A DNA stretch of 64,000 bases, taken from positions 558,001 to 622,000 of the forward strand of contig WIUZ02000001.1 of NCBI GenBank assembly GCA_015956445.1, given 5' to 3'. Below the pieces are notes generated by a model. That model was not told the DNA's origin, ran no database searches, and saw only the letters and a program-made list of their open reading frames with translations. The DNA comes from Thelephora terrestris (lineage: Eukaryota > Basidiomycota > Agaricomycetes > Thelephorales > Thelephoraceae). Below, piece after piece: positions 1-64,000 of the stretch (positions are counted from its first letter, which is position 1; every line of letters begins with the position of its first letter). A program made the position numbers and the translations under genes.

Positions 1-1326
1 CCTTCAGAGGGGGATCTACGACCAGGACCTGTTGGAGCACGGGGCAACCGTTCCTCGGGCCGTCCGCCATGCTACTGCCGCCACGTCGTTGTTGTGGTCG
101 CTCGTTCGGGAGGGGGAGAGCAAGGTAGGTTCTCCGTTTGAATATTCGAGTATGACTCTCGACTAATCAAACTGCCTAGGTTGAACGATTGGAGCGTGAG
201 GTGAAAGAGGCGAAGGCAGACGTCCTTCGTCTGTCAGCGGAGGGTCTTCAAATGAAGGAGACCTTGGCTGCCTTCCAGCAGGGGACGAACGAGGCGTTGG
301 AGGCAATGGTCGCCAACCATCAAGAGTTGATCGCTGGGTTGAAGGTTCGGGACAACAACATCAAGGGGGCGTTGGCCAGGAGGGATGAAAAGGTAATGCT
401 GCTTTCATCATTGCTTAAGATGATGAAAGCTGACATTTCCTAGACCGAAGAACTCGAGAACGTGGTGGCCGTGTTGACAGCGCAGGTCGAGTCCTTGCAG
501 GACAAGACCTGTAACTGCAAGGAGGGTCCCAAATTGGTTGGTCAGGGGACCGCCGATGTTCCGTTCGAGTTGGAGTACGCCGACGAGGTGGTACTCCCTT
601 CTCCTAACCCGTCGTCCTATGCGACGCCTCCGATCGAGAACTCGGTTCCCGTTCCGACACCGGCTCCGGCTTCCACCTTGGCCGCTTCTGACAAGGAGAA
701 CTGTGGGCGCTGCGTCTTGCAGCCGATCCATCAGTTGGTGAAGATCGAGGATGAGGTCATGGAGGTTGACCGAGCCGAAGATGCTCCGAGGGTCGCCGAG
801 GTACGTCCGGTGACTAAGGGGCAACGTTGCAAACGCTCTCGACGCCGTCCTGCTCATCGCATGGCTCCATCGGCTAATCCCTATCCTCGACCAGTTGAGT
901 CGGATGGTGACCAGTCTGGTCGAGGTGGAGGACGAGAGTTCCGCTATCGGGTCCACCGTCCCTACCGACAGGTCGAGTCGGAGATCCAGCTTCGCCACCA
1001 GCTTCGACTCGCAAGACAGGATCCCACCCAGGGGTCCGACGAGGGAGACGGAGGGTCGCTTGCCGACTACGTCGATAGTGCTGTCGAGCAGTCACCCGGT
1101 GATGGCGATGTGGGACCAGGTGTTCCAGAGTTCGGTGACATCTGGGAGGCTGATCGGTCCGCTCGAAGGAGTCTCTTCCTATCGGCTTGAACTAGTCGTT
1201 CAGCTGAGTGCCGAAGATGGTGACGCCATGTTCGGGGAGGTCCTAGCGAGGAGGGGCCAGCACTACGATCTCCGGGATGGACGTTTGGTGACCTTCAGGC
1301 CTGCCGTAGATAGAGTCGACTTTTGA
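1..1326 (+). CDS. Gene C, copy 1 (3' exons), coiled-coil protein of unknown function
   Basis: Three exon blocks are visible with short introns at about 125-179 and 393-443, each with GT...AG ends and placed as in copy 2. The first two blocks encode a strongly heptad-like helix (EREVKEAKADVLRLSAEGL and following), then VVAVLTAQVESLQDKTCNC. A Pro/Ser/Thr-rich middle follows, with DKENCGRC. A conserved C-terminal stretch ends RPAVDRVDF before a stop at 1324. Both copies keep the same organisation and nearly the same protein, which suggests that the gene once worked for the element. I recognise no family. A structural (gag-like) or DNA-binding scaffold role is possible but is only inference. Confidence 0.5.
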
Positions 1327-1509
1327 GGACGTAGGATAGCACTTGTATAGCTCGTTGTGGATTCGCTGGGAATAGTACGCGCGTGTGTGTGTTTCGAATG
1401 ATTGGTGTGAAGGATAAGGAGTGTGAAGCATTCAAAACATAAGAAGTGGTAAGAAGAGTTCGAAGAAAGAGCGTGTTATAAAAAGTTTAAAAATACCATG
1501 TTCCTGACA
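1..1509 (+). mobile_element. Element C copy 1, right part (TG...CA ended, LTR-like; left part lies outside the window)
   Basis: The right end reads CCATGTTCCTGACA, as does the end of the second copy at 16858, and the sequence upstream matches that copy almost throughout. The second copy shows that the whole element is about 3.3 kb once its insertions are removed, begins TGTCAGGG and ends CCTGACA. Here the right end abuts the A-gene side of an AB element, so this C copy appears to have inserted near the left tip of that AB copy. No pol gene, integrase or second terminal repeat is visible. I treat it as an LTR-like fossil of unknown family. It looks largely whole in the part shown. Confidence 0.6.
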
Positions 1510-2110
1510 GATTAGCGGAAGGACGAGGGGTGTCGGGTCTGACTTTGAAGGGGGTTCCGGGTGTGGAGACGAGGAGAGGAGGAATGTCAAGAGAGAGGGG
1601 TGATTCTGTCTGATAAGGGTGAACGGGTGAGTGGTAGTCTTGGCAGAACTGGCTGAGTTGCTGCACGAAGGGTTCGAAGTCTTGGTCGCTAAGGTGTTCG
1701 AAGTTGACGAGATATTCTATAACCGAATAAGGTAATTCAGTTGGAATTTCCCACCAAAGAACAATGATAGCAGGGGAATGGGTGTGGATGTTAGTAGTGA
1801 GATGAACGCGTGGGGAGGGGAAGTAAAAGGCTGGGCTGATACTGAAGTAGACAGTCGCGAGGACGCTCTCAGTAAGATCTGAATTCCAAAGGAATTGATG
1901 ATCTGCTCCTAGAAGAAAAGGGGGAGTGGTGACTCCGGCGTCGAGAGCTGCAAAGGGTCGATAATAAGGGAAATGAGTGAGTAATCCGACAGTTCGGTTT
2001 ACTTGGAGACTTCTGATGAGCTTATACTCCCAAATAGATCTCCTAGCGTCAGGGACGACGGGTCGCTGGACTGGACTCGTAGAGGGGAAGGGGTTAGGGG
2101 CACTGAACAT
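1510..2110 (-). CDS. Gene A, copy 1, conserved protein of unknown function (3' end cut by element C)
   Basis: The ATG is at 2110 and the protein starts MFSAPNPFPSTSPVQRP. It continues with SIWEYKLIRSLQVNR, GLLTHFPYYRPFAALD, LLGADHQFLWNSD and LWWEIPTELPYSV. The full-length product in other copies is about 205 residues, ending PSANPLAP. Four copies in the window are nearly identical as protein. I see no signal peptide, membrane span or metal-binding motif, and I recognise no family. The gene is divergent from gene B and has its own TATA box about 145 bp upstream. The last codons come from the neighbouring C element. Confidence 0.55.
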
Positions 2111-2253
2111 ACACTGGCAGGACGATTCCTGCTAAAATGAGTCAGAAGAGGTAAGGCGTGAGGAGAATTCCTCAGCTTACTTTTATTCAGGTTGTGGGTA
2201 GAGGAGTACAGAAGAGATTGAGAATGGGGAAAAGGAAGGAGCGAACGCTCTTC

Positions 2254-2264
2254 CTTATATACCC
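2254..2264 (-). promoter_or_regulatory. TATA box of gene A (AB copy 1)
   Basis: On the minus strand GGGTATATAAGGAAG lies about 145 bp upstream of the gene A start. The same motif with the same surroundings occurs in AB copies 2, 3 and 4 (near 4999, 12142 and 18112), which supports a real promoter rather than chance. Confidence 0.45.
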
Positions 2265-2428
2265 AATCCTCTACAGGAGTCATTATTTTACAACAAGTCA
2301 AACAGGAGTCAACATGGTCTGTGCGCAGTTTAGGGTAGGTTGGACGAGTCAGGGGAGTGGGACTTTGGAACGACAAATGACGAAATGAAATAGGGGAACA
2401 GTAGTGAAGGAGTCATTAGGAGTATAAT

Positions 2429-2571
2429 GAGGATTTCTCACGATCAATGGTGGTAATAGAAGACTGATGGGGATTTCTCATGATCGGTGGGGATTTCTCT
2501 CGTTTCACGATGGCAGTAGAGGACGGATGGGGATTTCCCATGATCGATGGGGATTTCTCGGAATTGATGGG
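2429..2571 (+). repeat. Tandem GGGGATTTCY motif array between genes A and B
   Basis: About five copies of GGGGATTTCYCATGATCGA (or a close variant with TCGTTTCA) lie head to tail in the A-B spacer. The same array sits in the same place in every AB copy (about 5168-5315, 12308-12435 and 17880-17945 on the other strand), with different copy numbers. A TATA-like TGTATTTAA follows at 2666, about 95 bp before the gene B start. The layout resembles the enhancer repeats of LTR promoters; that role is inference. Confidence 0.5.
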
Positions 2572-2767
2572 ATCGTGATTGGGGCTGAAGGTTCGTTCAT
2601 CCTAATGGGGACGTTAATGGATAATAGGTTATTGTTTTCCCCTTTTGGTTTTCTTTGAGTCAAGATGTATTTAATTCGGGGGGGATTAATGATCGTTCCC
2701 CTCATCGTCTCTTTTCCACTCCCACAACTATCATTACCACCCTCCTCTCCAAACATCTACCACTACT

Positions 2768-3671
2768 ATGTCTTCCTTCGTTGCCGACAACGTCGCTCTC
2801 AACGCTGCCGCCGCCCCCTTTACTCCGTCCTTTGAGACGGATGCTCCCTACAACGTGGAGCAGCATCTGTATGATTCCCCCGCCAACATTGCTCACGACG
2901 ACAGGGTTGCCGTTGATTTCCTCACCGCTCACAATGCTCCCGCCGAATTCTGGGAGCAAGCTGGGTACGAAGACCCCAGGCTTTCTAGGCCTCGGCTTCA
3001 AGCTGGTCACTCTGGCGCCGCCCTTTTGTTGGACGCCATGGAGAGGGAGAGGGAGGATAGGATTGCGAAACTGGAGAAGCGTGTGGACTGCATGTACGTC
3101 ATCATGAACAGTTTGAATGATGACTTCTCTCACTTTGCTTTGGAACATTGGGGACCTTTCCAGGCATCTCTCTTCCGATATTTTGGACACCAATGTCACG
3201 GGGCTTATTGCACCGACCCCCCTTGCAAGCCCCCAGTCGTCCCTTCGCCACCGCCAGGATCAGGGCGTTCCTCTCCCTCCATCCCCTCCCTGGAGTCCTG
3301 CCCCAGTTCGTCAGATGATGGAGAGATCCCAGAAGAAGAAGAGCCGGAAGAGTCCGATGACTCGTTCTGGTCAACGCTGTCGTCCCTCCGACAAGTCATG
3401 TCAGGTTCGGATGAAGTTGAAGGTGGAGGTGGCGGGTCTCCAAGACCGTTATGGGTTCGCATTAGTGAGCGCAGCCTTGTCGGACGTGAAGCGGGAGATG
3501 CATGATAGCTTGTATCATGACGTGTTGGGGTGTAGGGACTGTTGGCAAGATCCGGTAACGCTAGCGTACTCTTATTGTCCTGAGAGTGTTCATAACCCTC
3601 ATCACTTCGCTCATCGTTGTCCGTTTGCTCAGGACTGCGCTTGTGACGTGGATCCGTTTGTTCTTGTCTGA
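2768..3671 (+). CDS. Gene B, copy 1, coiled-coil plus Cys/His-cluster protein of unknown function
   Basis: The ATG is at 2768. The N-terminal stretch reads VEQHLYDSPANIAHDDRVAVDF, then NAPAEFWEQAGYEDP. A short helical segment follows (REREDRIAKLEKRVDCMYV), then SHFALEHWGPFQASLFRYF, then a Pro/Ser/Glu-rich linker. A second conserved stretch (KLKVEVAGLQDRYGFALVS) ends in a Cys/His cluster, CRDCW...YCPES...HNPHHFAHRC...CACDVD, before DPFVLV and the stop. The cluster spacing (CxxC, C, H-x2-HH-x2-HRC, C-x-C) is kept in all copies and could bind zinc. I recognise no family. A nucleocapsid-like or DNA-binding role is possible, but unproven. Confidence 0.55.
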
Positions 3672-3776
3672 ATTTGTAGTTTTTGTTAGTCATCTTTGTA
3701 CTATTATTACTGCGAATGCGACCAATGTCTTGAACTATTTGTGTGATCTTGGCTACTATGTCACACGTTCGTGACA

Positions 3777-3985
3777 GTTTCGAACGACTCAGCGATCAAG
3801 ACTTCGAACCTTTCATTCAGCATCTGGTTGAGTTTTGTGCCGACTACAACTCCCCCATTCACCCATATCAATTCGAGTCACCACTCGCTCTCGATATTCC
3901 CCATCCTTCAAACCCCGACCTGACACACCCTATCCCGCTAATCCTCTAGCGTCCCCAAACAGTAAGCAGGCCTACAACCCTGACA
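3777..3985 (-). mobile_element. AB element fragment (left end with 3' part of gene A)
   Basis: The fragment begins in the last third of gene A (protein reads ...LSDQDFEPFIQHL on the plus strand) and runs out to a normal AB left terminus, which on the plus strand reads CAACCCTGACA at 3985. It sits tail to tail against the right end of AB copy 1, and its outer end opens into the left arm of an older fold-back element. It is a short fossil remnant. Confidence 0.6.
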
Positions 3986-4203
3986 ATCCAATCCTATATC
4001 CATCTGTCACCCAAGCACAACAACTGTGGTGGACCTACAAGTTAGTGGACCCACAAGCCTACAGACCCATAACTGTAGACTGCTCACTCAGTAGAGACAT
4101 CTCTTCAACCTCACCCACGTACCACCCTCACCCTGTGTTCTGTGCCAGCCACCTGGCTGAAACCATGTATTCTCAGGTCTACAAATCCATGGATGCATAA
4201 CTT
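3986..4203 (+). repeat. Fold-back element F1, inner left arm
   Basis: This stretch is the reverse complement, at roughly 80% identity by eye, of 7045-7265. Shared blocks include TGTGGTGGACCTACAAG and CCACCCTCACCCTGTG. The two arms face each other across the later insertion of AB copy 2 (4209-7039), so they were once the centre of a palindromic element. The block CACCCTGTGTTCTGTG is also found, diverged, in the centre of the fold-back element at 41.4-46.1 kb. Confidence 0.6.
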
Positions 4204-4231
4204 GTAGCTGTCAGGGTTGTAGGCCTGCTTA

Positions 4232-4852
4232 CTATTTGTGGGGCGCTAGAGGATTAGCGGAAGGATGTGGGGTGTCGGGTCGAGTCTTGAAGGGGGTTCC
4301 GGGCGTAGAGGTGAGAGGAGGAGGGATATCAAGCGAGAGTGGTGACTCTGTTTGATAAGGATGGATGGATGAATGGTAGTCCTGGCAGAATTGGTTCAAT
4401 TGCTGGACGAACGGCTCGAAGTCTTGACCGCTGAGTTGTTCGAAGTGAACGAGATACTCTATAATCGAATAAGGTAGTTCAGTTGGGATGTCCCACCAGA
4501 GGATGATAAGAGCGGGGGAGTGAGTGTGAACGTTGGTAGTTAAGTGGACTTTGGGAGAGGGGAAGTAAAAGGCCGGGCTAACGCTGAAATAGACCGTTGC
4601 TAGGACACTCTCAGTGAGGTCCGAGTTCCAAAGGAACTGATGATCTGCGCCTAGAAGGAAAGGAGGAGTAGTGACTCCGGAGTCGAGAGCTGCAAAGGGG
4701 CGATAGTAAGGGAAATGGGTGAGTAAACCGGCAGTTCGGTTTACTTGAAGACTTCTGATGAGTTTATACTCCCAGATAGATCTCCTAGCGTCAGGGACAG
4801 TTGGTCGTTGAACGGGGCTTGTAGAGGGAAAGGGATTAGGGGCGCTGAACAT
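4232..4852 (-). CDS. Gene A, copy 2
   Basis: The open frame has 206 codons and starts MFSAPNPFPSTSPVQRPTV at 4852. All blocks seen in copy 1 are present (SIWEYKLIRSLQVNR, FPYYRPFAALD, LLGADHQFLWNSD). This copy also keeps the normal 3' end, PSANPLAP, only about 25 bp from the element's left terminus. Differences from copy 1 are scattered and mostly conservative, as expected if the protein was under selection while the element was active. Function unknown. Confidence 0.6.
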   Translation of the reverse strand: MFSAPNPFPSTSPVQRPTVPDARRSIWEYKLIRSLQVNRTAGLLTHFPYYRPFAALDSGVTTPPFLLGADHQFLWNSDLTESVLATVYFSVSPAFYFPSPKVHLTTNVHTHSPALIILWWDIPTELPYSIIEYLVHFEQLSGQDFEPFVQQLNQFCQDYHSSIHPYQTESPLSLDIPPPLTSTPGTPFKTRPDTPHPSANPLAPHK

Positions 4853-5500
4853 ACACTGGCAGGAGGATTCCTGCTAAATGAGTCAGAAAGAGGTAAGGCG
4901 TGAGGAGAATTCCTCAGCTTACTTGTATTCAGGTTGTGGGTAAAGAGGTACAGAAGAGATTGAGAATGGGGAAAGAAAGGAGCGAACGCTCTTCCTTATA
5001 TACCCAACTCTCTACAGGAGTCATTATTCTACAACGAGTCAAACAGGAATCAACATGGTCTGTGCGTAGTTTAGGGCAGGGTGAATGAGTCAGGGGAACG
5101 AGACTTTGGAACGACAGGTAGCGAAATGAAATAGGGGGACAATAGTAAAGGAGTCATTAGAAGCATAATGGGGATTTCTCATGATTGATGACGGTAATAG
5201 AAGGTTGATGGGGACTTCCCATGATCGGTGGGGATTTCCCTCGTTTCACGGTAGTAGTAGAAGACGGATGGGGATTTCCCGCAATCGATGGGGATTTCTC
5301 TGATTTGATGGGATCGCGATTGGGGTTGAGGGTTCGTTTACCCTAATGGGGACGTTATTGGATAATGGGTTTTGTTTTCCCTTTTTGGTTTTCTTTGAGT
5401 CAGGGTGTATTTAAGTCAGGGGGATTAATGATCGTTTCCCTCATCGTCTCTTTTCCACTCCCACCAAACCCCAGTACCACCTTCAATCGTCTATCTTACA

Positions 5501-6934
5501 ATGTCTTCTTTCGTTGCCAACAACGCCGTCCTCAATGCTGCCGCCACCCCCTTCACCCCGTCCTTCAAGACAGATGCTCCCTACGACGTGGAGCAACATT
5601 TATATGACTCCCCTGCCAACATCGCCCACGACAACCAGGTCGCCATTAATTTCCTCACCGCCCATAACGCCCCCGCCGAATTATGGGAGCAGGCCGGGTT
5701 CGAAGACCCCAGGCTTTCTGGGCCTGTGGTTCAGGCTCAACACCCTGGAGCCGTTCGTTTGTTGGATGTCATGGAGAGGGATAGGGAGGATCGAATTGCG
5801 AAGTTGGAGAAACGGGTGGATCTTATGTACGTCATCATGAACAGTTTGAATGACGACTTCTCTCACTTTGCTTTGGAACATTGGGGACCCTTCCAGGCGT
5901 CTCTCTTCCGATATTTCAGACACCAATGTCGGGGAGCTTATTGTACCGACCCCCCTTGCAAGTCCCCAGTCATCCCTTCGCCACCGCCAGGATCGGGGCG
6001 TTCCTCTCCCTCCATCCCCTCCCTGGAGTCCTGCCCCAGCTCGCCAGATGGTGGAGCGGTCCCAGAAGAAGAAGACCCGCAAGAGTCCGATGACACTGGG
6101 GGCAAGGGCCCAAATACCCACCGGGCACATTGTGATTACATTGTGGTCACAGTCAAAAAGTGACTCCAATGTGCCCAGTGGGTACATTGTGAACACATTT
6201 TGAATCTACTCCATCATGTGAATCAAATTTTGCCATCACCAAACATGTAGATCACATTCAAAACTTGCCCTAAAAAGTTTTTTGAATGCGATCGACGATC
6301 ACATTCACAATGTATTCAACATGTGGAGGAATTGGTGGGGTACATTGTGAACACATTTTGAATGTCGTCGATTTTACAATGTGAATTGAATGTATTCAAA
6401 ATATGCCTAGGACATGCATTTTGGTGCATTATGGTCACATGACTGGGTACATTGTAAATGTGATCAGTATTTGCCCAGCGGTAATATTAAATTCACATTT
6501 TTGGGCACATTTTGAATGTACCTGATTTTTACCCACCGGGCACATTGGGATCACTTGTTGACTGTAACCACAATGTAATCACAATGTACCTGGTGGGTAT
6601 TTGGGCCCTTGCCCCCAGTGTGACTCGTTCTGGTCAACGCTGTCATCCGTCCGACAAGTCACGTCAGGTGAGGATGAAATTGAAGGTGGAGGTGGCGGGT
6701 CTCCAAGACCGCTATGGGTTCTCATTAGTGAGCGAGGCCTTGTCGGACGTGCGACGAGAGATGTATGATAGTTTATCTCATGATGTGTTGGGGTGTAGGG
6801 AGTGTTGGCAGGATCCGATGACGCGAGAGTGGTCTTACTGTCCTGAGAGTATCCATAACCCTCACCACTTCGCTCATCGCTGCCCCCTTCCTCAGAACTG
6901 TTCTTGTGATATCGACCCGTTTGTCCTTGTCTAA
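5501..6934 (+). CDS. Gene B, copy 2, split by a CACTA-like insertion
   Basis: The ATG is at 5501 (MSSFVANNAVLNAAATPF). It has the same N-terminal, helical and Pro-rich parts as copy 1, then the foreign stretch 6094-6620, then the conserved C-terminal part with CRECW, YCPES, HNPHHFAHRC and CSCDID before the stop at 6932. The coding match resumes exactly after the 3-bp target duplication of the insert. Function unknown; see copy 1 for the domain layout. Confidence 0.55.
6094..6620. mobile_element. Non-autonomous CACTA-like (EnSpm) miniature element
   Basis: The terminal inverted repeats start CACTGGGGGCAAGGGCCC and extend for about 60 bp with few mismatches. The flanks carry a 3-bp duplication, TGA (6091-6093 and 6621-6623). 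CACT(A/G) ends with a 3-bp duplication are the standard mark of the CACTA/EnSpm superfamily. The interior has many diverged ACATTGTGAA-type subterminal repeats and no coding capacity. The element lies inside gene B of AB copy 2, so it is younger than that AB copy. Confidence 0.75.
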
Positions 6935-7044
6935 GTTTGTAGTTCCTTTTAGCCACCTTTGTACTATTATTACCGCGAATGAGACCAATGTCTTGAATTA
7001 TTTGTGTGATCTTGGCTACTATGTCACGCGTTCGTGACAGTAGC

Positions 7045-7860
7045 CTATATCAGTCTGGCTTGCAGGTTCAGCCAGGTGGTTGGACTTGAGTTGTGGTGAA
7101 GTTGCAGTCTGGCACAGAACACACAGGGTGAGGGTGGTATGTGGGTGATATTGGATAACAGATGTCACCACTGAGTGAGCAGTCTGTGGGTGTGGGTCTG
7201 TGGGCTTATAGGTCCACTGACTTGTAGGTCCACCACAGTTGATGTGCTTGAGTGACGGTTGGATACAGGATATGGGATGGTACAGCTTACAGTGTGTTCC
7301 TGTAACCCAGTCATGTGCTGGTGAGCCAGGTGAGGTTGGGTTAGATGTTGGTTAGCTAGGGTATTTAGGTTAAGGTTAGATAAGATGACAGCTGATTAGA
7401 TAAGATCAGGCCAAGTTGCATCAGGCTAGGTCAGGTGGACCACTTTAGGTTAGGTTGGGTGATCTGTGGTGGACTAGGTTAAGTGGACTACATTGGGTTA
7501 GGTTAGGTTTAGGCTAGGTAAATAGGATAAGATAAGATAAAATAAGATAAAATAAGATAAAATAAGATAAATAAGATAAGGCCAAACTAGGCCAGGTCAG
7601 GGTTAGGACTAGGTGAGGTTAGAATTGGATTAGGTTTAGAGCAGGTTGGGTTTAGGTTTAGGTTTAGGTTAGGTTAGGTTAGGTTAGGTTAGGTTTAGGG
7701 CAGGCTAGGATTAGGGCAGGTTAGGTTTGAGATGGGTTAGGTTTAGGGTGGTTAGGTTTAGGTTTAGGTTTAGGTTATGTTGAGGTTAGGTTAGGTTTAG
7801 GTTTAGGGCAGGTTTAGGTTTAGGGCAGGTTTAGGTTTATGGTTAGTTTATGACTACAAA
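7045..7860 (+). repeat. Fold-back element F1, inner right arm and TTAGG-rich tract
   Basis: The first 220 bp pair with 3986-4203. From about 7320 to 7860 the sequence is a degenerate tract of TTAGGTTTAGG and TTAGGTTAGG words with a short GATAAGATAAAATAA simple repeat near 7526-7580. The same order, unique inner arm then TTAGG-type tract, is seen in the fold-back element at 43.7-44.8 kb. The words are irregular and lie internally, so I do not read them as a telomere. Confidence 0.55.
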
Positions 7861-8240
7861 CAGATCTGAACTTTATGATATAATGAATATTTTAGATATA
7901 ATTGTCATTTTTAATTTTCAATTACCTTTTTAGGATTTCTATGAATTTTTTGGGCAGAAGATGCATTAATATCAAAATTATAGGCTATTTAATGAATAAA
8001 AAAAATCGAAATAATTTTCATAAAATATTTATCTATATTTTGGATTTTTTGAAAATTATTTCGGATTTTTTCCTGATTTTTCCAGCCAGAAAAACAATTT
8101 ATTTGGGTATTTGTGGGATTTATTTGCATTTTTTGGCACTTTCTAGATCCGTGGGAATTTTTTCAGTATTTTTTAGGATTTTTCTGGCATTTTTCCAAAT
8201 TTTCTAACATATAATTTCCTTTTTTGATAATTGTTTCCAG
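7861..8240. other. AT-rich stretch without recognisable genes
   Basis: This is very AT-rich with long T and A runs (for example TTTTTTGAAAATTATTTC). One open frame of about 100 codons is present, but its composition is dominated by F, I, K and L as expected from low-complexity DNA. I see no gene. It probably belongs to the outer arm of fold-back element F1. Confidence 0.5.
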
Positions 8241-8730
8241 TACCATTTTTGAGTCGCTTATGTAAGCCATCAAAATTGCCTATTTTGGAAAGTCTTTCCT
8301 AAAAGAGAATTTCATTTTGAGTTGCTTATGTAAGCAATCAAAATTTCCTTTTTTGGGAAAGAACCCTCCAAAAGCATTTTTGAGACACTTATGTAAGCCA
8401 TCAAAAATTTTCTTTTTTGGTCGGTCACATGACCTGATTACATAAGCAACACCCACTTTTTCGGTCACATGATCTGCTTATGTCAGCTATCAAATTTTCC
8501 CAAAAAGGAAATTCAATGCCAAAATCATTTTTGAGTTGCTTATGTAAGCCATCAAAAATTTCTTTTTTTGGTCAGTCACATGACTTGCTTACATAATCCT
8601 CTCTCACTCATACATCACATGACCAGCTTATGTTGGCCATCAAAATATCTCCATTTGGAATATTCCTTCACAACACCTCTCCATCATTGCTTATATAAGC
8701 CATCAAAACTTCCCCTTTTGGAATTCCCTT
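8241..8730 (+). repeat. Diverged satellite-like array (GCTTATGTAAGCCATCAAAA)
   Basis: The word TTGCTTATGTAAGCCATCAAA recurs about seven times at intervals of roughly 60-85 bp, alternating with CACATGACCTG(C/A)TTA and CTTTTTTGG blocks. GCTTATGTAAGC is itself nearly palindromic. The array lies where the minisatellite lies in the second fold-back element, so it may be the outer arm of F1. No genes are visible. Confidence 0.5.
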
Positions 8731-8750
8731 TCCTGGCCATGTCACATGAC

Positions 8751-9060
8751 CTTCTCACACAATCCATCACGGACCCACCAATGCCCCTGTCATATACCCC
8801 CATTAGGTCCAAATATATCCCGATTAGGCCCCCAATGCTACTTGACCACCCCTTTGTGCTTCCCACAGATTTAACGTCAAAACCCCGTCTGCCAACATCA
8901 TCTGGTCACATGACCCCCTCACACGACCAATTCCGTTCCTACTGATGCTCCTGTTATGTAATCCCATCAGGCCCAAATATGTCCCGATTAGGCCCCAAAC
9001 ACTACTTGACCACCCCTTTGTGCTTCCCACACATTTATTGTCAAATCCTTCCCACTGATT
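8751..9060 (+). repeat. Two diverged direct copies of a ~175-bp segment
   Basis: The block running from TGCCCCTGTCATATACCCCC to the TGTGCTTCCCACAGATTTA region (about 8781-8875) recurs near 8947-9040 with about 15% differences. Both copies include CTACTTGACCACCCCTTTG. No gene is visible here or in the following 250 bp. Confidence 0.5.
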
Positions 9061-9337
9061 AACTGTCATAAAATGGCACCCTTGCCACACTTTTTACATA
9101 AATGGTCGTCACCACAGCTGCCTCCACCGCTACCCAAAGCCCTCGCTCCCACTCGTTCTGCGAACCCTGACCATAGCTGACACCACAAGTCTTCATCAAA
9201 TCCCCCGCAACTCTCCCCAACCCTTCATGAAAACGGGGTGCAACTTGGCAACTTCAACTCTCCCCTTCTGTTCCGGTGTATCTCTGACTCTGTTCTGACA
9301 GATTCTGTGATTCGAAGTCTCTCCCCGGTTGAATACA

Positions 9338-9448
9338 ATGCCAGGTCACCCTTCGGCTTCAGCACTCACGGACCATGCCTTCACCAAAGTTCTCCACTCA
9401 AGCTACAGTCGATGACAGGTCTTCCCGACGCCCAAAACACAATACAAG
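9338..9448 (+). pseudogene. Exon fragment of a possible gene cut by AB copy 4
   Basis: An ATG at 9338 opens MPGHPSASALTDHAFTKV. The frame meets one stop at 9413 and then continues QVFPTPKTQYK up to the AB insertion. On the other side of AB copy 4 (from 18917) the same phase continues DPKVIPSNYRASFQV and CNCASW. The duplicated bases ACAAG and ATAAG flank the AB element. This may be a fragment of a host gene or of the neighbouring hAT element's 5' region. I recognise no domain. Confidence 0.3.
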
Positions 9449-10839
9449 TGTCATGAACGCGTGACATAGTAGCTAAGATCGCACAAGTGATTCAAGACAT
9501 TGGTCTTATTCGCAGTAATAAAAGTACAAAGACAGCTAACTGTCAGGGCCACTCTACCCCAACAACTACCAGTGCACTGAGCCGACTCCGCAGAGTACTC
9601 ACTAGTCCAACTAGCTTGTGAGAGAACGATCACGTCTCTATTCTTCCGGTAGGTTGTCCGAGGTCACTACAAGTCAGGTCGAAATCCTAAAGAGAAACCC
9701 AACCTAAACCGTACTTTGTTCGGTTTAACACGCAAGGGTTTATCTCTACAGCAGGATTGATGACTCCACCAGGTGATCGACTGGACGCTCGAGGTGTTCT
9801 AATACGAACGCTGGGGTTCTATAGTTACGAGGCGCAGTTGAGGCGCAGAGCGGGAGGGAGAGCAGATGGGGATGTCTTGGATCAAACAAGAAACTCTGAC
9901 TTGTCCTTAACTGCAACTGGGCTGAGAAGGGCAGAGGATTTCCTGAGGTAACAAAACTAAGGTACTACAATACAGCCACAGTTGCTACTTATACTAAAGG
10001 AGTGGCCATGACGTCAATACCCTAATATACCCTTATCAAGTCCGGACAAAGGGAGATAAGGAGTGTGAGAATGCTAAGTAAGGGAAGCGAACAAATATGA
10101 CGTGTGGGAGAATAAAGGACAAAGGGCTTTACTAGTGTGTGAAGGATTGCATAAAAGATAAGGAATGTCCGCAGGAAACATAGGGGTAAAGATAACACTA
10201 GTCCAAAAGAAAAGGGGGCATGGGGTCGTGAAAGTTCGTACCTGGGGATCTCACCCAAGGGCCAGGTGCCAATCTCCCTTTACATGGCCTCTGCCAGCTG
10301 GATTCGGGAGTAGAGACATTCAACATCCCTTGTTGTCTGTGGGTGGTAACAGCATCACGGACTAGTGGCAACCTCAACGTACGTCCGAACATGAGGTCGG
10401 GCCTAGACTCATGGGACATGAGGGATTACAGATTCGCCAGCGTTTCACGCTAACGGCTACTCCACATTCGCTGGGCTAAACAAAAGGAGTCTAAGGCACT
10501 CCTTTCGGATAACAGCGATTCCTTCCTCCGGTTAGGAGACTGTGATGTGTGACTGTCCACGTGTGTGATCAGGGTCCAGGGTTGGTCGTAATCGTAAAGT
10601 CATGAGGGGTCGTAAAAGGGGTTTGTGATGTCATAAAGGGGTCATCAGGGTCTTGAGACCTATTTTTAGTGCACGCGCGTTCTAGGCGTTCCGGAACAAA
10701 GTTCTTCCAAGGCCGTCCTGTGGGCCGAGGTGTCAGCTTGATGTAGTAAGCCGACGATGATGGTACAGGGGTGGAAGTTGATGTGACCCGGACCAATGAG
10801 GTTCGTCGAGGTAGGTCACATGAAGGATCACCAATCTAG

Positions 10840-10850
10840 GCTATAAGAAG
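10840..10850 (+). promoter_or_regulatory. TATA box of gene C (copy 2)
   Basis: GCTATAAGAAG lies about 70 bp upstream of the gene C start codon at 10913. Spacing and sequence fit a fungal core promoter. The corresponding part of copy 1 lies outside the window, so conservation cannot be checked. Confidence 0.4.
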
Positions 10851-10912
10851 GACGTCTTCTTGGAACCATCCTTGATCAGCAACACCAGCAACTTCCCCAT
10901 CATCTTACCAAC

Positions 10913-13900
10913 ATGTCTTTCCCCAACAACCATACCTACAAAGTTGCCAACGGCATCTCTACCATCTCCCGTATCGACCGTCATGCCACTGCTCGCAAGA
11001 CCTATGCCACTGCGGCGGGGACTCCCTATACCACTGATGACCAGGTATGGGGGAGGCCTAGAGCTTCGTGTGTTTGCACTAACGCCTTCCTCTAGGTAGA
11101 GGTTACGTTCTTTAGGCGTTGATGTCTAGCTAACAGCTTCTAGATCTTGGAGGTTGTCAAGGAGGTGGACGCCAAACGTCTCAGGGAGACGATCCCACAC
11201 TTGATGGGGTTGACCTGGGACAATGAGCTCTGGGTCCGTACGATGATTGCCGAGAAGGTGGCCTTCCAGATGAAGGGGAGGTTCGGGGAGCCGGAGCATC
11301 CGATCAAGAAGGAGCTCTGGTACACCCTGCAGAGGGGAATCTACGATCAGGACCTGTTGGAGCACGGAGCGACTGTTCCTCGGGCCGTCCATGTCAGGGT
11401 TGTGGGCCTGCTTACTGTTTGTGGGGCGCTAGAGGATTAGCGGATGGATGAGGAGTGTCGGGTCGAGTTTTGAACGGAGTGCTGGGAGTAGAGGTGAGAG
11501 GAGGAGGGATATCAAGCAAGAGTGACGACTCTGTTTGATACGGGTGGACGGGCGAATGATAATCTTGACAGAACTGACTCAGTTGCTGTACAAATGGTTC
11601 GAAGTCTTGATCGCTAAGACGTTCGAAATTGACAAGATATTCTATAACTGAATAGGGTAATTCAGTTGGTACTTCCCACCAAAGGACGATAATAGCAGGG
11701 GAGTGGGTATGAATGTCAGTGGTAAGATGGATGCGTGGACTGGGAAAATAGAAGGCGGGACTTATACTGAAGTAGACAGTCGCTAGGACGCTCTCAGTAG
11801 TGTCTGAGTTCCAAAGGAACTGATGATCGGCTCCTAAGAGGAAAGGAGGAGTAGTGACTCCGGCGTCGAGAGCTGCAAAGAGTCGGTAATAAGGGAAATG
11901 GGTGAGTAAACCGGCCGTTCGGTTTACTTGGAGACTTCTGATGAGTTTATACTCCCAGATAGATCTCCTGGCGTCGGGGATGACCGGGCGTTGGACTGGA
12001 CTAGTAGAGGGGAAGGGGTTTGGAGCACTAAACATACACTGGCAGGAGAATTCCTCAGCTTACTTTGTTTATTCAGGTTGTGGGTAGAGGAGTACAGAAG
12101 AGATTGAGAATGGGGAAAAGAAAGGAGCGAACACTCTTCCTTATATACCCAATCCTCTACAGGAGTCATTATTCTACAACGAGCCAAACAGGGATCAACA
12201 GGGTCTGTGCGTAGTTTAGGGCAGGGTAAATGAGTTAGAGAAGTGGGACTTTAGAACGGCGAATGACGAAACGAAATGGGATTAATAGCGAATGAGTCAT
12301 TAGAAGCACAATGGGGATTTCTCACGTTTCATGGTGGTAATAGAAGGCTAGTGGGGATTTCCCATGATCGATGGGGATTTCCCTCGTTTCATGGTAGCAA
12401 TAGAAGACTGATGGGGATTTCTCAGGATTTGATGGGATCGCGATTGGGGTTAAGGGTTCGTTTGTCCTAATTGGGACTTAAATGGACAATGATTCATTGT
12501 CTTCCCCTTTTGGCGTCTTATTGAGTCAGTCGTGTATAATCCAGGGGGATTATTGGTCTTTTCTTCCCATCGTCTCTTTTCCTCTCCCACAATTACCATT
12601 ACCACCCTCTTCTCTGAAACACCCTCTACTACTATGTCTGCCTACATTGCCAACAACGCCTTGCTCAATGCTGCCGCCACCCCCTTCGACTTCACTCCGT
12701 CCTTTGAGACGGACGCTCCCTTCGACGTGGAGCAACATTTGTATGATACCCCTGCCAACATCGCTCATGACAATCAGGTGGCGGTGGATTTCTTGACCGC
12801 TCATAGTGCTCCCACCGAGTTCTGGGAGCAAGCTGGATACGGAGACCCCAACAGGACTCGAAGGTGAGCTCCTGGGGTTACCCCCATGCAAGATGCGATG
12901 GAGCAAGAGAGGGAGGATAGGATCCTGAAGTTGGAGAAGAGGATGGATGTCATGTATGTCGTCGTCAACAGTCTCAATGAAGACTTCTCTCACTTTGCCT
13001 TGGAACATTGGAAACCTTTCCGGGAATCTCTCCTCCGATATTTCGGCCTTCAATGCCATGGAGCCTACTGCACCGATGTCGCTCCCCACTCCCCCATCGT
13101 CCCTCCGCCACCATCACGATCAGGGAGTTCCTCTCCCTCAGTCCCCTCCTTGAAGTCCTGTTCCGCTGAACTAGCCACAAAGCCTTTGGAGTCCGAGAGG
13201 GCAGAGATGGCAGTTAGAAGGTCGGGTCCTTAGTTTAGAGGCACGAGCCTCTAGGGAATCTGCGGGAAGCGAATGAACAGCGAGAGGGAAAGTCGGGATA
13301 CGAACGGGAGAACGAGACAGAAGACGACAGGAAAGCCAGAGAACGAAACTACCGATAACAAACAAAGGGAAACGTCGGGATACGTCGGGACAACAGAGTC
13401 AGAAATTGGGACACCAGCGGGACTTGAGAGACCAGAGGGACGACGAGAACGAGGGCGAGACGACGAGGGAACCGAAGGGAGGACCGTAGCAACGCTGCTA
13501 GGCCTCAGAAGAGAGAGAGAGAGAGAGAGGAAGAGAGAGAGAGGGAACGCTGCTGATTGATTGCTTGCTGGAGTTTATCGAATACAGGGGCCTTTATATA
13601 CAATACTGGGGGCTCTGAGAACGAAGGGACCAAAGGAAACGAACCAAAATGATGTCAAAGGACCTAATGACGCGTCTATGACATAGGGAAGGTGAGGGAT
13701 CGAAGGAAACAACGAAGGAAAGGAATGTGGTTGGAAAGTGAACCAGAGGGAGGCCTAGAGTCGAGAGCGGAGCGATCGATCGAGACGTGATTGGGACGCA
13801 GGGAATGGAGATAGGGAAATGTAAACTAAAGAAACAAGTCGCGATGGAGGATCAGGAAATGATCGGGACACAATCGGGACAAGTCGGGATGTAATCGGGG

Positions 13901-16670
13901 CACAATCGGGAGGAAACGCAAGGGAACAAAGTCCAAGGGGAACTGTCTACTAAGGAACGCAGGTCGCAGGTCTGGGGTCGAAGGGCGCAGGTCGCAGGTC
14001 TAAGTCGCAGGTCGAAAGGGAAAATGTCGGGAAGTCGCGAGGGAGAATAGGGAGAGAGGGACATGTGGTGAAGTGAAGGGACAGGCGAATCCTCATCGGG
14101 ACAATCGAGAATGCTGAGGGAAGTCATCCAGACCTCGCGCAGCGGTTGTCGATAGTCGAGTGAAGGTCGCAATTCCGGATAGTGTCCGAAATATGGTCAC
14201 GACACCGCGTCGTCAGATGGCGGTGAGGACCCAGAAGAAGAAAGAGCGCAAGAATCCGATGACTCGTACTGGTCAACGTTGTTGTCCCTCCGACAAGTCA
14301 CATCAGGTTCGGATGAAGTTGAAGGTGGAAGTGGCGGGTCTCCAGGACCGTTATGGATTCGCATTAGTGAGTGCAGCGTTGACGGACGTGAAGCGAGAGA
14401 TGTATGATAGTTTGTTCCACGATGTGTTGGGATGCAGGGAGTGTTGGCAAGACCCGGTAACTCAGGTGTATTCTTATTGTCCTCAGAGCGTCCATAATCC
14501 TCATCACTTCGCTCATCGTTGTCCGTATCCTCAGGACTGTCCTTGTGACGTGGATCCGTTTGTTCTTGTTTAAGCTTGTAATATCTGTTAGCTTTCTTTG
14601 TACTTTTATTTCTACGAATAAGACCAATGTCTCAAATTATCTGTTTGATTTTGAATAACATGTCACGTGTTCGTGACAGTCCGCCACGCCACCGCTTCCA
14701 CTAGTCTCTTGTGGTCGCTCGTTCGAGAGGGAGAAAGCCGGGTAGGTTCTCTGTTTGGATATTTGAGTATGACTCTCGATTAATCAAACGGCCCAGGTGG
14801 AACGATTGGAGCGCGAGGTGAAGGAGGCGAAGGCAGACATCCTTCGTTTGTCGGCGGAGGGTCTTCTGATGAAGGAGACTCTGGCCGCCTTCCAGCAAGG
14901 AACAAACAAAGCGTTGGAGGCAATGGTCGCCAACCATCAGGAGTTGATCGCCGGATTGAAGGTTAGAGATAACAACATCAAGGGTGTGCTAGCCAGGAGG
15001 GATGAAAAGGTAGCTTTCCTCATCTCGAAGACGAAATGAGGGAGGCTGACACTTCTTCTAGACTGAAGAACTCAAAAACGTGGTGGCCGTGTTGACGGCG
15101 CAGGTTGAGTCCTTGCAGGACAAGACCTGCAACTGCAAGGAGGGTCCTGTGTTGGTTGGTCAGGGGACAGCCGATGTTCCGTACGAGTTGGAGTACACCA
15201 ACGAGGTGGTACTCCCATCGCCTAACCCTTTGTCCTATGCCATGCCTCCAATCGAGAATGCGGTTCCCGTACCGACTCCGGCTCCGGCTTCCACTTTGGC
15301 CGCATCCGACAAGGAGAATTGTGGGTGCTGCGTCTTGCAGCCGATCCATCAATTGGTGAAGATCGAGGATGAGGTCATGGTCGTCGATCGGGCTGAAGAT
15401 GCTCCGAGGGTTGCCGAGGTACATCCGGTGACAAACACTGGGGGCAGACCCCTACTTACCCAGCAGGCAAATTGAGAGTTTTTTGAGAGCTTTTAAACAA
15501 TTTACTCAGGTTTTACCCAGTGGGTTAATTGTGAACAAATTCAAAACTTACCCACCACTTTGCCCATACTTTGATCAGTGGGTAAGTTTTGAATTTGTTC
15601 CGAACAAGTTGATCAGTTTACCCATGAGGTATTTCTTTGACAAAGCTCCAAGGGTTCTTTCACAAATTGCACAAAATGTGTCCACCACATTATCTGAGCC
15701 ACTCATCAAGAGTTCTTTCAAAACTTGCTCACAATACACTCAGTAACATACCCACCAGGTTCTCTTTGATGTAATCACAACAAACTCTTGATTTGCTCAG
15801 TTTTATGACAAACTCTCAACAAACCCACTGTGTACATGCTTGAACATGTTGTGGGCAAATCACTGGGTAATTTGTGAAAGAACTCTGGGCAAGTGGCTCA
15901 GGTCATGCAGTGGACACATTTTGTGCAATTTGTGAGTGAAAACTTGGGGTTTGTCAAAGAAGTACCTCATGGGCAAGCTGATGAGTTTGTTGAGAACAAT
16001 TTCAAAACTTACCCAGTGATCAAAGTGTGGGCAAAGTGGTGGGTAAGTTTTGAATTTGTTCACAATTAACCCACTGGGTAAAATCTGAGTAAATTGTTTA
16101 AAAACTCTCAAAAAACTCTCAATTTGCCTGCTGGGTAAGTAGGGGTCTGCCCCCAGTGAAAGGGGCAATGTTGCAGACGCTCTTGACGCCGTCCCGCCCA
16201 TTGTATGACCGCATCGGCTAATCCTTACCCTCAACCAGTTGAGTCGGATGGTGACCAGTCTGGTCGAGGTGAGGAGCGAGGATTCCGATATTGGGTCCAC
16301 CGTCCTTACCGACAGGTCGAGTCAGAGATCCAACTCCGCCACCAGCTTCGCCTCGCAAGACAGGATCCCACCCAGGGGTCCGACGAGGGAGACGGAGGGT
16401 CGCTTGATGACTACGTCGATAGTGCTGCCGAGCAGTCACCCGGTGATGGAGATGTGGGACCAGGTGTTCCGCAGTTCAGTGACATCTGGGAGGCTGATTG
16501 GTCCACTCGAAGGCATCTCTTCCTATCGGCTTGAACTAGTTGTTCAGCTGAGCGCCGAAGACGGTGACGCCATGTTCGGGGAGGTCCTTGCAAGAAGGGG
16601 CCAACACTACGATCTCCGGGATGGACAGTTGATGACCTTTAGGCCTGCCGTAGATAGAGTCGATTTCTGA
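10913..16670 (+). CDS. Gene C, copy 2, coiled-coil protein, split by two insertions
   Basis: Exon 1 (10913-11044) starts MSFPNNHTYKVANGIST. Exon 2 (from 11144) encodes ILEVVKEVDAKRLRETIPH, LTWDNELWVRTMIAEKVAF and LWYTLQRGIYDQDLLEHGA, and is interrupted by AB copy 3 (11392-14678). It resumes at 14684 and ends near 14741. The next exon (14797-15009) gives the coiled coil RLEREVKEAKADILRLSAEG. The exon from 15062 gives VVAVLTAQVESLQDKTCNC and the Pro-rich region, and is interrupted by the CACTA-like element at 15436-16158. The conserved end RPAVDRVDF stops at 16668. The introns (about 50-100 bp) match copy 1. Family unrecognised. Confidence 0.55.
11412..12035 (-). CDS. Gene A, copy 3
   Basis: The open frame has 207 codons from 12035 (MFSAPNPFPSTSPVQRPVI) to 11412, ending PSANPLAPHKQ just inside the element's left terminus. 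It keeps SIWEYKLIRSLQVNR, LLTHFPYYR, FLLGADHQFLWNSD and LWWEVPTELPYSV. The TATA box of the family lies upstream near 12142. Function unknown. Confidence 0.6.
   Translation of the reverse strand: MFSAPNPFPSTSPVQRPVIPDARRSIWEYKLIRSLQVNRTAGLLTHFPYYRLFAALDAGVTTPPFLLGADHQFLWNSDTTESVLATVYFSISPAFYFPSPRIHLTTDIHTHSPAIIVLWWEVPTELPYSVIEYLVNFERLSDQDFEPFVQQLSQFCQDYHSPVHPYQTESSLLLDIPPPLTSTPSTPFKTRPDTPHPSANPLAPHKQ
12634..14573 (+). CDS. Gene B, copy 3, split by an LTR-like insertion
   Basis: The ATG is at 12634 (MSAYIANNALLNAAATPF). It encodes the N-terminal and helical parts (EREDRILKLEKRMDVMYV) and the FALEHW block, then is cut by the element at 13167-14204. The C-terminal part follows with CRECW, YCPQS, HNPHHFAHRC and CPCDVD, ending DPFVLV. 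Together with copies 1 and 2 this shows that the Cys/His cluster is the best conserved part. Function unknown. Confidence 0.5.
13167..14204. mobile_element. LTR-like element of ~1.04 kb inside gene B of AB copy 3 (solo-LTR-like)
   Basis: It begins TGAACTAGCC and ends GGTCACGACA, with the 4-bp duplication CCGC on both sides (13163-13166 and 14205-14208). The undisturbed gene B of other copies confirms that this stretch is extra. It has a TATA-like TTTATATAC at about 13592, a GA-rich simple repeat at 13510-13550 and short repeats of GCAGGTCGCAGGTC near 13960-14020. There is no coding region of note. TG...CA ends and no internal genes suggest a solo LTR. The family is not recognised. Confidence 0.5.
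15436..16158. mobile_element. Second non-autonomous CACTA-like element, near-perfect fold-back
   Basis: The terminal inverted repeats start CACTGGGGGCAGACCCC and the two halves (about 15436-15730 and 15860-16158) are reverse complements for most of their length, around a centre of about 130 bp. The 3-bp duplication AAA flanks it (15433-15435 and 16159-16161). The first 11 bases equal those of the element at 6094-6620 but the rest differs, so the two are distinct families probably mobilised by related CACTA transposases. It interrupts gene C copy 2. Confidence 0.75.
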
Positions 16671-16858
16671 TGGGATGATGATAGCACTTTGTATAGCCAT
16701 GTTGTTACGATTTGCTGGGAATAGTACGCGCGTGTGTGTGTTTTGGAATGATTGGTGTGAAGGATAAAGAACGTGAAGCATTCAAACATAAGAAATGGTA
16801 AGAAGAGTTCGAAGAAAGAGCATGTTATAAAAAGTTTAAAAATACCATGTTCCTGACA

Positions 16859-17680
16859 GGATTGTGTACGCTCTGAGGGCAGTACGAGTACACTCGAGTT
16901 ACCAGATCCTGCCAACACTCTCAGCATCCCAACACATCATGAAACAAACTGTCATGCATCTCCCGCTTCACGTCCGTCAACGCCGCGCTCACTAATGTGA
17001 ACCCATAACGGTCCTGGAGACCCACTACCTCCACCTTCAACTTCATTCGAACTTGATGTGACTTGTCAGAGGGACGACAGCGTTGACCAGTACGAGTCAT
17101 TGGACTCTTGCGACTTTTCTTCTGGGTCCTCTCCAGAATCTGACGCCTCGGAACAGGACTCCAAGGAGGGGATTGAGGAAGAGGGACTCCCTGATCGTGA
17201 AGAAGGCGGAGGGACAATGGGGGAGTGAGGAGCTGCGTCGGTGCAGTAAGCTCCATGGCACCTATGGCCGAAGTACCTGAGGAGAGATTCCTGAAAAGGT
17301 TTCCAATGTTCCAAAGCAAAGTGAGAGAAGTCATCATTGAGACTGTTGACGACGACATACATGACATCCATCCTCTTCTCCAACTTCAAGATCCTGTCCT
17401 CCCTCACCTGTTCCATCGCATCACTCATCGGAGTAACGCCGGGAGCCCATCGTCGAGTACGGTTGGGGTCTTCATACCCAACTTGTTCCCAGAACTCGGC
17501 AGGGGCGTTATGAGCAGTCAAGAAGTCAATTGCGACCTCGTTGTCGTGAGCGATATTGGCGGGGGTGTCGTACAAGTGTTGCTCCACGTTGAGGGGAGCA
17601 TCCGTCTCGAAGGACAGGGAAAAGTCGAAGGGGGTAGCCGCAGCATTGAGCAAGGTGTTGTTGGCAGCGTAGGCAGACAT
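16859..17680 (-). CDS. Gene B, copy 4, 3' end displaced by element C
   Basis: The start is at 17680 (MSAYAANNTLLNAAATPF) on the minus strand. It keeps NVEQHLYDTPANIAHDNEVAIDF, the helix REDRILKLEKRMDVMYV, FALEHWKPFQESLLRYF, the Ser-rich linker and KLKVEVVGLQDRYGFTLVS, then runs into the right end of element C copy 2 within the Cys/His region. The remaining 3' untranslated part of this AB copy is at 9449-9540. Function unknown. Confidence 0.5.
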
Positions 17681-18266
17681 TTAGCAAGAGGGGTGGTTTG
17701 AGAGGGGAAGTTTTAGTGGTATTGGAGGGAAAGGAAAAGAGACGATGGGAGGAAAGAACCAATAATCCCCCTAGATTATATACGACCAAAGTCAATAGGA
17801 AACCGAAAGGGGAGAACAATAAGCCACCACTCATTAACATCCCAATTAGGGTAAACGAACCCTCAGCCCCAATTGCAATCCCATCAAAACTTGGGAAAAC
17901 CCCATCAATCATGGGAAATCCCCATCAATCATGGGAAATCCCCATTATATTCCTTTCGGACTCATTCGCTATTACTCCTCTATTACATATTCGTCATTCG
18001 TCGTTTTAAAGTCCCGCTTCTCTGACTCATTTACCCTACCCTAAACTACGCACAGACCATGTTGATCCCTGTTTGGTTCATTGTAGAATCATGACTCCTG
18101 TAGAGGATTGGGTGTATAAGGAAGAGCGTTCGCTCCTTTCTTTTCCCCATTCTCAATCTCTTCTGTACTCCTCTATGCATAACCTCAATAAACAAAGTAA
18201 GCTGAGGAATTCTCCTCACACCTTACCTTTTCTGACTCATTCAAGCAGGAATTCTCCTGCTAGTGT

Positions 18267-18884
18267 ATGTTCAGCGCTCCTAACCCATTCCCCTCTACCA
18301 GTCCCATCCAACGCCCAGTCATACCAGACGCCAGGAGATCTATCTGGGAGTATAAACTCATCAGAAGTCTTCAAGTAAACCGAACCGTCGGTTTACTCAC
18401 TCATTTCCCTTATTATCGCCCCTTCGCGGCCCTCGATTCTGGAGTTACTACTCCCCCCTTCCTTTTAGGAGCTGATCATCAGTTTCTGTGGAACTCAGAC
18501 ACTACTGAAAGTGTCCTAGCGACCGTCTACTTCAGTATAAGCCTGGCCTTCTACTTCCCTAACCCTCGCATCCATCTTACCACTAACGTTCATACCCACT
18601 CCCCTGCTATCATCGTCTTGTGGTGGGAGATTCCAACTGAATTACCTTACTCAGTTCTAGAATATCTCGTGAGCTTTGAACGTCTCAGCGACCAAGACTT
18701 CGACCCATTCATTCAGCAACTGAGTCAGTTCTGTCAAGACTACCACTCACCCGTTCACCCTTATCAGACCGAGTCACCACTCGCCCTTGATATTCCCCCT
18801 TCCCTCACCTCCACACCTGGGACTCCCCTCAATGTTCGACCCAACACTCCTCACCCGTCCGCTAATCCTCTAGCGCCCCTCTAA
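18267..18884 (+). CDS. Gene A, copy 4
   Basis: The open frame has 205 codons and starts MFSAPNPFPSTSPIQRPVI. It is co-linear with the other copies to PSANPLAPL, and the element's left terminus lies just downstream. It is the only A copy on the plus strand, in keeping with the inverted AB copy that carries it. Its TATA box, GGTGTATAAGG, is near 18112. Function unknown. Confidence 0.6.
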   Translation: MFSAPNPFPSTSPIQRPVIPDARRSIWEYKLIRSLQVNRTVGLLTHFPYYRPFAALDSGVTTPPFLLGADHQFLWNSDTTESVLATVYFSISLAFYFPNPRIHLTTNVHTHSPAIIVLWWEIPTELPYSVLEYLVSFERLSDQDFDPFIQQLSQFCQDYHSPVHPYQTESPLALDIPPSLTSTPGTPLNVRPNTPHPSANPLAPL

Positions 18885-18916
18885 ACAGTAAGCAGGCCCA
18901 CAACCCTGACAATAAG

Positions 18917-19680
18917 GACCCGAAAGTCATTCCGAGCAACTATCGCGCGTCGTTCCAAGTGACTACTGCAATGCAGCTTGCTGACGAACCGTGTAATTGT
19001 GCGTCGTGGGTTTCTCTTTTCTGCATCAAAACTTATCTAGCTGTGTATCTTTAGGCTCAGGCGAAGGCCACACCCGCGGAATTGTCTCTATCTCTACCCC
19101 CACCATGATCGGCCATCGATTTCTTCCGTGGCTTGCCACCAGCATCGTCATCTTTCTCTCCCCTCTATTCCTGCTTGGGGTCATGGTCTCTCTTGGTCCA
19201 GCCCCACCACTTCCCAATTGCGGCCTACAATCAGCTGGTTTGGGGATCAGCCTGGTCTCCGTCTACTGGGGTCTTACACTCCTGATGCTAGGTATGAATT
19301 CTGCCGCTGTTGAACACTGGCACCTCATAATTACTGAATAGGACAAACTGCTGCCCCTCAGTGGTTTGTTTTCAATTGGATCTTCTATGTGACCAATGGA
19401 TATACACAAAAGCATCGCTCGCATGTTTCCTTCATGCGGAAGGACAGGATGCAAAAGTTCCTGAACGAACGTCCATTTACGGTATTCATCCTTGGTGTCA
19501 TCCGAGCATCCATCCCTATTGGTATGTCCTGGTCCTTTCTTAATGGAATATTGCTCTTATTTTAGAACAAAGTGGTTACCGCCTCATCAACGATCGATGA
19601 TCTATGGATATCCTCACCAAACGCCGGGTAATACCTGCAAATTTCTGTGATGTTTAAACGCTGAGTTATGGACGTGTTGG
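18917..19680 (+). other. Exon-like stretches of an unrecognised gene upstream of the hAT gene
   Basis: From 18917 an open phase (DPKVIPSNYRASFQV, then CNCASW) continues the fragment at 9338-9448. Further on are hydrophobic stretches (FLPWLATSIVIFLSPLFLLGVMV near 19120-19190 and APQWFVFNWIFYVTNG near 19355-19400), separated by intron-like GT...AG segments (for example 19295-19341). I cannot tell whether they form one gene, perhaps a membrane protein, or belong to the 5' part of the hAT element. No family recognised. Confidence 0.25.
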
Positions 19681-19689
19681 TTTGCTTTG

Positions 19690-22600
19690 GGGATCATCAA
19701 CGCTTGCATCACTTGGAGCCACATCGCTTTCACATTTCTACCTCCGCACTCGTGTTTGTGGTGGTGCAAGATCTTTCCTACCATCTGGAGGTCCAGTTGC
19801 ACCAATTTCTGCCAAGGACACTCGCCCAAAACGGAGGGGGTCAGATGAGGACGTTTGGGAATACCCAGATGTAAAGATCATAGGTATTCCTCTCGACCTA
19901 TCTTGTATTCTATTCTAAACCCTGTCACACAGAACTCAGTAAGAAGACCTGGAAGTCTGCCATATATGACCACTACAACATTTCGCTCGAACGGTGTCAT
20001 GAAACACGAACACTTACCTTTCGGTTTACGTGCTGATTTGATCCAATCGGGCACCAATCGTTGACTTGCGGTAGGCTCAGCACCTCCCAAGGAACATCAA
20101 ACTTGGAACGTTCCCGTAGGAAGTGCATGCAACAACGTGGAGCCAATGAAAATCCCATTCCTGATGTTCCTCAACCACCACCCCTCACATACTCTCAGCC
20201 AAAGCATCACGCACTGATTGCCGCTCGGTGCGCAAGTAGCAAACGTTCATTCAACTCTGTTGCCGACCCATATTACATCCAAGAGGTGGAGATGTTATGT
20301 CCGGGAACCAAGATACCATCTCCAGCAACGGTTTCTCGAGACATCAACATGATGTACAAGTTTGGTGCAGAAGTTGTACACAAGTACTTTTCGGTTAGTG
20401 CTTTCTTGTCATGTGTGATAAAGCCTGTGCTCAATCCCCACAGAGACACAATGGTGCTGTCTACCTTGTGATGGATGGGTGGACATCACCGATCTTAGCA
20501 TGCTACCTTGGAATTGTGGCAATTTGGTTTCATGCTGGAAAAATTCACTGCTGCATTTTGGAGTTTGCCAGGTATGAGGCTCCATTTTCTCAACCTGCTT
20601 ATATGGTAATGGTATCTTGTTTAGAGTGAAAGAACGGCATACCGGTGAACATCTTGCAAGTCTTGTTGCTGATTGTGTCCAACGGTTCGGGTTGGAGGAT
20701 AAGGTAAGAAAGGCATCTACAGTCCATCAACCAGAACTGATGTGTTTCTGGCAGTTGCATGTTGTCTGCATGGACAACGCTGGGAACTGCAATACCATGG
20801 TTGAACACCTATCTAGGTTAATCCCTGGTTTTGGTGGTGCCAGGTCTTGTACCCGGTGTTTTTCTCATACCATCAATTTGGTTGCTAAGGTTGCCATTGC
20901 CTTATCATTCCTCGTCAATATCAGCTGATCCAAGAACGCATAGGCTTTTCTCTCGTTTTTTTATCGGCAGCGCTCAAAACCCAAGACCAATGAACCTGAA
21001 AAACCAGCAAGACGTGGTGGCCGAGCAAAGCAACCTGCACCAGAAGGAAATGACCCAGACCTCATTGCAGCACCTGAACCGACTTGCGTAGAACTTGAAA
21101 TGTGTGAAGCACTGGAATACGAAGATCCAGATGACCTTGAGCCAGTAGATGCAGATAAGACCGCCCACAATAAACAAGCTGTCACAACTGTACGAACTGA
21201 GGCGGTATCAATCGCCAAGACCAAATTCTACCTGGAGCTTGATATGGATGAGGCACACACTGCAGTTGGGTTATTTCCAAAGGTTTTTTCAGCCTCGAGT
21301 CCAGGGGATCTTTGTTGACTCACAGTTGGAACAGGTTGTGGGTTTGGCTTGAAAACTCAATGAGTCACAACCCGTTCAGCTCGAATTTAAACAACTTGTC
21401 AACTCGAACAATACCCAGCGCCGCACACTCACTCGTCGGGTTCCAACAAGATGGAACACTGACTTCGCTGCCCTCAAGTCACATGTCATGTTCAAGAAAG
21501 AGGTCCTTCAACTAATCGCAGCCAATCCAACACTAAAAAAGTTCATGTTGGCCGACAAGCAGTGGGTCCTTGCCAAACACCTAGCTGACGTGCTTGTGGT
21601 ACGTTCTATCACCCATTGCTTCGAAGCACGATCAAAACCTACCCTCACTCTAGGTCTTCGATGATATCACAACCCTCTTTTCATCTGCAAATGTGCCACT
21701 CGTTCATGAGGTGGTGCCAATGCTCATCCTCCTTGAAGAACGGTTGGAAAATATTCGTGATTCATTGGACTTGCCAAAGGTTATTCGCATTGCAGCGACA
21801 GCAAGCCTCCTTGTGGTTGAGAAGTACTCGAAGCTCTCTGAACTATCCGAGGTATACCGCATTGCTATGGGTGTGTATTCCGTCGCTTCAATATATTTAC
21901 TCTAATTTACTCTAATCTTGCACAACAGTGATGTGCCCTGACAAAAAGCTCACATGGTTCAATGAAGAGGAGGCAACAGTGGCAGAAAAACTTGTCCGGC
22001 AGCGGTGGGTGGATACTTATGAGAAATTTTCACTTGCAGAGGCGTTGTTGCAGGCTAATGGTTCTCCTGTAAAGGTATGCTATATTTACCATAATTAATC
22101 ATACAGTTCTGAGCCAGAACCCAGATGCATTCAAAGTGGCTTTTGAACGGACGGCACCGGACCCAACGGTCACCACATCAGGAAAACCGGGGTCAATATA
22201 TATGCGCTTATAATCGCCAGAAGCAGGAGACGATCTTGCAGTCACATACACGCGTGCATCCAAATTGGATGCGCTTGTAGCCCCTAATGGTGGCTTGGGA
22301 GCGCATCCACGAAATCCTCAGCCAGGGAGCCAAAAAAAAAAAAAATTCCGCTGGGGCCACCCATACTGATCCATAGCCTGTCACCCATTTGGCCACTTCA
22401 TTCAGTTCAAGAATTGTTTTACTTGTATTCCAACCAAACCAAACAATTATGGACACAAAATATTGTATATACACTGGCGGACCAAGTTGCAAACCCACCT
22501 TGGGGACCCAACCGAACCTCTCACAGACCGGCCATCAGAAAAGGTGGCACAAAGTTATTGCAGTTATTTGAGGTTATCCGAAGTTATTTGAGGTTATTCC

Positions 22601-23897
22601 TTACCTAGTTTTTTGACCTACATCAAACAATCACGAAATAACCGAGGAAAAGGTGAATAAGGTGAAATAATCAACAAATAATGTCACTGCCACCTATTCT
22701 GATGCGCTCCCATGGTCCAAATTGAACCCTGAGTGACGTCATCCAAGCGCGCCTCCACCGGATCAAATGAGTTCGATAAAAACAGAGGGGAAGGAGGGGG
22801 AAGGCCAGGGTGCTTATCAGTGATGAAACCGCTCCACATACTCCTCCTCGGCTGTACCCAGATGGGTTTAGATCAGGGTGTGGGTAACCGACACGAGAAT
22901 AAACAGGGAATAAATGTGCCGAGTCTAGGGATGAGCGAACGATGATGGTGGAAGTTTGAGGGAAAGGGAAGTAACGCGCTCCGATTGCAAGAGGGGTCCT
23001 TATAAAGCTTCTATAAATCTTCCATAAATAAACATAAATATTGGAGGTCTGTGGGTTGCTGACTGAGATACGGAATGGGAGGCCTGCGCGAGTCGGCACT
23101 GGCTTCCACAGCGAGAGGACTGGTGACATAGCGAAAGTTTGACATTGATATTACCTCGCGACCGTTGCGCGCGGTGGCGCCAGTGACTGGCGATCAGAGA
23201 ATCATAACAGGCCTACCCTCTGAGACCCGGGGTAATTCAGAGGGTGGATTCCCGTCCAAGCCAGCCTTCTGGTTTAGAGGCGTGTATAAATGTTGGGACG
23301 AGTGTACAAGTGCACAAATACATTTTTCAGGCTGATAAAAGCGCTCACAGGTGTGAGCCTAGGCGTACAAGCGCATACAATCGCCACAAGCGCATCCATG
23401 ATGACACCTGTTTTCCTGATGCAGGATATGTTTACGACTCTGTCGACGCTTACCTTATGGAACCGCCAATCTCCACACATGAGATCAACAATGCTGGAGG
23501 GGTTCTGCAGTATTGGGAGAACCTCAGAGCAACCCGTCCACACCTTGTTAATATGGCACTGGACTTTCTGACAGCCCCTGGTAAGTTAAGCGTCTGACAC
23601 CTCACCACCAGCCCATAACTAACTTGACTAGCATCATCGGTTGACGCTGAACGCGCATTCTCAGGAGGTCGCCTTCAAGTGAACCACCTCCAACACGGAA
23701 CATCATCCCAGACTTTCAAAGCGCAAATGGCCGTCGGCTCTTGGGTTGGGACCGATATCTTCCCAACATTGGAACCATTTGCAAAGATCATCGAGAAGGA
23801 GTCTAGCCGGTCACAGAAAGGCAAGGGAAAGGCGGTGATTAGTGATTCTGATGACGACACCGATTTCGAGTGGAAGGGGGAGGACGGCTATGAGTAG
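19690..23897 (+). CDS. hAT-superfamily transposase, multi-exon, with an insertion near its 3' end
   Basis: The order of hAT blocks is clear across short introns. A BED-finger-like N-terminus comes first (KKTWKSAIYDHYNISLERC, then STSQGTSNLERSRRKC). Then AARCASSKRSFNSVADPYY and LCPGTKIPSPATVSRDIN follow. The RNase H-like core has YLVMDGWTSPI (first catalytic Asp region), LHVVCMDNAGNC (second Asp region), RCFSHTINLVAK and RVPTRWNTDF. CPDKKLTWF follows, and a C-terminal dimerisation region gives YLMEPPISTHEINNAGGV, TRPHLVNMALDFLTAP and SSVDAERAFSGGRLQ. It would catalyse cut-and-paste transposition. The exons look open. A foreign stretch of about 1.2 kb (22208-23390) separates the core from the dimerisation exon, so the copy is probably inactive. 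Terminal repeats were not located. Confidence 0.75.
22208..23390. mobile_element. Unclassified insertion within the hAT gene
   Basis: The hAT coding match stops near GGGTCAATATATATGCG and resumes at GATATGTTTACGACTCTG. Between them are inverted subterminal words (GGATGCGCTTGTAG near 22265 and CCACAAGCGCATCC near 23392), an A13 run at 22336, repeats of GTTATTTGAGGTTAT near 22565 and AT-rich TATA-like sequence near 23000-23030. No coding domain is recognised. A DNA element with subterminal repeats is the most likely identity; the exact ends are uncertain. Confidence 0.4.
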
Positions 23898-24099
23898 AGG
23901 TGTTTCGCATATCACTTCGTCTCTGTGATTCAGATGTTTGAATCGAAGCAATACCGTCTGTGCACAAGAGCCAAATTGGTCATATAAAGATTGCTGTTCG
24001 CACACGTCGCATGAGTGCCAGGTGTAGGGGAATAGAACGGTGTTCGTGCTTACGTATTTTGTGATCAGGGTGTTGTCAGATATCTTCGGAGTGCAACTC

Positions 24100-26218
24100 A
24101 AGACCATGATCAATTGGTCGCCAGAAAGACGCTAGAGCACAGTTCGTGAGCCGCGATGAAGCCCAATTGACAGGATGCTGGCACAAACCTTCAACAGGGT
24201 AGTCATCGGTGGAAGGTAAATTGGGAATGTACAGCGCGTCATGGTCGAGCAGCCAGAGACTTATCAATCCATGAACCCGTCACGTTCGGATACGAGGCCC
24301 CTGTGAGGTTGATGAGTATGGTAATACACGCCGAAACGTATGAGCTGACTCACCGAGGTCATGAATTGCGTATCCGCCCTGAACAGGATTGGCGAGTTGA
24401 TATGCCAATAAAGGATCCAAGAGATATTTTCCAATGGCTGGGTTGGTATACAAGAGGGCCGGCCACGCTGAGTAAATGATGTCAACCGCGTTCGTGAACT
24501 TTGCGGAAATCCATCAGCCGTGTGATGAAAAAGAAAACGGTGAATACACCGTACCCCATCTACCGCGGGGTCAGCTAGTGGTCTGAGGATCAACAGAGGG
24601 GAACCGAGTACCGTTCAAAAAGCCATGATGTCGGTCTGGACGTAGGTAGTGCCGTCCCATCCAGAGGTCAACTCGATGTTTCCAAACATCTGACGGACGG
24701 ACAAAACGAGCATGTTCGCGTAGTCGTTGACTTGCGGTGTGATATCCAACGCATCTGTAAAGAGCTTACTGTCAAAATCTGTCGCGCACGCCAAAGCGTT
24801 TGTGTAATCGTTGAGGAACGCAGTGATCTATGGGGGGAGGGGGTCATATTCGTGCCGATCGCATACAGCGTATACACCGGACATACCATGTCAGAGATGC
24901 TGTTGAAGCGAGTGAGATAGTAAGGGCCACGCAAGTTGTTGACGTTCGAGAGGTTCGGGAATTGAACGAGAGGGTCTCTGATATATCCGACGGTGTACAC
25001 GATCGGGGGAGTCTTTGTGGAGAGAACGGTCCAAAGGTTATGGGCGAATGCGACAGTCGGCCAATTGTTCTGGATTACCCGAGATTGTGGATCCACCGAG
25101 TTGTTTAGAGCGCCGGTCGTTTGGAATGCGGGCTTAACGACACCAGCCGCGCCAACTTGGCACGTCAATCTGGGGACCTAGAACGCGTTGACAAAGGCTG
25201 ACAGGATTCTAGTGCACTAGAAGGTAACGCACCTGCTCCGTGGAGTAAACGATTCTGCCGTATCTCAACCTGCCGTTCACTTGGCCAAATTGGGTCTGGT
25301 TCTGAAGCGAAAACTGATGGGTGACGACGTCTCCCACCGTGGTATTACATTGGTTGGACAAATTGGTCAGGTTGGGCGAGCCATTCTCCGTCAATGTCTG
25401 TGAAGAGCTCCAGGCTAAGATGAGAGAGAGGAATCGACTGGTTCACTAGATCGGTCGGCTGGGCCCTCGTCAGAACATGATAACCTGGCACGGATTTGGC
25501 TGACTGATGGGGCACACAAACCTCGATCAGGCTCAGAAAGGCGGCGGTCGAGTCCACGCTCCCACAAGTCGTAGGAATGACTGTCTTCGTCGAAGTGAAC
25601 CTGCTTGGAACGGAACATGAAAGAAAGGTTGCTCAATCACTTCAATTCCCAAGAGCGGAGAGGTACATACAACCGTTTATTTTTGGACCGCCAGGGTGTA
25701 GTTCTGGCGGTCTCCCATCCAATCGAATAGTTGGCCGTCGACCCTGAAAAACGCGTCCATGTAAGTTTCTAACCGCATGCGCCGACCAGTCAGCGTCTGG
25801 GGTCTGCTGAAGGAGTTCAACTGAACGACTCACCGAGGATTCCAACTCCGCGAAGTTCGCGGAACGTGGTCTCGTACTGCGTGGTGCATCGGAGTTTTCC
25901 GGTGTGGCTTGTGGACCGATCAAACTGCTCCGAGGGGACTGGGACCGGGAAGTAGAACACTGTTTGATCGGTATAAGCATGGTTTCTTCTCGCAGGCAAC
26001 CCACACGGTTCACGGCGATCTATCACTCGACTTCAACTCCGGCACAGCCTCCTTCCGGCGCGTGGTGAAGAAAGTTTATCCCGTTTTGGAATTACCTGGT
26101 CACTCGGTTCTCATAACTCCCGCCAGAAGTTGACAAGGGTTCCATCTCTAAATTGCTTTCGCCCACGACACGCCCAAGAGCACGACGCCCAGGAGAACTC
26201 CCCGCGCCCCTCTCATGG
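24100..26218 (-). pseudogene. Glutaminase A-like (GtaA; DUF4965/DUF1793 family) gene, degraded
   Basis: The first exon at 26218 reads MRGARGVLLGVVLLGVSWAKA, a good signal peptide. Downstream on the minus strand come FFRVDGQLFDWMGDRQNY (about 25750-25690), STKTVIPTTCGSVDST, LELFTDIDGEWLA (about 25400), FSLQNQTQFGQVNGRLRYG (about 25290), HNLWTVLSTKTPPIVYTVG and NLRGPYYLTRFNSISDM (about 25050-24890), DIMAF (about 24630), and WPALLYTNPAIGKYLLDP...HDLG with the splice into ASYPNVTGSW (about 24450-24280). This is the order found in secreted fungal glutaminase A-like proteins, which hydrolyse glutamine outside the cell. The N-terminal domain has frame disruptions and the end after SYPNVTGSW has drifted from the family, so I call it a pseudogene. 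Confidence 0.65.
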
Positions 26219-26219
26219 T

Positions 26220-27350
26220 TAACCTGCCCCGTTTCACTCACATATACTTCGCGACCTATTTCCTCTCCGTTCTGACGAGGAATCTGTCCGCGTCTGCGGT
26301 TTGGCCGATAGATCTGTGTTTCCTATCTAGCTCGAATCTCGCCTTGAAAAGTCCCACTATCCTCTCGATCCTTTTCGTTCCCCGACCCATTCGCTGTTTT
26401 GTCCTCGTTCTGAACGCAGCGATCCACTCCCTTTTTACCGCGATGTCGATGTCGACCCCTCTCAACCTCCTAGACGTCGACAACTTCACAATCCCCGTTT
26501 CAGGTCATTGACCAAGCAGCAAATGCTTTTACCTGGAATGGGCTACTCGGAACGATATCAAATCTGGTTCGCTGTCTATGTTTGCTGACGACCAAAAACC
26601 CCTTTATTGAATGCCAGAGCAACATCTATTCAGAAGGGGGTCTTGTTCGGGACGACACGGTACTGAAAGAGGGCAGTTGGTACACATATCGCCGCTCCTC
26701 GTAGAAGTGTTCGACCACTACGAGAAGCACAACCGTACTAAGGCTCACTTCTGTCTCGTCACCACCCAACCCACATCCTCTCTCCGAAGGTCTCCTGACG
26801 ATAGGCGCTTCGAATGACTCATGTCTCAAAGTTCGCCGCGGGCTCTCCAAGCATCCCACGGCGAGAATCAACCGGAGCATTGGATCCCCTGGTCAGCATC
26901 TGAACCTCAATCCACGGGTCCAGAAAGGTGCGGTCCCGCGAGTTCTTACGCCCGATGCCGCATCGTTGACAAGACCGACCACTCCAGACACCCCCGAGTC
27001 TGTTCGCCTGGACGACGCTCTGTTCAAGGGTAGGATCCTTGTCATGCGTGGAAGGTTTTCGTGCTCTGCGCTTCTCCTATTCCCCTGGCCTACTTCGGTT
27101 CTACGTTCGGACTCCTCGGACGCATATTCGCCCTTTGCGGAGCCTCTACTCTTTCTCCGGACAACGGAACCTCCCGGGTCCATTTTCACGAAACCTATAC
27201 AACAGACCATTCGAAGAAGCAAAAAGAACCTGCATGATTTTACTCGTTCCGTGCCAGCCCGCTCTTATCATCCAGCGCATCTTTTAGCCTCCCTCTTGGT
27301 TCGTACGCGCACCGCACCTGTCATTACTTAGGGTCCATTCGTAGCTAAAG
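26220..27350 (+). repeat. Five-fold repeated 1.1-kb segment with decayed coding traces (copy 1)
   Basis: It starts CTGCCCCGTTTCACTCAC and recurs at about 33905-34950, 38875-40030, 51370-52500 and 59125-60185. Plus-strand peptides shared by the copies include SLSMFADDQKP, DDTVLKEGSW and LKLDAASLTRLTIPD, with a splice-like site before SPRALQEFYSEKRPGALG. Frames are broken differently in each copy, so this looks like a gene that decayed after duplication. I do not recognise the family. Confidence 0.4.
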
Positions 27351-27769
27351 AGGAAATGATAACGGTTTCACCGTCTAATAAGCACCCATCTTTGGTGATC
27401 CCAGCACATCGACGTGAATCGAAGGCTCTATCGAACATGTTGAAGATTCTACACGACCTAGAAAATTTTTCTTGCAATTTCATGTGATTCGTCCGCTTCC
27501 CAGACCGTAATGTGATCTTACCAACGCTGAATGAACCCGCACAAGCTACAAGGTGGGTGCCCAGGCCAACGGCACAGCACCACTCGAGACTACTCAAAGT
27601 GTGCTCACGCGGTTTCTCAGGAGGGAAGAAATGATAATTACAAAGCAAGCATCAGGTCTACAGGTCGATTTGCGTCGGCCACAAAGAGTGCGGGTGCGCT
27701 GGGGCGAAGCGAGGGAGAGATTTTTAAATCGAGCAGATACAGTCGACATTACTCCAACCCGATGTATCG

Positions 27770-30571
27770 TCACTGGTACATATCGTACGGTACCTGCGCG
27801 GGCCGGACGACGCTAGGCGGGATGTTCGCAGGACTTTCCCACAGGCCTGGGGGCAGGGTACCTGCAGGAGCTTGTTCGATGTCGTTCGGTATGGTGGTTG
27901 CTTTCCGCCGGTTAAAGAAAGCGATGAGCCCTATCGTGGAATCGGAGCAATCAGTTTTAATGGATGAGCAATCCGGGGTATGGTGTTTACTTTCAATTAT
28001 GATTTGCGGCAGTCTTGTAATCCATTTCCTTTTTCGGGGAGCTTCGGGCCTGCGAACTTCCTCGTTTATGATGTAATCTGGTAGTTGTCCTCCACCATAA
28101 GGTGGCACTTCAAAAATGTTCAGACGACAACCGCAAAATAGATCTAGTGATGGGACGTACCCCCCTGTGCATGAATGACTGGTTTGTTGATCATAGACTC
28201 CAGAAAGTAAAACTGGAGTGGGGATAGCATCTTCAGAACTCCATTTCGGCGATGGACAAGGGAAAATCTGCAGAGTACGTCAACCACCTCCCTTACCCGT
28301 CCTGTTCCGCAAAAAATTCCCTCCAATTGTTCTTCTTCAACCCCAGATTGGAAGGATGCAATTGCCTCGAGCACGTCCCGAGCCACAGTACCTAGCTCTT
28401 TCATCCTTGGAGAGCGGAACACCGGCTCGATAGTGCTCTTGAGCGCCTCGTAATATGTCGTTCTCAGCATGCCTTTTGGGTCGTCCCACATCTTCAACAG
28501 TGTTTGTTCATCCCAGCTATTTTCGCGTATGGTCCTAGCGAGTAGTTCAATGGAAAACAGGTGAAAGTCCAGTTTTGTGATGAGGGTGTCCATTGTAGGT
28601 GTCCTGGCCAAGTTGCAGAGGCTGTAGAAAATGTCTCGTGCCCCACTCTCGGTCGGAGTTGGTACTTCGACCCGATGGAAACCATGAATGTCCGGATACA
28701 TCCTGCTGGTAGTGACCAGGCAGACATTTTCATAGCTACCAAATTCTTCTATCATTGCGTGAATTTCCTCAGCTTCAGGGCCCAGTGGGTCGAGGAGGGA
28801 ATCCACACTGTCAAGCAATAATAGGAGTGGAGACAGGGACTGGAGGTGTGACTTGAATTGTGTTTCATCAGCGTGGGTGGCGCCAGATAGGCGCTGGATG
28901 AAACCTTCCAGCGAGTTCTCGATGACATTGCAGCACATGAAGTAACGGTTTTCACCAAACTTGGCTTTGGTTCGGTCATTTTCCAGGACGTTACGGGCCA
29001 CGAAGGACTTCCCAACACCAGCCGGCCCAAAAATGGCAACCGATGCAACTTGATCTGTCAGGTCCAGTATTTCGTTCGTGATTCGTGAGAGCCAGTCAGA
29101 TGATGCCGGTGGAAGGATTGGGACTGCCGGTGGAAGGACTGCCGGTGGAAGGACTGCCGGTGGAAGGACTGGGACGAGAACTCGGACATTGTTGCGGCTG
29201 ATGAGGATTTTCCGATGAGCGGCTGGCTGCCAGCAAGAGGAACACTGACCAGTCATGCAAGATCTCTAATACCTCCGATATTTTCGGGCGATTTACATCA
29301 TCGTCATCCCAGCATCTCTCTACCAGCGCCCACAGCTTGGCAGTGAGATCCACATGCGTTGGCCGCTCCGGCCGCTTCCCCCTTTCCAGAGCCGACCGTG
29401 CCACAGAATCAGGTTCAGGGAAGAATGGAACTTGACCGGTAAAAGCCTATGATAGGGTGGGGAGTAGGTTTACCAACTGTCTGGTCAGGGCTAGAATGTG
29501 CGAACTACCTCGATCGTGACCATTGCAAAGGAGAAAATATCACCCTCCCTCCAATACTGCCAATTGAGATAGGGATCAGCCCATCGCATACAGCAACGGA
29601 GCATGGTTGGTGATAGCGGTTTAAACGCTTGGGCTAAGCCATATTCAGTGATGCACGGGCGACCAGAGTCATTGACGATGATGTTGGGCTGTCTGGGTAT
29701 CAGCATCATTGCAGTATGGGCCTCATGTGATTGCGCACCCCACCAAGATCTCCATGAGCTACATCATGGGAATGGAGGTAATTGAGGCCATCAGCAATTC
29801 CAATCAACTTTTAATGGTGTGAGCAAAACCCGAGACATGAGAAGGGAGACACTCACAAGATCAAGCCGGTTTGCATCTGGGTGATTGTTGATATATTCAT
29901 TTAGTTCTACGCCAGGTGCCCGGGCCGAAACAAAATGGATAGGTTCATCGGTGATGCCAAGGAAAGGGATAATGTTCGGGTGCGTCAAACGTTTCCACTT
30001 GACAATCTGACCAAATCTAAACTGTCGATCGAGTCAATGGGGAAAGCGGTAGAGGCAAGAGCACTGATCAAGTACCATCTCGACATACCACCATTTGGAT
30101 GAGAAGGAGGGGTTGAGTTTCTTGGCACAAACCTTCGAACGATTTATTGACCCTTCGGAGATGATATCATAAGGCCCCATAGAGGTTGGACCGGCAATGG
30201 GAACAAAGGAGGAAACATCGAGGATATACGATCGCGGTAACCTCTTCACGTTGTAGCATACCGCTTGGAGCACATCCAGGCATTTTCGATATGCAGGATC
30301 AACGGGATCGAGAGTATCGAGGGCCTGTGCATGTTCAGTATAGAGGGCGTACAGTAAAACGTGCACAAACGTTGTCCAGATACTCGATGAGCCACGCTGC
30401 GTCCTCGTTCCGAAGGCTTTTGAAAACGTCCGAACCTTGGAAGATTTCCCTGGAGAGGAGGCTGACGAGTTGATCAGGGAAGTTGAGTGAAGACCTTTCG
30501 AGGCGGTCTAGCTCTTGTAGAACTCCGCGGGATGGTTTGTAAACCGGTCGCTGAGCGTTGGGGGAGGACAT
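27770..30571 (-). CDS. Kinase/NB-ARC (NLR-like STAND) protein, copy 1
   Basis: The start at 30571 gives MSSPNAQRPVYKPSRGVLQE and a helical N-terminal domain. Exons joined by introns of about 45-60 bp then encode a kinase-like domain: VCAKKL (ATP-binding Lys), LTHPNIIPFLGI, YLHSHDVAHGDLGG, QPNIIVNDSGRPCITEYGLA, GDIFSFAMVTIEV, AFTGQVPF and ALVERCWDDDDVNRP. An intron at about 29188-29239 restores the phase into a PPAVL-repeat linker and an NB-ARC domain: GPAGVGKSFVARNVL (P-loop), LLLLLDSVDSLLDP (Walker B), CLVTTSR, and HLFSIELLA in the GLPL position. A Pro/Glu-rich tail ends at 27770. There is no LRR, WD40, TPR or ankyrin domain. HRD is HGD, the catalytic-loop Lys is Gly and DFG is EYG, so kinase activity is doubtful. 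The likely role is a fungal NLR-type sensor or self/non-self factor (inference). All exons look open. Confidence 0.75.
29100..29175 (-). repeat. 15-bp coding minisatellite in the kinase-NB-ARC linker of copy 1
   Basis: GGACTGCCGGTGGAA and variants are repeated four to five times; read on the minus strand they encode PPAVL repeats just upstream of the P-loop. Copies 2 and 3 have only one LPPA unit in this place. This is an in-frame length difference between paralogs. Confidence 0.7.
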
Positions 30572-30979
30572 GTAGAACGGGTCTTACTAGCAAGGTGGAA
30601 GCGGGTGAGCTGTCCCTGGGGACACTGGCGGTTTTATGTAGCCATCCCTGAGCAACGTGCAAGCCACGCAGTTGCGGCGCCTCGATTCGGGATTGAGAGA
30701 GGAGCCATGCAGAGGGTCTAGATCCAAGAGCCGTTGACCACGATGCCTACTAGGGCTGTCGCTGAGGACTGGTGGCTTATTCCGGGACTTCGGGATAAAA
30801 TAGGCGGCGTCTATGTTGGCTTCACACAAGAGTCAAGACGGGGAACAATCGAATTCCACTCCCCGCGAATTTTCCAATGATGTTCCCGACCACTCTTCCA
30901 CGTTTCCAGAACTTCGCCTCACTTTGAATGCCATTCCGCTTGCCCGCACGAAAATGATCATGACTTTGCTCCTCCTCCA

Positions 30980-31800
30980 TTGAATTCGCCGTTCGGTACA
31001 CCAGTACAAATGTCGAGTGGCTACCGGCTATGTTTGCCTTTTGTCAACGCGCACTCATCCGGGCCATTTTTCGCCATCGGGCAAGATCAAACTGCAATAT
31101 CTTCTCAAGCGGGTGCGCCATGCCTCTACCCTGTCCCCGTTCGTCATTTGGGGGCCCTTTAAGTACCCATATCTGTGCATTATTCGCTTGACTGTCCGAT
31201 ATTGATATACTCTATCTCGTAGGGTGCGTTCTGGTAGCGGATGTTCAAACGGGCTGCTCCGTCCCAGACTTCTTGAAACGGAGAATAGTGGCTGTTTGAT
31301 CGACCCACGAGCCACACCGCCATCGGCGAGACCGCGTTCCACATTCGCGGAGTCCGAACCGACTCCCGTCAGCACAGCGATCCTCAAAGATCATTTGCGC
31401 GAAGAGTTGACGAATGGTGCAACGTTCAAGCGGGTTAGATGTGGGGGTACGATTCGCGGTGAACTTGTTCGGTGTTTGTGAGCAGTCGAGTCGTTCAGGA
31501 AGCCTCCATCCATGCAAATGAGGTCGCTTGGTGTCGCGGGGAGGCTGAGCTCTGCCGGAGGTGTTTTTAAGCCGGAAAATGGGCAAAGTTGGAAGATTTT
31601 CCACAATTCGACTCACAACGTCTCCCGCGTGTATCGCTCGATTTTTTGGGCCCAAATCAAACATTAATGTGTTGGAATATGGTTCGCCGTGAAGCGCAAA
31701 CCTTGGTTGGCCATGGGGAGGAAGTAAGAACTGGGCGTGATCATCAATGTCATCACATGGAGTCGCCGCGTTGGCCCCGCGCGTCGGAGTTAAACGGGAA
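30980..31800. repeat. Repeated block with TCGCGGAGTCCGAACCGAC (copy 1)
   Basis: It matches about 48520-49370, 56200-57110 and 60295-60830, and in inverted orientation 37860-38345. A related piece lies at 25830-25990 inside the glutaminase A remnant. The peptide VLTGVGSDSANVERGLADG is seen on the minus strand of most copies. No domain is recognised. It may be a 5' or promoter-plus-exon piece of the secreted-enzyme genes. Confidence 0.4.
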
Positions 31801-31979
31801 GAGTAGGGGAATGAGAGGTCACATAGTGCTCATAATGAGGAAGAACTGCACAAAAGAACGAGCGAGATGGTGGCATGCGGTTTCGTTGGTTTGCGAGAAC
31901 TGACAACCGAAATACGGCACATATTTTTCCCGGAATGTCGGGGCCGTAACGTGTCGTCAGTTCCTTCCTGAGGAAAGTC

Positions 31980-33900
31980 ACTCGACTAAGTTCTCAAGCA
32001 GGAGGGCGATCTGGCGTCTGTGGATATCAAAGGGAAGTAGCTTCCAGGTCCAGGAGTTGACTGTTGGTGTTCGTCTTGCCCTGCGACGTACGTCCTTCAG
32101 TTATATTGACAGACGAGTGAGCAGGGCTTCTTACGCGAAATAACTACGGCTAGTGTCCTAAGTCAGCTCGAGGGACAAACGGCGAGCGCGTGAGGAAACG
32201 CACAGGAGCAAGTCCGTCGATGTTATTGTTGGCGATCCGATCTTCGCTGTCCTCTTCCGTGTTTCTTCATCGTTCGTTCTCGTTGGGAAAAACACGCTCC
32301 TGATCTGGGTCACCCATTTTACTCTGTCCCGCTGCTTTGTCTTCATTTAACGCTCTTCGTTTTTACTGCTTTTGACTTTCTAGCTGATCCCGTCTTGTCG
32401 ATCCGATGAAGCGCTAGTAATATCGCTTCGTTTTCGGGCTGAGACTGCGATAGCTCTTGAGGCGAGTGTTGATAACGACCTAGTTTCTAGCGGCGACAAC
32501 AACGCCGAATTTAACGAGCTAAGATAGGAGTAAGAGATCAGTATGGTCAATGTCCGATATTTTCCATCAGGATCACGGCACTTTCAACGGCGTTTGAGAC
32601 ACCACCTCCAAGGCTTGACGGAACAATGGTGGGGGATCCAGTCCGTTTGTATTCAATTGCGACGAAATCGGGACCATAAGCGCTGTGGATAGAAGGAGAT
32701 GCATAGGAATCAACGCCCTTGTCTTGCACAATGGAAAGCGTGCGGCTTCACATTTCGAAGGTTTGGCCAATACAGTCGCCGCCGAGAACTTTCACTGCAG
32801 CAACGTTGGGGCCTTTGGAGGCACGATCACAGGAGCGTTGGATCGACATCTAGATGATCGAGTTTTCCCTGGAATAACTCACAAGTTGGCTCCAAACCCG
32901 GCGAGACCTTGGAATCCATATTTGCACCTGCCGATGGCGTACACTATGTGGCCGGCTTTAGAAGCCTTGTCAAACGTGACGTGTAGGTAAGTTGCCCGTC
33001 GTCCCGACTGGCTGGCTTCGTTTGGACGAGATTAGGCTCAAGCCCCTCGGTGCATTGGCCATGATGGAGTTTCGTGGCTACCAAATGTCACAGGATCGAC
33101 ACAATATCGAAGGAGGACGAACTGGGCAACGGAACCACACCATTTACTCGATAGCCTCAACACGCGGATCGCCTCGATGTTTCCGGGTCATCGACCGACA
33201 GCTCTCCTGCAAACTTGCCCGTGGTTTCCAATCGGTGGGTGGCAATCGAAGCAGGTGGCATGGCGCTCGAGACAGACTCGATGTTGTGGTGTCCGAAGTT
33301 CCCTTTCCTTGTTTGAGGGTAAGGTGAATGTCCCGGGTAGAAGGGCTTGTGCCTTTATGTTCGCATGGAAGGAAAGGCGGTTCCGGCAGAGATGATGTGG
33401 AGGGTGAGGGCGATAAATTTGGGACAGAAGGTGGTCAAAGAGTTGGCAACTGACGACCACGAGAAAGGGAGAGAACACAGGGAGGTGGACAAAGGGTCCC
33501 GCGTGTGGAATGCTTACACAAATCCGCCTTCGGGGGTTTCCTAGACCTATGCGTGGGACTCCCTGACGAACTCCCGAAGGTCGTAGTCAACCGAGGTTTC
33601 GCAGGAGGTCCAGCTTCAGAGCCGGGATGGTAGCATCCAAACGGTTCATCTTTGTGAGCGATACTGTAGTTGTGATTTCAGGAGTCTGCGATTTCTAGAA
33701 TGGTGAAAGAAAAGGAAGATATATGCGGTGGAGAAACCAAAGTGATGGTTGTGATGGCGTTTGAGCAAGCAGCTCATCCCGTTTTGGAAATACGCTGACT
33801 CGGTTCTCGACTCCTGCTAGAAGTTGACAACGTTCTAGACTGCTTTCGCCCACGACACGCCCAAACGAACAACATCCAGCAGAACTCACGGTTATTGCGC
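31980..33900 (-). pseudogene. Peptidase S8 (subtilisin/proteinase K-like) gene, decayed, copy 1
   Basis: Minus-strand traces in order are: a signal-like exon at about 33890-33840, PASRDDGQLTYTS (33000), APNVAAVKVLG-like (32810), QDKGVDSYASPSIHSAYGPDFVAI (32730-32660), SLGGGVSNAVESAV (32620-32580) and a diverged trace where copy 3 has FAAGNED (32500). These match proteinase K-type peptidases, where SLGGG...A.DSAV and AAGN are family motifs. Frames change repeatedly and the catalytic Asp and His motifs are not recognisable, so the copy is dead. Confidence 0.55.
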
Positions 33901-35439
33901 GCTCTTCAAGTTAACCTGCCCCGTTTCACTCACTTATACCTCACGACCTGTTCCCTCTCCGTTCTGAGGAATTTGTTTGTATCTGCGGTTGCGCTGGTGG
34001 CTCTGTGTTACCTGACTCGCCTGAAACCCGCTTTGAACATTCCTCTCGTTATCGCAACGTCGATGTCAAGCTCTTTCAACCTCTTAGACACCGACGCCGT
34101 CAAACTCCTCGTCGCAGGCCATTAGCCAACCAGCAAAAAACTTCACTGGACATGGCCTTCCCGGAACGAAACGAAATCAGGTTCACTCTCGACGTCTGCT
34201 AGCGACCAAAAACCACTCTTTTGCATGTCAGAGCAAGATCTATCCGGAACGGAGGCTTCTTCGGGATTTAGAGAGCGTGAACTGGTGCATGAATCGACGC
34301 TCCTCGTGAGGGATCCGACTCACTAGGAGAAGCACAACTGCATCAAGCTTCAAGGGTTGCTTCCTTTTCCTCACTACACAACCCGTATTCTCCTTCCCCA
34401 GAAGGTCTCCCGACGATAGGCGCCCCTAACCACCGATGGTCCAGGGTTCGCCGCAGACTCTCCGCGCATTTCACAGCGAGAAACAACCCGGGGCATTGAC
34501 ATCCTTGGTCGGCACCCGAACGTCAAGGGACTCAGAAAGGCGAGTTCCTACCTTCCTTCCAGATTTCGCATCGTTGATAAGACCGACCATTCCAGACCTT
34601 TCTAAGCCTCTTCACCTGGACGGTGCTCTTGATTGAGTGGAAGGGACTTTGTTGTGGATAGAGGGCTCTAACGCTTTGCGCTCTTCGTCCCCCGTTCTCC
34701 CTCGCGACTGTCACCCTGACGTATTTCTGTCTGCATTCAAACCCCTCGGACGCACATTTGGCCCCCTCCTCTTTCCGGACAACCGAATCTCGCGACTGCC
34801 TTGTACGAATTTTTTCCGACATACCATCCTCAAGAACCAAACAAAAGACCCCCACAATCTTTCTCGTTCCATGCCTAGTTTTTTTTTTCCGGTTTGACCC
34901 TCATCATCACCACATCGGTCGTTACCGTGGAGTTCGTGTGTAGCTAATGATGAAATGATAACGGATTCACCGCGAAACGAAAAAGCCTCCCCAGGACTTC
35001 CAGCAAGCCACCTGAATCGAAAGCTTCATCGGTTGCCGTGGAAGTTCTTCTGGGGACCGGCAACGCTCTGCAAAGTTTTGGCTCCACGCCGAATTCCCGC
35101 ACACTCAGCTCTGGCCACATTCTTCGAAACAAATTTGCTCTGGACTGCCAAATACTACAATCAATTAGCAAGAGGGGGTACCTTAGGCTTTGATTAGGTG
35201 ACGCGAATTTTTCTGAAAGTTTCTCAAACGGCAGAATTTGAGGTTTTCCCCCAAAGTTCAATACTTCTGAACGAGCGCTTGAGCACTCGCCTGCGCCCCT
35301 GGGAGTTTTGCCGGCGTCGTTTGGTGATATCCGGTCGGGAGTTTGATCAGTCTCCAAATCCGGACGTGGGCTACACCCAGATATGAAAATGGGCGGGCGG
35401 GTCACATCTCCGCCAGGCGAATGTCGACCCCCGCTGTGA

Positions 35440-37040
35440 ATTGAGATCTTCACTCACAGCGTTCACGTCTATGGTGCCCTTTGAATATTTGAATCATCAT
35501 CGATTCGCACTTGAACTTTTTCTGCTGTTTAGGTATCTATACAAATCACGCATGAATTTCCCCAGCGTAGTCGCAGAAGGGTCTTCCAGTCAGGCGCCAA
35601 AAGATTCTCGAATGACCTACGACGCGTTAGAATTTCTCCCTACCAAATTCGTACCCAAGCCACCAGCGTCGAACATGTGCATGATCAACGCCGACATGTC
35701 GGCTGCAATCTATACAGAAACGCTGCCCGTGAGAATGATTTACAAAGGTTTATTTCGGAGGCATAAAAAAGCGAGGCGATAACACTAGTGCTACATCGAA
35801 TAGAAGATACAGGGTGGATCAGTCAGAACGTTGAAAGCGGTGGACGAAAATGGTGGTAACCGAAATCGAAGCGGCTGAACAGAGCAAATGCAATGATGAT
35901 GTGCGTGTGATAATGAATGATGGATGTGAGAGATAGTAAAAGCTTAACGGCAAAACACGGAAACAATGATGACAGAATGCTAGTGCGAGGATAACAGTGA
36001 TGCGAATGATGAAGCGAATCTGGATAGTCCACGGACAGAGATAGGCAGCGTTCCAATCAAAAGTCTTCGGGTCCCTTGTCCTGTTTTCTCGTCTTCTTCG
36101 ACTTTCCTCTTGAATCGGGGAGAAACGTCAGGAAGAATATCTTGGGCAAACGAGGAAACACTCACTGGACAAACTTGGGAGGATCTCCCGCCGGTCTGCG
36201 ATAGAATTGTGCGCATCAGTCGTGATTGGAGTAGAAGAAGGAACAGCACGTACTTGGGCTGCTCTGCTGGTTTGGGCTGGATTGGTCTTAGCCCTGCGGT
36301 GGACGATTGTTGCGTCGAAGTTGACGTGCTCGTCGAAGTAGTCGGCGTGCTGGTTGATGTAGCTGGCGTAGCGGCCGATGTATTCGTTGTAGGGGTCGTG
36401 GTAGTATTGGCTAGGTGAAGAATGGAAACCCGCGGATCAGTTTCACTCCTCGATCAATCGACTCGGCGCACAAGACAAGATTGGGTGAGGGAACGAACAT
36501 ACCTGGTGGGCTACCAGAATTCGAAGCGCACAGGGAGGGGACAAATGTGAGACAAAAGTTGTGTGGGTGATACGGTGAATTACAAACTTTTGGATCTGGT
36601 TTTTCACGACCTTATTGTGGAGGTAGTAGTTGTGCTGTTGTTTATCCATGGAGGTGAGACGGATGGGAAGATGGGGAGGACGATGTGTCAGGAGGATGCT
36701 CTGGATTGGGGAGGCTGGGGGTGGAGGAACTCACCACTCATCGCAAACGGCTTATATCCTCCTCCTCGCCGGACGTGTGGTGAATATTCAAAGCCAAAAC
36801 TCAGCAGACAAAGTCCACGGCGAATGGTCCATCGTCGCACGAGTTCCTGGAAAAAGGACGTGTCGTTGTTCGCACAAATTTGGGTTGGTAGTCCGCAATG
36901 TCTAACAGAATCACAAATTCCGGGTGCCGCATGGGAATCCACGACCTGAGAAGAGCCACACAGAGGAAATGATACACTTTTGCCGTGCGCGGAAAGCTCG
37001 ATATCCTGTGCAGGGAGAGCGATTTTAACGAGGAACACAT
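35440..37040. other. Unit 2 private region with weak exon-like stretches
   Basis: On the plus strand at about 35550-35780 an open stretch reads MNFPSVVAEGSSSQAPKDSR...FRRHKKARR. On the minus strand at 36.0-37.04 kb there are several open stretches, including a Thr/Ser-rich piece (TSTPTTSTSTSTQQSSTAG near 36340) with a splice-like site before it and HFLCVALLRSWIPMRHPEF near 36950. The Thr-rich piece and its flank resemble 61.7-62.1 kb in unit 5. I recognise no family; this may be a decayed secreted-protein gene. Confidence 0.3.
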
Positions 37041-37299
37041 CCGCAGGGAATTTGAAAGCCTACCTAGCCCCTAATATCATAAACCTTTGCCATGGTTCTG
37101 ACAGAGCGACCCGCACTGGTCGCCACATCGGATTTTCGGCGAGGACAATTATCCTTAGCCGTGATGAATCCCTTGGCGTGACTACGCAGAAAATTGAGGA
37201 AGCAGGACGTTTGGAGAATCCAAGAGACCCGACGACTCGGTGCGCCGTGCTACTGAGCTTTCCGCGAAGGCGGAGGCTGGGCGGAGGACAGGAAAGATC

Positions 37300-38345
37300 G
37301 AATCACCAAGCGCCGTCATGGACCTGCTCCTGCGCGCTCCCTGTCTGTTCCTTAAACCTACTTAGGAAACTAGCCATGGTTAATTTGCGCACGGTACCTG
37401 CTCGCTCGCCCGGCTAATCCAGTTGAATGTTCACCGCGGAGCATGACGAACAGCACCGGCATCCAAACCCTGGACCCCTTCAACTGGAAGCTGCTCCCGT
37501 TACGACCTGGCGGCCACATAACTCCGAGGAAAATTCGTCGCATTCCCGGTTAGCTCGACGGCCAGCCTTTCACCTGCCCTAGATCATGGCAAACCAAGAA
37601 ACCACATGCCACCGTTTCGTCGTGCGGTTTTTCCTCACTGCATGGCCGAACGTGACCTCTGATTTATGTACCTTCTTTGCTTCAGCTCCGACGCACGACA
37701 CCAACTCGCCGGCTAGAGCAAGCTTCCTACTTCCTATCCATGGCCAGCCAAAATTCACGCGTCGCGACGGACGCGTTCCAACTCAATTTGACAGGGATGT
37801 TTGGCTTGAGCCAGAACCATTGAGGGGCACGCACGGGAAATATTGTAAGTCAAATTGTGGCAAGTTCACCAACGTCATTCATTTCCGTGTAATTCTTGGC
37901 TGTCGCAAAGCTGACTTCCTATCGCCGTCATTCAGGATCGCATGATGCACAACACCTAGATGAGCCCAGCCCGAAAAGTGGCCCACACGAAGTGGAGCAG
38001 CCTTCCTTCGACACCAAGCAACAACAGTCGCCTGGCACTTGGAGGCTTCCTGAACTGCTCACAAAGCTCACCGAGAGTCACGCCTCCACACCTCATCCAC
38101 ATTGAAATACCACCCGTCGATTCTTTGCGCATGGGTCCTAGAAGTCGTTTCATGCTCGCTGTGCTGACGGGAGGCGATTCCAACTCCGCGAACGCAGAAC
38201 GTGGTCTCGCCGACGACTGTGTGGTTCATCGGGGTTTTCCGGTGTGGCTTGTGGAGCGATCAAACCGTACTCTCCGCTCCAAGGGGACCAAGCCGGGACA
38301 CAGAACACTGTTTGGTTGCTATTATCCACCGCAGGTATCTAATAG
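37300..38345 (-). repeat. Inverted copy of the 48.8-49.8 kb type block inside unit 2
   Basis: Segments such as ACCTGCTCCTGCGCGCTCCC (37320) and ACTAGCCATGGTTAAT (37370), and the stretch 38170-38290 with GGCGATTCCAACTCCGCGAA, match the reverse complement of the blocks in units 1, 3, 4 and 5. This part of unit 2 was therefore inverted during or after duplication. Confidence 0.5.
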
Positions 38346-41300
38346 TCCTTGAGATCCACTTTGTCACCTAACCGCGATTGTTAGCGTCGCTGGCTTGGTC
38401 AAGCAGTGCCACCATACATGATCACGCCAAATGTTACAAGCCCACAAAGTCAACAGGCCTCAGCGCCTCAAGAAGGCGTGGAACGTGAACAAAGCTGCTC
38501 TCCGCAACGGAGACGCGTGAGCGACGAAACTTCTCGAACCCTCAACCTAGATATCAGCGGTACGCCCCTCAGTGGTTCATACCAGTGGCGGTAAACTAAA
38601 CGGCTTGAACAGGATGGCAACGACGAAGGCAGGGTGTTCACACCGCAAGGTCTTGAAAGGGGTGGTGAGCTGGAAGGGGTGATGGAGAGGAAGATATGAG
38701 AAGCCTCACGTCGACTGTCACCGTGAAAAGCAAACACCGTCAATTCGGTGGATCCTAAGTGAGACTCCCGCCAGAAGTTGACAAGCATCCCATCTCTAGA
38801 CTGTTTTCGCCCACGACACGCCCAAACTCACAACGCCCAAGAGAACTACCCGCGCCCATCTCAAAGTCAACCTGTCCCGTTTCACTCACGTATACTTCGC
38901 GACCTGTTCCCTCTCCGTTCTGAGGAGGAATCTGTTCGCGTCTGCGGTTTGGCTGACGGCTCTGTGTTTTCTATCTAGCTCGAATCTCGCTTTGAAGAAT
39001 TCCCACCTTCCTCTCGATCCTTTTCGTTCCCCAACCCATTCGCTGTCTTCCCGTTCTGAACGCAGCGACCCGCTGCCTTGTTATTGCGACGTCGATGACA
39101 ACCCCATCCAACCTCCTAGACGCCGAAACCGTCAAACTCCCGGTTCAAGTCATTAGCCAAGTAGCAAAAGGTTTCACCTGGCGTGGGCTTTTCGGAACGA
39201 CACCAAATCGGGTTCGCTGTCTATGTTTGCTGACGACCAGAAATCACCTTTTTGAATGCCACAGCAACATTTATTCAGAAGGGAGTCTTGTTTGGGACGA
39301 CACAGTACTCAAGGAGGGGAGCTGGCGCACGAATCGACGCTCCTCGTAGAGTGATTCGACCCACTACGAGAAGCACGACCGTATCAAGGGTCACTTCTGT
39401 CGCGTCACCACCCAACCCACATTCTCCCTCTCCGAAAGTCTCCTGACAATAGGCACTTTGAGCGACTCATAGCTCAGATTTCGCCGCGGGCTCTTCAAGA
39501 ATTCTACAGCGAGAAACGACCCGGAGCATTGGGTCCCTTGGTCGGCGTCCAAACATCAATCAAAGGGTCTCAGAAAGGTGCGGTTCCGCAAGTTCTTAAG
39601 CTCGATGCCGCATCGTTGACAAGACTAACCATTCCAGACGCTCTTGATTCTGTTCGCCTGGACGACGCTCTGATCAAGGATAGGATCCTTGTTATGTGTG
39701 GAAGGTTTTCATCCTCTGCGCTTCCCCTATCCCCACCGTTCCCCACGACTATGCTCCTAGCCTACTTCGGTCCACGTTCGGACTCCTCAGACACACATTC
39801 ACCCTTTGCGAAGCCTTTCCTCTCTCTCCGGACAATAGAACCTCACGGGTCCATTTTTACGAAACCTACACGACACAACGTCCTGAAGAAGCAAAAGAAC
39901 CTTCACTATCTCCCTCGTTCCGCTCCTAGCCTCTTTCAGTGTACCCATTCTTGTCACCCAGCGCATCTTTTAGAGCACCTCCCTCCTGGTTTGTACGCGC
40001 ACCGCACCTGTCGTTACTTAGGGGTCCATTAGTAGTTAAAGAGGAAATGATACCCGTTTCACCGTCTAATACAAACCCACCTTTGGTGATCCCAGCACGT
40101 CAACGTGAATCGAAGCTCTATCGATCATTGTGAAGATTCTACACGACTTGGGCAGGCCTCAGGGAAAACCTACAAATTCTTCTTGCGGTTTCATGCGACT
40201 CATGCGCTTACCAAACCGTAAAGTGATTGTACCAACGCTGAATGAACCCGCATAAGCTACAAAGTGGGTGCCCAGGTCAACGGCACAGTACCACTCGAAG
40301 GCTCCTCTAACTGTGCTCACGCAATCATTCAGTAGGGAAGAAATGATATTTACAAAGCAAGCATCAGATTTACAGGTTGATTTGCGTCAGCCACAAAGAG
40401 TGCCGCTGCGCTGGGGCGAAGGGAGGGAGAGATTGTTGAATAGAGCAGATACAGTCGAAATTACTCCAATCCGATTTATCGTCACCAGTCGATATCGTAC
40501 CCTGCCCGAGGTGGGATCTGTTGCCAAGGAACGTTGAGCGCCATAGCTGCTACATCTTCTTGTGCGGCGCTAGGCGGGATATCTGGCGAGTCATCTTGTG
40601 TGGCGACGGGTGGCGGATTCGTAGGACCTTCCAGAGGAGCGATAGGCGGGATCTCTGGGGGGTCATCTTGTACGGCAGTAGCCAGGATATTCGTAGGATT
40701 TTCCCGTGGGCCTGTGGACGGGATGTCTGCAGGAGCTTCTTGGATGTCGGTCAGTATGGTGCGTGCTATCCGTCGGCCAAAGAGCGCGAGGAGTCCTATC
40801 GAGGAATCAGTGCGATCAGTCAGAGTGGATGAAGATTTCGGGGTATAGTGTTTACTTTTCTTCACGATTTGCGGCAGTCTTCTGATCCATTCCCTTTTTC
40901 ACGGAGCTTTGCGGTATGGAGTCGTGTGGGATGGACCACTACCTGGGGGTTCACAGGTAGGCGCAGGAAGACCTTTGGTAAGTCACGAAACGGATGGAAT
41001 GGGAAGGACATACTCAGTCGTGGAGGCGCACAATCAGTGTCCTTGCAGAAGCTCGAGCGTGAGGTGGTCAAAGATAGCAGATAATCTGGTGGCCCGCGAA
41101 TAGAGTAAGGTAGCACTTCAAAAGATGGTCATGCGACAACCGCGATACAGATATAATGAGGTGAACATACCCCCTTGTGCAGCCATACAGTCTGGACCCC
41201 ATTTAATGACTTCCTCCGTTTTGGCATATACGATCATAGACTCCAGGAAGTAGAACTGGAGTGGTGAAAGCATCTTCAGAACTCCATTTTGGCGATGGAC

Positions 41301-41559
41301 GAGGGAGAATCTGCAAAGCACATCAACTACCTCCCTTACTCCACCTGTACCACGAAGGATTCCCTCTAAATGATCTTCTCCAATCCCAGATTGGTAGGCT
41401 GCAATCGCTTCAAGCACATCCCGGAGCCCCTTCAGCTATCTTTTCTCCATGGGTCATGGGCCATGCAACGTTGTACAACGCGTTGTACAACCCATGACCC
41501 ATGGAGAAAAGATACCATTGTACAACCCATGACCCATGGGTAATGGAATAGTATACGTT

Positions 41560-43575
41560 GCCCATGCCCCATGGGTTGTACAACACTATCCCTTCCCCAT
41601 GCCTCATGGGTTGTACAATGCTATCCTTTCCCCATGGGGCATGGGTTGTACAACGCTATCCAATTTCCATGCCCCATGGGTTGTACAACGCTATCTGTTC
41701 CCCATGGGTCATGGGTTGTACAACGCTATCTGTTCCCCATGGGTCATGGGTTGTACAACGCTATCCATTCTCCATGGGGCATGGGTTGTACAATGCTATC
41801 CATTTCCCATGGGTCATGGGTTGTACAACGCTATCCATTTCCCATGCCCCATGGGTTGTACAACGCTATCCAATTCCCATGCCCCATGGGTTGTACAACG
41901 CTATCTGTTCCCCATGGGTCATGGGTTGTACAACACTATCCGTTCTCCATGGGGCATGGGTTGTACAACGCTATCTGATTCTCATGCCCCATGGGTTGTA
42001 CAACACTATCCAATTCCCATGCCCCATGGGTTATACAACACTATCCATTCCCCATGGGGCATGGGTTGTACAACACTATCCATTTCCCATGGGTCATGGG
42101 TTGTACAACGCTATCCATTTCCCATGCCCCATGGGTTGTACAACGCTATCCAATTCCCATGCCCCATGGGTTGTACAACGCTATCTGTTCCCCATGGGTC
42201 ATGGGTTGTACAACGCTATCCTTTCTCCATGGGGCATGGGTTGTACAACACTATCTGCTCCCCATGGGGCATGGGTTGTACAACACTATCCTTTCTCCAT
42301 GGGGCATGGGTTGTACAACACTATCCTTTCTCCATGGGTCATGGGTTGTACAACACTATCCAATTCCCATGCCCCATGGGTTGTACAACGCTATCCATTT
42401 CCCATGCCCCATGGGTTGTACAACACTATCCTTTCCCCATGCCCCATGGGTTGTACAACGCTATCCATTCTCCATGGGGCATGGGTTGTACAACACTATC
42501 CATTTCCCATGGGTCATGGGTTGTACAACGCTATCCATTTCCCATGCCCCATGGGTTGTACAATGCTATCCAATTCCCATGCCCCATGGGTTGTACAACG
42601 CTATCTGTTCCCCATGGGTCATGGGTTGTACAACGCTATCCTTTCTCCATGGGGCATGGGTTGTACAACACTATCTGCTCCCCATGGGGCATGGGTTGTA
42701 CAACGCTATCCATTTCCCATGGGTCATGGGTTGTACAACACTATCCATTCTCCATGGGGCATGGGTTGTACAACACTATCCATTTCCCATGGGTCATGGG
42801 TTGTACAACCCTATCTGTTCCCCATGGGGCATGGATTGTACAACGCTATCCATTTCCCATGCCCCATGGGTTGTACAACGCTATCTGTTCCCCATGGGTC
42901 ATGGGTTGTACAACGCTATCCTTTCTCCATGGGGCATGGGTTGTACAACCCTATCTGTTCCCCATGGGGCATGGATTGTACAACGCTATCCGTTCCCCAT
43001 GGGTCATGGGTTGTACAACGCTATCTGTTCCCCATGGGGCATGGGTTGTACAACACCATCCTTTCTCCATGCCCCATGGGTTGTACAACACTATCCTTTC
43101 TCCATGGGTCATGGGTTGTACAACACTATCCAATTCCCATGCCCCATGGGTTGTACAACGCTATCCATTTCCCATGCCCCATGGGTTGTACAACACTATC
43201 CTTTCCCCATGGGGCATGGGTTGTACAACACTATCCATTCTCCATGGGGCATGGGTTGTACAACACTATCCAGTTCCCATGGGTCATGGGTTGTACAACA
43301 CTATCCAATTCCCATGCCCCATGGGTTGTACAACCCTATCTGTTCCCCATGGGGCATGGATTGTACAACGCTATCCGTTCCCCATGGGTCATGGGTTGTA
43401 CAACACTATCCAATTCCCATGCCCCATGGGTTGTACAACACTATCCATTCTCCATGGTGCATGGGTTGTACAACACTATCTATTTTCCATGCCCCATGGG
43501 TTGTACAATGCTATCCAATTCCCATGCACCATGGGTTGTACAACAGCATCTTGTGCCCATGGGGCATCAGTTGCA
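41560..43575 (+). repeat. 35-bp minisatellite, left arm of F2 (~57 units)
   Basis: The unit is CCATGGGTTGTACAAC, then a CTATC box, then a variable 6-8 bp (CATTTC, TGTTCC, CTTTCT and others), then CCATG plus four variable bases (GGGC, CCCC or GGTC) plus ATGG. The unit length of 35 bp is not a multiple of three and no unit carries stops, so all three plus frames stay open for 550-720 codons. The implied 35-residue repeat protein is therefore an artefact of period and composition, not evidence of a gene. Confidence 0.85.
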
Positions 43576-44160
43576 GAATGGTGTCCTTTCTCCATGTCCC
43601 ATGGATTATATCACTATTCCAGGAAAGGAGATACTTTATAAATCAACCATTAGCTGTGTGAATTTGAAAAAATTAGACTCTGTTTGTATGCATGATAGAC
43701 CATATATCAGTTTGTGGCTCTAACCTAATGGAAACTAAACTTAACCTGATAATAGCCACAACCTAATCCTCAATCTAACCTGAGCCAATGTAAACTTGAC
43801 CCATGAACCTAAGCCTAACCTAATCCTAAACCTGGTCTAATCCCAAATCTAACCCTAACCTGACCTGACCTAACCTAACCTAACCTAACCTATACCTAAC
43901 CTAACCTACCTATCATGACCTGTTTCAGCCTAATGTCATGTATGCCAGCCAAGACTAACTTCACCCAGTTGCAAACATATGACTTGGGTCACAGGACCAT
44001 AAAGCAAACTGCAGTCCCCTCACTCTGTGCCCAACCATCCCATAAGCCCACAGATGCACATATATATCATCAGCAACCCAGCATCATGCTTATCACCCAT
44101 GTTCAACCACAAACCACTCTCACCCTTTGTTCTGTGCTATCTCAAAGCCTGACCATAACT
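43576..44160 (+). repeat. Core of F2, left copy
   Basis: By eye 43610-44137 is the exact or near-exact reverse complement of about 44291-44820. It includes a TAACCTAACC tract at 43855-43915 and the block CACCCTTTGTTCTGTGC shared, diverged, with fold-back element F1. The small ORFs here (MTCFSLMSCMPAKTNF...) exist on both arms only because the arms are palindromic. Confidence 0.75.
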
Positions 44161-44269
44161 CTAGCTCACCCACCCATATTAATCCTTGTGTGGAATATGT
44201 TATAAGTCTATAAACCATATGTTTGTAGGCCACTTGCTTGTGGGCCCAAGGAGGTGGATGAACTTGAGT

Positions 44270-44860
44270 TGTGGTTTGTCTGTGAGATGGCACAGAACAA
44301 AGGGTGAGAGTGGTTTGTGGTTGAACATGGGTGATAAGCATGATGCTGGGTTGCTGATGATATATATGTGCATCTGTGGGCTTATGGGATGGTTGGGCAC
44401 AGAGTGAGGGGACTGCAGTTTGCTTTATGGTCCTGTGACCCAAGTCATATGTTTGCAACTGGGTGAAGTTAGTCTTGGCTGGCATACATGACATTAGGCT
44501 GAAACAGGTCATGATAGGTAGGTTAGGTTAGGTATAGGTTAGGTTAGGTTAGGTTAGGTTAGGTCAGGTCAGGTTAGGGTTAGATTTGGGATTAGACCAG
44601 GTTTAGGATTAGGTTAGGCTTAGGTTCATGGGTCAAGTTTACATTGGCTCAGGTTAGATTGAGGATTAGGTTGTGGCTATTATCAGGTTAAGTTTAGTTT
44701 CCATTAGGTTAGAGCCACAAACTGATATATGGTCTATCATGCATACAAACAGAGTCTAATTTTTTCAAATTCACACAGCTAATGGTTGATTTATAAAGTA
44801 TCTCCTTTCCTGGAATAGTGATATAATCCATGGGACATGGAGAAAGGACACCATTCTGCA
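44270..44860 (-). repeat. Core of F2, right copy
   Basis: This is the reverse complement of the left core, with no difference that I could find over about 500 bp outside the centre. The TTAGGTTAGG tract lies at 44517-44580. Confidence 0.75.
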
Positions 44861-46000
44861 ACTGATGCCCCATGGGCACAAGATGCTGTTGTACAACCCA
44901 TGGTGCATGGGAATTGGATAGCATTGTACAACCCATGGGGCATGGGAATTGGATAGCATTGTACAACCCATGGGGCATGGAAAATAGATAGTGTTGTACA
45001 ACCCATGCACCATGGAGAATGGATAGTATTGTACAACCCATGGGGCATGGGAATTGGATAGTGTTGTACAACCCATGACCCATGGGGAACAGATAGCGTT
45101 GTACAACCCATGACCCATGGGGAACGGATAGCGTTGTACAATCCATGCCCCATGGGGAACAGATAGGGTTGTACAACCCATGGGGCATGGGAATTGGATA
45201 GTGTTGTACAACCCATGACCCATGGAGAAAGGATAGTGTTGTACAACCCATGGGGCATGGAGAATGGATGGTGTTGTACAACCCATGCCCCATGGGGAAC
45301 AGATAGCGTTGTACAACCCATGACCCATGGGGAACGGATAGCGTTGTACAATCCATGCCCCATGGGGAACAGATAGGGTTGTACAACCCATGGGGCATGG
45401 GAATTGGATAGTGTTGTACAACCCATGACCCATGGGAACTGGATAGTGTTGTACAACCCATGCCCCATGGAGAATGGATAGTGTTGTACAACTCATGCCC
45501 CATGGAGAATGGATAGTGTTGTACAACTCATGCCCCATGGGGAACGGATAGTGTTGTACAACCCATGACCCATGGGGAACAGATAGCATTGTACAACCCA
45601 TGGGGCATGGGAATTGGATAGCGTTGTACAACCCATGCCCCATGGAGAATGGATAGTGTTGTACAACCCATGACCCATGGGAAATGGATAGTGTTGTACA
45701 ACCCATGGGGCATGGGAATTGGATAGTGTTGTACAACCCATGCCCCATGGAGAACGGATAGCGTTGTACCACCCATGACCCATGGGGAACGGATAGTGTT
45801 GTACAACCCATGCCCCATGGGAATCGGATAGCGTTGTACAACCCATGCCCCATGGAGAATGGATAGCGTTGTACAACCCATGGGGCATGGGAATTGGATA
45901 GTGTTGTACAACCCATGCCCCATGGGGAAAGGATAGCATTGTACAACCCATGAGGCATGGGGAAAGGATAGCGTTGTACAACGTTGCATGGCCCATGACC
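44861..46000 (-). repeat. 35-bp minisatellite, right arm of F2 (~33 units)
   Basis: These are the same units as the left arm in reverse orientation. Nearest the core the order of variant units matches the left arm apart from a one-unit difference; further out the two arrays differ. Array length has therefore changed independently in the arms while the core stayed identical. Confidence 0.85.
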
Positions 46001-49000
46001 CATGGAGAATTGTCACGATGTATGGTCCATGACCCATGGAGAAAAGATAGCTGAACCCTGTGCATCCCGAGCCTTGGTACCTAGCTCTTTGATCCTTGGA
46101 GAGCGGAACACAGGCTCGATAGTGTTCTTGAGCGTCTCGTAATATGTCGTTCTCAGCATGCCTTTTGGGTCGTCCCACATCTTCAACAGCTCCTGTTCAT
46201 CCCAACCATTTTCACGTATGATCCTAGCAAATAGTTCGATGGAAAACGGGTGGGAGTCTAATGTTGTGATGAGGACGTCCACTGTAGGTGACCTGGCCAG
46301 GCTGCAGAGGCCGTAGAAAATGTCTTGTCCGCCACCCTCGGTCGGAGTTGGTACTTCGACCCGATGGAAACCGTGAATGTCCGGATACGTCCTGCTGGTG
46401 GTGACAAGACAGAAGTGTTCGTAGCTGCCAAATTCTTCTATCATTGCACCTATCTCCTCAGCCTCAGGAGAAAGTGGGTCAAGGGCATAATCCACACCGT
46501 CAAGCAACAATATGAGTGGAAGGGAGGACTGGAGGTGTGATTTGAGTTGTGCTACATCAGTGTGAATGGTATCAGACAAGCGCTGGATGAAGCCCTCCAT
46601 CGAGTCCTCGAGGCCATCGCAACACATGAAGTAACGGTTGTCACCAAACTTGGCTTTGGTTCGGTCACTGTCCAGGACGCTACGAGCCACAAAAGACTTG
46701 CCGACGCCGATCGGCCCATAAAGGGCAACTGATGCAACTTGATCTGTCAGGTCCAGTATTTCATTCGTGATTTGTGAGAGCCAGTCAGATGATGCTGGTG
46801 GAAGGGCTGGGACGAGACCTCGGTCATCATTGCGGCTGATGAGGATTTTCCAATGAGCGGTTGGCTGCTAGTAGGAAGAGGAACCCTGACCAGTCATGCA
46901 AGATCCCTAATACCTCCGATATTTCGGGACGATATGCGCTTTTGTTGTCCCAGCATCTCTCTACCAATGCCCACAGCTTGGTAGTGAGATCCATGTGTGT
47001 TGGCCGCTCTGGCCGTTCTCCCCTTTTTAGAGCCGACAGTACTGCTGAATCAGGTTCAGGGTAGAATGGAACTTGACCGGTGAAAACCTATGTTGGAGTG
47101 GGGAGTAGGTTGACCAATTGTCTGGTTGGGGCTAGTATCTGCGACCTACCTCAACCATGACCATCGCAAAGGAGAAAACATCAACCTGCGGAGTCGCCCT
47201 GATCTTCACAAGAGTCGTCTCAAGCAGCGTATCACCCCACTCAATACGCGGGTCAGCCCATCGCTTACATTGACGAAACTTGTCTGAGTTGAACTGGAAA
47301 AACAATGAGGGTAAGCCGTATTCCGTGATACACAGGCGGCCAGAGTCATCCACGATGATGTTGGGCTTTCTGGTTATCAGCATAGCTCAATAAGGGCCTC
47401 ATGTGATTGCGCACCCCACCGAGATCTCCATGAGTCACATTACGGGAATGGAGGTAATTGAGGCCATTGGCGATGTCAATCAACTTTTAATGGTGTGAAC
47501 AAAACCCGAGACATGAAGGGAGACACCCACAAGATCAAGCCGGTTTGTATCTGGGTGATTGTTGATATATTCTTTTAGTTCTACGCCAGGTGCCCAGGCC
47601 CAAACAAGATGGATAGGCTCGTTGGCGATGCCAAGGAAAGGGACGATGTTCGGGTGCGTCAAATAATTCCACTTGGAAATATTATAAAATCCGTTCTGTC
47701 GATCGAGTCAATGGGGAAAGCGGGAGAGGCAAGAGCGCTGATCAAGTACTCGCTTGACATATGACCATTTGGATGAGAGGGAGGGGCTGAGTTTCTTGGC
47801 ATAAGCCTTCAAACCGTTTATCGACCCTTTGTAGATGATTTCGTAAGGCCCAATAGGGGTTGGTCCGGCAATGGGGACAAAGGACGAAACATCAAGGATG
47901 TACGATCGCGGTAACCTCTTGAAGATGAAGCATATCTTTTGGAGCACATCCAGGCATTTTCGATATGCAGGATCAACGGGATCGAGAGTATCGAGGGCCT
48001 GTGCAGGTTCAGTATAGATGGGGTACAGTGAAACACACACAAACATTGTCCAGATACTCGATAAGCCACACTGCGTCCTCTTCCCGAAGGCTTTTGCAAA
48101 CATCCCAGTCTTGGAAGTTTTCCCTGGAGAGGAGGCTGGCGAGTTGATCAGGGAAGTTGGGTGAAAACCTTTTGAGGCGGTCTAGCTCTTGTAGAGCATC
48201 GTCGGATGGTTTGAAAACCGGTCGCTGAGCTTTGGGGGAGGGCATGTAGAGCGGGCCTTACTAGCAAGGTGGAAGCGGGTGAGCTGTCCCTGAGGACACT
48301 GGCGGTTTATGTAGCCATCCCTGAGCAACGTGGAAGCCGCACAGTTGCGGCACCTCGATCCGGGATTGGCAAGAAAGGAACAATGCAGAGGGTCTAGATC
48401 CAGGAGCCGTTGGCCACGATGCCTAGGACTATCGCTGATCGAGCGCTGGTGGCTTATTCCGAGACTCCAGGATAAAATAAGTTCCCGACCACTCTTCCAC
48501 GTTTCCAGAACTTCGCCTCACCTCAAATACTACTCCGCTCGTCTGTACGAAAATCATCATTCCTTTGTTCCTCCATTGAATTCACCGCTCGGTACGCCAG
48601 TACAAACGTCGAGTGGCTATCGGCTACGTTTGCCTTTTGTCAACGCGCACCTCATCCGGGCCATTCTGCGCCATCGGGCGAGATCAATTCTGCAAGTTCT
48701 CCTGTCCTCGTTCGTCATTTGGGTACTCTTGAAGTACCCACGTCTGCACATCATTCGCTTGACTGTCCTGATATTGATACACTCCATCTAGTGGTGTGCT
48801 TATTGGGCACACTACAGTGACAAATGATCAGACGGTCTTCTCGGGACGGAGAATAGGGACTGTTCGATCGACCAACAAGCCACACCGTCATCGGTGAGAC
48901 ATTCGCGGAGTCTGAACCGACTCCCGCCAGCACAGCGAGCCTCAAAGGACATCAAATATCATTTGTGCCGAAGAGCTGAAACGTTCAGGCAGATTAGATC

Positions 49001-49559
49001 TGGGGGTACAATTCGTGGTGAACTCGTTCAGTGTTTGTGGACAGTTCAGAAAGCGTCCAGGCCATGCACATGAGGTCGCTCGGTGTCGCACGGAGGCTGA
49101 GCTCTGACGAAGGTGTCTTTTCGCCGACAAATGGGCGAAGTTGGAAAATTTGCCACAATTCGACTCACAATGTCTCCACATATATCGCTCGATTGTTCGG
49201 ATCCAAACCAAATATTATTACCGGAATGTGTTGGAATATGTTCGCCATGACGCGCAAACCTTGGTTGGCCATGGGGAGGAAGTAGGAAATAGGCGGGATC
49301 GTCGATGTCATTACATAGAGTCGCCGCGTTGGCCCACGCGTCGGAGCTAAACGAACGGAGTAGGGGAATGGGGGGTCACATAGTGACCGTGATAGGGAAG
49401 GACTGCACAACAGAACGGGTGAGATAGTGGTTGGTTTGCGATGAGAAGGGGGGAATCGACAACCGGAATACGGCACGAGTCTTACCCCGAATGTCGCGGC
49501 CGCAACGTGTCGTGGATTCCTTTCTTAAGTCTGTCACTCGACCAGGTTCTCGCATAGGA

Positions 49560-51370
49560 GGTCGATGTGGCGTCTGTGGATATCGAAGGTAAGTAGGTTC
49601 CAGTGGACGGGTCCAGAAGTTGATTGCTGGTGTTCGTCTTGCCCTGCAGGGAACGTCCTTCAGCTAAATTGACAGGAAACTGGCCATGGTTATTTCACGC
49701 AAGAAGCCCTGCTCACTCGTCCTAATTCAGTTCGAGGGACAAACAGCAAGCGCTTGAGGAGACGCACAGGAGCAAGTCCGTAGGGCTGTCCTCTTCCGCA
49801 TTCCCTCATCGATCCTTCTCGTTAGAATGAGTTCGCTCCTCATCTGGGTTACCCATTTTACTCTGCCCCGCTGCTTTGGCTTCAATCACCGCTCTTCGTT
49901 TTTACTGCTTTCGACTTTCTAACTGATTCCGTCTTGTTGATCCGATGGAGCGCCAGTGACATCATGTCCTCGGACTGAGAAGGCGATAGTTCTTGGGGCG
50001 AGTGTTGATAACGTCCTGGTTTCCAGCGGCGAAAACAACGTCGAAGTTGAGGAGTTTAGATTAGATAGAAGCAAGAAATTAGTATGGTCAACGACCGATA
50101 TTTGCCATCAGGTCACGGCACTGTGAGCGGCGTTTGAAACACCACCTCCAAGGCTTAACAGGGCAACGGTAGCGGTTCCAGCCCGTTGGAAATCGATTGC
50201 GACGAAGTCGGGACCATAGAATGTCGAAGGTTTGGCCGCTATCCTCGTCGCCGAGATCATTCAACGCGACGACGTTGGGGCCCTTGAAGCCACAATTGTA
50301 GAAGCCTTAGATGATTGACATCTAGATGATCGAGTTTTCCTTGGAAAACTCACAAGATGGCCCAAACGCGACGAAACATTGGAATCCACATTTGCACCTG
50401 CGATGGTATACACTGCGTGGCCGGCTCCAGATACCCTGTCGAACATGTGGGTGAGGTCCCCGTCGTCCCGACTGGCTAGCTTCATTTGGGACGAGGTTCG
50501 GCTCAAGCCCCTCGGTGTATAGGCCCTGATTGGGTTTCGCGGCTAGCAATTGTCAGATCGGTCGAGACACAATATCAAAGGAGGACAGACTGGGCAACGG
50601 AACAACACCACCCACTCGATAGCCTCAACACGCAGATCACCTCGGTGTTTCCGGGTCATCGACCGACAGCTCTCCTGCAAACTTGCTCATTGTTTCCAAC
50701 CGAGGGTGACGAACGACGCAGGCGGCATGGCGCTTGAGTAGACTCGATGTTGATGGTGTCCGAAGTTGTTTGAGGGTAAGTTGTATGTCCCGGGTAGAAG
50801 GGGTTGTACTTTGAATATTCGCATTGAAGGAAAGGCGGTGCCAGCAGAGATGGTGCAAAGGGTTAGGGCGATGACCTTGGGACAGCACGTTGTCAAAGAG
50901 TTGGCAACTGACGACTACCAGGGGGGAAAGAACACAGGGAGCTGGACGTCAATAGGGACCCGCGTGGGGAATGCTTGCGCGAACCCGTGCTCGGTATTTT
51001 CCTAGACCTATGCGTGGGACTCCCTGACGAACTCCCAACGGTCATAGTCTACCGAGTGTTCGCAGCAGGTCCAGCTTCAGAGCCGGGATGGTAGCATCCA
51101 AGTGAGCGGTACGGTAGATGTGATTTTAGGAGTTTTGCGATTTCGGCGATGGTGAAAGAACAGGAAGATGCATGCGGCGGAGAAGCCAAAGTAATGGTGC
51201 AGGTGGTTGTGATGGCGCGTTGGAGCGAGCAGCTCATCCCGTTTTGGAAACACTCGGTTCTCGACTCCCGCCAGAAGTTGACAACGTCGTCCGATTTCTA
51301 GACTGCTTTCGCCCACGACATGCCCAAACTCACAATGCCCAGGAGAACTCCCCGCGCCTATTCCAAAGTT
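49560..51370 (-). pseudogene. Peptidase S8-like gene, decayed, copy 2 (unit 3)
   Basis: The minus strand keeps GDLTHMFDRVSGAGHAVYTIAGANVD (split across about 50460-50390), corresponding to the S8 region around the catalytic Asp (family form VYxIDTGV). Here the Asp is replaced. The signal-like exon GVLLGIVSLGMSWAKAV lies at about 51350-51300. The SLGGG block near 50140 is damaged. This copy is dead. Confidence 0.5.
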
Positions 51371-54300
51371 AACCTGGCCCGTTTCACTCACGTATACCGA
51401 GACTGATGAGGAATTTGTACGCGCCCGCGGTTTGGCCGATGGCTCTGTATTTACCAGTTTACCATCTAGCCCGAATCTCGCTTCGGATAGCCCCCTTCCT
51501 CTCGATCCTTTTCGTTCCCCCAACCCATTCGCTATCTTCTCCTCGTTCTGGGCGCAGCGATCCACTCCCTTGTTATTGTGAGATCGATGACAACCTTTCT
51601 CAACCTCCAAGGCACCGACACCGTCAGACTCCCCGTTTCAGATCATCAGTCAAGTAGAAAAAGATTTCACCTTGCATGGGCTTCTCGGAACGGTGCCAAA
51701 TCGGGTTCGCTGTCTATGTTTGCTGACGACCAAAAACCTTTTGAATGCCAGAGCAACATCTGTCTAGAAGGGGGTCCTGTTCGGGACGACACGGTACTGA
51801 AAGAAGGCAGTTGGTGCACGAATCGACGCTCCTCGTAGAGTGATTCGACCCACTACGAGAAGCACAACCGTACCGAGGCTCACTTCTGTCTCGTCACCAC
51901 CCAACCCACATCCTCTCTCTCCGAAGGTCTCCCGGCAATAGGCACTTCGAACGACCCATGGCTCAGAATTCGCCGCGGCCTCTTCAAGCATTCTACAGTG
52001 AGGGGGCGTTGGCTCCCTTGGTCGGCGTCTGAACTTCAATCCAAGGCCCTCAGAAAGGCGTGGTTCCGCGAGTTGTCAAGCTTGATGCCGCATTGTTGAC
52101 AAGACCGACCATTCCAGACGCTGTTGATTCTGTTCGCCTGGACGACGCTCTGATCAAGGGTAGGATCCTTGTTGTGCGTGGAAGGCTTTGATGCTCTGCG
52201 CTTCTCCTGTCCTCACCCTTCCCCACGACTATCCCCCTGGCCTACTTCTGTCTACGTTCGGACTCCTCAGATATACATACATATACACCTTTGCAAAGCC
52301 TCTCCTCTCTCTCCGGACAATAGAACCTCCCGGGTCCATTTTCACGAAACCTATACGACAGACCATCCGAAGAAGCAAAAAGAACTTGCATGATCTCCCT
52401 CGTTCCGCCCCTAGCCCATTCTTATCATCCAGCGCATCTTTTAGCCTCCCTCTTGGTTCGTACGCGTACCGCACCTGTTGTTACTTAGGGTCTATTCGTA
52501 GCTAAAGAGGAAATTATGGCGGTTTCACCGTCTAATAAGCACCCATCTTTGGTGATCCTAGCACGTCGACGTGAATCGAAGGCTCTATCGAACATGGTGA
52601 GGATTCTACACGACCTAGAAAATTGTTCTTGCGATTTCATGTGATCCTTCCGCTTCTCAAACCGTAATGTGATCTTACCAACGCTGAGGTGGGTGCATAG
52701 GTCAACGGCACAGCACCACTCGAGACTACTCAAAGTGTGCTCACGCAGTTTCTCAGGAGGGAAGAAATGGTAATTACAAAGCAAGCATCAGGTCTACAAG
52801 TCGATTTGCGTCGGCCAAAAAGAGTGCGGGTGCGCTGGGGTGAAGCGAGGGAGAGATTGTTAAGTAGAGCAGATACAGTCGACATTACTCCAATCCGATG
52901 TATCGTCACTAGTCCATATCGTACGCTACCGGCGCGGGCTGGATCTGTTGCCGAGGGACGATAAGCGGTATAGTTGCTACATATTCTTGTGTGGCGACGG
53001 GCGACGAATTCGTAGGATCTTCCTGTGCGACGCTAGGCGGGATCTCTGGGGATTCTTGTTGTGCGCCGGTAGCCGGGATGTTCGCAGGACTTTCCCGCAG
53101 GCCTGGGGGCGGGGTACCTGCAGGAGCTTGTTCGATGTCGATCAGTATGGCAGTGGGTGCTTTCCGCCGGCTAAAAAAAGCGATGAGCCCTATCGTGGAA
53201 TCGGAGGGATTAGTTATAATGGATGAGCAATCCGGGGTATGGTGTTTACTTTTCTTCACCATTTGCGGCAGTCTTCTGATCCATTTCCTTTTTCGGGGAG
53301 CTTCGGGCCTGCAAACTTCCTCGTCTATCATATAATCTGGTAGTCGTCCTCCACCGTAAGGCGACACTTTAAAAATATTCAAACGACAACCGCGAAATAG
53401 ATCTAATAAGGGGACGTACCCCCCACTGAAGGCAAAATTGCCGGGTTGTCGATCATAGACTCCAGGAAGTAGAACTGGAGTGGAGAAAGCATCTTCAGAA
53501 CTCCGTTTCGGCGATAGACAAGGGAGAATCTGCAGAGTACGTCAACCACCTCCCTTACCCGTCCTGTTCCGCAAAAAATTCCCTCCAATTGTTCTTCTTC
53601 AACCCCAGATTGGAAGGATGCAATTGCCTCGAGCACGTCCCGAGCCACAGTACCTAGCTCTTTCATCCTTGGAGAGCGGAACACCGGCTCGATAGTGCTC
53701 TTGAGCGCCTCATAATATGTCGTTCTCAGCATGCCTTTTGGGTCGTCCCACATCTTCAACAGTGTTTGTTCATCCCAGCTATTTTCGCGTATGGTCCTAG
53801 CGAGTAGTTCAATGGAAAACAGGTGAAAGTCCAGTTTTGTGATGAGGGTGTCCATTTTAGGTGTCCTGGCCAAGTTACAGAGGCTGTAGAAAATGTCTCG
53901 TGCCCCACTCTCGGTCGGAGTTGGTACTTTGACCCGATGGAAACCGTGAATGTCCGGATACATCCTGCTGGTAGTGACCAGGCAGACATTTTCATAGCTA
54001 CCAAATTCTTCTATCATTGCATGAATTTCCTCAGCTTCAGGGCCCAGTGGGTCGAGGAGGGAATCCACACTGTCAAGCAATAATAGGAGTGGAGACAGGG
54101 ACTGGAGGTGTGACTTGAATTGTGTTTCATCAGCGTGGGTGGCGCCAGATAGGCGCTGGATGAAACCTTCCAGCGAGTTCTCGATGACATTGCAGCACAT
54201 GAAGTAACGGTTTTCACCAAACTTGGCTTTGGTTCGGTCATTTTCCAGGACGTTATGGGCCACGAAGGACTTCCCAACACCAACCGGCCCAAAAAGGGCA

Positions 54301-57300
54301 ACTGATGCAACTTGATCTGTCAGGTCCAGTATTTCGTTCGCAATTTGTGAGAACCACTGGTCAGATGATGCTGGTGGAAGGACTGGGACGGGAACTCGGG
54401 CATCGTTGCGGCTGATGAGGATTTTCCAATGAGCGGTTGGCTGCCAGGAAGGGGAACACTGACCAGTCACGCAAGATCTCTAATACCTCCAACATTTTGG
54501 GGCGATTTTCCTCATTTTTGTCCCAGCATCTCTCTACCAATGCCCACAGCTTGGCAGTGAGATCCACATGTGTTGGCCGCTCCGGCCGTTCCCCCCTTTC
54601 CAGAGCTGACAGTGCCACAGAATCAGGCTCAGGGAAGAATGGAGCTTGACCGGTAAAAGCCTATGATAGGGCGGGGAGTAGGATTACCAACTGTCTGGTT
54701 GGGGCTAGTATGTGCGAACTACCTCAATCGTGACCATTGCAAAGGAGAAAACATCACCTTTCCTCCAAGACGGCCACCATGTGAGACAGGGCTCACCCCA
54801 TCGCCTACAGGGATTGGACCCAGTTAATATTCCCGGTCCAAACACTTCGGCCAAGCCGTATTCAGTGATGCACGGGCGACCAGAGTCATCCACAATGATG
54901 TTTGGCTGTCTGGTATCAGCATGGTTGCAGTGTGGGCCTCATGTGATTGCGCACCCCACCAAGATCTCCATGACTCACATCATGGGAATGGAGGTAATTA
55001 AGGCCATCGGCAATGTCAATTAACTTTTGATGGTGTGAGAAAAACCCGAGACATGAGAAGGGAGACACCCACAAGATCAAGCCGGTTTGTATCTGGGTGA
55101 TTGTTGATATATTCACTTAGATCTACGCCAGGTGCCTGGGCCCAAACAACATGGATGGGCTCGTTGGTGATGCCAAGGAAAGGGACGATGTTTGGGTGCG
55201 TCAACCGTTTCCACTTGACAATCTGACCAAAACTGTGCTGTCGATCAAGTCAATGGGGAAAGCGGGAGAGACAAGAGCACTGATCAAGTACCTGCTTAAC
55301 CCACGACCATCCTGATGAGTAGGAGGGGTTGAGTTCTTTGGCGCAAGCCTTTGAACCATTTATTGACCCCCCGTAGATGAATTCATAAGGCCTAATAGCG
55401 GTTGGACCGGCAATGGGGACAAAGGAGGAAACATCGAGGATATACGATTGCGGTAACCTCTGCACGTTGAGGCATATCTCTTGGAGCACATCCAGGCATT
55501 TTCGATATGCAGGATCAACGGGATCGAAAGTATCGAGGGTCTGTGCAGGTTCAGTATAGAGGCGACACAGTGAAACGCACACAAACATTGTCCAGATACT
55601 CGATAAGCCACACTGCGTCCTCGCCCCAAAGGCTTTTGCAAACATCCCGACTTTCGAAGTCTCTCCTGGAGAGTAGGCGGGCGAGTTGATCAGGGAAGTT
55701 GGGTGAAGACCTTTCGAGGCGGTCTAGTTCTTGTAGAACTTCGTGGGATGGTTTGTAGACCGGTCGCTGAGCTTTGGGGGAGGACATGTGAAACGAGCCT
55801 TGCTAGCAAGGTGGAAGCGGGTGGCCTGTTCCTGGGGACACTGGCGGTTTATGTAGCCATCCCTGAGCAACGTGGAAGCCACGCGGTTGCGGCTCCTCGA
55901 TCCGGGATTAAGAGAGGAGCCATGTCTAGATCCAGGAGCCGTTGGCCATAATGTCTAGGGCTGTTGCTGAGGGCTGGTGGCATATTCAAGGACTCCAGGA
56001 TAAGGTAGGGGTGTCCACGTTGGCTTTGCATAAGTAAGACGGGAGATCTCTACTACAGTCGAACACTTCCCGCGAATTTTCCGATTTTGTTCCCGACCAA
56101 TCTGCCACGTTTTCAGAACTTCGTAGTCCCCTCAAGCAGACCACGTACTAATACTGACGATCGCCGCTGAGGGATGTAGCGTTATAAGAACTTCGCGTCA
56201 CTTTGAATGCAATTCCGCTCGTCTGTACGAAAATCATCATGCCTTTGCTCCTCTTCCATTGAATTCGCCGTCCGGTACACCAGTACAAATGTCGAGTGGC
56301 TATCGGCTACGTTTGCCTTTTGTCAACGCGCACCTCATCCGGGCCATTCTCTGCCATCGGGCAATATCAATTCTGCAATCTCTCCTCACGCCGGTGCGTT
56401 ATGCCATTACCCTGTCCTCGTTCGTCATTTGGGTACTCTTTAAGTACCCACGTCTGTGCGTTATTCGCTTAACTGTCCTGCTATTGATATACTCTATCTC
56501 CTGGGGTGCGTACTGGCTACCTACAGTAACGAACGTTCAAACGGGCTGCTCCGTCCCAGACTTCTTGGAACGGAGAATAGGGACTGTTCGATCGACCCAC
56601 AAGCCACACCGTCGTCGGCGAGACGACGCTCCGCATTCGCGGAGTCCGAACCGACTCCCGTAAGCACAGCGAACCTCAAAGGACCTCAAAGATCATTTGC
56701 GCGAAGAGTTGACGAATGGCGCGACGTCCGAGCGGGTTAGATCTGGGGGTACGATTCGCGGTGAACTCGTTCGGTGTTTGTGGGCAGTTCAGGAAGCGTC
56801 CATGCCATGCAAATGTGGTCGCCTGGTGTCGCAGGGAGGCTGAGCTCTGACGGAGGTGTCTTTTCGCCGGAAAATGGGCGAAGTTTGAGATTGCCACAAT
56901 TCTCACAACCTCTCCCGCGTATATCGCTCGATTTTTCGGGTCCCAAATCAAAATTTATTATTACCGGAATGTGTTGGAATATCTTGGTTGGCCATGGGGA
57001 GGAAGTAGGAAATGGGCGTGATCGTCAATGTCGTTACATAGAGTCGTCGCATTGGCCCACGCGTCGGAGCTAAACGAAAGAGTGGGGGAATGAGAGGTCA
57101 CATAATGCTCATGATGATGAGGGACTGCACAACAGAACGAGTGAGATGGTGGTTGGTTTGCAATGAGAAGGGGGGAACTGACGATCGGAATACGGCACAA
57201 ATCTTTCCCCGAATGTCGCGGCCGTAACTTTTCGTCGATTCCTTCCTTAGGACCGTCACTTGACCAAATTTCTGGTAGGAGGTCGACATGGCGTCTGTGG

Positions 57301-59002
57301 ATATCGAAGGGAAGTGGATTCCAGTTGGACGGGTCCAGGAGTTGATTGCTGGTGTTCGTCTTGCCCTGCGGCGAACTCTTAGATCGGCAGGACGAGTGAG
57401 CAGGGCTTCTTACGTGAAATAACCATGGCTGGTTTCACAAGTCAGTTCGAGGGACAAGCAGCAAGCGCGTACGCAAACGCACAGTAGCAAGTCCGTAGAT
57501 TTTGTTGTGGGTGATCCGATCTTTGCTGTCCTCTTCCGCGTTTCTTCATCGTTCTTTCTCGTTGAGACAAGTTCGCTCCTCATCTACCCATTTTACCCTG
57601 TCCCCCTGCTTTGCCTTCATTTATCACTTCGTTTTTGGGCTGAGACGGCGATAGCGCTTGAGGCAATTGTCGGTAACGTCTTCGTTTCCAGCGGCGAAGA
57701 CAACGCTGAATTTAACGAGCAAATATAGGAGCAAGAGATCAGTGTGGTCGACGACCGATGTTTGCCATCGGGTTCACGGCACTGTCAACGGTGTTTGAGA
57801 CACCACCTCCAAGGCTCAACGGGGCAGTGGTAAAGGTTCCAGTCCGTTTAGAATCAATTGCGATGAAATCAGGACCATATGCGCTGTGGATCGAAGGAGA
57901 TGCATAAGAATCAACACCCTTGTCTTGCACAATGAAAATCGTTCGGCCTCACATTTCGAAGATTTGGCCGCTACCGTCGTTGCCGAGAACTTCCACCGCA
58001 GCGACGTTGGGCCTTTGAAGGCACAATCGCAGGAGTCTTAGATCGACATCTGATGATTGAGTTTTTCCTGGAATAACTCACAAGACGGCTCGAAACCCGG
58101 CGAGACCTTGGTATCCACATTTGCGCCTGCCGATGGTATACACTGTGTGGCCGGTTTTAGAAGCCTCGTCGAACGTGTGGGTGAGTTGCCCGTCGTCCCG
58201 ACTGGCTGGCTTCGTTTGGGACAAAATTCGGTCCAAGCCCCTCGGTGTATATTGAGTTTCGTGGCTACTAGATGTCACAAGGGTCGAAACAACATCGAAG
58301 GAGAACGAACTGAGCAACAGAAGCACACCATCCGCTCGAAAGCCGCAACACGCGGATCCCCTCGATGTTTCCGAGCCATCGACCGACAACTCTCCTGCAA
58401 ACTTGACAGTGGTTTCCAGCCGAGGGCGACGATCAACGCAGATGGCATGGTGCTCGAGACAAACTCGATGCTGATGGTTTGCGAAGTTTCCTTTCTTTGT
58501 TAGAGTTTGAGGTGTATGTCTCGGGTAGAAGGGCTTGTGCCTCTAATGTTCGCATGGAAGGAAAGGCGGTGTCGGCAGGGATGGTGTGGAGGGTGAGGGC
58601 GATGAACTTGGAACAGAACGTTGTCAGAGAGATGGCAACTGACGACCACGAGAAAGGGAAAGAACACAGGAAGCTGGACATCCAAAGGTACCCGCGTGTG
58701 GAATGCTTACACAAATCCGCCCTCGGGGGTTTCCTTGACCTATGCGTGGGACTCCCTGACGAACTCCCAACGGTCATAGTCGACCGAGGTTTCGCAGCAG
58801 CTTAGGAGCCGGGATGGCAGTATCCAAGTTCATCTTCGTTGCGGTATGGTGGATGTGATTTTGTGAGACTGCGATTTCGACAATGGTGAAAGGACAGGAA
58901 GATGTATGCGGTGGAGAAACCAAAGTAATGGTGCAGGTGGTGCCAACTCAGCGTTGGAGCGAGCAGATCATCCCGTTTTGGAAATAGTTCTCTCTACTCA
59001 AG
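51266..59002. repeat. Tandem array unit 4 (long, ~7.7 kb)
   Basis: The layout is as in unit 1: the 1.1-kb segment (51370-52500), the kinase/NB-ARC gene (52909-55787), the TCGCGGAGTC block (56200-57110) and a decayed S8 gene (57240-59000). In the NB-ARC gene it is much closer to unit 1 than to unit 3, which suggests a later unit 1/unit 4 duplication. Confidence 0.65.
52909..55787 (-). CDS. Kinase/NB-ARC (NLR-like STAND) protein, copy 3
   Basis: The start at 55787 gives MSSPKAQRPVYKPSHEVLQE. Exon order and splice sites are as in copy 1. The kinase-like domain has ACAKEL, LTHPNIVPFLGI, YLHSHDVSHGDLGG, DSGRPCITEYGLAE, WRKGDVFSFAMVTIEV and LVERCWDKNEENRP. The NB-ARC domain (54470-53403) has GPVGVGKSFVAHNVL, LLLLLDSVDSLLDP, CLVTTSRMYPDIHGF and HLFSIELLA, then the helical region to LSPLQFYFLESMI. 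The tail exon (about 53382-52909) has repeats of the type ESPEIPPSVAQEDP and ends QIQPAPVAYDMD. The exons I traced look open. The same kinase substitutions as copies 1 and 2 (Lys to Gly after HGDL, EYG for DFG) predate the duplications. The role is inferred as for copy 1. Confidence 0.75.
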
Positions 59003-59100
59003 ACTCCCGCCAGCAGTTGACTGCAGTTGACAAGCGTCGTCCGATTCCCAAACTCCTTTCGCCCACGACACGCCCAAACGCACAACGTCCAGCAGAACTC
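57240..59100 (-). pseudogene. Peptidase S8-like gene, decayed, copy 3 (unit 4)
   Basis: This is the clearest S8 copy. The minus strand reads GLDRILSQTKPASRDDGQLTHTFDEAS (split at about 58240-58160), VAAVEVLGNDGSG-like sequence near 58000, QDKGVDSYASPSIHSAYG (57930-57870), APLSLGGGVSNTVDSAV (57840-57790) and VVFAAGNEDVTDN (57700-57660). These correspond to the start of the mature enzyme, the SLGGG strand and the oxyanion-hole Asn region of proteinase K-like enzymes. The catalytic Asp region reads VYTIGRR and the HGTHVAG block is not found. Stops and frame changes confirm decay. Confidence 0.6.
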
Positions 59101-60965
59101 ACGGTTATCGCACGCCCATCCTAAAGTTAACCTGCCTCGTTTCGCTCACTTACCTCACGACCTGTTCCCTCTACGTTCTGAGGAACTTGTTCGTGTCTGC
59201 GGTTGTGCTGGTGGCTCTGTGTTTCATGTTTAGCTCCAAACCCGCTTTTAACATTGAATCCCTTTCGCTCCCCAACCCATTAGCTTTCCCCCTCCCTCAT
59301 TTCTAACGCGGCGATACACTCCCTCATTATCGCGACGTCGATGTCAAGCCCTTTCAACCTAGATCTTTGACACCGATGCCGTCAAACTCCTCATCGCAGG
59401 CCACAAGCCAACCAGCAAAAGACTTCACCGGACATGGCCTTCCCGGAACGAAACGAGGTTCCCTCTCGAAGTCTGCTAACGACCAAAAACCTCTCTTTTG
59501 CATGTCAGAGCAACATCTATCCGCAACGGGGGCTTGTTCGTGACGACACAGTACTTAGAGGATGAACTGGTGCAGGAATTTACGTTCCTCGTGGAAGGAT
59601 CCGACTCACCAGGAGAAGCACAACTGCATCAACATTCAGCTTCAGCTTCAAGGGTTACTTCCTCCTCATCACTACCCAGCCCGCATTCTCCCTCCCCGAA
59701 GGTCTCCTGACGATAGGCGCTCCTAACCACCCATGGTCTAGGGTCCGCCGCAGACTCCGCGCGTTTCACAGCGAGAAACAAACCGGGGCATTGACATCCT
59801 TAGTCGGCACCCGAGCGTCAAGGTTCTCGGAAAGGCGAGTTCTTAAGTTCGTTCCAGATTCCGCATCGTTGATAAGACCGACCATTCCAGACCTTTCCAA
59901 GCCTCTTCACCTGGACGTCGCTCTTGATTGAGTGGAAGGACTTTGTCGTGGATAGAAGGTTTTAACTCTTTGCGCTCTTCGCCCCCCGTTTTCCCTTCTC
60001 CCTCGGACGCACATTCGGCCCCTCCTCTCTCCGGACAACCGAATCTCCCGATTGCCTCATACGAAACCTGTCCGACATACCATCCTCAAGAATCAAACAA
60101 AAGACCCCTCACAATCTCTCTTGTTCCGTGCCTAGTTCCTCCCAGTTTGACCCTCATCATCGTTACCTTGGAGTTCATGTTTAGCTAATGATGAAATCAT
60201 AACGGATTCACCGCGTAACGAGAAAGCCTTTTCAGGGCTTCCCAGTAAGCCAACCTGAATCGAAAGCTTTATCAGTTACCGCGGAGTTTCTTCCGGCCAC
60301 TGTTTGATCGAGCCACAAGCCACACCGTCATCGGCGAGGCCACGCTCCACATTCGCGGAGTCCGAACCGACTCCCGCCAGCACAGCGAGCCTCCAATGAC
60401 CTCAAAGATCATTTCCGCGAAGAGTTGACGAACGGCGCGACGTTCAAGTGGAATAGATGTGGAGGTGCCATTCTCGGCGAGCTCATTCGGCGTTTGTGGG
60501 CAGTTCAGAAGGCACCCACGCCACGCAAACGTGGTTGCCTGGTGACGCAGGAAGGTTGGGTGCTGCTGGAGGTGTTTTTTTCGCCGGTAAATTCGCGACG
60601 TTGGCAACTTTTCTACAATTCGACTCACAACATCTCCCGTATGTATCGCTCGATGGTTCGAACCCAAACCGAACACTCTCACCCGAGTGATGCACGAGCC
60701 TTGCTTGACCACGGGCAAGAAGGAGGAAACTTGTTGCTGGGGCGTCGATGTCGTCACATGGAGTCGCTACCTTGGCCCCGCCGTCGGAGCTGAACGAAAG
60801 GAGGTAGGGAATCGGAGGTCACACAAGGTTCATTATGTGGGAAAACTGCACAATGGAACGAGTGAGATTTTGGCATGCAATTTCTTTGATTTCCCATGAG
60901 AAGGGTCGACGGTACGGGAAAACTGACAACAGGAATACGGCCTGAACGTATTGTTGATTCCTTCC

Positions 60966-61823
60966 TTAAGACCGTCGAAGCTCGGTGCTATAGTTCCTTA
61001 GATAGCGATCGCCAGAGCCAGAAAACGAGACGTACGATTCTGTATCATGAGGGAAGCTGAAGACAACCGCGGTCGGCGTAGAGCCCCAGCTCTTCAATAG
61101 AGACATGTTCGGTCCATTGTGAACGAAAGGCGGGGATACAGATACATCAACCCTCTCACTCTGCTGGCAGCCTAATTCGCATTTTTGGTGGTGGGATTCA
61201 CGCGGGGCCATGACCGTCATGAACCTAGTAGAACTTCTAACCCGCGGGCGATTGAAGCCTTGGACGGATTGCGCTCGTTGAATGAACAGTCCTGAGCGAG
61301 TACGGCGCAGATGCGAGTAAACCAAATCGTAGTTAGAAGATACACGGAATCGAAAAGTTTCACAGGCATCTGAGTGTTCGGTAACACAATTACCGTTAGA
61401 TTCGCGCCCGGGAACCAAGGCGCGATTGTTTAGGTTCATGGCAAGTTCGAGTTGTCGAGAAGATTCGTATTCCAAGTCATCCGGGACGAAACGAAGAAGC
61501 TTTGTGACGCGAACTGATAACACTAGCAACGGGATTGAATGTAACCGGGTAGCGATGCGAAAGAGTGTTGCCATGAGAAGGGAAGGGATCAAAGACAGCA
61601 TGCAAAGGGGATTGTGACGGATCATAAGAGTAACGATGGGTGAGTGCGAAAAACACGGATGATGTGAGGAAGCGAATGGTCCCAGTGCGACGAAAGGAAT
61701 AAGCCCCTGGGAGTTCGGCTGTGCAGGACGGGGCTCAAATCTGACCTGAACGGTTGCTGCGTCGAGGTTAAAATGCTGGCCGGCGTACTCGTTATCCCGG
61801 TCAGCATGTAACGAAATGTTCAT
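60966..61823 (-). other. Open stretch of 285 codons in unit 5, unrecognised
   Basis: The minus-strand frame starts MNISLHADRDNEYAGQHF and runs to YLRNYSTELRRS. It lies in a stretch of about 1.1 kb that interrupts the block common to other units, between GATTCCTTCCTTA at about 60965 and CTTGGAACCGTCACT at about 62105. The start region overlaps a Thr/Ser-rich alternative frame (STPASILTSTQQ) that resembles unit 2 near 36350, so the long frame may be fortuitous. No domain recognised. Confidence 0.3.
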
Positions 61824-62099
61824 GTGACGACGCGTGATGGATGTGTGACAGGTGTAAGAAACAAGATAGACGATTCGAGACTGGCGGTCGGGCGGTTGGC
61901 GATGCGATGAATGCGATGAGATAGTGCCCGGGATGGATATTGCCCAAAGGCGCGCGAAAACGAAAGCCTAACGATAAGTAACGGAAGCACCGACAAACAG
62001 ATGCGGATGCGAGGATGCGAGGATGCGAGTGGTAGGAGAGTGGACCGGGAATGTCCATGGACAAAGATAGCCGGTGTTCAATTAAGAGTCTCCCTTGGA

Positions 62100-63840
62100 A
62101 CCGTCACTCGGAGGTTCTCTGGTGGGAAGTCGAGGTGGCGTTTGTGGAATCCGAAGGGAAGTAGGTTCCATTCGGACGGGTCCAGGAGTCGGGTGCTGGT
62201 ATTGTTATTCATGCACTGCAGCGTACGTCCTTCAGCTGAATCGACCGGACGAGTAGGCAGGTTTCATACGCAAATTACCATCGCTAGTTTCATGAATCAG
62301 TTCGAGGGACAAACGGGGAGCGTGTAAGAAACGCACGGGAGCAAGGCCGTGACTGTTGTTGTTGGTGATCCGATCGAAATTAGCATGGTAAACGTCCGAT
62401 ATTCGCCATCAGGCTCACTCGGACTGCAGCACTGTCAACGGTGTTTGAGATACAACTTCAAAGGCTCAACGGGGCAACTGGAGGGGTTCCAGTCCTTTGG
62501 AAATCGATTGCGACGGAGTCGGGACCATAGGCGCTGTGGATCGAAGGAGATGCATAGGAATCAACGCCCTTTTCTTGCACAATGCAATGAAAAGCGTGCA
62601 GCCTCACATGTCGAGGTTTTGACCGTTACCGTCGTCGCCGAGAACTTTTACCGCAACGACATTGGGGCCCTTCGCGACACCATCAATCCTGAGCGATGCT
62701 GAAGCGCATGTAAGTGGGAGATGAAGAGAAGAACGGAAGGGAGGCGGGGTCTAATTATCCGGAACTAGCAGTCTCGATAACATGAACTCCATGTCCATTC
62801 TAATCTTCTATCAGTTCCCCGTCACCTTTGGAAGTGTTTTAAAACAAGATAATTGTGATTTTCCCGAACAACTCACAAGACGGCTCAAAAACCCGGCGGG
62901 ACCTTGGCATCCTAGATTTTCGACGAAAACCCCAATATCTGCACCCGCCGATGGTGTATGCTGTGTCGCCAGCTCCAGAAGTCCCGTCGGACGTGTAGGT
63001 GAGTGACCCATCATCCCGACTGGCTTGGTTCGTTTGGGAAGAAATCCAACTTGAACCCCTTAGTGCATTGGTCCTGATTGGGTTTCACAGCCATCAATAT
63101 GTCACCGGGGCCGAGATAACATCGAAGGAGGACGAACTGGGCAACGGAATCATACCATCCTACTCGATAGCCTCAACACGCGGATCAGCCCCAATGTTTC
63201 CGAGCCATCGACCGATACCTCTCCTACACACTTGCTGTGGTGTCCAACCGATGGGTGACAATCGACGCAGGCGGCATGGTGCTCGAGACAGACTCTTTGA
63301 TGGTTTCCGAAGCTTCCTGTCCTTGTTTGCGAGTAAGGGGTATTTCCGGGTATAAGCGCTTGTACTTAGAGTAATCGCAGATAAGGAAAGGCGATGCCGG
63401 CAGGGATGGTGTAAAGGGTGAGGGCGACGAGCTTGCCGAAGAACGTTGTCAAAAAGCTGGCGACTGACGACCACGAGAAAGGGAAAGAACACACCGGGGA
63501 GCTGGATGTCAAAAAAATCCACGTAGAAAATCCGGCTGACACTTCCCTGGAGCTATGCGTGGAACTCCCTGACGGACGTCCCATCGTCATAGTCTACCGA
63601 GGTTTTGCAGTCATTCCAGCACCAGAGCCAGGATGGTAGCATCCAGGTTCATCTTCGTGAGCGGTACGATAGATTTGACTTTAGGCGTCTTGGATTTCGA
63701 CGTAGGACACGATGGTGAAAGAAAAGGAGAGTGTATGCGGTGCAGTTGGTGGTGATGGCGCGTTGGTAAAACGAGTGAAGAAAGTTCATCCCGTTTCGGC
63801 AATACCCGGCCCCTGCATGCCACTCGTTTCTCTCCTTACG
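62100..63840 (-). pseudogene. Peptidase S8-like gene, decayed, copy 4 (unit 5)
   Basis: The minus strand gives SLTYTSDGTSGAGDTAYTIGG (62990-62930), NVVAVKVLGDDGNGQ (62670-62620) and EKGVDSYASPSIHSAYGPDSVAI (62580-62510) followed by a damaged SL.GG block. The first two blocks are the best-kept S8 motifs in the array, but the Asp of the DTG-type motif is missing. Dead copy. Confidence 0.55.
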
Positions 63841-64000
63841 ACTCCTGCCAGAAGTTGAGAAGCATTCTATCTCTAGACTGTTTTCGCCCAGGACACGCCC
63901 AAATGCACAATGTTCAGGAGCACTCGTTAGGACGTCTATCAGTAGCTAAAGAGGAACTAGGAAACGACAACACTTTTCGCCGTGTAATACAAAACCATCT
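63841..64000. repeat. Start of tandem array unit 6
   Basis: The junction ACTCCTGCCAGAAGTTGAGA and the following TTTTCGCCCAGGACACGCCC repeat the unit starts seen before. The array therefore continues beyond the window. The last 60 bp already resemble the end of the 1.1-kb segment (AGTAGCTAAAGAGGAA), suggesting a deletion inside this unit. Confidence 0.5.

Follow-up and report, generated by a model that had tools for sequence, protein, structure and literature searches.

The palindromic element described here lies in a 64,000-nucleotide window (the whole stretch of DNA analysed) of the Thelephora terrestris genome. The likeliest reading, to which we give roughly three chances in four, is that it represents a non-autonomous, fold-back version of a DNA transposon of the hAT superfamily with 7 bp target duplications. 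If true, this family links hAT to a fold-back architecture described chiefly in other transposon groups, and the recurrent evolution of satellite arms in fold-back elements becomes a testable question.

Structure and insertion site of the element

The left end of the window element is GAGCCCCTTCAGCTATC (the A end), and its right end, read inward, is CACAGGGTTCAGCTATC (the B end). The two form an inverted repeat from position 8 onward, while their outer 7 bp are unlike. Between the ends, inverted tandem-repeat arms flank a middle domain, an arrangement that places the element in the fold-back structural class (Table 1). A first-pass annotation had described a palindrome with arms of 35 bp satellite, each including a copy of a core, and with a short spacer between them, built like Drosophila FB elements, and this architecture is borne out.

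Several details of that description needed revision. Firstly, comparison with other copies moved the limits of the element from 41431–46055 to 41424–46062. Secondly, what had been taken for an imperfect 11 bp duplication is a perfect 7 bp duplication; the longer match arose because the element starts with GAGCC, and the right flank beyond the duplication reads AGCC. Thirdly, the core does occur in both arms, but it had been put at about 540 bp and apparently identical, and is in fact ~650 bp long, with 681 of 696 aligned positions identical and one 5 bp gap. Most of the mismatches fall in the innermost ~36 bp. The spacer, estimated at about 120 bp, is indeed short and measures slightly less. 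The longest inverted pair in the element spans 1,459 nt, with 89% complementarity. The long open reading frames are satellite read-through and, in agreement with the first-pass annotation, no transposase domain was found within the window copy.

Table 1. Coordinates of the features discussed, numbered from the first base of the window
Feature	Position	Strand	Remarks
Whole fold-back element	41424..46062	+	4,639 bp; A end left, B end right; limits set by comparison with other copies
7 bp target duplication, left copy	41417..41423	.	CATCCCG
7 bp target duplication, right copy	46063..46069	.	CATCCCG
A terminal motif	41424..41430	+	GAGCCCC; outside inverted repeat
B terminal motif	46056..46062	-	CACAGGG (inward reading); outside inverted repeat
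Left satellite arm	41561..43544	+	35 bp unit, 56.7 copies
Right satellite arm	44865..45982	-	35 bp unit, 31.9 copies
Left core half	43600..44157	+	TTAGG-like repeats
Right core half	44272..44832	-	
Spacer between arms	44158..44271	.	114–115 bp; both orientations among copies
NLR-type gene split by element	41200..46760 (approximate)	-	Frame continuous once flanks are joined with one duplication; limits are those of the sequence read
Uninterrupted paralogue of split gene	27000..29100 (approximate)	-	Natural empty site
Decayed second hAT transposase copy	20441..23807	+	Stops, ~1.3 kb insert

The insertion interrupts NLR-type coding sequence, as first proposed. The more specific NB-ARC label was not confirmed: for the tested open reading frame of the split gene, Pfam returned AAA and NACHT matches only, all of them below the cut-off. 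When the flanks of the element are joined with a single CATCCCG, the minus-strand frame of the split gene is continuous. An uninterrupted state of the site is provided by a gene at ~27–29 kb of the window, in which the same protein stretch runs unbroken; this empty-site control is a paralogue and not an allele.

Two families of satellite-armed elements

The element's own genome (40.6 Mb, 60 contigs) was searched for both ends. Exact 15-mer matches number 58 for A and 56 for B; reversed-pattern controls allowing one mismatch gave 2 and 5, and 0 and 2 (range 0–5 per strand). For pairing we used 63 A and 58 B ends, the additions being five A ends that finish in GCGA and two B ends with one mismatch. 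Four one-mismatch rows that are not of a repeated type were excluded: A row C12:412947 and B rows C1:3357625, C5:62176 and C56:683940. The further copies expected under the first-pass interpretation are present: the ends form 52 convergent A-B pairs of 0.46–12.5 kb (median 4.45 kb), which together make up 0.63% of the genome. Twenty-five of the 52 were read wholly or partly, and the others are known from their end patterns and BLAST places.

A sister family has the ends GAGCCCA and CACAGGT, with 28 and 26 ends, respectively, and 21 convergent A-B pairs. Its arms, in the three copies seen, consist of a 45 bp satellite. In one of these (locus L014), 45 bp arrays with the palindrome CGTACGGCGCCGTACG lie between the sister B end and an inserted copy of the first family, and resume past that copy. 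CGTACGGCGCCGTACG occurs 338 times genome-wide, the reversed control not at all; the 50 matches listed of the 338 all lie within two C1 pairs of the sister family, where they form two blocks around a middle of ~2.1–2.2 kb. The two families, with unlike satellites, hence have in common near-identical ends, duplication length and fold-back build.

Pairing of the ends is regular. Among convergent neighbours within 13 kb, the first family contains 52 A-B, one B-B and no A-A combinations, and the sister family 21 A-B and no other type; taken together, 73 of 74 cases are A-B. Each element apparently requires an A end at one side and a B end at the other.

Perfect 7 bp duplications flank 28 of the 31 end pairs examined, and the copies are dispersed. 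In a first batch, 22 of 25 pairs are perfect at 7 bp and at no other length. A second batch was perfect in all six cases (four from the sister family, two with a GCGA end). Where extra ends occur in tandem (L022 and L024), the outermost end only was used. The duplications that miss are those of L032 (one mismatch), L036/L021 (two mismatches) and the B-B element L019 (five mismatches), the last of which is likely a recombinant or chimera. Low divergence and intact duplications show that the family is young.

These copies also bear on whether the palindrome is real or an assembly fold. Satellite-bearing long palindromes are hard to assemble. Nevertheless, a fold is very unlikely, because there are many copies with unlike arm lengths, at unrelated sites and each with its own duplication; arms within a copy likewise differ in length and sequence. 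The palindrome is a real transposon insertion.

A hAT transposase between the ends of one copy

At E 0.01, the hAT dimerisation domain has four matches in the genome. One of these, marginally above the curated cut-off at E 0.0025, lies within the A-B pair C23:836841-844347. This element is 7,507 bp long, is flanked by a perfect CACGTGG duplication, and carries the 35 bp satellite beside its left end and, inverted, beside its right end. It was read to either side of 837250-841150 (3.9 kb of its middle), and the part read contains, between the element's own ends, a multi-exon hAT transposase gene that precedes the right arm, with ~170 bp from the stop codon to the first satellite unit. Exon 4 matches PF05699 positions 2–45 (E 1.6e-5), and exon 5 matches positions 46–83 (E 0.13 alone, below the cut-off). 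Once the exons are joined, the Pfam match strengthens to E 3.4e-12, and the product matches four different chains of Hermes type (E 1.9e-6 to 3.2e-6). The fold-back core, used as a query, has no match in this element, which thus fails as a full parent of that core; the core seems to be special to the fold-back copies.

The joined protein was searched against the genome and found one other place, in the window itself (~21.3–23.8 kb, 46–81% identical by piece). This second copy is decayed (Table 1), and neither A/B ends nor the 35 bp satellite were seen beside it. Its stops, its insert and the lack of adjoining satellite or ends led us to reject it as the source, and the copy in C23:836841-844347 is the only intact-looking one found.

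hAT elements usually make 8 bp duplications, with 5–7 bp in described variants, and hAT families with 7 bp duplications (hAT7) are described from the rusts Puccinia and Melampsora, in the available text of PMC12730594. The 7 bp duplications observed here agree with the hAT7 variant, not with the usual 8 bp. This departure from 8 bp counts against a hAT assignment, as do the presence of a single intact-looking transposase copy, the missing core in the 7,507 bp element and the terminal sequences: the A end, GAGCC(C), lies off the usual hAT terminal consensus, which is matched by neither GAGCCC at A nor CACAGG at B. hAT is the best-supported superfamily. In its favour, of just four hAT matches genome-wide, one falls exactly within an A-B pair, though the first-family pairs occupy so little of the genome.

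A transposase match was found within only one of the 73 end pairs of both families, and the left boundary of its gene lies outside the part of the element that was read. Both facts would suit a gene that is a nested passenger, the family's true transposase being another one, perhaps lost from the genome. Nested elements do occur in the arms: a Copia-type (RVT_2) open reading frame in L015 and a PIF1 open reading frame in L021 point to nested foreign elements, and these loci were rejected as transposase carriers. (The open reading frames of a further locus, L025, contain no Pfam family above the cut-off; they may resemble a Helitron protein.) We consider a passenger unlikely, given that the 7 bp duplications fit a known hAT type, that the gene ends so close to the satellite, and that so rare a domain lies exactly between an A and a B end.

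The duplications also invite comparison with Kyakuja (KDZ) elements of Agaricomycotina, for which 7 bp duplications and 5'-CA..TG-3' termini, said to be without TIRs, are given in the available text of PMC12730594. That a Kyakuja transposase moves the family would accord with the duplication length, with the B end, which begins with CA, and with the abundance of KDZ domains (125 matches in the genome). However, none of 62 KDZ positions (drawn from the 125 matches, with adjacent exon matches omitted) falls within any of the 73 pairs, and the A end begins with GA, which gives termini of CA..TC with an inverted repeat. A lone B-like 13-mer near two KDZ matches (C1:3357625) was followed up over 3.7 kb and rejected, as neither a partner end nor a matching duplication was present; similar words in a nearby open reading frame suggest that its surroundings are probably coding sequence. 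Kyakuja is, in our view, an improbable source, more so than the passenger reading.

The first-pass annotation had hinted at a MULE, on the length of the duplication, and had proposed a search for full-length relatives with a MULE transposase between the same termini. Precedent would support this: according to the parts of the sources available, most described fold-back elements have been placed in Mutator (PMC4079207), and Tm1, also in Mutator, likewise has asymmetric ends (PMC3169594). But the duplications are perfect at 7 bp, not 9–11 bp, the genome's two MULE transposase matches lie outside all 73 end pairs, and the sole transposase found between shared termini is hAT. Mobilisation of the window element by a MULE is in effect ruled out by the duplication length together with the lack of a MULE match in any pair. 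Barely conceivable, too, is a P-superfamily transposase. Galileo, of that superfamily, does have long, internally repetitive arms and a fold-back build (PMC3688188, in part), but no PF21787 match was obtained at E 0.1, in a weak test whose controls were silent as well, and a hAT gene was found instead.

Under the hAT reading, the transposase of C23:836841-844347 would bring a single A end together with a single B end, and would move the transposase-less copies in trans, and the palindromic satellite units may be arrays of transposase-binding sites. A satellite-like stretch of 69 nt folds better than 200 of 200 shuffles, which fits palindromic units and is no proof of function.

Relation to known fold-back elements

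We found no described hAT fold-back, nor a fungal fold-back family, in the literature searched, to which subscription papers and Repbase do not belong. Fold-back elements with a known transposase are mostly of Mutator type (PMC4079207), with Galileo in the P group (PMC3688188), as far as the available parts of these sources go; the following comparisons share that scope. Close counterparts are the hAT7 elements, which share the hAT transposase, the fungal host phylum and the 7 bp duplications; compared by description only, they differ in that the accessible hAT7 description makes no mention of fold-back satellite arms (PMC12730594).

Further counterparts belong to other groups. Tm1 Mutator/Foldback elements of root-knot nematodes share (i) asymmetric outer 7 bp motifs outside the inverted repeat, (ii) arms of variable tandem-repeat number, and (iii) the coexistence of non-autonomous and transposase-bearing members, but have 9 bp duplications, a Mutator-type transposase and a 13–15 bp unit (PMC3169594). 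Drosophila Galileo resembles the present elements in its long, internally repetitive arms, in having copies with and without transposase, and in arms that drive rearrangement; its transposase binds sites in the arm repeats. It differs in its P/THAP transposase and animal host, and the accessible text mentions no two-motif end pairing (PMC3688188). Elements of the Tetris/FB type, also from Drosophila, are similarly composed of a terminal domain, a tandem-repeat arm, and inner and middle domains, but make 8–10 bp duplications; Tetris is without a known transposase and was assigned to Mutator by duplication length (PMC4079207).

A direct question is whether the hAT transposase binds the 35 bp and 45 bp units. 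More broadly, the fold-back design may have arisen within hAT by parallel evolution in two or more families that have different palindromic satellites (35 and 45 bp) and near-identical ends, with an A-plus-B rule of transposition and with one transposase-bearing copy serving dozens without, whose binding-site arrays compete best for the enzyme. This larger proposal is tentative, and we would put it somewhat short of even odds. The pairing of A with B recalls the RAG 12/23 rule, and hAT has been likened to the RAG system. The young, near-identical palindromes, mostly 2–7 kb and gathered in one fungal genome, offer a natural system for the study of arm inversion and ectopic recombination, and also of insertion into NLR-type genes.

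Recombination between and within arms

With respect to the A and B ends, the spacer lies either way round, at 15:8 among 23 copies (hand count, omitting the B-B element L019 and L021, with its imperfect duplication). Of 27 loci analysed for core and spacer, 22 could be compared for their two core halves; L010 and L029 are without spacer, and L020, L021 and L025 are without one anchored half. Core halves diverge by 0.90% within a copy, as against 1.17% (same side) and 1.73% (opposite side) between copies, and gap bases follow the same order, with means of 16.4 within a copy, 46.8 same-side and 49.5 opposite-side. The lengths of the two halves are correlated (r = 0.876, 22 copies), a value reached by none of 10,000 permutations.

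Spacers in both orientations, together with the likeness of arms within a copy, indicate that arms recombine. Recombination between the inverted arms would flip the spacer. The exchange is partial: full homogenisation of the arms was rejected, as a half's own partner is its nearest relative, or tied for it, in only 7 of 44 halves, and side-specific bases beside the spacer persist.

Recombination within the satellite would, in turn, duplicate ends in tandem. Two copies show such an arrangement: three A ends follow one another in L022 at a spacing of 807 bp, and two B ends in L024 at a spacing of 137 bp, as expected from unequal exchange within the satellite.

The two ends of the fold-back element are not identical

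Comparison of the two ends of the fold-back element (window 41424–41520 versus 45960–46062) showed that approximately 34 bp lie between two copies of CCATGGGTCATGG on the right, and are absent on the left. The short form carried by the left end is matched at B ends (CACAGGG) in four other places.

Probably rearranged or nested copies, and related ones

Several family copies depart from a simple A-B arrangement (see table). These include (i) A ends (GAGCCCC) and (ii) B ends repeated in tandem, and (iii) a B-B element without a duplication; all three are likely products of unequal exchange or inter-copy recombination. In two long copies, the stretch from the A end to the core contains an open reading frame (RVT_2 reverse transcriptase and PIF1 helicase, respectively), and these probably represent nested foreign elements. 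The four GCGA-type pairs, known from their ends, showed perfect 7-bp duplications in both of the two cases tested, and could contain relatives that lack the satellite. A sister fold-back family was also found; in locus L014, its satellite is the insertion site of a first-family copy.

Features of the fold-back families and of the window
Feature	Position	Strand
RVT_2 ORF	L015 2–1930	
PIF1 ORF	L021 37–2364	
Tandem A ends	L022 6044, 6851, 7658	
Tandem B ends	L024 6756, 6893	
B-B element	L019 633–7220	
Pairs with A-end GCGA in place of GCTA	C21:124513–126367; C58:1495582–1500635; C3:225207–227492; C60:461254–469613	
Sister family (45-bp palindromic satellite arms; ends GAGCCCA/CACAGGT)	L014 968–1948, 7612–8962; C1:3282345–3287394; C1:3387563–3391615	
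Decayed hAT transposase gene copy	window 20441–23807	+
Paralogue of interrupted NLR-type gene, intact at insertion site	window ~27000–29100	-
Short inverted repeat	window 15436–16158	

Other features of the window

The window contains a second copy of the hAT transposase gene of the C23 element, approximately 18 kb from the fold-back element and decayed, with stops and an insert of ~1.3 kb; no further copy of this gene was found in the genome. The genome as a whole is rich in KDZ transposase domains (125 matches, part of them close to contig ends). Finally, the window holds a separate short inverted repeat, with 209-nt arms of 94% complementarity spaced 305 nt apart.
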